A stretch of DNA of 64,000 bases. It comes from Tetraselmis striata. Taxonomy: Eukaryota; Chlorophyta; Chlorodendrophyceae; Chlorodendrales; Chlorodendraceae. How positions within the stretch are numbered: the first letter of the stretch is position 1; every line of letters begins with the position of its first letter. Of this stretch, positions 1 through 64,000 are shown one piece after another. The notes below the pieces were generated by a model that made no database searches, was not told the DNA's origin, and saw nothing but the letters and a program-made list of their open reading frames with translations. Made by a program: the position numbers and the translations under genes. The stretch is taken from NCBI GenBank assembly GCA_006384855.1, contig VCJN01001728.1, positions 124,001 through 188,000 of the forward strand. Reading direction: 5' to 3'.

Positions 1-3000
1 CTTGACTGGGCCGACCCGGGCGGCCACCACCATGTCCTCCACATGGTGCGGCGGGAAGAAGTACGGCTCCGCGGCGACGTGCTGCCCCGTCTCACACGAC
101 ACCGTCCCCACCTCGATGTCCACCGTGGCCGTCGTGGGCACCGCGGCAGTAGGATTATCCACGCCCTGCCGCCGCAATATCACGACACATCAGACAATGA
201 AAGTTGCACACAATGCCCTTGGTTGCCTTTTATGTCTGTTTGCTGGATGGCAGGCCAAGGACAGGGAGAGGGAGAGGGAGGAGGAAGGGGGGGTGCCTGA
301 GTGAGTGTGGTGAAGTAGGTCCCGGTCCGGTAGAACATCATCCCTTGGCTGAAGTGGTCCAGCGGCACCTCCGCGTCCTCCACCTCCTGGTCCTCCCGCA
401 CGTCGGGCGCCGGCGTGAGGGTGTCGTAGAGCGCGGTGAGTGTCTGCGCGCTGGTGGCGGGGCCGGGGCTGAAGGTGGGCAGGCGGCGCAGTAGCGTCCT
501 GCCAACATGAAGGCCATCAAACAATCATCAGCCCAATGCAAAGATGACGGCATTAGGTATTGACTCATGTAGACATCGCGCAGCACTTGTGGCGCACAAC
601 CATAGGTATGTAATAGATGCCGGGCTCGCGGCTGACCTGAAGTGCAGACTGGAGGGGGCGCCGGTGTGCGATGCGCGGCGAACTCGCGTCCACACCTCCG
701 AGTTGAAGTCGGGAAGCTGCGTCTTGATGAATACGGAGGCGCCCGCCCCTGCCAGGGTCAGGTTCCGCACCGGCTCATTTACCTGTGAGCAGCATCCTTC
801 TCCGTCAGTAAAGCCAACAATCCACTGTGAAAGCGACCGCGGTGTCGGGATGTCAGTCGCTGCCTGCCTGTCACAGCTGCCTCTGCTCACGTTTCTGGCC
901 GAGATAGACTGCTTTTTTTAGCGAGACGAACAGCAAGCACTCTGAATGGACTGTGGCCACTGGTTGGATGATGACGATGAAATGGTGCTATGGCAACTTC
1001 AAGAGCAGTACAACAACTTTGCTTGTTGACTTATATAATCTGCTGCTTTCCCAGTCGCTCGCGAACGTCAAAACTAAACAAAACGATATTTTATTGAAAA
1101 TCAGCAGTTTCGCATCAAAAGTACAACATCACCACATGCCTAGCTGCTATATGGATGCCCCTACTGATGTTACACTTTACAACACGTACTTATGCAAGTT
1201 GTCGCCGCGCTCCATTATTTCACAGTGCGACATTCAATATATTACATTTGCAATGCACAACCGAAAAGCACACTGACACCCAGTTTATAACACCCAGTTT
1301 AGACAGATAACCATTTTACCTCGGATAATGTATATGGTACTTGCTGCATCTTGTTGCGCCTGATGAAATCAAGGCGCAAACACGTCTTTGTACCCGAAAA
1401 ACAGCATGTATATGCAAAGGGTTGCACGACAGGGGCAGCCCGTGATACCTTGGCGGTGATGACCGGCACACAGGTGAAGTTCTGGCCGGCGAGCTCGAGT
1501 GCCTCCGCCGGAGAGTGAAGCCCCGTGAGCGCCGGCGACAGCTGCAGGGCGCTGGAGGGGAAGCCCGCCCAGCCGTCCCCGCAGCGCGTGATATTCAGTC
1601 CGACACGGAACGCGCAGCCATCGCAGCCGACGGCAATGACCCAGGGACCGGTGGCGTACGCCGGCAGAGGCAGGTTGAGCAGCGTGATCTCCCCGGGCTG
1701 CGCGGCAAAGCCGACAAAGATGCCATGCATTCGGCTGCGGTCGTGCCATCCCCCTGCAGGTGGGCGCTGGAATATTAGTCGACATGCAGTTTAAGGTTTT
1801 GTCATTATTATTCTCCTTTACTGCAAACCACAAAGATCGGCGCTAGAGACATAGATGTGTCGGCACTAGGGGAAAATGTGAGATCTTCTATTTGTTGCCA
1901 TGATGTGAGCAGCATTGAGACGGTCTTTCTGTGTCTCCTGTGGTTTGGGAGACCCGCCGCTGGATGGCCTGGTTTTGTAGCAACATCCAACAATGAGGCC
2001 GCATCATGACACGCTGAGCTACGGCCGGCGCGGGTGGGAATGCACTTGCCTTCCTCGGGCTGGCAGCCGTGAAACTTCTCGTGGCAAGGGGCGCCGCCAT
2101 AAGGGTTGAGCAGGATGTCCACATTGCCTAAACATTGCATGCAGCAGCACACTTGTCACGATTGTTGTCTACATAGGCCAAATGTTGCGGAATTTTACTC
2201 GCCCATCCGAAATTGGCAGGTGGGGGGATAGCCGACTGCAGCAGGGGCCTCTTACCCTCCAACTGGTCCACCATTAGCTTCACCCCTGCAGCGTCCTCCG
2301 GCACCTCCAGCCGGAAGTACTCCAGTGTTGGCATTGAGCTTACAGGGATGGTGAGTGTCTCTGTCCAGACGCCGGGCGCAAGTAACCGCATGGGTGGCAC
2401 CGCTGGGAGTTGCCGGGGCAGGGTTGCGTTGCGTACGGCCTGCGTATATAGGGGCAGGACGAAGCGCGGAGCGGCCTCAAATCAGCAGCCAGTGGACAAG
2501 CATAGGGGCATGCCGAAGTGCCAGTGGCAGATTGTTATTTGCACCAGAGCCCAAGTAGCCACGTAAATGGTAAGATGTCAATGAAACCAAATATACCACA
2601 TCACGTGAGACTGCGCCACTCATGTCTGTGGCGGCTGCTTTGGTGCCCTGCGTTGTATGGAATGTCATAACCCCTTCACTATAGACAGCATGCAGATTCA
2701 ACACACTGTATTTCGTAAAATGCCCAAATGAGCTGTTAATAGTCCGGTGCTTGTACTTGTGTTACCACAGCGGCGCATGTTGCTGACACGCAGACATGAT
2801 AGATATCAAGTATGGACACTTGGCAATTGTCAAGGAGGTAGGTTCCTATCATCACTGCACCGAAACTGTGTGATGCCGACAACTGCAACAGTGTTGGTAA
2901 TACTCGTCCCTTGAAATGGTAGAAGCGCACAGCAGCAGCGCGCGCACCTTTGCGTAGAAAACACCGAGGTCTTGCATGGCGGCGCAGACCTGCTGCTGCC

Positions 3001-6000
3001 CGTTGCCGACTGCAGTGAGGCTGCTGGCGGGGAGATCCAGAGGCGCAGGGGCGCCCACGGGCACAGCGGCGCCCAGCGCACAGCCCCCGTGCGTGTTGGG
3101 GCTGTGCAGCACCCCGCTATGCGCGTTGTGATGCGCTGTGTTGCCTTCGAACTCAGTCACCTTGGCGGCGTGCAGTGCGAAGCCATCGCCTGCCAGCATG
3201 TATGCAATAAGCTCGCCAATGATATGCTTGCTCGGATGACACCGGCAAGGAGTGACATCTTACGGCCATTAGGGGCGCCCGCGCAGCACTACGAAAGCGT
3301 TTTTGGGGTCCGCCAGGAGATGGCTTTCGTACTTGTGCGGTATTTGTTGTGATTTCATAATGAAATCAAGGTTAGAAGAAACTCAAAGACGGACATTTCC
3401 TTAATTGTTAATCGCTTAGTACCGCGGGCGGGCACCCGTAATGTATCGTCCAGGGCAACGGTAGCGGCTCGTCAATAAGTCATTGTGTTCCAATGACAAC
3501 AATTACTAAACTATTTCCGCTTTATCTTCGTATAAATCCAACCTCCCACTCTCCCCCCCATACAAACACCTTTACAGCGTGCCTCGTTGGGATGGCCCAC
3601 CTTGCGAGCCGGCAACAAGGTTGCGATTGACGCGCAGCTGCAGCTCCCCGGTGGAGGTCCACTCCCGGACCGACACGCCGCCAATGTGGCGTCCGGTCCC
3701 CAGGCGCACCTCACCCTCGTCATCCACCTGCTCGGCACATAGACACACAGGGAGGGGGGGGGACCCTCAGCTCAGGGTTTTTTTACCGCTTGTCGGGATA
3801 GCGCGTAAGGGACACCGGGACTTGGCCTGAGAACTGTAGTCTAGAAGATTAAGCTTGTAGCTCATCACAGAGAGAGAGAGAGAGAGATGGACAGTCAACA
3901 AGAGCCAACAAGGCATGATCCACAGAGATCCCGCTGCAAGCATGCGTCAAGACCAGGAGGGTGTTGCCAAGGAACTTGGGCTGGGAGCTGGGACATGGAG
4001 GCGTGCCTGCTGGACGTCAATGACGGCGCAGCCTTCGATGGCAGCCGTGGCGGTGGGCGCTGCAAGGCACAGGCCACCGGTCCCGTCTCCTGACAGGAGG
4101 ACGCCATCGCCTGATGTGGCAGCCGCCAGGGCAATGTTGATGGGAGAAAGAAGAAAATGCAGTCGTGTCAGACTCGGCGGGGAGGCAACTGGGCAGATGC
4201 CCTTGTCAGCCTCACTCAGCAGGGTTACAGCCAATGTGATGTCGAGGACGACAAGCAGGCAGAGTCGGCATGGGCAAGGGGGAGCGCGGCAATGGCCGCA
4301 ATGCTATCCCCGCTCTAAGTTGCCAGTGAGACGCAGCACATGATACTGCTGTCACAAGTGCCTCGGTATAGCAGAACAGCGGCAGCGGTGGACAGCGGCG
4401 GCGGCCGAGGGGCGAGGGCCTTTCAGACTGGTATCGCACGGCGGGGGATAGAGGGCGGCGCAGTCGCGCACCTCTGGCGCCGTAGCAGACGGTGTCCTGC
4501 AGGGTCAGCTCGCTGGGCAGCCCGGTCACGCGCACGCAGCCGTTGTGCAGCGAGTGGAAGGCGCTGCTGCGGATGGCGATCCGCGGGGGGCGGCTCAGAG
4601 GTGCGGATTTCCTGAAGGGACATGTCCCACCTGCGTTGCACCATTTAAAGGGGGAGGGGGGCGATACAGGTTTGGCATGCTTATCAGGGTGCACGTGAGA
4701 TATGTTTGGCACATGCATCCAAAATACCACGTGTTTGTCGTTTCATCACGGTGTCCGTGTTCGAATTTTAGCGCCAACAATCATGCGGTTTGGCCATTCT
4801 GCCTGCATACATATGCTGTGACTCTCGGTGTGCCTGGTGGCAGTGGGAGCGACATGCTGCGCACCCGGGAGCAGTAGGCTGAGTGCAGCGTAGCCGTCCC
4901 CAAGGCGCCCCAAGCCAGAGAGCTCGACGCCGTCAAAGAGCACATCGGTGCTAGCGTCCACCACAAAGTACGAGTAGCCGTTGCCGCCACCTGCCACCAT
5001 GAAGTCCGTTGGCTCTGATAGGCTTGCGGTGGGGTCTGTGTGAAGCAGGTGGCGAGTGCCTGGGTATTCCAGGCAGTGCCGGCAAGAAACAATGACATAG
5101 TCAGTGAGTAAGAACACGCATACTCGCATTGACATCAAGCGGGGTGGCTTGAAGTGACACTGCCAGCTATACAGGGCGGCGTTGATTGATGTTGCTATGA
5201 GTTTCATCTCTGCCCAAGCAGGGGCCGCAGCGGAATGCAAAATCGCACCAGTGGTGGCGTTGTGGCTCTCCATGAGAAGTGGCCCGTCACCCACGTCCCC
5301 ACCGGCGTTGTTCTCGGCTAGCAGGCGGCGGGACAGGGGGTCCAAGAAGGCCTCCTGTAGGGAGGCGCGCACAAAGGGCCCAGAGGGCCGCACGAGTCAA
5401 GGGCGGGAGTCAGCTTTGCCGCGGGGTACATCGACTCTCGTTTGCGATACCCGTTTTTTGCCTAGATGCGACTAGGTGTTGGTATACATACATATTACAT
5501 ATATTTACATATACATAATGTGTATTGTAATAAATATACATGTATGTAATCAATAGCAGTACATTAGCACATACAGCACATATAGCACATATAGCACATA
5601 CATTATATTGATAATTGTTTTCGCAGTACATGTATTATGTATTTTACATTACATATATACACACATAGTAACGAAATGAACATATAAATATGTAATATAC
5701 ATAGTAAAATGGGGCCCGGCTTTAGCGTTTGTTTCTGTACCATCAATCAGCCGCTGCCGCAAACTAGCCGTCTTCCCCAACTCAATACACACACAGACAC
5801 ACAGACGCACACAGATGCACACAGACACACACACATACACACACGCGCGCATGCGTGCGCGTGCGCACATGGCAACTGTACATTGCATCTTAACACTTTG
5901 GCATGCTGGCATGTTTAGAGATCTCCCTCTGCGGGCAGCGAGGTGGTGCTAGGGTTGCAGTGGTGGTGGTGCGTCGGGGTCGCCAAGCAGCTGGCAATCT

Positions 6001-9000
6001 ATCGCCACTGCATTCACATTCGCGTCTCTACACACTTCTCCGACCATCAACCATGTCTGCTCACCATGCGTAAGAGCTGCCACACATAAGAGTTTGCGTC
6101 CATGCAGGACTTCATTCACGGATCAGGAGCGATAGCAGGCGGGCCCTTGGCGCCTATTACTCGGAAAGGTTGGGAAGTATTATGAGTCATGGAGGCAACA
6201 GCCGCTATTCTGTATTGGGGTGGTAGAAGCCGGTCGGTGCATTTCACGCATATCATGGCCCAACACCCATTAAAGGCATGGGGGCGTATGCAGCAACGCG
6301 TGGGTGGGTGCTGGTATTGTAGCTGCGCCGGTCGCTGCTTGACCAAGTGGGCCCATGCATACGTACACTACACCATGACATGGTTCCGTACATAACATCC
6401 CGTGCCTAGCGATCAGCAATTGGGGCAATAAGGGCACGGCGCAGCAGCAGCAGAGGCAGCAGAAGCGGGGCCTACCTCCAGGAGGTTTGCTGCGGGTGGG
6501 GCAATCCTGATGGAGGAGCCGCCATCCGCATACTGCACGCTGGTGACAGTGATGGACCTGCTGAGCAGAATCACATTGGCGCCGACGGCGTACGGATGGC
6601 GCAGTGGGGCGCCCAGCGTCACCTGCCCGCTGCTGCTCCGCACTGCGGCCACAGTGACCACCTCACTGTACAAGGTGTCACTGTCCACCGCCTCCACGAC
6701 CAGCAGCTCCTTCCCGGCAGTCCAAGACGCGCCCGCCACCACCAGCTGTTGTGCGCCTGCTTTTGCCGCCTCGCTGTGGAACGCGACATCAGCAACGTCT
6801 ACTTATCGTCCATCCTCCTCCACAGTGCATGTGCCACAATGGAAAGCTCTCCCCGGCACCATGGGAACAAGCAGCACTGTGTGGCATGCGCCGCCCGCTC
6901 GATCATGAAGGTGATTTATGCTCCGGGTTATACACAGGCTAGATCTTAACTTTGGCTCCATGTCATAATTGTCATTGTCAATTTAGTAGTCGGACAGCGA
7001 TTTCACGTGAGAATATGAGATAATCTATTCATCAACCACTGTTATTTTATCAAACTGACATCAGGAACATGAAGGCACGCAGGCATCCTTGACTCTGATC
7101 AAAAATCAAATGCCAGCCTTCCTTTACCCGTGTACGGTACAATACCGTATTTTGAGTATCAATAACACGTGTTTGCGAAACGGCTGTTGATGTAGACATA
7201 TGTCCACACTTCATCCGCCAAACTCACATGGCGATACGTTAGCGCCCCACTCAAAAGGCGACATAAACAACGGCAAAGGAGAGGTGAGTGAGCGCGCACC
7301 TGAGGGCAAGTAGACCACCCTGCTGACCGGAGGCACGGGCGCCAACCAGGCTGACGCTACCTGCACCAACGGCAAAGAGAGAGCTGCCGTACAGGAGGTC
7401 CTCTCCCAGCACAGCTAGGCCACCTCGATTGAGCTCCACCACAAAGCGGCCGTCTACAAGTGGGGACGCCTCCGTGCCAGCCTCGAAGCGCCCGCCCAGG
7501 TCGACCACCAGGCGGCCGGCTCGCAGCGTCAGAGGAGTAGGAGTGCGCGCGACCTCGAGCCGACCGTGCACCAAAACCTCGGAAAGCGCGGCCGTGCTAA
7601 CGTCCAGCAAAATGTGTCGGCCGCCTGGGATCAGCACCCGGTCCCCTGCGCCATGGGGCCGCCAGACACCCAATCAGACCACGCTACCCTTGCCAGCATT
7701 CCACTCCACTTACAATAATGTCCACCAACGCCATGCAGAGTGTCCACTAACCGCCTGACGGGACCCCGCGTGGCAGCACTGCATGTTCTTAACGCCACCC
7801 ACATTACAATAACAGCATCTTCCATGTCTGACAAGCAAAGCATATTGAATGACACAAATACACCAACACCCACTGCTTGTGCCAACAATGCCAGAATGTC
7901 AAGCGTCCATCCCGAATCATCGGTGTATTGCTCGTACTGAGATCGACACTCATTACTGTACATGCGCACCTATCATTGCCATTGTCACTGATCAATGATA
8001 GCTCCTCAGCAATGCAGGACCACGATCTTGCCAACCATGCTAGATGGTACCGCTTAAGACCTACTAACTGAGGGGCAGTTATAATTCTTCAAGGGGCGCG
8101 CCATCGCGTGCGTAAGGCAGTTTTCACGATCGACGTATTGATTGCTCCGCAATGCGAAACATGAATAGGGTGAGTCAATAAACTGTAAAACACTCCAAGT
8201 TTCGCCCATCGCAGCGTTGGGGCGTGATATAAGTCTGACTCGTGTCCGGGGTGGGTGGGAGGGGGTTGCGTACCCTCCGCAGGCTGCACTGGCCACGCAC
8301 AGGAGCTCGACCATGAGATTGGGTCGTTGGTGTCCGCGCACACGTGCATAGCAAAGCGGACGCTCATTACGCCTGCATCGGTGCTGAAGGAGAATTCCAC
8401 ATGGTAGTTGCCCGGAGCCTGAAATGTCACAAAGGCAAGCGCCTGGCGTGGAACGCGCGGCCAAGGGTGTAGGTCGTTAATCATGTCAGACGGGAAAAAC
8501 AATTAATACCCAAAGGCGTAGGAAAGCTGTCCGATTCCCTTCAGACAGTTTCCATTTTTGTTTCCAATTATTGCCATTGCTACTCTCTCGAGTTGAAGTG
8601 TTGACATGAATGGCAGACAGAGAGTCAGAGCCTGGAAGTGTTCCCAATTTATAATCCGATTCGTTGGAAGCTGTTGGAACTTCAGAGCCGGGATCACGAG
8701 TTGCAGTGCTGGCAGCTCACCGAGTTGGCCTGATCGTCACTTGCCGTTGGTTGGACTGGCTCGCTGCCCGGAGTGCAAAGTCGACGGAAGAGGTCCTGCT
8801 GGTTGCTAGCGCCATAGCCCTCCGCACGGAGAATGCCTACAAGGCGCCACACGAGGCAGAATTATCCCTCAAGGGGCCCGAGTGGGGGGGGGGGGGGGGG
8901 GGGGGCTGACAGTCTTTCGGTGTGGCAGTCGCGTGTCTAGACATGTTTCGCATTGAGATCCGAAGGGAAATAAAACTCGTTCATGGCTGCGAGCATGAAG

Positions 9001-12000
9001 GCGCGAGCATGAAGCTGCATTGCACTGAGAATGGACCCACCTCGCCTATCATAGGGCAGCGCTGCGAGGTACTGCACCTCCTCGACCGCCAGATTGCTGC
9101 CCTGACGAGCCACTGTGACATGCCCCGCCACGCTGCAGGAGCGTTGTCAAAGCCATCATGTTGTTAGTCCCGTGTGATTGTATGATCGCGTCAGCGTGTT
9201 GAGTATCGGGGCCAGACGTCTCATCAAAGGTCAGCAACAATCACGACAGGGGAAGGCCGAGTACTGTGATCGAAACCATTTCCTAGTATTACACCATGGG
9301 GGCGTCATAAATTTCGAAACTCGCATACTACGTCAGTAGCAAAGTTAAAACCACACAGTAACGCCTGACCTAGTATAGGAATTCTTGAATGCCATATTCT
9401 TCAAGATTCGGACCAGCGGATGGGATCCCAGCCGATAACTGGCCAACATTCAGATCACAAACATCACTGCTATAGGCATTATAAAATATCATCGAATATA
9501 TTTCACGATATTTGGTCATTGGAGATATGCCAGGATCAGGCACAGGCTGCAGGCGAGGTGTACGTGCCCGTCTATTGGTACCAAAAACTCCCTTGTTGTC
9601 CGAGAGGTAAACGCAGAAAACTTGAGACTGGTGCAGCGCCCTGCCAGCGCTACGCCTGCCCCAAAGTTCACCTCCATTGCGATCTGCGTGGGCGGACAAA
9701 CACAGTGTTGCTTACGGCAGTGCCACGAGGGTGTGCCGAACGTTCCGATTGAGGCGAAATGACATAATAGTGGAAGGCTATTCTATACGATGCTATTTCT
9801 GTCAAAGGATGAGCACGTTTCAACATAAAATCACAGTCATAACCATCTACATTACTACACACAGCGCCATGGGGTCCAACTAGGTCTGCCATACCAGATT
9901 TCCGCGAACGGATAACTAGGGTGGGGTGGTTATGGTCGATACTCCGCACTGATGCAATAATATCACTTCGTGATCAGTTCCAAAACTGTTGCGGCTCTAC
10001 TTAGAATTATGTCATTTCTGGGTAGTAACCATGCAATACCGTTCAATTAGAAACACCTAACTTTATGTGCATGCTTTTCGAGCGGACGAGATCAAAGTTG
10101 ATGTCAAGGGCGCGGGATTGCAAAGCATGTAGCAGAGACATTGTGGCGGCAGGCGCAACCATTCTGGCGCCAGGCGTAGTGATGCGATAGAATGCGGTGA
10201 TGTCCGGTGCGCTCAGCTCGATCTGCCCCCCATTTGCCTCATAAACTTGCACCATCGCCACGTTGGTGTCAGTGCCTGGCCATCGGGCCACCGGCGACAT
10301 AGCTAGCGGCTGCGTTGCCGTCATTGCAGGCTGCCCTCCAACCTGGAATGATATCGGGCATTAGGTAAACATGTCAGCAACAAAGCAGAGTAAGTATGGG
10401 CAGGAAAATTAGCTGGGGGGGACAAGTGGACAATCGGACGAGAAAAAGCAATTCTTGAGTAGATACGATATTATGTATGATTTGCCGATGTCAACGGGGC
10501 GTAGCACCACATTTATGTGGTTTTTTGCAGTGCTTATTGCCCAGCCCATACGGTTGGGCCGGCCCCTGTGCAAGCAGCCCATCGTCTCTTTTGATGGCTT
10601 TAAAAGCAATATGTGCGGCCGTCACAGTTGATGGCCAGCTAACTTTATATGCTGCTGATGATGGCAATTATATTAGAAAGATGCGCTAGACACCAAGTAC
10701 GCCTGCATGTGTACAGGAGCCGTTGCAGGGCGGCATTAGATACCTGTATGGATTTCGTTCCTGAGACCACAATGGATTGGGCGCTCGTTACGAGAACCCC
10801 GTGGACGCGGACAACATACTTTCCCGCAGCAGGAAAGGTGATCGGAGCCCGCAGCCCATCCTGCAGCCTGCCGCTGGTTGGCATCACCAGGCTGAGGCGC
10901 TGTTGCACGCTGAGGTCATCGCTCACCACGGCGGCAGCAAGCTTTGCTGTGGGCGTGGATCCCCAGACATCCTGTGGACAGGCAATGGATGGCGGCAGAT
11001 ATATCAAAGGCATTTGACCGCTCACCCCTGAGTATCGTTTTTCCGTGTGAATATGTCGCAGTACTTAATTCCCACTCCATGGATAACGACACTCAGCGGG
11101 ACCTAGTTTCGTTTTTTGTGGAATGCGGTGGTGACTGAACTAGTCCAGGGCGCCAGGCACCACCAACTGACAACCTGAAACAGCGCTGTAGTACAACAGG
11201 AAGTACATAACCAAGAATGCAGATGTGGCAACATCACCAGTGAAAGGCATTGTCTATCGTGTGACAAAATAAAGGAACAAGTGCAATGGTATGGAATAGC
11301 AAGGCACCAATGACACGTGCCTTGGTCCAGCGGATGATGAATAGCAAGAGGGTCACACAAACAACTGCACCGTGTGTCTCTCGTGTACATATGTGCAGCA
11401 TATGAGTTCGCCGTGTGTCTAAAATAAACATGGTTCTCAGTTGATCATGTGCTGAGCTAACAGGAAGCAGTAGGCAGAAAATTACGACACGGAGTGTTTT
11501 GCGTGCATGTGGCGTGCATGGCGCACCATGCAGAATTCCGCTCACCTCAGCACCAAGATCCACCCGTATCTCCGCTGCTTGACCCGCCACAGCAGCGCCA
11601 GGGCTTGTCACCACTGTGACCGGCACCTCCCGCGCTTGCACAATGAAGCGAAAGAAGAGCAGCTCGGCACCGCGCCGCATTCCGGCCACCACGGCATAGT
11701 GCCCCGCACGACTGAATCGCACAAAGGCCACCACCTTGCTGCCAAATCGATCGGGTGGCCGAGTCATATTCTGCGCGATAGGTCAAAGCAGGAGATTGAC
11801 ACGTCAAGTACCAGTAATAATAATCGTACAACCGGGGAAGAGGCTGAGAGGGAAGAAGGGGGCAGGGCTCACCATCACGTCCGCTATGCATGCGTCCGTT
11901 GTTGTTGAGGCATAAAGGCGGACGGCATCCGTTTCTGCTTTGGCGTGCGTGTGTGTTACCAGGCTGTGATCCATGCTCTCGTGCACCACTGCCACGTGCG

Positions 12001-13074
12001 CAGCGGCGCCAAGGTATGGCTGCAGGTCGGTGATAGGTACACCCATGGCTGTAGTGAGCGTCAGTTCGAGAGGCACACAGCTCCCCACAAACGCAGGCTT
12101 GCCGGCGTTGACCTCCAGTCTTGCGTTGTACACGGAGCTGAAGTCTGGCGTGATCAGACAGAAAGATGAATATTGCAGATCAGATTGGCAATAACAGGGC
12201 AAGGGGCATGTAAATCTGGGCCGACCAAGGCACCAGCGTACTCTCGGGGCAAAGCAGAGGCAAATGGGTGGCAGACCGGACACGCGTAGCATCTCGCTCA
12301 TTTGGCTCGACACAAGTTTCTCCGAGCCGCGGCCCATCAGCTGCTCCTGCAGCGATGCTTGGTCTAGCTCGCTGGCTTGTCCGCCACCAACCTGAAAGCC
12401 ATTGGTAAGGGCGTCAGAGTCCACACAAGGCAATTATATGGTGATGTACAAAGCTCTGAAAATGATAGCAGATAGTGGAGTGTAATCGGAGATAATGATG
12501 CCAACAGGAGGAGGAAAGTTGCGGTCAAGGGGGGCCGGGGGAGACTCGGTTGCTCACCGTCACATTTACTGTGAGATCAACAACCTGAAGCTCCTGGCTG
12601 ACCGAACGCTCCGGGACAGCAAACTCCAGCATCAGGGTGTACACGCCTGGCTCTGGGAATCGGAGGCGTAGGCTGAATACGCCTGCCAGGTTCTCCTCCA
12701 GCTGCTGCTCAAAATCCTCTGGATGGACGTGCGCAAACGTCCGCCAGTCCCCGCTGAGAACCATTGCATGCAGCGGCCGCTCGTGAACGGCTTGCAGGTC
12801 ATGGCGAGGCACGCCCACGCCGGCACCATCAGTGATGTGTATCCTGGCCGACGGTCGAAGATGTAGGAGGCAGCTGAGTGGCGGCAGAAAGTGTTCTGGT
12901 ACGGTTGCCAAGAGGCAATGCACAGCATGCGGTGATGTATACACTCAGCACGTACTTGAGTTCTTGCTCTTCTCCAGCGCTGGGCACAAAGCTTGGCTGC
13001 ACACTGGCGGTGTACAACGCACTGCATCCGCTGTCCCAGACAACCAACGCGCACACCAGGATGATGATCCACAT
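1..13074 (-). CDS. Large secreted/cell-surface G8-domain protein (fibrocystin-L/CEMIP-like), multi-exon, 3' end beyond window
   Basis: I read about 24 coding segments on the minus strand. The well-supported ones are 13,074-12,956, 12,843-12,558, 12,391-12,277, 12,144-11,873, 11,770-11,546 and 10,971-10,744, all with GT/AG ends and agreeing phase. Further segments lie near 10,342-10,060, 9,683-9,540, 9,132-9,041, 8,447-8,275, 7,665-7,290, 6,773-6,476, 5,355-5,175, 5,045-4,870, 4,617-4,455, 4,117-4,005, 3,727-3,601, 3,189-2,948, 2,415-2,262, 2,125-2,050, 1,765-1,455, 785-632, 510-290 and 165 to the left edge. The protein starts with a signal peptide (MWIIILVCALVVWDSGCSA), so it should enter the secretory pathway. 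Known G8/PKHD1L1/CEMIP proteins are extracellular, with G8 followed by right-handed beta-helix segments, and the same order is visible here. Substrate or partner is unknown. Several junctions between 10.1 and 8.3 kb do not phase cleanly in my model, so some exons are approximate or missing. The C-terminus and any membrane anchor are not in view. Confidence 0.75.
1455..2415 (-). other. PPC-like beta-sandwich modules of the G8 gene
   Basis: The segment at 2,415-2,262 (TLTIPVSSMPTLEYFRLEVP ending VKLMVDQLE) is followed at 2,125-2,050 by GNVDILLNPYGGAPC. The spacing and the D-x-L turn resemble bacterial pre-peptidase C-terminal (PPC) domains. A second module at 1,765-1,455 has GEITLLNLPLPAYATGPWVI followed by C-x2-C and a VGLNITRCG strand. 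Cysteine pairs suggest disulfides, in line with an extracellular position. PPC is my best match but the family call is tentative. Confidence 0.4.
2948..6773 (-). other. Beta-helix region downstream of G8 domain
   Basis: Consecutive exons encode short turns of a right-handed beta-helix. These are VELSGLGRLGDGYAAL (5,045-4,870), IRSSAFHSLHNGCVRVTG (4,617-4,455), GDGVLLSGDGTGG (4,117-4,005), then 3,727-3,601, and GDGFALHAAKVTEFEGNTAH (3,189-2,948). The order matches fibrocystin-L/CEMIP proteins, where a segment resembling 'GLGQxGxxGRYPIHFH' is followed by turns of the type 'H..HN.AV..HG' and 'GHAFFLEDG'. The usual HFH histidines of CEMIP-type proteins are not visible in the first turn, so hyaluronidase-like activity should not be assumed. 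Introns here contain a (GA)n tract at 3,868-3,887 and low-complexity DNA at 5,455-5,865. Confidence 0.6.
5455..5865. repeat. AT-rich low-complexity DNA followed by (CA)n microsatellite inside an intron
   Basis: An AT-rich stretch with repeated ATACAT/TATATA words (about 5,465-5,705) is followed by a CACA-rich tract with interspersed G (about 5,785-5,860). It lies in the intron between the exons at 6,476 and 5,355. No coding signal was seen here. Confidence 0.85.
7290..7665 (-). other. G8 domain exon
   Basis: The translation has the G8 signature: W-x(n)-GDRVLIPGGRHILLDVSTA, then VLVHGRLEV, then LTLRAGRLVVDLGGRFEAGT, and a strand ending near VVELNRGG. G8 domains are about 100 residues with conserved glycines and paired beta strands. 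They occur in PKHD1, PKHD1L1, TMEM2 and CEMIP. The following segment (6,773-6,476) reads ASWTAGKELLVVEAVDSDTL and then VTLGAPLRHPYAVGANVILL, which matches the stretch after G8 in those proteins. This exon is the main anchor for the identification of the whole gene. Confidence 0.8.
8275..12843 (-). other. Two HVHP-type beta-sandwich repeats in the G8-gene N-terminal part
   Basis: The exon at 12,843-12,558 contains AMVLSGDWRTFAHVHPED followed by GVFSLRLRFPEPGVYTL. The pattern is known from bacterial periplasmic or metal-related proteins: a histidine-rich FAHVHP turn, then a strand, then FPxPGxYxL. A second, more diverged copy is spread over the segments at 9,683 (LVPIDGHVHLA), 9,132 and 8,447 (QAPGNYHVEFSFSTDAGV). 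Between them, 11,770-11,546 and 10,971-10,744 encode other beta-rich stretches (FSRAGHYAVVAG, FPAAGKYVVRVHG) that may belong to further repeats. The assignment rests on pattern recognition only. Whether the histidines bind a metal is not shown by the sequence. Confidence 0.5.
8883..8907. repeat. Poly-G tract (poly-C on the sense strand of the host intron)
   Basis: An uninterrupted G run on the plus strand lies within an intron of the minus-strand G8 gene, so the transcript would carry poly-C. It is one of a set of similarly oriented tracts. Confidence 0.9.
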
Positions 13075-13089
13075 CAGCTGCGCCCACCC

Positions 13090-14700
13090 TGCTCCGCCAT
13101 ATTGATCAGTGCCGCAACGTCAATCCCTGGATGCGTGGCTATGTCTCACGTGCCTTCTGCACCAGGCTTGGACATCCTGATACTTCAACAACTCTGCACT
13201 TAGTGGCAGCATGAACCTTGCGGCACCACTTGTGGGAAAAGCTGCTAACATGCCCATGCAGCTGGCAGACCGTCAAACATGCCGCAGACCCTATCCGACC
13301 CGCTCATGAGTCTCCTGACCCCCATCGATGTGTGCTATGTTGACAGTCGTATTCTGGACCCTGCGCGCTGCCCCTACTCTCCCACGACACTGCCCTATCC
13401 TCGACGTTCGACCCTCGGAGCATATTTCTTCTCAAAAGCTTTGCAACCTTGTATATCAGGCAAATAGCATTCCGTTTTAAAGCTCATAGTCATAGGATGA
13501 TGGATACCAAATCTCCCGCCCTCGCTTCCAGTGCCTCACTGTTCGACGCCGAACCAAAGGTACGACTGACACAGTATAGGCAGAGTCGCTATATCTATCA
13601 CGCGTCGATGCAGCTGTAGGTCGTTTACTGTTGTGTCGAACAAGCACTTATTGTTGAAATTGGGTTAGGGCAGAAAGCAGGAATAAGCAGACACGCCGAA
13701 CCCTTATTTTGTGATGCTTGTGAGGACGAGCACTGCTGAGGCCGCTGAGTGGTTTGATCGACGAGCAGCAAGACCGCACGCCGAGTAGTTGCAAAATTCG
13801 CCACCGATTCTAAATGTTCGGAGCTGAAGCGCTGATGAATTTAGCGACTAGTATGCCCACGTGTTAGAGCAAGGAAAGAGCAAATGTCCTCGTGCCGGCC
13901 GCGCTAAAGCTACAAAATAAGTCTCGCGATACGGAGTCGACGTCGTCACCGATTCAGTTGCGATATTTCGCTGCATCAACGATACACAGTAACCCCCGGA
14001 ATTTTCCCTTGACTTGCGTATATCAACAACAACGCCGAATGGAGCTGCTGGCAAAAGATACTGACGGTCGGCTGACCTTTGGGGTGATAGGTAGCCATAA
14101 CTGATGGTTTGCTCCCTCCTCTCGGAGCGCTCTCCCGGCGACCGTCGGGAGCCTCACGGCGAGCAACGTTGTCGTCGACCAATATACGGACGCGCGATTG
14201 GCGGCCCGGGCGCGACTTCGCTCTAGCGGGTCGAGTGCCGGGGTCGTGGCCGTAGTCGGCCGAGCTTATTGGTAGATATGATGGTGTCGACGAGCAGGAG
14301 CCGAGGTCGAGGTCCAGGTCGAGGTGTTATTTTGTCGCTAGTTTTCCTGACATTGAATTGCGAAACGAAGTCTCGCTTTGCCACTCATACCTGTACTGAT
14401 GGGCTTGGTTAGTCATACGGGTACTCCTCACTCAGCGTAGCATGTCGCTCGTGCTCCGTCACGCATGTCATCGTCGCTTCAGGGTGGCGGGCCAGTCACC
14501 CCGCGCGACAGCCATTCGTCGCTAGGGATTGCTCGTAGTCATTTTTGCGTAATAGCCTCAAGTGTCGGGGAATCGTTTATGTTCGATTTAGTACATTTTA
14601 TTACGTACGCGTGCTGTGCACATAAATGACCGACAATTATCGGGTATCAAATTCTGTTTGCTACGTGGAGCCTTGTTATGCGAGCGAGCAAAACAGTTTA
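13090..14700. other. Intergenic stretch upstream of the G8 gene, no gene recognised
   Basis: Only short unrelated ORFs occur here. The first few hundred bases must hold the promoter and 5' leader of the minus-strand G8 gene, but no clear TATA box or other motif stood out. GC and AT content alternate without a coding bias. Confidence 0.5.
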
Positions 14701-14712
14701 ATACAACCACAC

Positions 14713-14848
14713 TGGACAGTATGTGTAGGCTACCGCGCCCCAATCAATTTGCGGAAATTAGTATTTAAAATACGAGTATTATGTATATACACGATCATTC
14801 CTCGCTGCGCTCGCGATCGAAATCATCCGCACCTACACATACTGTCCA
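14713..14848. repeat. 17-bp perfect inverted repeat (possible foldback/MITE remnant)
   Basis: TGGACAGTATGTGTAGG at 14,713-14,729 is matched by its exact reverse complement at 14,832-14,848. About 100 bp of AT-rich DNA separates the arms. No target-site duplication was evident. Confidence 0.6.
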
Positions 14849-14904
14849 TGTGTAAACTTTTCATATGATTCTTAATTATGATAAACCTTAAATGACACAA
14901 TCCT

Positions 14905-15345
14905 CTAAGGGGTATGCCAGACCTACGGGGGCAGGTGGCGCAAGAGTCACGTGCTCGGGCGGCTTCGGCCGATGTCCAGTAGGGGCAAACTTCACGACTT
15001 CACTTTTAAAACCCAAAACCATCACACCTATAAATCTGTTTATCAAACACATATTAGGATTACTTCGAACCGGCCGGTGGCGCGGGCGGCAGAGCAGCAG
15101 GTGCTTTTGAAACACCACCGCTACAAGGTACATCCCATCGGCTGAGCGGTCGTCTCGTACGCGAGAGGTCCGGGTACCGATTCCGGGCCGATATGTATTT
15201 TCGGCAAATTGTCCCAGCATATCCTGGGTTTCCCCAGTTTATGCATCGACAACCTTTCGGGGTTCTAATGAGGCAATGGTCTACAGGCTGTGCCAGACCT
15301 AGGACTGCAGTTGGCACAAGTGCTTAGGCGGCTTCGGCCGATGAA
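14905..15345. repeat. Pair of direct repeats around a tRNA-like block
   Basis: Two diverged copies of a block of about 60-75 bp occur near 14,915-14,985 and 15,288-15,345. Both start with GCCAGACCTA and end with GGCGGCTTCGGCCGATG. Between them lies a tRNA-like stretch, described separately. The arrangement suggests a small composite or non-autonomous element. Confidence 0.5.
15137..15190 (+). other. tRNA-like sequence with A-box and B-box resemblance (possible SINE head)
   Basis: TCGGCTGAGCGG resembles a pol III A box. About 30 bp later GGTACCGATTCC resembles a B box. The latter sits in a five-base stem (CCGGG/TCCGG, one G-U pair) with a seven-base loop, as in a T arm. A central TCTCG/CGAGA stem could mimic an anticodon arm. 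No clean acceptor stem is present, so this is not called as a functional tRNA gene. Confidence 0.35.
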
Positions 15346-15351
15346 GTATAG

Positions 15352-15475
15352 GTGATTACATGTGCTAGACACAACATTCAAGAAATCCACACAGAAATCC
15401 AGAAGGAAATCCAGAAGGAAATCCAGCTACGGGCCAACAGAGGCGGGAACCGCCATGGTAGCCACCGACCAGGCA
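15352..15475. repeat. Dispersed repeat, second copy at 60,384-60,490
   Basis: Both copies share TGATTACATGTGCTAG, then repeated AGAAATCCA words, then ATCCAGCTACGGGCCA and a GAACCGCCATG segment followed by AGCCACCGA. The match is colinear over about 110 bp, which marks them as copies of one mobile family. Confidence 0.65.
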
Positions 15476-15534
15476 TCGCCACCAGCCAGCCGCCGCTCCA
15501 CGCAGTAGGGACGCTCTCCCCAGCACACAATCCC

Positions 15535-16180
15535 GGGCCACTCCAATAGCGGCACTAGGCCGAATGTAATGTGAAGGCTCCGACAGGAAAGGAGCTTCGA
15601 AGTTGAGGTCTCGCACGCAGCAAGAGCGGAAGTGGGGGGGGTCCAACCCAGAACGGGGCGCCAGGGGCGTGCAACAGACGCAGGCCACCCAACGCCATAT
15701 GCGCCGCCAGCTCGGCCGCGTCCTTTTCCGCCAAACGTAGAACGCCTTCCCCAGCACAATATCCCGGGCCACTCCAATAGCGGCGCTGAGCCGAATGTAA
15801 TGTGGAGGCGCCGACATGACAGGAAGGGAGAGGGTGCTCAAAGAACAGCGAACATGGACTTGACCGGACCAGCAACAACGTATGACGCCGGTGTCCAGCG
15901 CACGTTGTTCCGCCCAGCGCCAGATCCGCCGCCACCTCGGTCGCGTCCCCTTCCGCCGAACGTAGAACTCCCTTCCCAGCACAACATCCCGGGCCACTCC
16001 CATAGCGGCACTAGGCCGAATGTGATGTGGAGGCGCCGACAGGACTGGAAGGGAGAGGGTGCTCAGAGAACAGCGAACGGGGACTTGACCGGACCAGCAA
16101 CGACGTAAGACGCCGGTGTCCGGCTCACACTGCTCCTCCGCGGCAGTGGCAGCACGGGCGGGGCCAAGGCTACCAAGGCG
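15535..16180. repeat. Three-copy tandem repeat, 225-231 bp unit
   Basis: The landmark GGGCCACTCC occurs at about 15,535, 15,766 and 15,991, giving spacings of 231 and 225 bp. It is followed each time by ATAGCGGC and CCGAATGT(A/G)ATGTG. Reading frames stay open through the array on both strands, which is an effect of repeat periodicity and high GC rather than good evidence of a gene. Confidence 0.8.
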
Positions 16181-16440
16181 CCACCCGTGCACGATCCCCG
16201 CTCCCATCCCCAACCGGGGGTGGAGGCGGAGGAAGGGCCCGCGATTCCGAGGGCCGAGGACGGTCGTCGGGCCCGCCCAAGCGGCGGTGGGTGGGAAGAT
16301 GAGATGATGTCCCGGGGCGAAACTGAACCACCGCCACAAAATTGAATACTACATACACGGATGAAGCGCAAGGAGGGCATTATTTAATGCTGGCTTATGC
16401 ATGTCCCTTTAAATATCGCACTAAATGGCGCTTCGCGCCG

Positions 16441-16502
16441 GGGATTTGTGGAGGTGCCCCTACCTCTTGGGGGGATTTGTGGAGGTGCCCCTACCTCTTG
16501 GG
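16441..16502. repeat. 31-bp direct repeat, two identical copies
   Basis: A 31-bp unit beginning GGGATTTGTGGAGGTGCCCC occurs twice head to tail, directly before the left arm of the inverted-repeat element at 16,511. Confidence 0.85.
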
Positions 16503-16510
16503 TTGAGCCT

Positions 16511-16835
16511 GGTGCGGGATGCGGGCCGCTTTTAGCCGGCTTGTAGTGTTGATCTTGTAATACTGTGTTTTTCGGGTAATACTGCTTTTAGGGTTAGATT
16601 TGTCAGTAGTTTTATTTTTTAAGAGAGGTATTAATTTGCATAGAAACAGATTAAATCTACAAGCCGCGTAAAAGCTTGCCGCTGACTACTGGTGTGCATT
16701 ACAAAAAGGCCACTACCCAACCCACCGCTAAATTTAGCAGTATTACCCCCATTAAAGCAGTATTACCCCCCCCCCCCCCCCCCAGCAATACAGTACAAGC
16801 CGCCTACAGGCGGCCCGCATCCGGCACAAGGCCGC
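16511..16835. mobile_element. Inverted-repeat element with double-hairpin termini
   Basis: The left arm (about 16,511-16,590) is approximately the reverse complement of the right arm (about 16,735-16,831). Both arms carry the block GCCGC-loop-GCGGCCCGCATCC and copies of GGTAATACTGCT or its complement. A C run at 16,766-16,783 lies in the right arm. The same terminal block recurs at 28,132, 59,676 and the right edge of the window, so this looks like two family members in opposite orientation or a foldback element. Confidence 0.65.
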
Positions 16836-17270
16836 GCAGGTCGGGCCGGTCGTCAGGTCTACGGGGCGGGCACACCCCGAATCGCCATGCCCGCCGCCTG
16901 CACCGGACTCCGGACGCCGTCGTTCGACCGTCGCCCGTCCGTCGACGGACGCCGGGCCCCGGGTCGGCGGACTGCCCCCGCACCGCGGCGACCCCTTTTT
17001 ACAGCATCGTTTTACAGCATATTGCGACTACTTGGACCACCGTACAGTCGCTGTATAAAAGAGGCGGGCCCGTCTCGCTTGCTGATTCAGCAGTAAAAAC
17101 GCGCTGCGGTACCGCGTTATTTTGGCGTATCAGACGGATATATGACGTGCCTGGGCTAGAATACACGCGCGTCCATTCAGAAATAATCCACACACGTACC
17201 TGTACCGTGAAATAAAACGATTAATTATCGAACGTATAACGTTCCATGCACGAAACGCGTATGATGTAGG

Positions 17271-17341
17271 ACCGAGGACGGAGGACGGACGGAGGACGGA
17301 GGACGGAGGACGGACGGAGGACGGAGGACGGACGGAGGACG
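17271..17341. repeat. GGAC/GGAGGAC minisatellite
   Basis: A tandem array of GGACGGAGGAC-type words (mixed 4- and 7-bp steps) of about 70 bp. It lies in the spacer between the repeat cluster and the SAAL1-like gene. Confidence 0.85.
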
Positions 17342-17344
17342 CCT

Positions 17345-18163
17345 AAAACTCCGTCATAAAACCGTACTGTAACCGGTATCGATTATCTCGTATTCCAGGC
17401 GATTTCGGACGCGGTCCTCCTTTTCCTCCGCTCAACCCAAAGAGGTATCCCCGATCAACCCAAAGCGGATAGGGGAATTTATATTCAATGAGGTCCGGAT
17501 GCAAAGCGTCGGCAGTCGCGACGGGGTGGAGGATGATCAACGCCATGAACATTATATCCGCCGACACTTCCTCGACAGACTAGCGCCCCGCCGTCACCCC
17601 TCTCGATAGGAAGATAGCAAGAGCGTGCAAGAGTGATGGGCGTGGAGAGTGATCCCTCGGGGAAGGGCGACGCTCCTCGGCTGCCGGAGGGCTCCACTAT
17701 TGACCCCAGTCATGCGATCCACTGCATGCGTGTTTTGCTGGCACCTACGGCACAGCGGCAGAGGGCTGGAGTGGGTGCCGGGGAGGCGACGGTTCGTGCA
17801 TATGTGCATGCCCCGTGAATGCAATCAGGTAGACTCGATGATGCTAGAGGCTGCTTGTGATTGATCGGTGCCAACGTGCCTGGTGGGGTTGGTGCTCTGC
17901 ATAGGGGGAGGAGCTGTCACCTGAGGAGGCTGGCTGTCACCTGTGGGACCTATCAGCCAATTCCGAATATGCGGAGTTCCTGGTACCATAGTTGCAACTT
18001 TGCCACCCCCCTGCCATCTCGCCGCCTGTTGCATTACCCATGTGCTTGCTTGTATTATCCTTTCCTGCAAACATATTGCGTGCCAGGATTCCCAGCATCA
18101 ATATCCATTTAATACATCCATTGAAGCACCCAACTCTCTTTCGGCTCTTGTTACTCTGATCAG
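17345..18163. other. Region upstream of the SAAL1-like gene; likely holds its unrecognised 5' exon(s)
   Basis: The first recognised exon of the SAAL1-like gene starts at 18,164 after an AG acceptor in phase 0, so at least one 5' coding exon must lie upstream. Several short plus-strand ORFs occur (for example from 17,633), but none shows recognisable SAAL1 N-terminal sequence. I therefore leave the start unassigned. Confidence 0.4.
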
Positions 18164-21070
18164 GTGGGCAACAACTTGCTGGGTGTCGTGACAGCGGTGC
18201 TTGCCAGTGATGGTGGGCAGGACGACAGAGCCAGCCGCCACATAGAGATCGCCGCCGGCATCGTTGGCAATCTCGCCTGCCACACAGCACTCGCGCCGGC
18301 ACTCGGCGATGCAGACGGACCCTTGGCGGGAATCTGCGCCTGCCTCCTCTCAACCAACGATGTGCCCTGCCTGTGCGAACCCCCCCCCCCCCCCCCCTCC
18401 TCCCGCAGCTCAAAACTCAAAACTGTATTGTCAATGGGTCATATCTTACCAGAATCCATTCCTCTTATCACTTCTGGCTGTTTCCAGGACGGAGGCTTGT
18501 CGCGCGCTGGCCATTGCGCTGCAAACACCGGTGAACCCCCCCCCCCTCCCCCCCCCGCCGGCGGCCCACCCCCAATTCCTGCACACTCCAGCCTCCTATA
18601 TGGCCACCAGCTGCGGCGATCTTCAGCGGCGATACAGACACGCAGTGTATTGGGTTACGGAGCACGCATGCTCCATGCACTCAGGCCCAAGTGGTGCACT
18701 CATTGCTTGCATTCAGGTCAAGGGGCAGTGGCGGACGGCGTTGGTGGCAGAGGAAGCTATTGCTCGCCTGTTGGACATTGCAGCAAACTCGCTGGACTCC
18801 ACACTGCTTGAGCGCATGTGCAAGCCTTACCCCCCTCCACCCATCCCCTGCTCCCTCTGATGCATTATCACCATCATTCAGAACAGCGGCCAACACGCCT
18901 TACTCTGGCTGGCGCCTTTGCTAAGCTCACTTAGAGCTCTGTGATGGCATGCAGCCTGGATGTGATTGGTGCTTTGGCGGGCGTCAGTGAGGCCGCCATG
19001 CAGTGGCTGCTGGCTGGCGGCATGGTGCCCACCCTGGCAGGTCTTCTGCACGCCTACTGCCGCGTGTATGTGTCGCATGTGGAGCAGTCACAGGAGGGCG
19101 CACATGCAACGTGAGTGCAGTGCCCCCGCCCCTTCACCCCCCACCCCATGTTTGCTCCTGCAGACATCTCCCCTCGTTGATATCCCACTAACCCAGAGCT
19201 CTGAGCCCACAGACACTATGTCTTTTAGGGAGGAGGTCGCAGACGGCGTTCTACGCGTACTAGAGTTTGTTGCGGCGCATGAAGACGGGGGCCACCTTGT
19301 TGAGGTGGGTGCCTGCCGGTGCTTTAAGTCAGGAACGTGGCAGTGCCTGCTCCCAAAAAATCGAGCATGATACCCACAAGTGGGCTGGTAGAATCTCAGG
19401 AGCTGATACTGAAGGTGCATTTGCTTCATGATGCACCCGGTTTCATAGCAAGAGCCAGTGATTGTCTGACGTAAATGGCGCTGCTACGGGCTCGTATGCC
19501 AGGCCGAGGGTGGCTCCCAGCTGCTCCGCGATGTGCTGGACGCACTCTGCTTAAGCGACAGCGAGGCGGTGGAGAGCAGCGCGGTATGCGTACTATCAGA
19601 GTGGCAGACGGACATGGTCCTCAGGTCACCAATGTCGCTGGCACCCGCACATCTGCACGTTTTGCTTCCCTGAACTTGCTGTTGGATAGAGAGCTCAGAG
19701 GAAGCCATTGATAGCAGGCAGTCTTTCACACTTGAGTTTCTACATACAGCAGGACACATATCCAAAACCCGAAGCGTAATTAAATAACTGCTCTGATTGG
19801 ACACGATTACCATTGATAATATGACATGATATTGCCACCACAATTTCAAGGTGTACTGTCGAATCATTCCCGAAGAAAATATTATACATGACAGATGCGC
19901 TGGATGCTTCCCCAAAGCCAGTAACAGTAATGGTACTACTTCCACCATATCATCACCTAACTCAAGGCAAACATCACGTTTATTTGAAGCCGTCTCTGCT
20001 GCGTTTGTTTTGGCTACCCGTCGCAGGGCCCTGCTGCAAGATGTCGCCGCACTCAAGGCGGTGCTGGCAAAACTGGATAAGGTGGGTTATTTCACACGGC
20101 CAGCGGCCCTGACCACAGGCTTGCGACTCGCGGCCCCAATTTACTAACCATGGACGGTGTTACTGTTTTATGACTCCGGCAGGGCTCGGACGAGGCGCAG
20201 GCGTCGGCGTGGGCACTGCTGTCAGCACTCTGCCATCACATGAAGGCAGGCGCCAGCGCAGGTGGACTGTGGGGCAGCGTGTTTTGTGTGATCACAGCAG
20301 CCCTGACCGAGTTTTTGGACGTAGTTGTTCCTGATGGTGGGAGCCCAGCTGAATGCACATTCTCTACCTTGACGCCAGTTGCAACACATGTTGGGAGCCG
20401 TATCCGCTCCTTGGCCATGCACTCTCCTGATGACTCCCATCAATGATGGCCAGAAACTTAATAGTGCGTTTAGTGATGCCAGAAGATTATGCATTTCACT
20501 TACTCCCATATGAAGTATGGATGGTAGGGTATGCATTTTATGCTAAATGATATGCTGGGATATACAGATAGACTGTACGCACAGGTCCATGAAGATGTCC
20601 GTACTCGGTGGTACAATGAAGTTTAAGCAACCAGCCCGGGAGAGAGGGAGAGAGAGCGAGGGAGAGAGTGATTGAGAGAGAGCTGCATGGGGCTCGCCAT
20701 GTTTGTGTGTCACAACATAAGCAGGTAGCTTATGTATGGTTAGATCATAGCTGGTGGGCAGATTAAGCCCTCCGGAGTCACAATATGTGTGACTATAGGT
20801 CCATCAACCAATATTTGCTCAAGCACCTTATCCTCATTGTAATAAAACCCCATGCTATTTATTCATGGCTCATGATTGAACACCGCATGCTTGCTCTCCC
20901 TGATGGTGTACCCAGGCCAACGCTGCGCCTTGGTGACTGTCGTGGAGGATCTGCTCCAGTGCCAGCCAGCGGACGGCGGCATTGACTGCCGAGATCCTGC
21001 CGCAGAGAGCCTGACAGATGGCATTCTGGTGTTGCGGACTTTGCGCGCAAGCTTGGACCCGTGTGTGTAA
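18164..21070 (+). CDS. SAAL1: SAAL1-like armadillo/HEAT-repeat protein (5' end not identified)
   Basis: Nine exons join with consistent phases: 18,164-18,372, 18,488-18,530, 18,627-18,817, 18,955-19,110, 19,229-19,304, 19,503-19,624, 20,027-20,081, 20,183-20,261 and 20,916-21,070 (TAA). The best match to the SAAL1 family is EIAAGIVGNLACHTAL followed by NDVPCLTEACRALAIAL. It corresponds to the conserved 'EICVGILGNMACF' and 'DPPTLIQTSRLL' region of animal SAAL1. A later WVTEHAC segment and EEAIARLLDIA continue the helical-repeat pattern. SAAL1 in animals is an armadillo-type protein linked to proliferation; no role in algae is inferred. The first two introns begin GTG(C/A) and then a long C run. 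The end is well placed because TGTAA overlaps the stop and recurs at 21,079-21,083. A generic armadillo protein is the alternative. Confidence 0.65.
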
Positions 21071-21078
21071 ATTTTACA

Positions 21079-21083
21079 TGTAA
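21079..21083 (+). promoter_or_regulatory. TGTAA polyadenylation signal
   Basis: TGTAA lies 9 bases after the TAA stop of the SAAL1-like gene. Another TGTAA overlaps the stop itself. TGTAA is the usual poly(A) signal of chlamydomonadalean algae. Confidence 0.5.
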
Positions 21084-21084
21084 T

Positions 21085-22268
21085 GGTGTTTAGCCATTGA
21101 ATACAAAGATGCGCACGCCCAAAGAATCACCCTTGTATGTCGTGCAGGCATGCAGATAAGCAGCATGTCGTTTTCACATCAGAGTTTGCGTTAAGCCTAG
21201 CGAGTGCCACTACAAAGGGTGGATGCAAAGCATCTGAATATGAATTTGCTGCATATTTAATATGTGATGTGAGTGTGAACTAAGTGGTGTTCATAAACTA
21301 AAAAGATGGCAAGCAGTGCTTGCTTGAGAACATGTGCAATATGCTCAAATATAGGGGTCTTGCGTTGGATGGCAGAATGATTGCCGTGGCTCATGGACGA
21401 TGTGGATAAGTACATGAGGCGGGCTGCTGATTGGTTTGACCCTCCTGGCCTCCATATTGTGCTATCCAGGTGAGCAGTAATAAGATACATCACACTTTGA
21501 GTACAGGGTACATCTAACGCCCAGTACTACTGCGCGAGTGGGAAGCAGCAGACAAGAGAATGAAAAATCACGAATGAGCACAACGGTGGGTGGTATACAC
21601 TGAACAAGTTGTGTATTATGTATTGCTGTCGATACCACCATTGCCCCTTATCCTCGGCGTGTCAAGCTCGGATCCAATGACTGCTTTGCGGGCTGCATAG
21701 CGCCACAAAATCCAGAAGTATGACGAGGGTGTCCGAAACGCCGCCGGCATGCTTCGCTTTGTTCCTTTTGCCGTTTCTGAGTTTGGCTCGCTGGCCCCGC
21801 ACGCTGAGGCTTTCTTGGTGGAGCTCGCGAAAGCTAGCCACACACACAGGCCAAAAAATCGGCCATCTCCTGTCTGCGTGGCGCCGCCGTTTCTCCTTGC
21901 TCATGAACATGGCACATGCAGACAACGTTCTTGGCGGGGTCGCGGCCGCGCGTGCGGCACGTGATGGTGCTCCTGCGACTGCATCACGTCGCTCGTCGGC
22001 ATGTGTTGCTATGACCCGGGTCAGTGGTTGCAAGCGTCCTCGCCGCGGCTGATAGCCTACCCCGGGGCGGGGGTCCCTTTGGTTCCTGGCAGCTAAGCGA
22101 CTTCGTGGTTCCTTTGGCTCCTCCTTGGTTCTTGGCTTCCTGGCCTCCGGCTCGACCTTGGTTTCAGGCTTATGTCTCTCTTTTGCTGGCAACCTTTCAT
22201 AGTTGCTGTTAGTTATGTTTGTAGTGCGCATTTGTGCAAGCCCTGATGTAATAAATAGTAATGTATTG
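21085..22268. other. Spacer between SAAL1-like gene and the LTR element; no confident gene
   Basis: A GC-rich block at 21,660-22,200 is open on both strands (for example a 218-codon minus frame rich in Arg, Lys and Glu), but no domain is recognisable. CTGATGTAATAAATAG near 22,231-22,246 could be a plus-strand TGTAA signal, so a decayed plus-strand gene or 3' exon cannot be excluded. Confidence 0.35.
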
Positions 22269-22273
22269 CCATT

Positions 22274-22779
22274 TGTCGGAGGGAGATTGTCGAAGTGATG
22301 GCTGAGTAGCGCCGTCACTGATGGAAAGAGAGTCGGCGAGAGTCGGCGTGCATGCGTCGAATCACGTCGAGTGCCAGCAAGCGAGATGCAAACTGGGAAG
22401 GCGAAGGGCTGCTATGAGCCGTGGGCGATGGACGAAAGGTAGTCGCTGTCGCCGTGGTGATGGCTGAGTGGCACTGTCACGAGAGAGAAAGGGCGAGTCG
22501 GAATATTTCTGGAAAAGCAGTTGACTGAATTACAAGGAGCCAAGGCTAGCAATTTATACCAGCCGGCTAGGTGTCAATTAGGACGGACACCTCTCCGTCT
22601 AAGAAGGCCAACTGGCAAAGACGCCTAGGTGCCATGCTTTGGTAACAACTGGGTGCCGTACTCCTGCCATACGGTCTAAATTAGGCACATGAACGGCAGC
22701 TGAGTTGTTCACTGGAAAAATGCGGATTTCACAAAGAGAAAAAGCGGATTCAGGGTACCGGGGTACCCTGGGTCCAACA
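22274..22779 (-). repeat. Left LTR (3' LTR of the element)
   Basis: The sequence is nearly identical to 26,720-27,224 and in the same orientation. Ends read TGTCGG...CCAACA on the plus strand, i.e. TGTTGG...CCGACA on the coding strand. Confidence 0.92.
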
Positions 22780-22793
22780 CCCCTCCTCATCCT
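22780..22793 (-). promoter_or_regulatory. Polypurine tract of the LTR element
   Basis: On the coding (minus) strand GGATGAGGAGGGG directly precedes the 3' LTR terminal TG. This is the position and base composition expected of the plus-strand primer. Confidence 0.75.
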
Positions 22794-22884
22794 GTGGAAT
22801 CCCGCGGACGCAGGACTGATGGCGGCAGAGGCGCAACGCAAGGCTCCCGGATGACCCCATCAGGAAAGCGCGGAACTGAAGAAA

Positions 22885-23200
22885 GGTAGTCAGAGGCAGC
22901 GCTTTGGCGAAGAAGTCGGCCAGGTGGGCCGGGGTAGGCGTGTAGTACATGTAGATGATGCCGTCTTGGTAGAGTTGGACCGCATACTGAAATTGGAGGT
23001 CAACGTGGCGTTCCGCGCCTATAACTATACCATGTTGCACCTGAACGATGCATGCGCGGTTGTCCCCGCATATTTGCACCGGGGCAGCAGTGGGGTGGCT
23101 GAGCTTGGCGCAGAAGAACGTGAATAACCGCCAGACATGTGCAGACCACGCAGAGCGCCACGAACTCCGCTGCGGCAGTAAACATGGCCAAGATGCCTCC
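22885..23200 (-). pseudogene. Copia RNase H remnant
   Basis: The frame near 23,075-22,885 reads CGDNRACIVQVQHG and then ERHVDLQFQYAVQLYQDG and PTPAHLADFFAKALP. These match the copia RNase H end ('CDN..A', 'KHID..YHF', 'PTxxQLADxFTKxL'). An upstream piece, FTAAAEFVALC (near 23,187-23,155), corresponds to 'STAEAEYIAL' but is in another frame, so the domain is frameshifted. Confidence 0.8.
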
Positions 23201-23335
23201 GAACCTGCGCACGGTAGGTGACTGCAGTGTTATGAAAGTTGGTATTCAACGTGCAGGGCAGGCGGCGAGGATTGCTCTCCGTCATGTGAAAGGTAGTCAG
23301 AATGTCAATGATGCAGGTTTCCCGATGAAGATGGA

Positions 23336-24253
23336 TCACGCCGTCCGGTGCGGAGCCGATGAAGTCGAAGTCACGTAGAAAGGAAGTAAAGCACAGAAAC
23401 CATGCCTTGGGTGCCTGCCGCAGATCGTAGAGTGCCTCAACGGGGTTCCAACCCGGTCCTTACGGCCACAGCCGGGGGAGAGGTAGTCATAGGTATCTGC
23501 ATTTCGGTCGGCGTTGAGGAAAACACAGCGGACGTCGAACTGGTAGAGCTCCCAGGTGAGTTGAACCGTGATAGCAATGGTGGTGCGCAAGGCGACGAAG
23601 TGAACGACTGGGGCATAGGTCTTGGCGTCATTATAGGTCTCGCCGGTGGTGAGTAGATTGCCGCGGACGATCACGCCGGCCTCGCGCTTGATGATGTTGC
23701 CATCTTTGTGCTGCGCCGTGAAGGACCACGCCATCTGTTGGATGACCGCGGACTCGTTGTTGCGTCGAAGCCCAGGGACGTTGACCCAGACGAAAAGTGC
23801 CATCGTGGTGATAGAGTTGATCTCGTGGTTCATGGATGTCTTCCAGTCATCGGGGCGAGTGCTGCAGATGTCCTCCTCATAGGTGCGCGGCGCCGTGGAC
23901 ACGCGGACAGTGGGTGCCGGTAAGGCGAGGGCTGTCAGCCGCGCTGAGTGGGGGCGCACAACCGCCGCGATCGCGGATGCCACCAGTGTTGGGTGGTAGT
24001 CGCTGAGGTCGACATAATGGGAAGGTAGTTGTGCATGTTTGATGTTGTGAGGAGCCGACAGTGCCGTGGCGTCCCCCTCCTGACGGTGCGGAGGGTGCTG
24101 CTCGTTGTGATGTGGAGATGGGGGCCCCTCATGTGCCGAAGCAAGCGCCGCTGATGGCAGCCGGGGTGGCGGTGCGTGGGGCCCCTCCTGCTGGCCCGAG
24201 GGTTGAAACTCGTCCATCAGGTAGTCAGCGTTGGAGAACTGAAAGGCCGGCAT
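23336..24253 (-). pseudogene. Copia reverse transcriptase fragment (RVT_2)
   Basis: The fragment of about 305 codons has a proline-rich linker and then the start of the copia RT. It shows RPDDWKTSMNHEINSI, W-F-T-A-Q-H-K-D-G-N-I spacing, GETYNDAKTYAPVVHF, and the motif A equivalent LYQFDVRCVFLNAD with its catalytic Asp. After YDYLSPG the similarity stops and the frame ends, before the YVDD box. It is therefore a truncated, inactive RT. Confidence 0.85.
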
Positions 24254-24396
24254 AGGGAGAGGCGAGGTCGTGCGCCCGGCAACCGGGTTGTAGATGGTGT
24301 AGCCACTGAAGGGGCCGGGGTCGGCGAGCTTGAAGGCGGCGACGTTAGTTGTTACTTGACGCAGTTCCGGATGTCATGCGGTTGAGTGATAACGGT

Positions 24397-24921
24397 TCAC
24401 AGAAGGGTGTCGCGGTGAGTCGCCGATTCGCAGGACGCCGTGCGCACGATGTTGCATGCGCCAAGTGAGGAGAGTACTTTAGGTAAGGCCAGCGCGTCTG
24501 GAAAATTCTGCACAATATAGCGCACTGGTGTGGGCTGAGAAGACAGGTAGAAGCGGATGAAATTGATGTTGGAGGAGAAGGCACGAGAGCGATGGTCCTG
24601 CCAGTCAAGGCGTGAGCCCGTGCGTGACCATGGTTGACACTGTGTGCTTGACACGACGAGGGTGAACGGGCGCAGCCGCTCCAGCTCCGTGATGGTGATG
24701 TCGTTGATGTTCATTGGGGTCCCGTCGTGATAGTCCTGAAATGCTGATGGAGGCAGGCGGCCCGGGTATTCGTTGCTGATGACCTATAGGTGATGTGGCC
24801 ACATAGTGCGAGCCTCCGTTGATGGGTCGGCGCCGATGAACGCGTGGATGGAGAAGCCGTATTCCACCACAGCCTCCACCTCAAATGCCGGTGGGCCATG
24901 CCAGGGCGAGAAGAGATGCTC
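24397..24921 (-). pseudogene. C5-cytosine DNA methyltransferase fragment inside the copia element
   Basis: One frame of about 174 codons, broken by a single TAG at 24,786-24,784, shows the DNMT motif order. It has a motif I-like start (LFSPWHGPPAFEVEAVVEYG), an acidic motif II-like GADPSTEAR, and motif IV-like LVVSSTQCQPWSRTG, which keeps the Cys of the PCQ loop although Pro is replaced by Gln. These are followed by DWQDHRSRAF, a motif VI-like YIVQNFPD in place of 'ENV', and a late RTASCESATHRDTLL resembling motif VIII. In intact C5-MTases the PCQ Cys attacks cytosine C6. The changed PCQ and ENV residues and the stop indicate decay. It lies between gag and RT on the coding strand, where copia elements carry protease and integrase. 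Target-recognition and C-terminal motifs IX-X were not found. Confidence 0.7.
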
Positions 24922-24923
24922 GA

Positions 24924-26564
24924 TTACCAAAGAAGAGCTTGGCATATGGAGGAGTGGGGCAGCGGTGAGTATCGGGAGCGGCGGTGGCAGGCCTCCACGT
25001 AGGGCGCCCTGCCCCGTATGAACGTCGTGGGCCGCAAGTGCCGCTGAGGTTGGGAATGCGGGTGAAGCGAGGCATAGAGGTTGAATTGGGGTGGGAATGG
25101 GTTGAGAGCGGAAGTGGCGGGCACGCCATGGGTGTGAGAACGGGAACTGATTGTCGTCAGAGTTGAAGTAGGGGACAGGGGTTCATGTAATTCATCGTCT
25201 TCGTCGTCCTCGCTTTCCCCCTCCTGCGCTCCGGTGGCTGCCCCTCCTGGGGCGGTGGTGGTGCAGGTGAGCATGACGGGCAGGCCGCTGTGGTGTGGTG
25301 CCAACGAGGACACACCCATTACCGGGTAGGCCTCATGGCCTCCTGTCGGCTGCTTGTCGGAGTCGTTGTTGGCCGGGTGATGTCCGTGGTGGTGATGTCC
25401 GGCCGGGGAGACGAAGCCGAATGGCTGGTGATGGCGTCGCATGTCGTCGTTGTCGCTCTGGGTGGGCCAATATTGCAGCCGCTGAGGCCTATTTTGATGT
25501 TTGTAGTCGTTGCGCAGGTTGTGGGTATAGTTGTCGTTGACGTGACGCTCCGCAGGCGCGCGGTGACAGTTACCATAGCTAGGGTTGTTCATGGTGCTGG
25601 GTGGGGCGGTGTCACCCAGGAGACGCAGGCCGTTGGCATGGCGCCTGGCCAAACACTGCTGCTGAGCATGGCATGGACGGTCACACCTGCTGCAGACGAT
25701 GTTGGGCCTGGTGGCATATAGTTCGTCCCTGGGGTCACAGGAATTGAGGGTTGGCGTGCGGGAACGGGCGCGCTGCTGACGCTGACGCGTGCGCGCCTCC
25801 ATGTTCTGTCCGGCACTTATGGTGGTTGCCAGCCTTTTGTTGACATTGGTTGCCGAGATGGTGGCGTCGACAATGTGATCGTATGCTGGGTGAAGTCCTG
25901 GGATGAGGTAGTTGATGGCCACGTACTCGAATGTCCACTGACCATGTGCCTTGCGCAACAAATGCCAGAGGTTCCGGCAGCGGCGAACGTACACCTGGAC
26001 CGGCTCATTCGGGAGCTGGCCTGCTGTGATTTCTTCCTCCAAGCGCATGCGCTCCTCTATGGCAGATCCCTGGAGTTCAGTAAATAGGGCCGTCCATGCC
26101 GCATATCCACACTTCTTGGAGTCCATGATGATGCTGCCGACGATGGCCAGTGCCATGGGATAATTCGCTGTCGCGTGGCGCAGGGCTGCCAGAAGAATGA
26201 GCTGCTCCTGGTGGGTGCCTTTGCCCTTGGTGGTGTCCAGGTAGCCGGCGCTGCCGAGGGAGATCTTGATGGCCTGAGCATTATCACGCGTAGAGATGTT
26301 ATGGTCCCACACGGGGACCGTCGCGAGGTCGAGTGTCGGCTTCACTGTAGACGGCTTGATCCACTGGATGTCACTGGAGTCACTGTCTGACGCACCGTGT
26401 GGGCTGAAAGCGCCTTCAGAACTGGTATCACTGTCACTAAAGTCAGGCGGCGGTGGGTCGCTGCCAGGGTCCTTCTTGACCGCACTCCTCCCAGCTAGAT
26501 TAGGCAGAGGGGTATTCATCATGCCGGTGGCGATGCTGGTAGACATGGTGGAAGGATGGCGCAC
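24924..26564 (-). CDS. Copia gag polyprotein with CCHC zinc knuckle
   Basis: A single open frame of 546 codons. The N-terminal third is acidic and proline-rich (DPPPPDFSDSDTSSEG). The middle holds a helical capsid-like region (LAALRHATANYPMALAIV, then EEITAGQLPNEPVQVYVRR). A zinc knuckle CSRCDRPCHAQQQC follows, matching CX2CX4HX4C, and the C-terminal part is low-complexity and rich in His, Pro and Ser. Gag packages the element RNA in cytoplasmic particles. The frame starts 155 bp inside the 5' LTR end. It overlaps the start of the methyltransferase fragment in another frame, so the two may once have been one polyprotein. Confidence 0.85.
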   Translation of the reverse strand: MRHPSTMSTSIATGMMNTPLPNLAGRSAVKKDPGSDPPPPDFSDSDTSSEGAFSPHGASDSDSSDIQWIKPSTVKPTLDLATVPVWDHNISTRDNAQAIKISLGSAGYLDTTKGKGTHQEQLILLAALRHATANYPMALAIVGSIIMDSKKCGYAAWTALFTELQGSAIEERMRLEEEITAGQLPNEPVQVYVRRCRNLWHLLRKAHGQWTFEYVAINYLIPGLHPAYDHIVDATISATNVNKRLATTISAGQNMEARTRQRQQRARSRTPTLNSCDPRDELYATRPNIVCSRCDRPCHAQQQCLARRHANGLRLLGDTAPPSTMNNPSYGNCHRAPAERHVNDNYTHNLRNDYKHQNRPQRLQYWPTQSDNDDMRRHHQPFGFVSPAGHHHHGHHPANNDSDKQPTGGHEAYPVMGVSSLAPHHSGLPVMLTCTTTAPGGAATGAQEGESEDDEDDELHEPLSPTSTLTTISSRSHTHGVPATSALNPFPPQFNLYASLHPHSQPQRHLRPTTFIRGRAPYVEACHRRSRYSPLPHSSICQALLW

Positions 26565-26719
26565 TTATCCTAGAAGATGTATATAATTGTAGGGGTGGGC
26601 GGTGGGAAGAAAAGTCTCGTCGCACGTCGCCGTCGATCGTCGAAAGCTGTCGAGGGTCGAGATACCTGCAGGTTGAAGCCTCAAGCAGGCGTCGAACCAA
26701 AGGAGAGGGCCCAAAAACC

Positions 26720-27224
26720 TGTCGGAGGAAGATTGTCGAAGTGATGGCTGAGTGGCCCTGTCACTGATGGAAAGAGAGTCGGCGAGTGTCGGCGTGCATG
26801 CGTGGAATCACGTCGAGTGCCAGCAAGCGAGATGCAAACTGGGAAGGCGAAGGGCTGCTATGAGCCGTGGGCGATGGACGAAAGGTAGTCGCTGTCGCCG
26901 TGGTGATGGCTGAGTGGCACTGTCACGAGAGAGAAAGGGCGAGTCGGAATATTTCTGGAAAAGCAGTTGACTGAATTACAAGGAGCCAAGGCTAGCAATT
27001 TATACCAGCCCGCTAGGTGTCAATTAGGACGGACACCTCTCCGTCTAAGAAGGCCAACTCGCAAAGATGCCTAGTTGCCATGCTTTGGTAACAACTGGGT
27101 GCCGTACTCCTGCCATACGGTCTAAATTAGGCACATGTACGGCAGCTAGTTGTTCACTGGAAAAATGCGGATTTCACAGAGAGAAAAAGCGGATTCAGGG
27201 TACCGGGGTACCCTGGGTCCAACA
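26720..27224 (-). repeat. Right LTR (5' LTR of the element)
   Basis: Direct repeat of 22,274-22,779. On the coding strand the sequence after this LTR (revcomp of about 26,690-26,719) shows no obvious match to a common tRNA 3' end, so the primer-binding site was not assigned. Confidence 0.92.
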
Positions 27225-27734
27225 CCAGTAATCTTTACTACGAGTACGCACAACAACAGCAGGTTGACGAGCAGAGGTAAGGCCTTACCGATTTGATGTT
27301 CCGGTTTAGGTCACAGATCTGGGGAATATCGGAGGGAAGGGAAGGGGGGAAGCGGGGGATGTATTGTAAGTCGGCTTTCAACATACATTGCGCAGTATTG
27401 GGAATTGCCCCATGGCGGTTGGTCTACTCTGCACTACACCACCCGTAGCCAATAGAGGGTTTACTGCACAATCATCAACGTTGGCGGCCGCAACTGCAAT
27501 GCGCGCCGCCATTCTCAGTCACCCAGCCCCCGCTACCGCTGTCCTCAACCTCTCAACATGTGAGACCCGAACTTGTTACTACTGTGAATGTCGCCCTAGG
27601 CGATGGCAAAAGCCAGTCGAAGACCCTACCTGGATTGTGGCCCAACACGTAGACATATTCTTGTGTGGATTGCAGGCACTTGACATAGGCCATATCCTTG
27701 GCTGCGAGGATGTCTTCATGTGCGAGGGGAGGGG

Positions 27735-28060
27735 AGCGGGTGTGGTTGGGGGGGGGGCGGAGGGGTGCGGCTTAGACCGTGGTGACCGGCGCACATGCGG
27801 AGTCATCACCGTGAAGTGCGGACCGACGCGCGAAGATAGGCGTTGTGAAGCTGCCTCGGACGGTGCCGCGGGTGACTCGGGATGCGTGCCGGCGGTGGCG
27901 TGGCCGCGGGGTTGGGGAGGGGAGTGGTTGTGGTTGGAGGGGTGCGGCTTGGATCATGGCGGGCGGCGCGCATGCGTAGTCATCACCGTGAAGTGTGGAC
28001 CGATGGGCGAAGATAGGTGCTATGAAGCTGCGGACGGTGCCGCGGGTGACTCGGGGATGC
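27735..28060. repeat. 177-bp tandem duplication (two copies)
   Basis: GGGGTGCGGCTT occurs at about 27,762 and 27,939. It is followed in both copies by GTCATCACCGTGAAGTG, GCGAAGATAGG and GACGGTGCCGCGGGTGACTCGG. A plus-strand frame of 263 codons (27,388-28,179) runs through both copies and into the dispersed terminal motif, so it is probably not a real gene. Confidence 0.8.
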
Positions 28061-28131
28061 GCGAGGTACAAGGTAAAAGGTCATTAACAAATCCACCTAC
28101 CGCTAAAAGCACTAGGAAAAGATCAGCAGAG

Positions 28132-28188
28132 CAAGCCGCCTCAAAGCGGCCCGCATCCCGCACGAGGCGGGATGGATGAGTGATGCGC
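28132..28188 (+). repeat. Dispersed double-hairpin terminal motif, copy 2
   Basis: AAGCCGC-loop-GCGGC is followed by CCGCAT, CCCGC-loop-GCGGG and ATGGATGAGTGATGCGCA. Upstream similarity to the copy at 16.7 kb (ACAA..AAAGG..CCACC.ACCGCTAAA) shows that more than the hairpins is shared. Confidence 0.75.
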
Positions 28189-28189
28189 A

Positions 28190-28205
28190 TGAACCTTAAG
28201 GTTCA
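28190..28205. repeat. 16-bp perfect palindrome
   Basis: TGAACCTTAAGGTTCA is its own reverse complement. It directly follows the terminal motif and marks the boundary with the minus-strand ORF at 28,196-28,657. Confidence 0.8.
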
Positions 28206-28657
28206 GAGTCCGGGCCACGTGCACGTGTGTGCGAGGGTGATCCCCGGACGTGCTGTGCAGCTTCGGCAACGGGATGAGAGACAAATCTACGCCGTCGGAT
28301 GAGGCAGCGAGCACGCTCTCGAGCCGCCACCAAGCTCAGGACCCGGAGGAATTCTCTTGCGAGTAAGGCCTCTTGGTGAGCCCGGGTGGTGCACCGAGTG
28401 CCCCGCGTTGAAAGGCGGGCACCCCGATCCGCGGCCAGGCATGCGACACCGCGCACAGTGCGGCGCACGCCCTTGCTCACCTCACCCACTGTGCCGAAGA
28501 CCATGCCCATGTACACCGTACTATCCATGATGTCTCGAAAAGGGCCCTTCTGTCCCGGCTCTGTGTTGCGCCACGCCGCATCCCGCACTGCCAACCCCCG
28601 TTGTATGTCGCCCAGCATGGAGTGCTCAAACCGGTACACGGGGCATTTTTTAGTCAA
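28196..28657 (-). CDS. Unrecognised 153-codon ORF
   Basis: The frame begins MTKKCPVYRFEHSMLGDIQR and ends EP at the palindrome. It has some protein-like character (EPGQKGPFRDIMDSTVYMGM, GTVGEVSKGVRRTVRG) and then an Arg-rich tail. No domain was recognised. The repeat setting suggests part of a mobile element rather than a host gene; an upstream exon is possible. Confidence 0.3.
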   Translation of the reverse strand: MTKKCPVYRFEHSMLGDIQRGLAVRDAAWRNTEPGQKGPFRDIMDSTVYMGMVFGTVGEVSKGVRRTVRGVACLAADRGARLSTRGTRCTTRAHQEALLAREFLRVLSLVAARERARCLIRRRRFVSHPVAEAAQHVRGSPSHTRARGPDSEP

Positions 28658-28899
28658 AACGGTCCTATTCTTGGACTCAGAAATGTGCCCCTCACGTGAT
28701 CGCGTAGGCTGGGATATGTACCCACTTTTCGGGCACGTCTTAGGTGCAATGCAATACTATACGAGAGTACTAAAATGACAAATCGGCGTGTCCTCTTCGC
28801 GCCCTCAGTCGCGTAAAGTACCATCCGCCTCACCTAGTAAGATTGCGGACGCGCGGGCTTGGCGACTGGCGTTTAAAGCCTAAAAAATAGCCTCACTCG

Positions 28900-30240
28900 C
28901 GCAGACCCCGGGGCCTATGAGTCTATCGCCGACCTCAGAGATTGGGTTCGTCGCAACTACATGCTACCTCCGAACTCTGCTGACAGCGACGCGGCGTTGG
29001 GGCGAGATGTCGGCGCAGGCGGCGGTGCGGGCTTCGCGTCCCGAGATGAGGGCTCCTTAGGCGGAGATGCGGGTCGGGGAGGCGGAGATGGGGCACCGCC
29101 ACGGGAAGATGTGGCCGTGCGACTCCCACCAGCGGCACCCGAAGGCGCCTGACAGCTTGACGTGGCTTCGCGTTTCGGCTTAGGCGCCTAAAAGGGGTCG
29201 TCGTCCTCCAACTCTTTCGCCATCGTTAAAGGAGGACTCGGCCCGCGCTTCTTGGAATGCTTCCTACGCAGCTTCATGGGCGACAAGGTGCTCTCGCCTC
29301 CCGTGCTCAACGCACCGTGCGGGCGCTTCGTCGCACTCGAAGGCTGAGGCTCACTCGGCGGCTTGGCAGTCTCCGAGGGACCAAGCCTGCTCGGGGGAGG
29401 GGGCGGAGCTGCTCGAAGCACCAAGAGATCTGCTGCAGCGCCGTTTTGGGAGCCATCTCCGCCGGACCCCGCTGGCGGTGGTTGAGATGCGGGCTTGGAG
29501 GACCCGCCAGCCTGACGCGGCGCCGCTACGACTTAGTAGAAGCGGTCGTCGACCAAGATGGTGGGGGGTAGAGAGCCGGTTGGGCAGGGCCGGCAGGTGT
29601 TGGTGGACTTCGTGAAGCGTTGGTTCTTGATCTGTTGAACGCCGCGCCGCATCTCGTTGTCGCTGTGCCATTCGCGCACGCTGCGAATCGAGTAGCCACA
29701 GTCTTTCACAGTCTTATTGCTCTAGCACTCCACGAATAGGACGGACTCCACGGTATGTTGCCAAGATGCCTCCGGCCAGGCTCCCTGGCTGCCATTGGAG
29801 TCTTGGAGTGCGCGCTTGCGGTCATCGTACGCGTGCTCGTTGACAGGGTCAGGGAGCGCACGCACTCACAGCTTCCGAACTCCACTTACAACAGTGTGCG
29901 AGAGTACTTTGGTTGGCATTATGTCGAGAGCCGACGCAATCTTGTTCGCGTCTGTCTCGGAGAAGTCAAAGTGTCTCACAGTTTGCGCCACGTTGCCCAC
30001 CATAAAGCAGTAGACTTTGAGGTCAAAGGGAAGAACTTGATGGGGAATCTCATGAGCTTCGTGGGCCAGTCTGTGCAATCTGTGGGCAATTGTGACCGTG
30101 CAATCTTCCGGAGGCGGAGAAACCTGACCTTGTGAATGGAGACAATCCATGCCTCCTTGCACACATGCGGGATGCCGGTCGACGTTCAGACATTGATTGC
30201 TACAACGATGCACTGTAAATGCTGCCTTTAGGCAGGCTAT
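28900..30240 (-). other. Unrecognised minus-strand ORF cluster
   Basis: Minus-strand frames at 30,213-29,866 (MHRCSNQCLNVDRHPACVQG, later LPFDLKVYCFMVGNVAQTV and ETDANKIASALDIMPT) and 29,424-29,188 (proline- and lysine-rich, possible nuclear basic stretch LRRKHSKKRG) look partly protein-like. I could not connect them with confident splice sites or match a family. They may be exons of one gene or element also represented at 33-36 kb. Confidence 0.25.
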
Positions 30241-32925
30241 AACAGCCTAATAGATGGCTGCCAACCTTTCAGGATGCCGATTTATATGGCAAAAAGGGAA
30301 TTTAATTGCGCACATGCCTTACAATACTATACAGATTGCAAGGCAGTACCGCTAATACATTATATTTGTTGGCGGCACGCCGCAGATCGCTGCAGCGCTG
30401 CACCGCAGATGCCGCCTTTAGGCATGCTTTAACTGCCTAGATGGCTGCAAACCATTTAGTATGCGGGGTTGCATGGCATAGAAGGGATGCGAACACGCAC
30501 CGGCTTGACGATACTAAACAGATTGCAAGGCAGTACCGCCAATACATGATATTTGTTGGCGGCACGCCGCAGATTGCTGCAGCGCTGCACCGCAGATGCA
30601 TGCCGCCTTTAGGCATGCGTAAACTGCATAGATGACTGCAAACCATTTAGTATGCGGGGTTGCATGGCATAGAAGGGATGCGAACACGCACCGGCTTGAC
30701 GATACTGAACAGATTGCAAGGCCGTACCGCTAATACCTGATATTTGCTTGCGGCACACCGCAGATTGCTGCAGCGCTGCACCGCAAATGCTGCCTTTAGG
30801 CATGCTTTAACTGCCTAGATGGCTGCAAACCATTTGGTATGCGGGGTTGCATGGCATAGAAGGGATGTGAACACGCACCGGCTTGACGATACTATACGGA
30901 TTGCAAGGCCGTACCGCTAATACATGATATTTGTTGGCTGCACGCCGCAGATTGCTGCAGCGCTGCACCGCAGATGCTGCCTTTAGGCATGCTTTCAGTG
31001 CATAGATGGCTGCAAACCATTTAGTATGCGGGGTTGCATGGCATAGAAGGGATGTGAACACGCACCGGCTTGACGATACTATACGGATTGCAAGGCAGTA
31101 CCGCCAATACATAATAATTGCTGGCGGCACGCCGCAGATTGCTGCAGCGCTGCACCGCAGATGCTGCCTTTAGGCATGCTTTCAGTGCATAGATGGCTGC
31201 AAACCATTTAGAATGCGGGGTTGCATGGCATAGAAGGGATGTGAACACGCACCGGCTTGACGATACTATACGGATTGCAAGGCAGTACCGCCAATACATG
31301 ATAATTGCTGGCGGCACGCCGCAGATCGCTGCAGCGCTGCACCGCAGATGCTGCCTTTAAGCATGCTTTCAGTGCATAGATGGCTGCAAACCATTTAGTA
31401 TGCGGGGTTGCATGGCATAGAAGGGATGTGAACACGCACCGGCTTGACGATACTATACGGATTGCAAGGCAGTACCGCCAATACATGATAATTGCTGGCG
31501 GCACGCCGCAGATTGCTGCAGCGCTGCACCGCAGATGCATGCCGCCTTTAGGCATGCTTTCAGTGCATAGATGGCTGCAAACCATTTAGTATGCGGGGTT
31601 GCATGGCATAGAAGGGATGCGAACACGCACCGGCTTGACGATACTATACGGATTGCAAGGCAGTACCGCCAATACATGATATTTGTTGGCGGCACGCCGC
31701 AAATCGCTGCAGCGCTGCACCGCAGATGCTGCCTTTAGGCATGCTTTAACTGCCTAGATGGCTGCAAACCATTTAGTATGCGGGGTTGCATGGCATAGAA
31801 GGGATGTGAACACGCACCGGCTTGACGATACTAAACAGATTGCAAGGCAGTACCGCCAATACATGATAATTGTTGGCGGCACGCCGCAGATCGCTGCAGC
31901 GCTGCACCGCATATGCATGCCGCCTATAGGCATGCTTTAACTGCCTAGATGGCTGCAAACCATTTAATATGCGGGGTTGCATGGCATAGAAGGGATGCGA
32001 ACACGCACCGGCTTGACGATACTATACGGATTGCAAGGCAGTACCGCCAATACATGATAATTGTTGGCGGCACGCCGCAGATTGCTGCAGCGCTGCACCG
32101 CAGATGCTGCCTTTAGGCATGCTTTAACTGCCTAGATGGCTGCAAACCATTTAGTATGCGGGGTTGCATGGCATAGAAGGGATGTGAACACGCACCGGCT
32201 TGACGATACTAAACAGATTGCAAGGCCGTACCGCTAATACCTGATATTTGTTGGCGGCACGCCGCAGATTGCTGCAGCGCTGCACCGCAGATGCTGCCTT
32301 TAGGCATGCTTTAACTGCCTAGATGGCTGCAAACCATTTAGTATGCGGGGTTGCATGGCATAGAAGGGATGTGAACACGCACCGGCTTGACGATACTAAA
32401 CAGATTGCAAGGCAGTACCGCCAATACATGATATTTGTTGGCGGCACGCCGCAGATTGCTGCAGCGCTGCACCGCAGATGCTGCCTTTAGGCATGCTTTA
32501 ACTGCCTAGATGGCTGCAAACCATTTGGTATGCGGGGTTGCATGGCATAGAAGGGATGTGAACACGCACCGGCTTGACGATACTAAACAGATTGCAAGGC
32601 CGTACCGCCAATACATAATAATTGCTGGCGGCACGCCGCAGATCGCTGCAGCGCTGCACCGCAGATGCCGCCTTTAGGCATGCTTTAACTGCCTAGATGG
32701 CTGCAAACCATTTAGAATGCGGGGTTGCATGGCATAGAAGGGATGTGAACAGGCACCGGCTTGACGATAGATACTATACGGATTGCAAGGCAGTACCGCC
32801 AATACATGATATTTGTTGGCGGCACGCCGCAGATTGCTGCAGCGCTGCATCGCAGATGCTGCCTTAAGGCATGCTTTAACTGCATAAATGGCTGCAAACC
32901 ATTTAGTATGCGGGGTTGCATGAAT
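30240..32925. repeat. 187-bp satellite array, about 15 units
   Basis: The landmark GGCTGC(A/C)AACC (one unit reads GACTGC) occurs at 30,255, 30,443, 30,634, 30,821, 31,008, 31,195, 31,382, 31,573, 31,760, 31,951, 32,138, 32,325, 32,512, 32,699 and 32,890. Spacings are 187 bp, sometimes 191 (once 188). Most 191-bp units are explained by an extra 4 bases in GCAGATGCATGCCGCC versus GCAGATGCTGCC. Each unit contains the palindrome TGCAGCGCTGCA. The first unit is the most diverged, and the last is cut where unrelated GC-rich DNA begins. Short open frames on both strands are by-products of the repeat. Confidence 0.95.
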
Positions 32926-32933
32926 CACCAACA

Positions 32934-33068
32934 TACCCCAGCCGCCGCGCGCTGGCGCTGACTTGCCCCGGCCGCGGCGCGTTGGCGCCGCGCTGCCCCG
33001 GCCGCCGCGCGGTGGCGCCCCGCTGCCCCGGCCGCCGTGCGTTGGCGCCCCGCTGCCCCGGCCGCGCT
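32934..33068. repeat. 30-bp GC-rich minisatellite, about 4.5 units
   Basis: Units of the form CCCCGGCCGCCGCGCGTTGG plus CGCCCCGCTG repeat from about 32,937 to 33,067, directly joined to the end of the 187-bp satellite. Confidence 0.9.
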
Positions 33069-33230
33069 AGCAAAGGAAGTGCGGTTGAAATCGACGAACA
33101 AGAGTCGATTTAACTGTTATCTGCGGTCGAAAATGATTTATTATGATCGTTGGTTTTGATTAATGAGTTATTCCCCAGTGAGATATGGCAGCGAAGCTAA
33201 AGCTGCATGAATCCCCTGTCACGGACCATA

Positions 33231-34415
33231 CACGAACCCACGTTGCTTGCCGAGGTGCTCCGAGAGATGCGCCCTTAAAGTCGCCGAATCTCTTCCGACG
33301 ATCAACCACAAGGCGCGTCTGTCGGTGTGGCGGTTTCTTGGGGGCTTTTACGCGATGATAAGTACACGACCCGTTGTCAACAAACTGTCGAGGTAGTCCA
33401 TTCGCGGGAGGGGCCCTTGCGTCAAGGAGTGAAGGAGGTGCTCGGAATCTGCACGCAACAGATTGCAGCCTTGGAGGCCGCCAGCAACGGTAGGAGCAAA
33501 TTTAGGTGAGTGAACCAAGGCGACGTGACAACGACAAACGGCTCCTTGCACAGGGCAGCGTTACACGAGCTAGGAGAGACAGTACACGGGTTTTGAACGC
33601 GAGAAATGCGGGCGTTCACCTGCCTTCACTGCGGAGATGCGGGTAATCCCACCCTTTACGATTAATTCTCTCTCTCCGCATCTCTTGCTCGTCAGTATTG
33701 CCAGCGGTGGCCTCAACCAACGCTGCTTTGACGTCCGCGAGGATGTACTCGTCATCCCCAATGTGGGCCTCCGGGTACCAGTGCCGCATCTCTTTCGCCG
33801 CCGCCGTGGTTCTCGCTGTCACGCATACACGAACCCACGTTGCTTGCCGAGGTGCTCCGAGAGATGCGCCCTTAAAGTCGCCGAATCTCTTCCGACGATC
33901 AACCACAAGGCGCGTCTGTTGGTGTCGCGGTTTCTTGGGTGCTTTGACGCGATGATAAGTACACGACCCGTTGTCAACAGACTGTCGAGGTAGTCCATTC
34001 GCGGGAGGGGCCCTTGCGACAAGTAGGTGCGTTGCTCGGAATCTGCACGCAACAGATTGCAGCCTTGGAGGCCGCCAGCAGCGGTAGGAGCAAATTTAGG
34101 TGAGTGAACCAAGGCGACGTGACAACGACAAACGGCTCCTTGCACAGGGCAGCGTTACAAGAGCTAGGAGAGACAGTACACGGGTTTTGAACGCGAGAAA
34201 TGCGGGCGTTCACCTGCCTTCACTGCGGAGATGCGGGTAATCCCACCCTTTACGATTAATTCTCTCTCTCCGCATCTCTTGCTCGTCAGTATTGCCAGCG
34301 GTGGCCTCAGCCACCGCCGCTCTGACGTCCGCGAGGATATACTCGTCGTCCCGAATGTGGGCCTCCGGGTACCAGTGCCGCATCTCTTTCGCCGCCGCCG
34401 TGGTCCTCGCTGTCT
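33231..34415. repeat. 597-bp tandem duplication (two copies)
   Basis: CACGAACCCACGTTGC starts copies at 33,231 and 33,828. The two copies stay closely similar through GGTTTTGAACGCGAGAAATG and GGCCTCCGGGTACCAGTG. The second copy is a few bases shorter because of a difference after GGGGCCCTTGCG. The duplicated minus-strand coding fragment differs at several codons (for example AHIGDDEYI versus AHIRDDEYI), so the duplication is not brand-new. Confidence 0.9.
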
Positions 34416-34857
34416 CGTGCTTCCGATGGCGGGCCTCGTCCTCGTGATCGACTTCATGCAGGAAGGCAGACATGCCGGGGACGTGATAGGACATAATTTG
34501 CCACTCCGGTCCCGGCATCATCGCGCATGTGTTGGGGTGCAAGCTCTCGAAAATGCGGAAGCAAGGGGTGACACCCGCGAGGTCCTTGCATCTCGGGCAT
34601 CCTGTTGCGAACGCATGGTTGACGCCTCCCTTGGGCTGACTGACGTGGACATCTTGTGCAAGCAAGAGGAAAGCAAGGCCATGGCGCGAGTATGTCGCAG
34701 CGTCCTCGTTTCCTTGGCAGACGTCCGTGCGGTAGCGGTCGTCCGCGACGCCGAGGGGGACGAGAGATTTGCTCTGCGCCAGGCACCCAGTGCACAGATT
34801 CCGGGCCTTCCGGAGCTCGGCAAGGACCTCCGGCCGATTTTGTTCCAGCCACGGCAC
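34210..34857 (-). CDS. Unrecognised 215-codon ORF with two CxxC pairs
   Basis: This is the best coding candidate of the 33-36 kb block. It contains NLCTGCLAQS and later GCPRCKDL, a possible zinc-binding pair. It also has PGPEWQIMSYHVPGMSAFLH and an acidic/basic C-terminal helix region (AAAKEMRHWYPEAH). Its last about 70 codons are repeated 597 bp further on. No family was recognised. The neighbouring frames at 35,301-34,942 and 35,892-35,461 are on the same strand and could be upstream exons of a transposon-like or unknown gene. Confidence 0.4.
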   Translation of the reverse strand: MPWLEQNRPEVLAELRKARNLCTGCLAQSKSLVPLGVADDRYRTDVCQGNEDAATYSRHGLAFLLLAQDVHVSQPKGGVNHAFATGCPRCKDLAGVTPCFRIFESLHPNTCAMMPGPEWQIMSYHVPGMSAFLHEVDHEDEARHRKHETARTTAAAKEMRHWYPEAHIRDDEYILADVRAAVAEATAGNTDEQEMRRERINRKGWDYPHLRSEGR

Positions 34858-34941
34858 GACGCCAAGCGGCGATGCTGTTGCGACTTCCCACTGGGCGGAG
34901 ATGCATGGAGAGGCATGCGCGAGGGTGAGATTCCACCCCGA

Positions 34942-35892
34942 CTAGCGTCTAACACATAATGGCACTGTGGAAGGCGAAGGGGGGTGGCTCACGATTCCAA
35001 GTGCAGCCCACTTCAAGGCGTCGACAATTGTCACATCTCGCCCCCTCCGGGCGGCAGTGAGTGGCGCGCAGCAATTGAGAAAGATGATGAGGAGCAGCCC
35101 TCCCGCCACGCCGTCGACATGGGCAGGACCCGAGCCGCAGTCCGGGTCTGCCATGACGAGGGCCTTGTGCCGGGTAATGTAACCAAGGGACGAGATTCGC
35201 AGCTGCCGGTGAGCTTCTTGGACATACTGGTTGCAAATCCCCCGCATCTCGTTGTACACAAGCCGGTGGTCTTCGGAGGCCAGGAAGGCCCGCATGTTCA
35301 CCGTGCTCTCGTCCCGCCCCTCCCTTGCAGTATGAGGTCATCGGGTCATGCGGATCGTGAGGTGATAGAGGTCGTTGGCAGACAAGGACGAAAACACGAA
35401 ACGGGTGAAAATGGGGCGGGTGTCACCACTCATGTCGAGATGCGCGACGGCGAGGTGCGCTTAACGCAGCCCACGGCGCCCTGATGAGAGATGCGAGCGA
35501 AGATGCGAGTCCGCGTACCGTTGGAGTTGCTCCATGGAGAGGGTCCAAAGGTGGCACACCTTGAGGCGTGGGGGGTCAGGCTGAGGTTCGAGGTGAGGCG
35601 AAGGCTGCGAATCTCCGGCCCCAGGCCATGGTGGTCCGCTTCGATGTTGCACATCGCTGGGCTGCAGGGGCCTCATGGGCTGAGTCGTGGGTATTGGCGC
35701 ATGGGACGCCCTCCTGCCCGAACGCAAGTGCATATGCGGAGAATCTTGCGCCATGGGGTTCACTAGCAGTGTGTCGAGAGCCCTCGTTGGTTCAAAACCA
35801 AGTGCAACCGCAGATGCCCCCGCCACATGACTATGCAAGCGGGCAGAGGTGCGTTTTGCTCTGCGAGGACGGTCTGCCATGCTTATGTGCAC
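34942..35892 (-). other. Two further unrecognised minus-strand ORFs, possible upstream exons
   Basis: The frame at 35,892-35,461 starts with a basic, proline-rich stretch (MADRPRRAKRTSARLHSH, MHLRSGRRASHAP). The frame at 35,301-34,942 reads EMRGICNQYVQEAHRQLRIS and then LGYITRHKALVMADPDCGSG. Both have coding-like composition, but junctions to the ORF at 34,857 could not be fixed. Confidence 0.3.
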
Positions 35893-36069
35893 CGAGAAGC
35901 GCGAAGATGCCTCGAAGAATACAAGCGCGAGGATGCATGCGAGTGGTAGATGAGTGAAATGCTCAGTGGCGGGGTAGCATTCGAGGCAAAAACGGTTCGC
36001 ATGGAAGGGTAGCGACGCATCTCGTTAAAGGGCGGTGGACATATGTGTAGTACATAGTGAAGATTCATT

Positions 36070-37600
36070 TCACTAGCTAGGTGAATAGTACCTCGTACAG
36101 TGTTGGCAAGAAGAGAAATGTGTCAAAGCTCAGTTTCACAGAACATTCGTACAGTACTAGGCGTAACTCAAATTTGCAGCCCCCAAAAGAAAGGGGTACA
36201 AATTCGAGTTAAGGGGGGGAGTAATTTTGAGTCCAGAAAATGTGCCCATTTTGACTCAATAATTGCCCTTTTTCCCACTCAAACTGATCCGCAGCCGTGG
36301 CCATGGGCACCACGATGTACTTGACCATGTACTGCATAATCTTGAACTCAAGCAATCTGGGCACCAACACCTTCACATCATTTGGCAGCGAGCTCGTGGT
36401 CACTCTCGTTAGCAGCACCAACAGTGCGCCCCCCCCCCCCCTCCCCGCCGGGAGGGAGTCAAAGCTCTGCGTCCGGCACCATGTCCTTGAGTTCATCTCT
36501 GGGTACGTGTTGTCGAGAGGCGCTGCCTGCTTGAACAAGTCATCCACCTCCCGGCGTACAGCGATACCCAAATAGTGGTAAACAAGGTAAAGGGTACTGG
36601 TACTCGTACCACCTCGGAAATACTCGCGTCACCCGCCATGATATGAAGCTCGCACATTCCAACACTTGCCTAAATAAGATAAAAGTGGCGTAACGACCAC
36701 CAGTGATCACATTGTGACACAGTGTACACGCTGTGGGAGGTTAAACGTCGCCGGGCCCAATCTCTTCATGCTGTATTTAAAAGCAAAAGACGACGGGAGC
36801 TGTCGGGAGCATCGCTGAGAGCGTTGCGCATGAACATGCACGGGGACGAGATGAGCATACAATGGGTCGTAAGGCTATATGCATAGCAGCGCACAACTAC
36901 ACAAGTAGCGGGGCGCAAGGCATACCAAACATAAGTGCGACGTCACGCCAGACTACACGTTCGGTCTGCACAATTAGCTCTCTGCTGCAGATGTAGAGGC
37001 CGTGATCCTTGCCATGGCGCTTGGCATTGCTGCCCCGTCGACACGGTAGTAAAGATTAAATGCTGTTTGTTCCCGCGCGTCAAAGCAACGGCACACACAG
37101 GGCGAGATGGGACATTGCTTCTTGAGGAACAGGAATTTATCGCCGCTTCATCGCGCTATCGGTAAACTTAACAAAACAGGCGCCAATGGTACGGTACGTG
37201 GGAATATGCATGTCAGTCCGATGCAAGGATTACACCAAAATCAGTGACGGGCCTTGTGTTGCCGGACAGCGCAAGGATGGTGCGGGGATGCGCTGATTGT
37301 GTCAGTAGCTGCGGGGACATCGGAGAAGTGCGATGTCGCAAGGGTATGCCAATCCTAAAATTTGTAATTTCTGGCTATTTTGTTCTTGCCAGGGTACCAA
37401 CTACACGGGCCAGCTGTCTCACGGCCCGACTACATGAACCCGCATAGGGTCTGCTGCCCCGATAAGGTGGCATCGCACGTAGCATGTAGTCCTCTGAAGG
37501 CCAATCGAATTCCCCCAGCAGCCATCGCTCGTTGCATTCACTCAATCTGCCAACCATGCCTTTACGGTGCAGCATGGTTCTCACTTCCGCGAGGGGGGTA
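36070..37600. other. Intergenic region, no gene recognised
   Basis: The stretch contains a 120-codon minus frame (36,571-36,209) crossed by a C run at 36,427-36,442 and otherwise short ORFs. No recognisable domain, RNA gene or repeat was found. Confidence 0.4.
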
Positions 37601-37613
37601 TACCAATCCTACT

Positions 37614-37618
37614 TTACA
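37614..37618 (-). promoter_or_regulatory. TGTAA polyadenylation signal of the GT64 fusion gene
   Basis: TTACA on the plus strand, i.e. TGTAA on the minus strand, lies 70 bases beyond the stop codon at 37,688. Confidence 0.6.
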
Positions 37619-37687
37619 ATGTCGGTTGGGTTACCGGTCTGAATGCAGCTCTGACAAGGACCCTACCGGGCAGAGCGCACGCTGGCT

Positions 37688-40600
37688 CTAAGCAGGGCAC
37701 TTCAGTTGGGTCCGCTCGACAGGCAGCGTGAAGCCGTGGTGCGCCTCCAGCCAGCGCACGCATGCCATGCGCATATCCGTCCAGTCTGAGGCCAGGCTGA
37801 GAGAGGAGCCGCGGTTGTCCAAGTCCACGCGCAGGGAGCCGGGGTTGATCGCCATCGGGGGTTTGCCGCTCAGCTTAGCCACCATAGCCACCATGGCCAG
37901 GTCCTCGCAGAAGTGCAGCTCGCCCCCTGGCGCCTGTCCCTCCGGATTGACGTAGGCCGTCACCTGCTTGTCGTCCAGGTAGGTGTCCAGGTACTCTCGG
38001 CGGAACAGCATGGTTTTGCCCACCACCACGGAGTACTCACCCCGTCTGTTGGGATGGAACTGGTACGCGCCCTCATGCACGGCCTTGGGGTCCAGACCAA
38101 AGAGGCGCTGCTTGTCGCGCGACCAGTGGGTGTGCATGCAGCGGAGCAGCGGCTCCGCCAGCTTGATGTCGTCGTCGACAATGAGCACCGCCTCGGTGAG
38201 CACCTCACGGGAGACGCGGAAGCGGTTGTTCATGCTGTTGGTGGCAAAGGCCTTCAGGATGAGCTTGGAGGCGAAGGGCTCCAGGTCAAACGGCGCCGGT
38301 GCGCCGTTGAGCACCAGCACGATGTAGCGCACGATGGGCATGGCGTGGTATGCGGCGATGTTGGCGCGCAGGTCGGCGGCGCGCAACGACCCCGGGTGCG
38401 TGGCCAGCACCACCGTGAGGCGGCCCGGCTCTGGCGCAGGTGGCGCGACAGCGGGCAGCCCTGGCAGCGACGCCCGCTTGCGCCCGATGAAGTAGATCCC
38501 CTGATTCTTGAGGCGGCGCAGCTCGGGCGTGTCCCTCGTGTCATACACCGTGTCAAACAGCCCCGCGAAGCGGTTGGCGAAGCTGGTCTTCAGGCGGATG
38601 GGGTGCAGCTGAAACTCGCGCTCGTGATCCGGCACGCCCTTGTACGCGTCCCACAGGCGGTCATGCCACACAAACAGGCCGCCCGGGCGCAGCATGTGAT
38701 ACACCTTCTCAAAGGTCGTGAATGCGTCCAGAACGTGCTCAATGACGTTGATCATGATGACGGTGTCGAAGGCGTGCGTGAGGTCCGGGATCTCCTCGGC
38801 CGGGAAGGACAGTACCGTGTTCTCGCGCACTCCCGGCGCGGAGAGCAGCCCTGCCTTGAACGACGAGCGGCGCACGTTTGTCATGTAGTGGAAGGTCCCC
38901 GGGTCCAGCAAGGTGAGCGACTTGGCTGTGTGCCCTGAAGCCAGGATGGTCTTGACCTGCGTGAAAGGGCCGCACGCAACCTCCACCGTGTCGCCCATGT
39001 CCGCCGGCAGGGAGGTGTACCCCTGGTAGGACACCTTGTGCGCCTCGTTGCGGTCCTCATCCGTGTCCCGGGTATCCCACGTCTCCTGCTCCACCGACTG
39101 CGCCCCCTGCCAGCGCTCACGCGACACGGCAGCCGTGCCGTATTCAGGGTGGTAGAAGCAGCGGTCGTCGCGCGGGCCGCACGGCGGTTTCGGCATCGGC
39201 GTCGAGCAGTCGGCTCCGCCCCAGCCCACGTTGCAGAACTTCAACCCAAGAAACATGCGGAAGCGCTCACCGGCGCCCTGCGGCGGCGACGCTGGCGCTG
39301 CTGGGGGTGAGGCCTGGGTGGCCACGCGGCACAGGCACGACTCACGTGGGCACGCCACTGGAATTGCAGCAGGCGCCGCCTGCCGGTTGGGCAAAGCCTG
39401 CACTGCTGCCTGCGGCAGGGGGAGCACCGGCAATGGGATGATGCGGAGGGTGGGGGAGCACACCTGGAAGTGCTTTGCGCCATGGGCGTACGCCCCAATG
39501 CACCACCCCTTCTGCGCCCCGCGGAAGCTCCATCCGTCCGGCAGCTCCTGCGCATACTGCACCACCTGCCCCCGCGCCGCCAGATCCTCCCACGCGTGCA
39601 GCACGGCCGGGAAGCTGCTCACGCAGTCGTCGATCAGGAGCAGGTGCCCCGCAGGGTTGGCTAGCCGGGCCATGTTGGCCATGTCTACCCGCGGGAAGTG
39701 GTCGTGGTGCGCTCCGTCGATGTGGATGATGTCGCACTCACCCTGCCCCCCGACCGCAGCCGGTCAAGCTGGTCAGCGCTGCTTTGTGCTGGTGGCAGGT
39801 GGGCGCAGCAGGCACAGGGCAGGGGCGGCAGGCACCTTGTACTTTGGCACAGTCTTGGTGGAGTCGCCCTTCTTGAGAGAGATGCTGCGGCCTGGGAACA
39901 TGGCCCGCACCTTGGCCAGCGCCGCGTCCTCGTAGTAGGGGCGGTCCCACATGTCAAACGCCTGATACTCCGCGTCCGGCAGCGCGTGCAGCAGGATGGT
40001 GGCGGAGTGCCCCCCGGCAAAGCCGATCTCGCAGATGCGCTTGGCCGGGCCGCTGTAGTGGCGCAGCGCCGACATGTACGACAGCGGCTGGGCCAGGTTG
40101 CCGCCGTTGAAGATGTGACCGTACACCTTGTCCGCGGGCGCGTGGGAGCGCACCACGCTGTCCAGATCGCGCAGCAGCGGGACGATTGCCGCCTCGTCTG
40201 CCTCCCGTGCCGCCACCTCCTCCTTCGACAGCGCCTGCGGTGGTGAGCTTGCTGGTGCTGGCGCCAGCGCCAGCGTGTATTCCCCTATGCACCAACCCTT
40301 CTGCGCCCCGCGATAGCTCCACCCCGCCGGCTTCACCGCCTTGTGCTCCACCACCTTTCCGGCCTGCTTGAGTGCGTTCCAGGCATTCAGCACCGCGGGA
40401 AAGCTTGACGTGCAGTCGTCCACCAGGAGCAGGTGCCCCGCCGGGTTCGCCAGCCGCTCCATGTTCCGCAGGTCCTGCGCCGGGAAGTTGTCGTGGTGCG
40501 CCCCGTCCACATGGATGATGTCGCACATGTTCTGCGCAGGCGGCACCGCCATCAGCCGCCCCACCCGGCCGCCTGCCAAGATTGAGGGGGTCACGGCGAG

Positions 40601-41601
40601 CAAGCCGCAGCCGCCAGCTCAGGGTCCAGGCAGTGGGCACGGCTCACCGAATAGGAAGGCACCGTCTTCGTTGAGTCGCCGCGGAAGATGTCAAACGGGC
40701 GGCCCGGGAACATGGCCCGCACCTTGGCCAGGGCCGCGTCCTCGTAAAAGGGCCGGTCCCACATGTCAAACGCCTGGTACACCGCGCCCGGCTTGGCGTA
40801 CATCATCACCGTGGCGGAGTGCCCCCCGGCAAAGCCAATCTCACATATCCGGCTGGCCGGGCCGCTGTAGCTGCGCAGTGCGGCCAGGTACGCCAGCGGC
40901 TGCTCCATGTTTCCGCCATTAAAGATGTGGCCATAAACTCGATTTTCCTGCGTTTTGGAGCGTATCACGCTGTCCAGCTCATCAAGGAGCGCCTTCACGG
41001 CCTCATTGTCCGGCAGGTGCCGCACACCCGCGGCCGTCAGCCCGGCCCCCGGGACTGCAGCCGTCCGGAGCGTAGGACTCGGCTGGGCCTGAGGCATTTG
41101 GTGGCGCCGGGGCCTATCTGGTAGCCGGGATATAGGTGATGCTGCTGGATCATGCCTTTCAGCCGCCCCTCTAGGCGACGAGGCTGGTGGCGGCAGCTGA
41201 ACCTGCTGCGCATTGCTGGCTGCAGCCTTCTGCTGGGCGGCCACAGCGGCTTCCGCCATCGCCTTCGCAAGGGCCCTGCACACCATGGCGCAGGTGGCTG
41301 GATTTTTTGCTGCTCCTAGAATGCGATGCTCATCAGGTGGCGGGGCTGTGAAGGGTGCGGGAGTTTGGCAGACGCCCATGTGCAGGCTCATGAGGCACGG
41401 ATAGATGCGCCGATAGAGGCGATAAACTGCGCAGTAATCCTCATACCTATTCATTTATTTCAGGGGGGGGGGGGGGGGGGGGCGGGGGCGGCGGCGCTCT
41501 TACTGTTCGGATACGCCGCGGCCGACGGCGGTGTACTGCTGCAGCACAGTGGCGACGCAGTATCCAGCCAGGAACGTGAAGGCCGCGAATAAATGACGCA
41601 T
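37688..41601 (-). CDS. Triple SAM-methyltransferase / GT64 exostosin-like glycosyltransferase fusion, type II membrane protein
   Basis: Four exons join in phase: 41,601-41,504, 41,446-40,648, 40,531-39,836 and 39,742-37,688, giving 1,215 aa. The N-terminus MRHLFAAFTFLAGYCVATVL is a signal anchor, so a Golgi/ER lumenal protein is likely. Two related methyltransferase domains follow (about 180-395 and 410-640), each with GHIFNGGN, motif I RICEIGFAGGHSAT, FDMWDRP(F/Y)YEDAAL, CDIIH(V/I)DGAHHD and HLLL(V/I)DDC. A different third methyltransferase (about 705-900) has VEVACGP, FDTVIMINVIEHVLDAF and LRPGGLFVWHDR. The GT64 domain (about 975-1,205) shows VVLATHPGSLRAADLRANIA, FATNSMNNRF, the metal-binding VLIVDDDIKL and CEDLAMVAMVAKLSGKPPM, as in EXT/EXTL C-terminal domains. 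GT64 enzymes transfer GlcNAc/GalNAc-type sugars. Combined sugar transfer and O-methylation is an inference. Confidence 0.88.
41462..41482. repeat. Poly-G tract in intron 1 of the GT64 fusion gene (sense poly-C)
   Basis: The G run on the plus strand sits just before the AG acceptor of exon 2. It forms a C-only polypyrimidine tract in the transcript. Confidence 0.9.
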
Positions 41602-41604
41602 CGC

Positions 41605-43035
41605 AGAGTAGCCCGCCGTGCTCGAAACGGCGCGGTCGGGGCCTCGGCCACGAGAGGGGCCGGTAAGGGTACGTGTAGCCTGTTGCGGCGTGTTGCAGAG
41701 GGCGCGACGTTAGTCGGCGGGCGTCTGCCACTAGAATTCGTTCTGCTAGTGGGAAATACCCAGCATAAAAAAAGACACAAGATAGTAACAGAAAGCAGTC
41801 ACAAAATACGCGCAACATCGACAGTGAGATTGCAGCCAGCCACCCACCTTCGAGGGCTAGGGCTTGGCGGGCAGGGGAAACATGCCACCGGCCAGGCCTA
41901 CGTGGGAGGCTGCCAACTACAGCTTCGAGAGGCAGGGCGGGCGCGACTCGGAATTGGCTGTCGAGCGGCAGAAACGATCCTGTGCCAAGTTGACGTCAAC
42001 AAGTAACGCCAGCGGGGCGAAAAGTGGGAAGTAAGGGTGCCGGTATCCGCTTGCGGGGGAGAGGTCCGGGCGGGCAGGGGCAGCAGGAGTGACTGGCGCC
42101 TGGGATGGTGTCACCTGCGGCGGCGAGATGCAGCGCGCCGCGCTGGCCGCCCGACGACGTTCTTGTAGCGACTGTATGATCGGCGGGACGCCAGCGCATG
42201 TTGCTACGAGTACAAGTACCGTACTGCTCGCTTGTAGCAGATAGGGTGCTGCTCCGCGCTGCTGACACGCCAACGGGGGTACGGGATAGTGCAGTGATGT
42301 ACTTCTATAATAATTACTACCGCCGTTGTTGAGCCTATCCCGTACATATATTATTGCCGCCACGCCTCGCCCGCCCGCCCCGCGCCGTGCCGCGTGCACG
42401 AACCCTTACCGGCGTGCCATAGGCGGCATGCCCGTGACCCAACGCGTCCACCCGTTCCATAATGCTGATGCGCCACCAAGACGCGACCCGATAACCCCGT
42501 CGATGGTCGACGGGCTTCCAGCAAGCAGGGACTCTGATACAAATGGGTAATGCCGCGGTCTGCAGGTGGTGCAGAGCTCCTCCGAATTTTCATAACCCCA
42601 TCGGAGTTGTTGCGCGCGTGACGACCGGCAGTAGCTTGCAGCCACTACTGCAGCTGGCGCGTGTGCTACTGCTGGTGCTATATGGCCGAAGTATGCAGTT
42701 GTGGCGCGAGGCAAAGTCGAACTGCAGGGAGCCCACGGTTGACTGCGGTTCGATGTTGGTCACCGCCACGCGGCGCTGAAGCAGCGGAAGTGCGCGCGTG
42801 ACCCACCACCACAACAGGTGTTTACCCGTTGCACCTGAGACGCCGCTGTTAAAGCGAAGCTTCCTGTGCACCTGACCGCCAGACCGTAACGATGTACTGG
42901 CTGCGCTTCCGGATTTGGAGGCAAAGCCCTGCTGCCAGGCGCCTGTCTCCCTGGAAAACATGGTCACGCGCGCCGCCTTCCCCGAGCCTTCTGCTCTTAT
43001 AGTCACTCCACGAACTGTACAGCAGGTGCTGCATC
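41605..43035. other. Region upstream of the GT64 fusion gene; weak minus-strand ORF
   Basis: This must hold the promoter and leader of the GT64 gene. The minus-strand frame 43,006-42,590 contains MFSRETGAWQQGFASKSGSA and then an Arg/Ser-rich stretch reminiscent of an organelle transit peptide, but nothing recognisable follows. I see no strong second gene. Confidence 0.3.
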
Positions 43036-43044
43036 TCTATTATG

Positions 43045-43160
43045 CCCCCCCCCCCCCCCCCTTTATCCCATTTCGATCTATTTGTGAAATCTTTCTTAAG
43101 TATATATCATATATCATGATGTGTGTGTATGTGTGTGTGTGTGGGGGGGGGGGGGGGGGG
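43045..43160. repeat. Low-complexity cluster: poly-C, AT-rich/(GT)n and poly-G
   Basis: A C run (43,045-43,061), then a TATATCAT-rich stretch, a (GT)n tract and a G run (43,143-43,160) follow each other within 120 bp. The C and G runs could pair in one strand as a hairpin. Confidence 0.9.
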
Positions 43161-43414
43161 TAGGTGGGTGGGTGTAACAAGTTCTTGTCACATTCAGCAA
43201 TTGGACAAAATGCAGTTTTGTTTATTGAGTTGATGAGGGGTTGCACTCCCTTGTTATTGTGAACATCTTTATTCACTACCATCACCATTGCAACGCGCTA
43301 TTGTATTGTAGTTCTTTGGTGGGGCACTAATTAGTCGATGGATCCTTGGGTTGGCGGGCGTGACTTGAAGGCGTGGCTTGGGCGCGTACGCTGAGTTGGA
43401 TGGCGGGTGGTTGC

Positions 43415-43770
43415 CGCAGGTGTGCTATAGATGCCTCGATCTCCGGGGCAAGGGCAAGAGCTTCTGGCGCGGGCTGGACGAGGCGCTGCGGGATGCTTCC
43501 CCCCGCCTAGCTGCACGATGCCTACCTGCATGAGTGGCTCTTGCATTATGCCTCCGTCGGGACCGAGAAGCTCATGGTGCTCGTCCTTGCCTGGCCACGT
43601 TTAGTGGCCCCTAGCGCGGCGTTCCTCAGGGCCTGGAGCGGCGGGACTAGGGGCTTGCATGCTCGGCCAGAAACTTATGTGGCGGCGGTTAGCGCGCTGT
43701 CGCTACATCCGGATGCGGACATGCTTGACGAGGGGTGGGAATGTGGGGGGCAGGGGGAGGGGGGGGGGGG
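43415..43770 (+). CDS. Unrecognised possible exon(s)
   Basis: After an AG acceptor at about 43,418 the frame reads VCYRCLDLRGKGKSFWRGLD. After a second possible acceptor (CCTAG, about 43,508) another frame reads LHDAYLHEWLLHYASVGTEK and continues through YVAAVSALSLHPDADMLDEG. The composition is coding-like but no family was recognised and no gene could be completed. G runs follow at about 43,757-43,778 and 43,860-43,878. Confidence 0.3.
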
Positions 43771-43929
43771 GGGGGGGGAAGCGCAGTTTTCGCCACTCTG
43801 GCCAGTCAGGGCACCGTTTCTGTGACTGTCAAGCACTCCCAGCAGCTGCGAGGGCAATTGGGGGGGGGGGGGGGGGGGTGAGGGGAGAGAGTTCCATTGT
43901 TGTGTGGAAGCGAGCGTGGCAGTAGGGAT

Positions 43930-46900
43930 TAGAAATGTTTTTGCAACTACGACAGACTGCAGATATCTATCAGCATTCTGATTGTCCAGCACATTTACAT
44001 GCGTACCAAGTCTCATTTCTCCAGGCAGATGAAGTTATTGAAGTATTTATCCTTGCAACACAAACCACAGATGATGCAACATGCATCACAGAATTGACAT
44101 AACAGGACACGGTGCCAATGATGGGAGCAATGAGTAGGGATCAAAGCAAAGACGCCGCTCAATCAGTATTGAGCGGTGCTGCTTGCACGTGTTCGCGTCA
44201 TGGACTTGGTCATGTCATGAAGGGACCAGGACCCGAGGATATACTATGAGGAATTGTGCTGATGGCAAGATGTAGCTGCTCAAGTTGATGATAAGGGCTA
44301 TGATTATATATAGTAATATCAGCGGTATTGTTATTGTTGAGGATTGCTGACTTCTCGCCGCTTCTGCTGCTCCCAGTCATCTTATTTCAGTATATTTATG
44401 AATAAAACTAGCAACATCAGTCATTAATCATTAGCGGATTTAGCGCTACATGAAGACATGTACCTATTATTCTACCCCACATAATCCGTAACATATATGT
44501 GCGCACAACATTAAATAATAAGCAGGATTAATCCTCATCAGTAGTCATAGCAAGAACACGCACAACGTATGGATAATACTCTCAATTAATGAATATCCCG
44601 TATACACTATGATGCATGCCCACTCATGGTGTGACATATTGTGGGCAGCAGCATCACTGAGTGGCAGCGTGGCGCGCATATAGTAGCGTCTGGTTACAAT
44701 ACTTCCTCTAATAGCCATCAAGATTTACGCTACTGCTGGATAAAACAATTAGTAGTAATTCTGCTGGTAGAAATGCTTGTCAGCATGCTGTAAAGATTTA
44801 CTAAATATTAATAAGCAGGAATAAGATTTAGTTCCTACGAGGACTACCGCTTGTGTTAATCTCCTAGCGCTGCTTCTAGCGCTGCCGGATTTGTCACTGG
44901 CCTTTTGTAAGTCACTCGACTACTGCTGCAATACTACTTTACTGCACGGGAATAGTAAACATGCCCATGAGTGAGCATTTCAGGCGGGACTACCGCCGCC
45001 GTATTAATACCGGTACCGTAGGCTGGGGATATATATTCTAAAAATCGCGGCCGCCGTAATGCCCATACGATTAGGGTGTATGAGTTTGTGTATTGACATA
45101 CGGGTAGCTGCTGCTCAACGGGTTTGGTATGGTGAGCCCCCGCGTACAACCATAATAATCCATACAGATTATTAAATTCATATATTATTGATCGAAGCGA
45201 GTGCTCAGCGGCAGGTCGTTCATGGCTACTGGTACCATGAAGGATAAGCGATCATACACAGACCTTTATCATATATTGGCTCGTATACAGGTACTGCTCT
45301 TTCTTGGCTTGCTTGGCTGGCGGTGTGTCGCGGCGGCCGAGCAAAACGGACACTATGTGTGCTGCACAAAGTATCCGCGCTGCCAATCACAACGCTCCCC
45401 ACCCACCCAAAACCGACGCCCCTCGGAGTCTCGGAGATCCCCCCCCCCCCCCCCCCCCCCCCGGGGCGACTCACCTCGCCTCCTGTTCCACGACGCCCCG
45501 CGGCACATCTTTCCTGCCAGCGCACCAAGGGATCCGGTGCCCGGACTACTTGTCAAGGTTTGAGGCGGCCCGCCGCCCGTTGCGAGTTCGTGACTGGTTC
45601 TGTTCGTTCGTCTGGTGCCCTACCGCCATGCAGCAGCGCGGGCGCGACTCCCGCTTGTCAAGCCTTCGGACCAATGAGTCGCATCGCTGTCCGCGGCGCA
45701 ACGCCGTCTCGAACCACGCCACTTCGGCAACAAGTTGCATCCTCGCTGTGCTCGTATGCGCGTGAGTAGACCGATCCTGGTATGAGTGGCTGACGGGACT
45801 GGGCACCGAAAGCCGCTTAAGCCCGCCCGGCTCTGTGCAGAGGCAAACCAACAGCACTATCAAATACCAGTACTCTACAGTCTTACGGCGCGGACCGCAG
45901 GCGGTCCCGCGGGATCACTCCTTGATAATCGCTAGTGGCTAGGGTTGCTTTATTTGCTGCCGCTGTCCGGAGTAATCCTTATCGTCCGCCACGCGCCAGC
46001 ATATAGGTCGCTACCTGTAGCGCTACAGGTATGCGGTAAACGAAGTTTCGGTCCATCGACAGTTTGGATCCTGAACCCGTGCGGATTACGACTACGGGTT
46101 CCGACGCACTACCGTAATACTAAAAATAATCACTCTTAAAACGTAGTTTTATCCTAAACCCTGGATTGTGACTACGGGTTCCGACGCATTTACTTAAAAC
46201 AATTATTATAAGAAAGCGCCCGCCGTTGCCTGTCTATAAAAGGAATATATGGCGAACATGTTACGAACCCTTGTATGTATATCAAGTGCCGACAGGCACC
46301 CAACAATCTTCTCATAATAATATTGCCAGTTTCTTGTGAGTCGGCACCCTAATAGACATACTGCTTGTCGTCGCAGCACGTGATATACATACATTGTACT
46401 CGTACCTACATTCGTCGTATACTATTGTCAATTACTTGTAACCATGAAGTTCGCGACATATGTATGGATGTATATATTTACATACATATATAAAAATACA
46501 TATATATGTCTATATATGTAGGAGCAGAAAGGGAGGCATTATGGTGTATATAGATAGGGGTGGCGGCATGGGTAAATAGAGACCCCTACATGTACTCATG
46601 CTACTGGGCTCATTATATAAAGACTAACATCTCCTGAGATACGGGCAGGTATAACCGTGATATGATGGGAAAACCATGTTGGTAAGTGTTGCTCCATTGC
46701 AGATTGGGTGGTAGCAGGCGGCTCATACTATCCTCAACGCAGCAGTAATATAGTGGTCAGCATTAATGCTTTTTGACACATAGGGCCGTTATGGGCTGTT
46801 GCCCAAAACTGTATTAGGCAAGTGGCCTATGCTCTCTGGACCCCAAAACAAAGCGCACATGGTATTGCACGGGGATTCATCGAAGGAGCTGGTGAAATAT

Positions 46901-47640
46901 GACATGGGCGAGCACCGGTTATAAACACGATGATGGAGATATTCAGGCCACTGGATTGTGTATCGATATGGCGAAATGCAGTAGCGACTAGGAACTGTCA
47001 CCCCGCGCCTGCCACAGCCGCAGCGGTGAACGATTAGCGTTATTTTAGTCTGGTTCTCATAGCGCTTAAAAAAGTGACGTCTCAACATCCACTTGCTGCA
47101 GGAGTTCCGTCAGGGCAGGCAGAGAAAATCACCTTTGCGATGCGCACCATGGTTTGGGTCTTCAAGCAACCGCTGAACATTTTTTGGCAACAACTAACAT
47201 ATCTTTACTCCGCTGTTTCGTCATGTTGTGCTGGCCATCCCCTTGTACATCTGCGTTTTGCTACATTTGTTCGAGTGGTATTCGCATTATGTTTGGGTTA
47301 CAGTACATAATGTAGTGTACAGGGCATGTCTGCCGATACTCACCCTGTTACCGGTAACAGACATGGCCAGACATGGTCCAGTAAAGTACGTGACGTTTTG
47401 GCACCTTGGCTGAGCCATGTCTGCCAAAAGCCAGAAGCTTGTCGCTGGAAGACCGCACCATTTAGAGAGGGCGCCGCTCCCTTGCCGGAAGAACCCAACT
47501 GCTAAACTTCCGGAGTTGTTGTCCGGAGTTACCAGGGGGCACTAGCAAGGGCGCCAGATGCCCTGACTTCGGGTGGCATGCTGAGTTGCGGCGACTTTTG
47601 CGCGCAGGCGGAGCCACGCGTGCGGCTAACGGAGCGGCGC
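43930..47640. other. Long AT-rich intergenic stretch
   Basis: There is no convincing gene. A GC-rich block at 45,300-45,900 has open frames around a C run (45,439-45,462) but no recognised domain. A direct repeat occurs at 46,083-46,191 and (TATG/TATA)n DNA at about 46,450-46,520. The last few hundred bases should contain the promoter of the gene starting at 47,659. Confidence 0.45.
46083..46191. repeat. Direct repeat of about 24 bp, two copies
   Basis: GATTACGACTACGGGTTCCG and GATTGTGACTACGGGTTCCG, each followed by ACGCA, are spaced about 82 bp apart in AT-rich DNA. Confidence 0.7.
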
Positions 47641-47658
47641 TGCTTGTTACCGGCAGCT

Positions 47659-48024
47659 ATGGCAGGCACCCCTGGGTGAGTTGTCCACTATCTTTGCATT
47701 GCCATGAAGCCCACATGCGGAAGCATGATGGTCAGGAGGGGCACGTGTGTGTGTGTGTGTGTGTGGTGTGTGTGTGTGTGTGTGTGTGCTGGGATTTTGC
47801 AGGGGGGGAGGAAAACAGGCAGGAGGCATTACACATGGGGCTGCACCGCTCAGTCGTATGTCCCACCCTGCAGCTCCAGATCGGGGCGCAAGCGGAAGTC
47901 GACAGCAGCCTTCGGGTCGGAGCACACGGGCATGACATATGAGCTGCTGCAGCAGCTGATCAAGGGAGGCAAATTCATGCCAAACACGATCAGGCGGCTC
48001 AAGACACTATCCGAGGAGCAGGTG

Positions 48025-48060
<36 letters not shown>

Positions 48061-51000
48061 TTTCTCTCCTCACCCAGTTACCGCATGTCCACCCATGCTT
48101 TCTTTGCTGAGCCCCCCCCCCCCCCCCCCCCCCTATCCCTTTTTGTGGAGCGTAGATCCGATGGGTCATCGACAGCGATGGGAAGGTCACAAACGCTGAC
48201 AAGCTGGAGAGCCTGCACCGCTCCTTCTCCATCCACGCCGACGCGGAGGCTGAGAAGTGCACCGGCAACTATTCGTACACCTGGCAGAAAGTGGTCACCG
48301 CGGTGGTGTCCGATTGCGCAGACAAGGTGGTGGAAATGGACCTGTCAGAGGCGGAGGAGAAGTGCGCTCTGTTTGAGCTGGTGCCCCCCCCCCCCCCCCA
48401 CGCCTCCCCTCTCCTCTCTTCCCACAACCCCACTATGCTTGTAGGAACATCCATCCTATAACTGCTGTCAAGCTAACGGTACCGCACCCGGGTGCGGTTT
48501 TACCGCACCTGGGTGCAGTGTTAAGATATTCTAAACCAGGGCATCCACACACCAGCAGGACCTGATCCAAGGGTTTCAGAGGCCCAAGGATGACCGAGTG
48601 CAACTATGTTTAGTTGGCGGCAGGCGTGTGCCGTGCAGTCACGCTGTGCGTGCCGCGACGGCGGCGGGTCGATGCCCTTATCCACCGAAGCATGTCACGA
48701 TCCCATTGGCCGTGTTTTCGACCCCTTGCAGTAACGGCACGCCGCCCCTCTTTGGGTATGCGCCTGCGACCAGCTAATACCGGCTACTGAGGGTGTAATT
48801 CGGCAGACCAACTCGGCCCAGTCATCGCCCCCCATCGCCCCGAGGCGTGCGCCGCAAAATTACCGGCACGCTACGTTTGCTGCGGGGTTAAGATGTCGGA
48901 ATGCGCTAGTAGCGGGCACAGCACCGCAGTTCCGACCTCCGGGGCAGTTCGGCGTGGGTTTGTGGCACGTGCTGGCAACTCGTAGCCCCCGAGAAGGGGT
49001 GCGTCTGCGTTCACCTGACGTTTCACTCAAACATATCGGCCTTTGTCGACCAAATATCCGCGTCGTCGACCCCGTCGACCGGCGCCCCACCATCGCTGCA
49101 CGTCCAGCCGCCTTTTGGGGTGCCTCAGAGGTTAAATTTGGGCCGAGCATCCTGGCCACACTGGCCCAGCATGGGATTTTGGCTAGAAGTTCGCCCCATA
49201 GCAGTTCTCCGCGGTCGATTTTCGACCTAAATCTGGCTGATATGTCTATGCTAGGATCTGCAGAAACCTTTTAAGGGCATTTAGACCCTACCACACCCAC
49301 ACCCAAAGATCGAGTTGACGTAAATTTACTGAGGGGAGGCAGATTCGACAATACAGGGTCGACAGTACGTCGATTTTTACTTTAGCCGGGAGCGGTGCGC
49401 GGGGTTAGCGGGATATATAAAGTACCTGTACCGATATAAAGTACGCTAGCCAGACAGATAGATGACTATAGACATCCATGTATAAAAAGTGGTATGAAGT
49501 ATATAGATAAATATATAACATATGTGTATCACGTGCATGTTATAGTATTATGATATCATGTATACCATTTATGTATACCATTTTATAATGTTATATTATA
49601 AATGTATATACATTTATAATAATAACATAAGGTTTAAGATATACAGCATATATATGTTGTTATATGTAACAACACAGATGTTATATTTATACTATCAGTA
49701 ACTGCAGATGCAAAAGCAAGGTGTATGGGTGCTAGACATGCCATGATCCCAAGCGCTGGGGCTCATCGGCTGATGTGGTCGTGCAGCTGCGGGAGTCGCT
49801 GGTAGGGCAGGAGGCGGCGCGGCTGATTGAGCAGGGCAACCTGCAGCTGGCGGATGTGGAGACCGGCAAGCTGCTGATGGGCAAGGCCCGCAGCCTGGCT
49901 TACGTGCGCAGCAATGCCTTCGACAAAAAGATGAACGCCCTGGAGGCATGGTACATGGCCAGCAGCTTCCGCAGCGGCACCATCTCCTGCTCCTCCGCCA
50001 ACCTGTACGGCCAGACCATCCGCGCGGTGTCCAGCCGGGACCCCGCAGACATCGAGGCCTGGAACCAAAAGGTAGGCGGTCCTAAGCAATGCGGCCCAAT
50101 CAGGCACCCTGGCGCGCGGCTTCCCTCGCAGGGGTGGCGTCTGACGGCCGCAGCTGCGGCGGTGCAGGTCAGCCAGGACTGGATGAAGTCCATCTGCGGC
50201 AAGTACCCGGACCGCCTGGCCGAGGTCGACATCCAGGAGGAGCAGCGCGAGTTCCCAGTTAGCGTCCCGCCCAGTCCTGCATGCCGAGCGCCACAGACAT
50301 GAAGCGAGCGTGCCCGTGGTCGAGAGTTGTGTTGGTGCCCCGGAGCACAGAAGCCTCGCTGGGCATGCCGCACCATGCCCCCACCGCTTGAGCTGCCCTG
50401 CCTCGCCGACCCTATGAGCCCGACCCTCCGCTGAGCATTGCCCCCCCCTCCCCCCCCTTCTCCTCCCCAGGTGGGCATCGGGGAGCGCATCAATTTGGAT
50501 GATGATGGGGTGTGGTGCCTGCGCAGCAGGCAGGGGGAGCTGTCGCCTGCGCCCATCGGCATCGTGCTCGCGGCCCTCCTCACATACCACAAGGAGGAGG
50601 TGATCAACCTGGGCGGCAAGACCATGCTCACGGTGTTCCGCGGCGCGGATACCCTGTGCGAGAGCATCTGGCAGCAGTTCAAGTTGCATAAGGCGTACCG
50701 CGCCTCCGGGCACGAAGCTGGCGCGCCGCTGCCCCTTCCGGAGCCCGACGAAGGGGACATCGAGGTGCGCACGCCGGCTGCCCCTGGTTCCACGCCACGT
50801 GATGCCATGGCGTAAAGCCTCATTTGGCGTTGAAACGCATTGGAAAAGTATTGGGAAGAGCCGCCCACCCCTTTCGGCACCATGCTCTCATCAAATGGCA
50901 ACTAGCATATACAATCATTGGCGGGGCATGATGGCCCTCCCCTCCCGCCTATCATCTACATGATCGACATACCAAACACGAAGCACGGCGACTCTTCCAT

Positions 51001-53521
51001 TTGAATCTGTCACGCTCCACGGGGATGCCCCATCGCATGTCGAAAGTGGTCCGTTTCCAGTGGTGTTAGCCGACATAATTGTGTACGGGTGCCGACGCAC
51101 TTTAAACTAATTAGCCTTGCGCGACTCAAGACTGGAGGAATATATAAGAAATATATCCTGTTCCTGAGAAAATGCCGCCAGGCATTCCCAGCAATTTTCT
51201 TCATGTGGCTTTCTACAAGTGCGCCGGCACCGGTAGTGATATGGAGCATAGTGTGCCGCCATCACAAGTTTGGTATTTCAGTGGCAACAGGCATCAACCT
51301 GTTCCCATCCTGGGTGTTATTCTGGCTTGAATATTGGTCAATAAAGAAGCTGGCATCTCTATCTGCCCATGAGGCCGCCTTGTGGTCACTGCAATCTTGG
51401 TGTCTCTCACATGGCGGGCCCTGCACACGCCAGGCCAAGGAAGTGATCCCCGAGGAGGTGCTGCAGCTGGCAATGGACATCACAGAGCGCAGCAGCGCCC
51501 GGCTTGAGATGATGCCCGTCTGGTGCCTGCAGCACGAGGTGCCGGAGATTGCGGTGAGCACCGAGCCCCTGCCATCATTCTCCCCCTCCGAGCATCGCTC
51601 TGCCGGAAAGGGCAGCTGCTCGTGATGACCCCTAACGCGCGGTCGTGCCGGCATGCAGGAGCACGAGCTGATGCTGGTCAGAGCTAGCAAACGCGACTTG
51701 TGCGGCTTCCACCCCATCTTCAAGGTGTGACACGTCAATCGAGCCTCCCCCCCCCTCCCCCCCCTGTCCAGCTGAATTGCTAGCATGCAGTCAACGGTGT
51801 TGCTTTGCGTCCAGATGTCTAAAGTATTTGGCTGGGTTAGCATGCAAAGTTGTGTTGTGACATGTAAGAAGTGGCTCAAGCCTGTTGACATCAATATATA
51901 TATTCCGGCATTGAAACTCCATATCATGTCTGCATTTCAATAGTTTTCAAAACGATGATTCCTAGCTCAGCTTTATAACGAGATATCGCGAGCCCTTCAT
52001 GACCATCCTTCTCCCGGCGTCATCCCCCGCAGGAGGCGCAACACCCCGGGCTGTTCTTCATCGGCAGCATCGACGACTTCAACGCCAAGTTTGACAAGCA
52101 GCGCAGCGCCCTCACCAAGTTTCTGTCTAGCTGGCGCGCCAATGCTTTGAAGGCCATGGAGGCGGGCAACGTGCGAGGGCATGGGCGCGGCTCCCGGGGC
52201 GGCCGAGCGGGGGCCAGCTCGCCGGACACGGGCCGGGGAGAGCCCGCGCTGACAAGTACGCTCATCCCCCCCCCCCCCCCCCCCCCCCGCTCTCCCCCCC
52301 TACTCTTTCAAGGCCTGCTGCCCTGAGGTGGTGTGTTCCGGGCATTGAGCTCAGCGCCGAACGTGCATTCATCTGTTGACGAGGCTTTGTGGTCCTACTC
52401 CCGCTCTACACATATTCCGCTGCGTCTATCAATATTAAAAATGCCGTGCGAATAGCATTGAGAGCATCACCAGATGTATAAATAATCATTCTTACTGCCT
52501 CGATACACCGCTCCATAAACCATGTGCGCCGTATACACAGCTCCATCTTCCATTCCTGTATATATGTACACTTTGTCATTTAATTCAAGTGCGGCATATA
52601 CACTATTCATCGTCCATCTTCTACTCCCGCATGTATATACACTGAGCAATTTAATTCAAGTGCGCCGGTTACACTGCTCCATTTATCAATTGTGGCGTCG
52701 CTCCAATCCAAAGTTGGTAATGGAGTATCGGTAGGTAGGTATGGTAATGGGGATGACACCCCGTCTGTGGTGCCCCGTGCAGATGGCGCAGCGAAGGATG
52801 AGTTTTGGGCACGGACCGCGCCGGCGGCGCTGGGAAAGGGCGCCAAGGCCGGGGTGGTGCGGCTCAGCGCGCTGCAGGGGGAAGTGGAGGAGCAGGTTGG
52901 CGCCTGTCCCATGTGCTTTGTCGCCCCCAAAACATGGCGATCTTGGACCCTGTCAATTTAATAAATACATCTCTGCTCCTACACCCTTCCTCTCCTGCAC
53001 CTTCCCATCTCCCTCTGCGACATCTTGCCCCCCCCCCCCCCCCCCCTCTAATCCTCCAACATTCCACCGTTTCACGGAAAGTAACTGTTTGTAGTATATC
53101 GGTGCATTTGCTTGAAACGGTACTGTTGATTAAGAGTGATTTAAAGGCGAACTGGCTACATAAACGACGAATCGGTCATTGCGCTTTACAAGTACAGCGC
53201 CAAAGATTGGCACAAGCTGGAGCAAAGGAAAGAAGGGTGGGGGAGGGGGGGGGGGGGGGGGGGAGCTAGCGCGCTGAACTCCCTAATGCCTTGTGTTTGC
53301 GCCGCCCTCAGATGAACCTGATACAGAAGCAGCTGACCGACCGGATGGAGGCGCTCGCGGGGGCGCACGTGCAGCAGGTGGCGCAGCTACGGGCGGTGAC
53401 GGAGGTGCAGATCCAGAGCATGCAGGACTCGTTTCAGGCGCAGATGGACGATATCCAGGCACAGGCGAGCGCCCAGATGGTGCAGCTCGGGAAGATGGCG
53501 CGGCTGATGGCCGGCAAGTAG
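47659..53521 (+). CDS. Unrecognised 596-aa protein with basic N-terminus and C-terminal coiled coil
   Basis: Eleven exons join with every phase consistent: 47,659-47,675, 47,874-48,021, 48,156-48,380, 49,787-50,071, 50,168-50,257, 50,471-50,764, 51,434-51,553, 51,659-51,724, 52,033-52,255, 52,783-52,895 and 53,312-53,521 (TAG). The start is MAGTPG, followed across the first intron by SRSGRKRKSTAAFG, a likely nuclear-localisation-type basic cluster. The middle is mixed alpha/beta (WYMASSFRSGTISCSSANLY, ERINLDDDGVWCLRSRQGEL). A Gly/Arg-rich segment (GHGRGSRGGRAG) could bind nucleic acid. The last 69 residues are a Gln-rich coiled coil (LTDRMEALAGAHVQQVAQLR). I recognise no family and assign no function. 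The 49,072-49,787 part of intron 3 is AT-rich; poly-C runs sit in most introns. Earlier alternative starts are possible. Confidence 0.75.
47744..47789. repeat. (GT)n microsatellite in intron 1
   Basis: A GTGT tract of about 45 bp interrupted once by GG. It lies between exon 1 and exon 2 of the 596-aa protein gene. Confidence 0.9.
48026..48134. repeat. Poly-C tracts in intron 2 of the 596-aa gene
   Basis: Two C runs (about 48,026-48,060 and 48,113-48,133) fill most of a 134-bp intron. The first begins straight after the GTGAC donor. Confidence 0.9.
48381..49786 (+). other. 1.4-kb intron with inverted repeat, GC-rich block and AT-rich microsatellite
   Basis: The intron begins GTG followed by a C run. 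ACCGCACCCGGGTGCGGT at about 48,481 is a perfect palindrome, followed by a second, imperfect copy. The block 48,600-49,270 is GC-rich with open frames on both strands but no recognised domain. TATA-rich DNA spans about 49,430-49,690. Confidence 0.55.
52266..52289. repeat. Poly-C tract after a splice donor
   Basis: The C run starts about ten bases after the GTACGC donor of exon 9 in the 596-aa gene. Confidence 0.9.
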
Positions 53522-54460
53522 CGCACCCCTGCCGATCATGAGAAAGCCCACTTGTACATCTCTGGCCTTGCCTGCTGATGCTGGCGGTCCACGGTCTCTG
53601 TGCAAGCAATGGGACACCCGCAGCAATTCAGTATTTCTTCCCATGGCGCGTGCTATGATGGCACCGCTCATCTTCGGAAGGCAGGGGCTTAAAATGATCG
53701 CAGATGTCGAGCATCAGTGCCTTCCCAGAGTAATCTCCTAGCCAGTGACAACGGAACCCGCCCGGGCAGCTCATGCAGCAACTATGTGAGCGCCGATCTT
53801 CGCTCCGGGCCAGCTGATCTCGCGGTATTATGGCTCAAATCCTCCGGAGTATAAAATGTCGACACCATCTGTCGCGATGGATAGCCCTCTGCCACACCCT
53901 TCGCGGCATCAAAAGCGGTTTTCATCTTTGTAGAGTTGTCAATACCCCCCGTGCCTCGCTCAAGTGGGGGCTGGTACAAGAAGCGCACCCCATTGACCTG
54001 GCCATGTACAGATAGTGCAACAAAGTGTATCCCTCATTATGGCCACACGCGGATGTACGGCACTGTCGAGCTGTCGACCGTACCTTATCTAACTTTCCAC
54101 GGACAGCCATTTTTCAGTGCCATCAGAAGAGTGTCATATCTTCATGGACCCATGGCGGAGCATGTGGGGTGATGGGAATGTCAGGCACTGGATGCTGCCA
54201 TCCCCAGAAGGGCAAGGCTCACGAGGAAGTTTTTTTTTACCGGAAAGGTGGTGGTGGCGGCGGTGTGTGTGTGTGTGTGGCCAGGGGTTTTGTGGGGATA
54301 ATTTGATGGACAGGTAAGCTATGTGACAACGGTGAGGCAGCATGTCTGGATGGAAAATTGGCACTGGCTGTCCGTACCTAATGCAGCCCTCTAAGCAAAT
54401 TTGCAGGGGGGGGGTAGGGGGGGCGTCCAAGTAGATTAGCTCTAATAATACTGTTCGAAG
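53522..54460. other. Spacer between convergent genes
   Basis: The 3' flanks of the plus-strand 596-aa gene and the minus-strand SBP gene meet here. It contains short (GT)n at about 54,263-54,280 and no coding segment I can support. Confidence 0.5.
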
Positions 54461-54466
54461 CGGGCG

Positions 54467-54471
54467 TTACA
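54467..54471 (-). promoter_or_regulatory. TGTAA polyadenylation signal of the SBP gene
   Basis: TTACA on the plus strand, i.e. TGTAA on the minus strand, lies 62 bases beyond the stop codon at 54,533. Confidence 0.6.
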
Positions 54472-54532
54472 AGGACAAATGCCGCTTTCCGCTCTATGGG
54501 TTTACATCTGTGCAGGGATACATGGGGATTCA

Positions 54533-57500
54533 TCACTTGGACTTGTGGGCTAGGTGCTCCAAGAATCTCGTGATGCGGTGCTCCTCCACCATGGTTCGGA
54601 GTGCGTAGTACGCGCACCAGTGGAAAGACTCGGTAGTGAGCACGTGAAGCCAGGCGGCGGTGCTGGTGTCTAGTGGTGCGATGACGGACTTCTCAATCAC
54701 CGACACACATAAATAGGCGACAGTGAAAAACCGCGTCACGGCTGCCATGCGGTTCATGGGCCCCAGATCCATCGGGAACTGCAAGAAGGCGAGCACCAGG
54801 AACCTCGTCGCTGTGGTGCGCAGCAGAGACACTCCAGGCAGGCAAACAAAGAGGCTGATGGGAACATCGCCCGTGACCCAAATCTGCAGGCAGTGACTGC
54901 ACATGTGGGTGATGGCTGTGAGGACGTTCATCCACTGCATCCCCTCCAGGTTGCCATCATGAATGAACCTCCGGCGTTGCCAGGAGGTAAGGCATGACAT
55001 GGCCAAGGGGATCAGCGCTTGGCCGACCTTGCCGGCCTTGAAAAAGTTGAGCGCAAACATGACAGTTGGCGTCCAGTGGACCATGTACTCGATCTTCTCC
55101 CACCATGTGCAGCCCACATCTTTGACAACCCAGCGGCCGTACATCATCTCAACCTCTCGGTCGGCAAACGTCATGCCACCGGTTAGCGCCAGTCCTTGCA
55201 TTGCAGCCCTCTTGTACACTCTCTCGAAGGCGGGAACAACCACGTGGAAGTGGGTGTGCGGGAAAACCATCACGAGCGCCAGCCATGCCAGCGCGCACAG
55301 CTTGACGAGCTCCGAGGGGTGGCTCGTGTCGATGCCCTCCATCCACAAGAGGACACATAGCATCACAGCTGTGGCAAGCATCACCAGGGGCAAGGATAGC
55401 CAATGTGCGAGGCGGTGCCAGAGCGGCAAAGGCTCCACGTCGGCCAGAGCGCCAGCAGTCTCCGGGGATGTTGCTTCCGAGGGATCGCAATTGTCCCCAC
55501 CAATCATGGTGGTCTCCCTGCCACCCCACGCAGAGGTGCCGGGAGAGCTGACGGTGGAACAGCTCCATTGGGGGGTGGGCGTGGCTGCTGCTGCAGGTTG
55601 GATGGCGGCCAGAACAGACTCGGGGCATTGGCGTGCTAGAAGGGACTCCAGTTGGCTGTGGGGGTGCAGCTTGGCGAAGGAAAGGGCAGAGTAGTGATCG
55701 GGCGTTTCCCACTGCGAAGCGCTCTGGAGAAGACCAGCACTGTCAAGAAGATCCAATACCTGGAAATGGAGGGATAGGGGGAAGGGGGGGGGGGGGGGGG
55801 GGGGGGGGGGGTTCAGTTGCCATTCAATGGCTCAATAACTACTACGTGACAAGTGCGCCACCACATACAGCAATGCAGCAGTGAGGAATGTTGCGGGGGG
55901 ACGGGGGAAGGTTGGTGATTGAGCGCTCACGTTTGCCGCTGTCTCCTCTTGCCCGCACATGACGGCATGGCACAGCAGAGGGTGGGGGCCCGGCATCGCG
56001 TGCGTGAGAGCCTCCTCCAAGCAGCCATTGTCCTCTGAGCGCTCAGCGCCTCGGAGGAGCGTCTCCACCCAGCCGTTGCGCGCCGCACGCACCATCAGAC
56101 ACGCACAGCTGCGAGTAACCTGAGAAGCATCAACGCTGGCTGCCGGGCACTCCACAATGAAGATGTCCTGCACAAAGCATCCCGAAAACTAAGCCTAGGT
56201 GTGAAAACATGACACAACCACAACACTCGTGGGCGCGGGTGGACAAACATATGCCCCCCCTTCTGCTACCTTCAAGAAGCCCAGGACTTGCGAATGCTTT
56301 CGTTGCCTCCACAGCTTCCGCAGCAAGGGCGACACTTCATCCGCCATCTCCGGGAAATCCGTGAAAACCATCGGCACAGCTCCTTTCAGTGGCTTGTCTT
56401 GGCCGGCCTTGTGGACGTACACCTCAAGCCAGGCCAGCCCCGTGTCGTGCACCGGCAAACTGCAAAAGAACATACAGAGCAGTATAAATCATATGATGAC
56501 TTCATTTTAGGGGCACACAAGTTCGAGCTTCTAGTTGACTCATCCATCTGTAGCTCAAGGGCCATAATGAAGGGCCCGGGGGGGGGGGGGGGGGGGGGGG
56601 GTCTGAGAGCAAAGACATAAAAATGAGGCGCAGATCTGCAGGCGGGTATTTACCTGACAAGAAGCACGGTGTTGCCAGCTTCGTCGAGCGCTGCCTCATA
56701 CACGTCCAGCCGCTGGAAGTATCCATTCAGACGGCACTCTACGTGGATCTCGTTCATCGCATGAGCGCCAGCCAACACCAGCCTACCTTCATCCATTGCA
56801 GTAACCGGGGGCATCCACCTCCAGAACGTGCAGGGTTGGGGCTCCCAACTTGCTCGTCACCACAGCGACACCATTGCGAACCTGGGCAAGACAAAACAAT
56901 GGGGGTCAGTGGCATGTCTGGCAAGACCGCCGTGCCGGCGTCACCCAGGCATGTGCTCAGCGGCGGCGCAGCATACCGAGACGGAGCAGTTTGGCATGGT
57001 CACGTCTGCATTGCGCAGCCAGGATGGCGGAACATCTACAAGCAGACCCTCCGAGAAGCCCTTCAGAGCTGTCTGATAGTCCGCGCGGCTGTCCAACCAG
57101 AAGTCGACACTCAACTGGATGCAACCAGGCTGGATTGCGCCATCCACCATATCGGGCACCACCTGCGGAAGGGAGCCCACCATCAATTTGTAAGATATTT
57201 GGGTGCTTATTTCACAGATACACCCCGCAAAGGGGAGGGGGGTGGGGCTCTTGCCTGCAGCATTGAGAGGAGGTGATGCTGCAGGTGCGGCGACAGTTCT
57301 GCTGGGGTGAGACCAAAAAGCTTGAAGGAGACAGCATAGGCATGGCTCGTGGCGATGGCATTGGTATGTGCAACATGCATCTGCTTCTCGTACCCAGTCT
57401 TCTCTGCTGAGCTCAGCCACGACACATCTTGTGTGAAGCTGCGGTCGGAGAGATCGCTGGTCTCCAAGCACCTTGCCGCAAACATTTGATCCGCAGGGAA

Positions 57501-59025
57501 GGCGGGCTTGTTGGGTAGGTACTGGCTCGCAAAAAAGGCTGACAAATAGCTGTCATCCATGGCGGTGTCAGACCGCCTGTAGGTTCTTGGCTCTGGCGAC
57601 CGTGAGCACTTAGTGCCTCGCAGGCTTCTGAACGTGTCTGCTGTGGCGTCCGGCAGTCCCATCCAGCTGTCTTCCAGGCTCGCCGTACTGCGCCGCGGTG
57701 CTTTACGGCTTGGCCAGTCCAGGGCAGCTGTCATGCCATTGTTGAGGCCCAACAGAAACATATCACCACCACCTTCGGACTGAGTCATGACCATAGGCTC
57801 ACAGACGGAAGCTATGAGATCAGGAGGAATGATAGGCCAAGATGTGGTACCCTTGCCCATGATGTCTGCTGGTAGCATGTCGTGTTGGGCAGATGATGAC
57901 TGTGGCGGTCCAGGATTGGGTATTGCCACGTCGGTAGGGAGGATGTTGCAGCCGCATGCATTTCCATTTCCATTTGCAGCAGAGGTGTCATGGGCGCTGA
58001 TCATACATACATCTTCATGAGGATCCCGTGCCGACAATTTTGACACATCACCACCAGGGTGCATAACGGTTGCCGCGTGGTGCGCGGAAGACTGAACCTT
58101 ATGAAAGCTGTTGGCGTTGTCACGCTCCACAACTGTCTCACCCTACAAGAAGTGCCCCCAAACAGGAATCACGTTACTTTAGCACCCTCTTTATGTGCAC
58201 CGCAGTTGGCAATCATACGTATGTAGTACAAACCGGCCAGAAAGCAAGATTGGGCCCGCCTACCTGCCACCTGGGGGTTAGCTGTGTGGGGGTTGCTGCA
58301 CGTGGCGCTTGACCAAGACCGGCTGCACCCGACGACGTATCCTCTCCGCCGCTCGAACTCGTCTTTTCTTGGTCGGAAGGGGTGGACGGGTTGCTCTCAA
58401 CAGGGCGGCCACTCTGTGTAATGAGTGCAAGCGCAACGGAAATCGTTTGAATGCTCAGAACGAATGCCAACAGCTCAACAGGCGCTGCTTTGTTTCACAA
58501 AATGAGAAGAATTCCCCGAAATGCAACGCACCCGCAGTTTTGGGGAGCCGCCTCGCGCGGCCCGGGGTGGAGCCTTGTACGCCAGACCCGACTTTGATGC
58601 CAGGGACTTCCGAAGACGCCTGCGTGTTCCGAAGGACCCGTAAGCGACCAGGATAACACGGCATAGCGACCAGCGCTATGGTGTGTGCAGCGAGGACAGG
58701 GCGGATAAAATGTGGATGTAGGATATACGCGCCGGGCGCGTTTGGCGCGGGTTCCGTATATTTCCGTATTTGTTACGCTGCCGCCGCCGCACCTTCGCTT
58801 GTGCCGCTCCAGACGCTCCCGGCAGCTTCGCTTGTCACCGTCATACCTGTCCATGGTGTGCAGTCGGGTGCACTGCTGGCAAAACCGCATCAGGCGTCCC
58901 TCGCACTCAACTGACAGCGCACGCTGATGCTCAGGGCACAGTTTCACGCGGTGGCTGTTGTTCAGGAGATCCTCTGTGAGCACTAGGCCGCAGCTGGGCA
59001 CCCTACACTTCCGAACACGATCCAT
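54533..59025 (-). CDS. SBP-box transcription factor with ankyrin-like and C-terminal membrane regions (SPL1/12-CRR1-like)
   Basis: Eight exons: 59,025-58,777, 58,413-58,264, 58,142-57,255, 57,162-56,977, 56,881-56,654, 56,459-56,270, 56,167-55,931 and 55,759-54,533, about 1,117 aa. Exon 1 is an SBP DNA-binding domain with its zinc ligands (KCRVPSCGLVL, VKLCPEHQ, MRFCQQCTRLHTMDRYDG) and the basic KRSCRERLERHKRRCGG signal. Exon 3 ends SFKLFGLTPAELSPHL and exon 4 has VDGAIQPGCIQLSVDFW. These match the 'KLFGKxPxDFP' and 'YIRPGCVVLTIYL' blocks of large plant SPL proteins and Chlamydomonas CRR1. Exons 7-8 are ankyrin-like (CLMVRAARNGWVETLL). The last 300 residues hold several hydrophobic segments (LPLVMLATAVMLCVLLW, CALAWLALVMVF). 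The intron after exon 3 has a GC donor. Exon 5 needs one base less in a CCCCC run (near 56,810) to stay open. Target genes are unknown. Confidence 0.85.
55786..55811. repeat. Poly-G tract (sense poly-C) in the last SBP intron
   Basis: A G run on the plus strand within the intron between exons 7 and 8 of the minus-strand gene. Confidence 0.9.
56578..56601. repeat. Poly-G tract (sense poly-C) in SBP intron 5
   Basis: A G run on the plus strand between exons 5 and 6 of the minus-strand gene. It has the same orientation relative to transcription as the other intronic tracts. Confidence 0.9.
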
Positions 59026-59675
59026 AGCGGCGCCCCGTGGGAGGAGAACAGCGCCCCTGGTCGGTCAAACTCGATCCCCCGTTTCCAGTATGGCTGCGGG
59101 CCACTGCTGTGAACCTCGGCTTCAAAAGGCGGGGAACAGATGGATGGAGAGGGGCCGTGAGCCGAGGGAGTGCAGCCGAGGCGGCCCAAGGGATAATGTG
59201 AGGTCTGTCAAGAGCGGTACTCATCGTACAGCATGTATGGATGAGCGAGCGCTTGATGATGTAGTCGCGGCTCCGCGAGGACTCGTACAAGTAAAGTTCG
59301 CCCCGGGACATCGCCAGCACACTACCTACCGGTACCTCTTGCGCCAACTGCAGTGGTAGATCTGGCATCACCCGTAGACCAATGACTCATTCTAACACCG
59401 TAGTACTCGTATTTAATGCTATGTACATATAAATATTTCTTGCAGGTACTGGTACATACATACATTATTATTAATATTAGTAGTATCAGTATTACTGTAT
59501 ACTGTATATATATATATGGCAAGTACAGCAGTAGAGCTGCCTTGACGACGATGCGCCTGCCTGCGCGGCTGCGCGGCCACCCCCCTCTACTACTCATCAG
59601 TGCTCACCTACGTACTCGACTGGTGTGAATTACCAAAAAGGGCAGTTCCCCAGAATTAGAAAATCAACACAGCAG

Positions 59676-59731
59676 CAAGCCGCATAAAAGCGGCCCGCAT
59701 CCCGCATAAGGCGGGATGGATGAGTGATGCG
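59676..59731 (+). repeat. Dispersed double-hairpin terminal motif, copy 3
   Basis: AAGCCGCATAAAAGCGGC is followed by CCGCAT, CCCGCATAAGGCGGG and ATGGATGAGTGATGCGCA. It is almost identical to the copy at 28,132-28,188. Confidence 0.8.
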
Positions 59732-60000
59732 CACACGATTGTACCGGTACCTGTCCCCGCAGTCCTGTAGCGACGAGGTCGCCAATCCTGCTTAGGTGTC
59801 AGGACTACTCTCTGACTACACAACAATAGTATCGCTAGCCTCCTGCAGCTATTTATGTATGAGATAAATATAATGTTGATTTTAACATGATGAGGGCTTG
59901 AACATATGCGCACTACAAACAGCAGTAACAGCAACTATGAAAGGCTGCAACTAAAGGAGAGACATAATGCCTGAAACCACGGTCGAGCAGTTCTTGGCAG

Positions 60001-60031
60001 TTCTTGGCTCCAGGGGCCAGGGAGCCAAGAA
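60001..60031. repeat. Perfect 11-bp inverted repeat hairpin
   Basis: TTCTTGGCTCC and GGAGCCAAGAA are separated by 9 bases. No poly-T follows, and no transcript context is evident. Confidence 0.7.
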
Positions 60032-60383
60032 CCAAGGAAGAGCCATCTAAATATAATAGTATTGCTGTACCCGCATGTGCTCATGCTGATCTGAAGTCCT
60101 TACATATACGGGTAATAAATAATGGTACCGGTGTGAATATCAGCGCAGAAAAAGGCAGAAAGAAATGGTAGCGGTACCTGTAGTAATCCTTACCGGTGGT
60201 TATCCGTTTTTGGGGGTATCCTGCTTTTTTTGTCCGCCTCCGGGAACACGACTGGCAACAGCGAAACCAGGGGATTTAATCAAACCCATCAACAACTGCT
60301 GGTACATCATGTTCCGCCAGAGCGCAGGATAACTTGCCTGACCGTATCATGGAGCGTCGCTTACCCAGGGCTTTCCGTATGAA

Positions 60384-60490
60384 CTGATGATTACATGTGC
60401 TAGCTGCAAAATTCAAGAAATCCATGCAGAAATCCACAAGAAAATCCAGCTACGGGCCACAAGGGGCGGAACCGCCATGACAGCCACCGA
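60384..60490. repeat. Dispersed repeat, second copy of 15,352-15,475
   Basis: It starts TGATTACATGTGCTAG and continues AAATCCA-rich into ATCCAGCTACGGGCCA and GGAACCGCCATG, colinear with the first copy. Confidence 0.65.
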
Positions 60491-60975
60491 TCATTTCCGT
60501 ATGAACTGGATCGCTAACTGCTACGGCCGTCGGCGTAGAGACGCTGCAAGGGTTTCACCAGGGGTTTACACGGGCTAGTCAGGCGAAGCCCCAGCAGTAC
60601 TTGATGATGGTTACAGGGAGAGCTTCAAGAGAATGCACGGAAAGTACTGGGAAAGGAAAAGCACGGAAAGTACTGGGGAAGGCCCGGCAGTCCAGTAGTA
60701 GCAGTGGATTTGGTACTGGATTTTCCACCTCGCAATTGCTGTAGAGGATCTTTCCGATTGTCCTTTTCTGCTGATTTTCTGATATCGCCTCCTGCAGCTA
60801 GCTCATGTAATATAATATTTGGTACCTGTACTGCTGGCCTTCTACCCGTACTGCTGTGATTCACGTGATTTCACAAGGATCGTCTGGTTTGCCGAAGAAT
60901 GCCAGGTCTGGTTACAGGTTGTGATATTCAGGAATTTGCAGGCATACGGTCCCACAGCCAGGGAGCGTTGGGCGG

Positions 60976-61156
60976 GCTGTGGTGCGCTCGATGGAGCGTG
61001 CCACAGCAAAGGAGAGTGACCGGTCGGTCCGCCGTGAAGGCAGGTGGTGGCTCTGACCGGCCCCCGCAATCGTGCGCGCGCACACACGCGCTACGGGCGC
61101 CGCGCCAGGGCTATCTCGTACAGGTAGAGAAACCACATAAACTAGTTTAGAACATT
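60976..61156. repeat. Left ~181-bp direct repeat flanking the DIRS-type element
   Basis: GCTGTGGTGCGCTCGATGGA to AGTTTAGAACATT recurs almost exactly at 63,744-63,928. The only clear difference is a 4-base length change in a CGCG run. A shorter direct repeat (TTCACAAGGATCGTCT) occurs on both sides of this copy, at about 60,869 and 61,155. Confidence 0.9.
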
Positions 61157-61181
61157 TCACAAGGATCGTCTAGTTAGCCGA

Positions 61182-63457
61182 CTAAAAAATGCCGGGCGCA
61201 GCAGGCCACGGGCGGGGGTCACGGGCGGGTATGTTGAAGGCGACGACAGGCCAGCGGGGTGCGCCCACAGGAAGGCGGTCGCCGGTACGGCCAGGAATGA
61301 GGAGGTCGTGGCGCGGCTTCCAAGAGCGCATGTCGGAGCACATCTCCGAGAGGAGCTGGTACCAAGCTTTGTCAGGCCAGTAGGGAACAATGACGATGGC
61401 TGGGGCACCGCTGGACTCAAGTTTGGAGACTAGATCGCCGATGAGGTTCAACGGAGGGTTACACCAGTTACGTTCGCAACGCCATGCAGCGTCGGAGAGG
61501 CGCAGGGCGTCGACGGCCTCGCACCGCGGGTCACGCCAACGGGCGTTGTAGCGGGGCAGGAGGGCGTTTTCAGAAGTCGCGAAATGGTCGATGGTGCAGG
61601 CGCCCCATTTAGCAGTGAGCGAGGCGAATCGACGAGGGTTGAACTGCCAGTCGTCGCAATCAACCTCGCGACTAAGGCGTCAGCCCAGATATTCGCCGCA
61701 GAACGGATGTAGCGCACGGAAAGGGTGATGCCGTGCGTGTCCATGAGGTACCACGTTCTGCGTAGCTCAGCCATGAGGCGGGGAGAGCGAGAGGTGAGGT
61801 TAGTGAGGACGCCGACAACTGCTTGGTTATCCTCGTGCAAGCGGATGTGGCGGTTTTGGAGCATGGGGAGGAAGGACTCGATAGCCAAGCGGACGGCTTT
61901 GAGCTCTTTCAGGGTAATGTGCGCATTGCGGTCATCGTCGTACCAAAAACCCCAAGCTTCATGGTGCTCGTTCAAAACGGCACCCCAGTCGTAAGACGAA
62001 CTGTCGACGTGTAGGTATCCGGTTTCGACGGGGCGGTTAATGGGGCGGCCGTTGTGTTGGGTGGGCACACCCACCCACCATTGCAGATCGCGCTCGAGCT
62101 GGCGGGTAAGCTTGACGCGGCCGGACCAAGAGTCACGCGTCTTGAGCACATCATGCAGTTCACGAAGGTAGAAACGGGCAGGGGCAATGGCCAAGTAGAG
62201 AAACTGGCATTTGCCCGCGAGAGCGGCCAACTCGCGAGCTGGCAACCACCGACGATCGCGTTTTGCTCGTTGGATTAGGCGTTTGGCCGCGCGAGCAATG
62301 CTGGCGAGTTTCTCAGCGGGCGCACGAAGAGTAGGTGACCCCGATGTGTCAATTTCTAACCCCAGGTGCACGAGCTTCTGGGTGGGCTCCCACACGCCCT
62401 TGTTGGGGTTGCGCAGCAGACCAAAGCCCGAGAGGTGGCGTTCGATGTAGTCACGTTGCCAGATGGCCTCAGCCTGAGTCCGAGCTAGAAACAGGAAATC
62501 GTCCATGTAGGGCAACATGCGCAGGCCAAATCGTCGGCGGAAAATAGGTGTGCCATCTGCTTCAGCCGGGTTACGACGCAATGCCCTAGTGAGGACGTTG
62601 GTGAATTGGCAGAAGTAATAGGGGGACAGAGATTAGCCCATGGGAAGGCCAGCCAGTCCCAGTCGGTACAGAGTGCCGCGGTAATCGACAGTGAAAAAAT
62701 CCCTGTCCTCAGGGGCGATTCCAACCGCGTAAAACCCGTCTTGCAGGTCCATCTGTAACATGTAGTCCCCAGGGCGCGCCAGGTTGCGTAAATGCGAAAG
62801 CGTCTCAAACGAAAGATCGCGCGTCTCACAATAGCGGTTCAGGGGGCGAAGGTCAATGATGAGCCTCCATTTGTTTGTTCCAGGCTTAGGAACCAGGAAC
62901 AACCGGGACACCCATGTTGCGCAGTAGCCTCGCTCCCAGGCCCCAACGGCCAGGAAGCGAGCCAATTCACCGTCCATAAACTCCACTTGAGCAGGAGTAG
63001 CATCCCCCATTGACACCCCCTGACGAAAAGAAGGTGGGGCAAGCCCGTCCAAGAAAGGAACGCGTACACCTCGGGATATCCCGTTGAGAACACTGCGATT
63101 TGCGCCAGCGGCTTGCCAGTTGCCGAGATTACGACGGACGCGATGTCTCATAAAAGGGGAGTCGGGAGTACAGGAATTGGCGCGATGGATGTCGCGAGGG
63201 GGGCGAGCAGAGCGCCCTGTCGCTCTGCTGGCCCTCTCCGCGTCGGCGTCAGGGTCCACGGTGCGCGGCACAGTAGGAGTGCCGCGGCGTGGGAGTAGCC
63301 ATGTGCCACTGGGCGCTGGTTTGGCCACTGGCAGTGTACTGTCACTTTGTACTCGAATCTGTACTAGACGACGGGCATACGCCGGCATACGCCCCAATCG
63401 GAGCGCATCGCGACACCTACGCCGAGTAGGGGCCCGTACAGATCGAGCCATGCCCAC
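61182..63457 (-). pseudogene. DIRS-type retroelement pol (RT and RNase H), broken by a stop and a frameshift
   Basis: The reading starts at 63,457 with an Arg-rich leader. The RT then shows FLVPKPGTNKWRLIIDLRPL, MLQMDLQDGFYAVGIAPEDR and the catalytic LPYMDDFLFLA box. RNase H follows with HVDSSSYDWGAVL, LKELKAVRLAIESF and HEDNQAVVGVL, and then the DIRS-typical SVRYIRSAANIWADAL. An in-frame TAG at 62,635-62,633 replaces a position that is Trp by context. Near 61,675 a one-base shift moves the conserved continuation (DDWQFNPRRF, ENALLPRYNARW, CNPPLNLIGDLVSKL, VIVPYWPDKAWYQLL) into another frame that ends at 61,182. The order and the YMDD/RNase H sequences identify a DIRS/PAT group element. The tyrosine recombinase and gag were not found, so this is a partial inactive copy. 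Confidence 0.88.
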
Positions 63458-63743
63458 ACGGGAAAGGGCAGCCAGGGGTTACTGTTGGTCGACACTGGTC
63501 GAAGGTCTTGGACCTTGTTCCAATGAATGGGGAAGCGCTGCAGCTTCGTCCTCTCCTCGCGTTGGGCGAGTAATCAGCAGCTCGTTCGCGGGTAGTAGTT
63601 AGCACGTCGCAAGCGGCGCGCGTACATTAACCACACAAACCCTAACGGGTTTCTCCCGGGGGGGGGCCCGAAAGGCGTCGCTCACCGTACATGGTACGAT
63701 GGCGGAAGACCGGCACCCTGCGCGGCAAAATTGCCGCGACTTT

Positions 63744-63928
63744 GCTGTGGTGCGCTCGATGGAGCGTGCCACAGCAAAGGAGAGTGACCGGTCGGTCCGC
63801 CGTGAAGGCAGGTGGTGGCTCTGACCGGCCCCCGCAATCGTGCGCGCGCACACACGCGCGCGCTACGGGCGCCGCGCCAGGGCTATCTCGTACAGGTAGA
63901 GAAACCACATAAACTAGTTTAGAACATT
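63744..63928. repeat. Right ~185-bp direct repeat flanking the DIRS-type element
   Basis: Same orientation as 60,976-61,156. A CG-rich hairpin (CGCGGCAAAATTGCCGCG, perfect palindrome) at 63,721-63,738 and a G run at 63,659-63,667 lie just upstream. Confidence 0.9.
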
Positions 63929-63960
63929 CACCCGAATATATCAGTACTACCAGTATCTCA

Positions 63961-64000
63961 TCACTCATCACTCATCACTCATCCATCCCGCCTCATGCGG
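63961..64000 (-). repeat. Dispersed terminal motif with heptamer tail, cut by window edge
   Basis: On the minus strand the sequence reads CCGCATGAGGCGGGATGGAT and then repeats of GAGTGAT. It is the 3' half of the double-hairpin motif followed by a short tandem tail, which the other copies have only once. Confidence 0.7.

Follow-up and report, generated by a model that had tools for sequence, protein, structure and literature searches.

A decayed Copia derivative in Tetraselmis striata and its methyltransferase-encoding relatives

The window under study, a stretch of 64,000 nucleotides (C1398:124001-188000 of a Tetraselmis striata assembly of 224 Mb in 2903 contigs), contains a Copia retrotransposon in which part of a C5 DNA methyltransferase (DNMT) lies between Gag and reverse transcriptase (RT), in agreement with the original prediction made from this DNA. 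Relatives of the element in the same genome encode the DNMT within a single open Gag-Pol frame, and the window copy is a decayed, non-autonomous derivative of such a DNMT-encoding Copia; in the explanation that we regard as probable, the parental enzyme would methylate the cDNA of the element. The host had been described as being of chlorophyte type, and T. striata is indeed a core chlorophyte of the class Chlorodendrophyceae.

The window element and its deletion family

The element lies on the minus strand and is bounded by a pair of LTRs, as had been anticipated (Table 1). Its assignment to Copia follows from the RT pieces, which match RVT_2; a Pfam scan of the window copy gave no integrase match. 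DNA homologous to its Gag region is present in copies of the L017 type, one of the intact relatives considered below. The DNMT fragment had been placed at 24397..24921, a segment that does fall inside the DNMT homology, the homologous DNA being nevertheless wider than proposed. Taken alone, the fragment scores E = 3.6e-4 and 20.5 bits against PF00145, just below the Pfam cut-off of 22, whereas most of the intact relatives scanned lie above it. When compared with the DNMT domain of L017 it gives 67% identity over residues 5-198 with E = 1.6e-83, a similarity which is thus far beyond chance. The copy is decayed, as stated originally, with two in-frame stops in the DNMT (one TGA and one TAG) and not the single one then counted. 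Motifs I, IV, VI and VIII are degenerate, the C-terminal half is absent and the catalytic Glu of ENV is replaced by Gln; the altered PCQ and ENV that had been pointed out are real and common to the derivative copies examined. The original prediction did not include the absence of the protease region and of the integrase, which corresponds to a deletion that begins at residue ~909 of L017 and extends to 1460 in the protein alignment, or to ~1492 in the DNA alignment. Elsewhere in the window, positions 30195-32922 hold a tandem array with a unit of 187 bp (14.5 copies, 93% matches).

Table 1. Coordinates of the parts of the Copia element, as positions within the window
Feature	Position	Strand	Remarks
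3' LTR	22274..22781	-	97.4% identity with 26720-27226 over 508 columns; + strand start TGTCGGAG
5' LTR	26720..27224	-	BLAST pair reaches 27226; TG..CA boundary at 27224
Left flank CCATT, possible target-site duplication	22269..22273	.	4 of 5 bases equal to right flank
Right flank CCAGT, partner of left-flank CCATT	27225..27229	.	
Gag open frame, 546 aa, weak CCHC zinc-knuckle match	24924..26564	-	zf-CCHC_5 E = 0.044, below cut-off
N-terminal part of DNMT	24310..25104	-	DNA homologous to L017-type copies
Deletion junction	24260..24309	-	DNMT C-terminal half, protease region and integrase gone
RT fragment, first piece	23336..24373	-	RVT_2 E = 8.3e-9, above cut-off
RT fragment, second piece, other frame	23028..23459	-	RVT_2 E = 5.8e-4, below cut-off

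This structure is not peculiar to the window. Using the DNA of the DNMT/RT junction as a query we obtained 40 scored matches of 208 candidates, the window included, of which 38 cover the query to within one base and two stop at position 1138 of 1205; the 39 matches besides the window are 91-96% identical, so that the derivative family comprises at least 40 copies. A chance nested insertion of a DNMT pseudogene is ruled out by the recurrence of the junction in these 39 other copies. The C-terminal half of the DNMT, the protease region and the integrase were lost in one shared deletion. At the protein level, 40 of 126 matches end at DNMT residues 211-213, with 60-72% identity, and nine of these 40 have a frame of 1203-1237 aa with no stop; copies L072-L074 keep Gag, half of the DNMT and an eroded RT in one frame. 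The derivative frame of the window copy has four stops (two of them before the Gag methionine), that of L031 two, and those of L032 and L033 three each. Where the 3' LTR would stand, these last two copies also have ~600 bp in common that are unlike the LTR of the window copy, which suggests a chimeric or nested structure.

In seven derivative copies, that of the window among them, the Glu of ENV is replaced by Gln in every case, and three of the seven have also lost the catalytic Cys. Within the family, dN/dS (21 non-independent pairs) is highest in the DNMT fragment (0.78) and in RT (0.75), lower in the linker (0.62) and lowest in Gag (0.52). In the seven copies examined the DNMT looks dead, and the claim that the window copy is a DNMT carrier holds with the qualification that it belongs to a non-autonomous deletion derivative, whose enzyme appears to be catalytically inactive. 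The accompanying suggestion of self-methylation would be relevant to the intact relatives only.

Parental elements with an open methyltransferase frame

A PF00145 profile search of the genome, in which 123 of 337 candidates were scored, gave at least 123 matches, many of them inside frames of 1000-3505 aa; the window copy is absent among these 123. Intact Gag-DNMT-Pol frames, which the original prediction had proposed to look for, were found in several subfamilies. The parental Copia elements consist of a single open frame of up to 2483 aa with Gag, DNMT, protease region, integrase and RT. In L009, L014, L018 and L030 the order of Pfam domains is CCHC zinc knuckle, DNA_methylase, Pol_BBD, gag_pre-integrs, rve, SH3_retrovirus and RVT_2, and the same order is seen in L017, without zinc-knuckle and Pol_BBD matches, and in L029, without zinc-knuckle and rve matches. 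The protease region is putative, Pol_BBD being located at the position expected for a Copia protease, and the C-terminal RNase H region is likewise expected from its position, with no Pfam match. Integrase precedes RT in L009, L014, L017, L018 and L030 (rve being below cut-off in the first three), which together with paired LTRs and short target-site duplications places the parents among Copia elements. The DNMT matches PF00145 with 45.8 bits in L009, 41.7 in L014, 39.7 in the RT-less L023, 36.8 in L017, 34.5 in L018 and 28.5 in L029, and with 18.7 bits, below the curated cut-off of 22, in L030. At least five subfamilies are distinguished (L009, L018, L030, L017 and L029), the DNMT of the others being 31-51% identical to that of L009. 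The catalytic Cys of motif IV and Glu of motif VI are kept in all 21 open Copia copies examined, as well as in the LINE-like L019; a T. striata gene model, P0128, represents a further divergent type with GNV instead of ENV.

These elements are numerous. With the L009 DNMT as query, at least 71 of 127 matches span 290 or more of the 321 residues, and of these at least 60 are free of stops and at least 20 belong to frames of 2000 aa or longer. The L017 DNMT gave 126 matches, including at least 29 near-full-length copies at 84% identity or above, 21 of the 29 without stop. LTR pairs of 411-516 bp, 98.7-100% identical, were present in 18 of 20 fetched loci, eight of them at 100%; L013 had only a long internal repeat and L019 no LTR pair. 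L029 and L030 were retrieved with cut ends, and LTR identity is 97.2% in the former (143 bp) and 100% in the latter (253 bp). Of the 17 testable copies, parental or RT-less, 16 are flanked by perfect 5-bp target duplications, a count that leaves out L012, L029 and L030. They were seen in all five L017-type copies, with ends searched over a small range and without control, and in 11 of 12 L009/L018-type copies, versus 0 of 192 shifted controls. In the L009/L018 type the LTR ends read TCTAGA, TCAAGA or TCAAAA, an end motif chosen after inspecting the flanks, and no duplications are found when TG..CA ends are required.

Besides the family of the window, a second set of derivatives has lost RT. 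The frames of L023-L026 (1767-1806 aa) contain Gag, DNMT and an integrase region; L023, L025 and L026 have no RVT_2 match in Pfam, and L024 and L026 share the same deletion, of L009 residues ~1625-2118, which leaves the frame open. Their LTRs are 99.4-100% identical and three of the four have perfect duplications, which argues that they moved as RT-less copies, presumably mobilised in trans. Both the parental elements and this RT-less family have moved recently.

The DNMT of the parents also evolves under constraint. For L009 against L013, L023, L024 and L025 (of a 90-92%-identical type) its dN/dS is 0.21-0.23, in four comparisons that are not independent, all sharing L009 and three having RT-less partners; in the same comparisons the linker just before the DNMT gives 0.63-0.71 and Gag 0.12-0.16. 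Values of 0.25 and 0.28 were obtained for L009 versus L018 and L030, with dS near saturation, of 0.42 and 0.40 versus L014 and L015, and of 0.08 for L017 versus L020 (8 synonymous and 2 other changes), while the closest pairs are noisy, L009 and L010 giving 1.01 from four changes. Pooled pN/pS of the DNMT is 0.43 within six RT-bearing copies, L027 having contributed no segment, and 0.22 between the RT-bearing and RT-less groups; within three RT-less copies it is 0.91, near neutral (10 synonymous and 27 other changes). At the level of coding sequence, the analysis shows a parental DNMT with an intact predicted catalytic core under purifying selection, and the presence of this domain in frame within the polyprotein of multi-copy elements makes them DNMT-encoding retrotransposons. 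The DNMT segment of L024 is more diverged from L009 than is Gag (dS ~0.19 vs 0.06), and no sharp cassette boundary was seen in the L024 versus L009 divergence profile along the frame; this pattern suggests that mosaic copies exist. Similarity between L009-type and L024-type elements is likewise mosaic along the frame.

Relatives and origin of the methyltransferase

Once T. striata sequences and P0025, P0027 and P0029 are set aside, a search with the DNMT profile gave matches of E = 4.7e-10 or weaker among the best 120 of 312. Outside T. striata, ENA contigs encode P0005 (2106 aa) and P0127 (1943 aa), in which the Copia domains extend from Gag to RVT_2, as well as P0129 (1186 aa), a shorter frame that ends in integrase; the DNMT is recognised by Pfam in P0005 and P0129, and in P0127 only by the DNMT profile, with E = 2e-83 in a small set. 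A Gypsy-type polyprotein, P0130 (2172 aa, on a 13,090 bp contig, source jgi), combines a PHD finger with a divergent DNMT below the Pfam cut-off. The Copia DNMT is also related to that of LINE-like elements in the same genome. The T. striata element L019 (C2687:15500-25400, with a 3505-aa frame) and, outside that genome, P0006 have RVT_1 and RNase_H, a PCIF1_WW match and a DNMT, the latter being positioned after RT in L019, where the PCIF1_WW/DNMT part takes up residues 1248-1389 and 1594-1670 of the retrieved sequence; the L019 DNMT has five matches on four contigs, at 92-100% identity.

In the DNMT tree a branch sets the sequences of all retroelements apart from bacterial DNMTs and L007, a weak separation (bootstrap 50, SH-aLRT 93), L007 being the only one of six other T. 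striata DNMT loci that the motif filter kept. The LINE-like group forms a single clade (99/98) of four rows, two of them isolated fragments, and the deep Copia, LINE and Gypsy branches have no resolved order. The pol and DNMT trees agree on the L009-L018-L030 and P0005-P0127 groupings, so that here the DNMT travelled with its element. In the pol tree, under midpoint rooting, the L038 family, the one DNMT-less family included, is placed between the L017/L029 types and the others.

The PCN of motif IV is diagnostic of the DNMT3 family. Seven aligned DNMT domains, drawn from five Copia types, have PPCQP, PPCAP or PCCEP at this position and lack that trait, DNMT3A reading SPCND; the DNMT profile matches DNMT2 chains (6fdf, E = 4.1e-8). 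A structure predicted for P0129, the first row of 6 sequences, had a mean pLDDT of 41.6, and a second prediction, for P0007 with 61 rows, concerned the catalytic core only, P0007 matching the DNMT profile to position 266 of 319.

Two sources of the domain were considered. A recent capture of another T. striata DNMT is unsupported, as the ORFs of seven other DNMT loci are remote (best BLASTP E ~1e-4); some DNMT genes of the genome, matching in pieces and perhaps intron-split, may still conceal an origin from the host. An IMG/VR scan with the DNMT alignment gave 33 loci, with a best E = 3e-7 and 27-38% identity, which correspond to generic DNMTs. Other DNMT loci of the genome have features of their own. 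Six intronless full-length DNMT ORFs of 325 aa (L001-L006, on C1993, C776, C1647, C2337, C355 and C1455) each adjoin an ORF of 330-377 aa, two of which were scanned without Pfam match. L007 (C2385:456294-456905) is a DNMT ORF of 327 aa beside an ORF with Rpb1 domains, possibly a virus-derived insertion. A Copia with a 1561-aa frame is repeated on C440, C776, C805, C1230, C1303, C1435, C1776 and C2881, in possible heterochromatic or centromeric arrays, several copies of this type thus lying on the same contig, C776, as one of the 325-aa ORFs.

Possible roles and known systems

Cytosine methylation is a main defence of hosts against transposons, and in the present case retrotransposons themselves carry the gene for an enzyme of the type by which hosts silence them. 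In the explanation that we consider probable, the parental DNMT would be packaged, together with RT and integrase, into the Gag particle and would methylate cytosines of the element cDNA, or of the RNA-DNA hybrid, before or during integration; this methylation could disguise or protect the new copy, and derivatives would be mobilised in trans by the parental proteins, needing no working DNMT of their own. Several observations count against this scheme, among them the near-neutral DNMT of the three RT-less copies and the GNV of gene model P0128. CpG observed/expected ratios are 0.74-0.96 in the elements against 0.88 in the window, a comparison made without a matched DNMT-less control, so that there is no clear mark of self-methylation. 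Further, the Copia with the 1561-aa frame, in which one copy examined (L038) has no DNMT, is common in the same genome, and the DNMT is therefore not required for Copia success there.

The substrate of the enzyme could also be RNA. Dnmt2-type enzymes methylate RNA, and a DNMT acting on the element RNA or on the tRNA primer would aid RNA stability or priming rather than mark DNA; the match to DNMT2 chains and the joining of the DNMT in one polyprotein with a Gag zinc knuckle are in line with this alternative, as is the suggestion of RNA methylation for SymbioLINE in the sections of de Mendoza et al. 2018 (PMC5890265) considered here, and we nonetheless deem it unlikely. The same sections discuss the option that a DNMT restrains its element, which by self-methylation would keep a low copy number and be selected because the host is spared. 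The spread of derivatives with altered catalytic residues to at least 40 copies would fit such a restraint, but families with an intact DNMT also have many open, young copies and selection on a mobile element through host benefit is indirect, which makes this quite improbable.

A different question is whether the fragment in the window has any role, and here we find it rather likely that it is a passenger without function, a neutral remnant retained by its position within a deletion derivative whose spread had other causes. The replaced catalytic Glu and the higher dN/dS of the fragment compared with Gag speak for this reading, whereas the nine derivative copies that retain a long open frame speak against it, although their recency may explain the open frames; for the window copy alone we accept it as the likeliest. 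Finally, an assembly in so many contigs might raise the suspicion that the DNMT-Copia is a contaminant or an artefact and not algal. Four Tetstr1 (JGI) gene models, among six hits, match the DNMT region with 98, 99, 98 and 93% identity (the three at 98-99% cover all of the region, the one at 93% covers 88% of it). The copies are moreover scattered over many contigs, where their flanks differ and their 5-bp duplications match, so that this possibility is barely credible.

Particle-borne marking of element cDNA by the parental DNMT may have a wider setting. We propose tentatively, as a possibility that we do not favour, that a retroelement-specific DNMT module circulates among Copia, LINE-like (with a PCIF1-type domain) and Gypsy elements, both inside one algal genome and among other organisms, in each case marking the cDNA of its element. 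Since a LINE-like element of T. striata has a related DNMT, the exchange of domains between classes of retroelements can be put to the test, and young DNMT-Copia, DNMT-less Copia, and RT-less and dead-DNMT derivatives within one genome are natural controls for the role of the enzyme.

De Mendoza et al. 2018 (PMC5890265) report DNMT in LINE and DIRS elements of Symbiodinium and in a Gypsy of Klebsormidium, and Symbiodinium Copia elements are there described as being without any DNMT domain. Sarre et al. 2025 (PMC12344493) state that certain members of DNMT3 reside within retrotransposons, among them 'LTR Copia and DIRS families'; in the part considered, this single mention of Copia cites de Mendoza 2018 for streptophytes and dinoflagellates, whose LTR element is a Gypsy, and no chlorophyte Copia with DNMT is described in that part. 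A 2019 article (PMC6338049) lists green algae among the hosts of retrotransposons that encode adenine or cytosine methylases, naming in the portion at hand only Ty3/Gypsy and DIRS clades as carriers, not Copia. Within the open-licence papers searched, we found no published chlorophyte Copia-DNMT, DNMT-bearing LINE, DIRS and Gypsy elements being already published.

SymbioDIRS-Dnmt3 and SymbioLINE-Dnmt of dinoflagellates resemble the T. striata elements in being multi-copy retroelement families with conserved DNMT catalytic residues, and the SymbioDIRS enzymes perform de novo CG methylation in yeast (PMC5890265), which makes DNMT activity plausible in the Tetraselmis Copia. They belong, however, to the DIRS and LINE orders, whereas the T. 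striata parents have a Copia backbone; also, the SymbioLINE DNMT is mostly found in an ORF upstream of the RT ORF, unlike the LINE-like element of T. striata, where it follows RT and is accompanied by a PCIF1_WW match. There is also a likeness to KnitGypsy-Dnmt3 of the charophyte Klebsormidium nitens (PMC5890265), an LTR retrotransposon of the green lineage whose Pol polyprotein includes a C5 DNMT with its key residues conserved and under purifying selection (Ka/Ks < 0.2). KnitGypsy-Dnmt3 is nevertheless a Gypsy assigned to Dnmt3, whereas the Tetraselmis element, from a chlorophyte, is a Copia with a motif IV that is not DNMT3A-like and with the DNMT placed after Gag and before the protease region. 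To the cytosine-enzyme retrotransposons of the literature considered, dinoflagellate LINE and DIRS and charophyte Gypsy, the present analysis thus adds a chlorophyte Copia.
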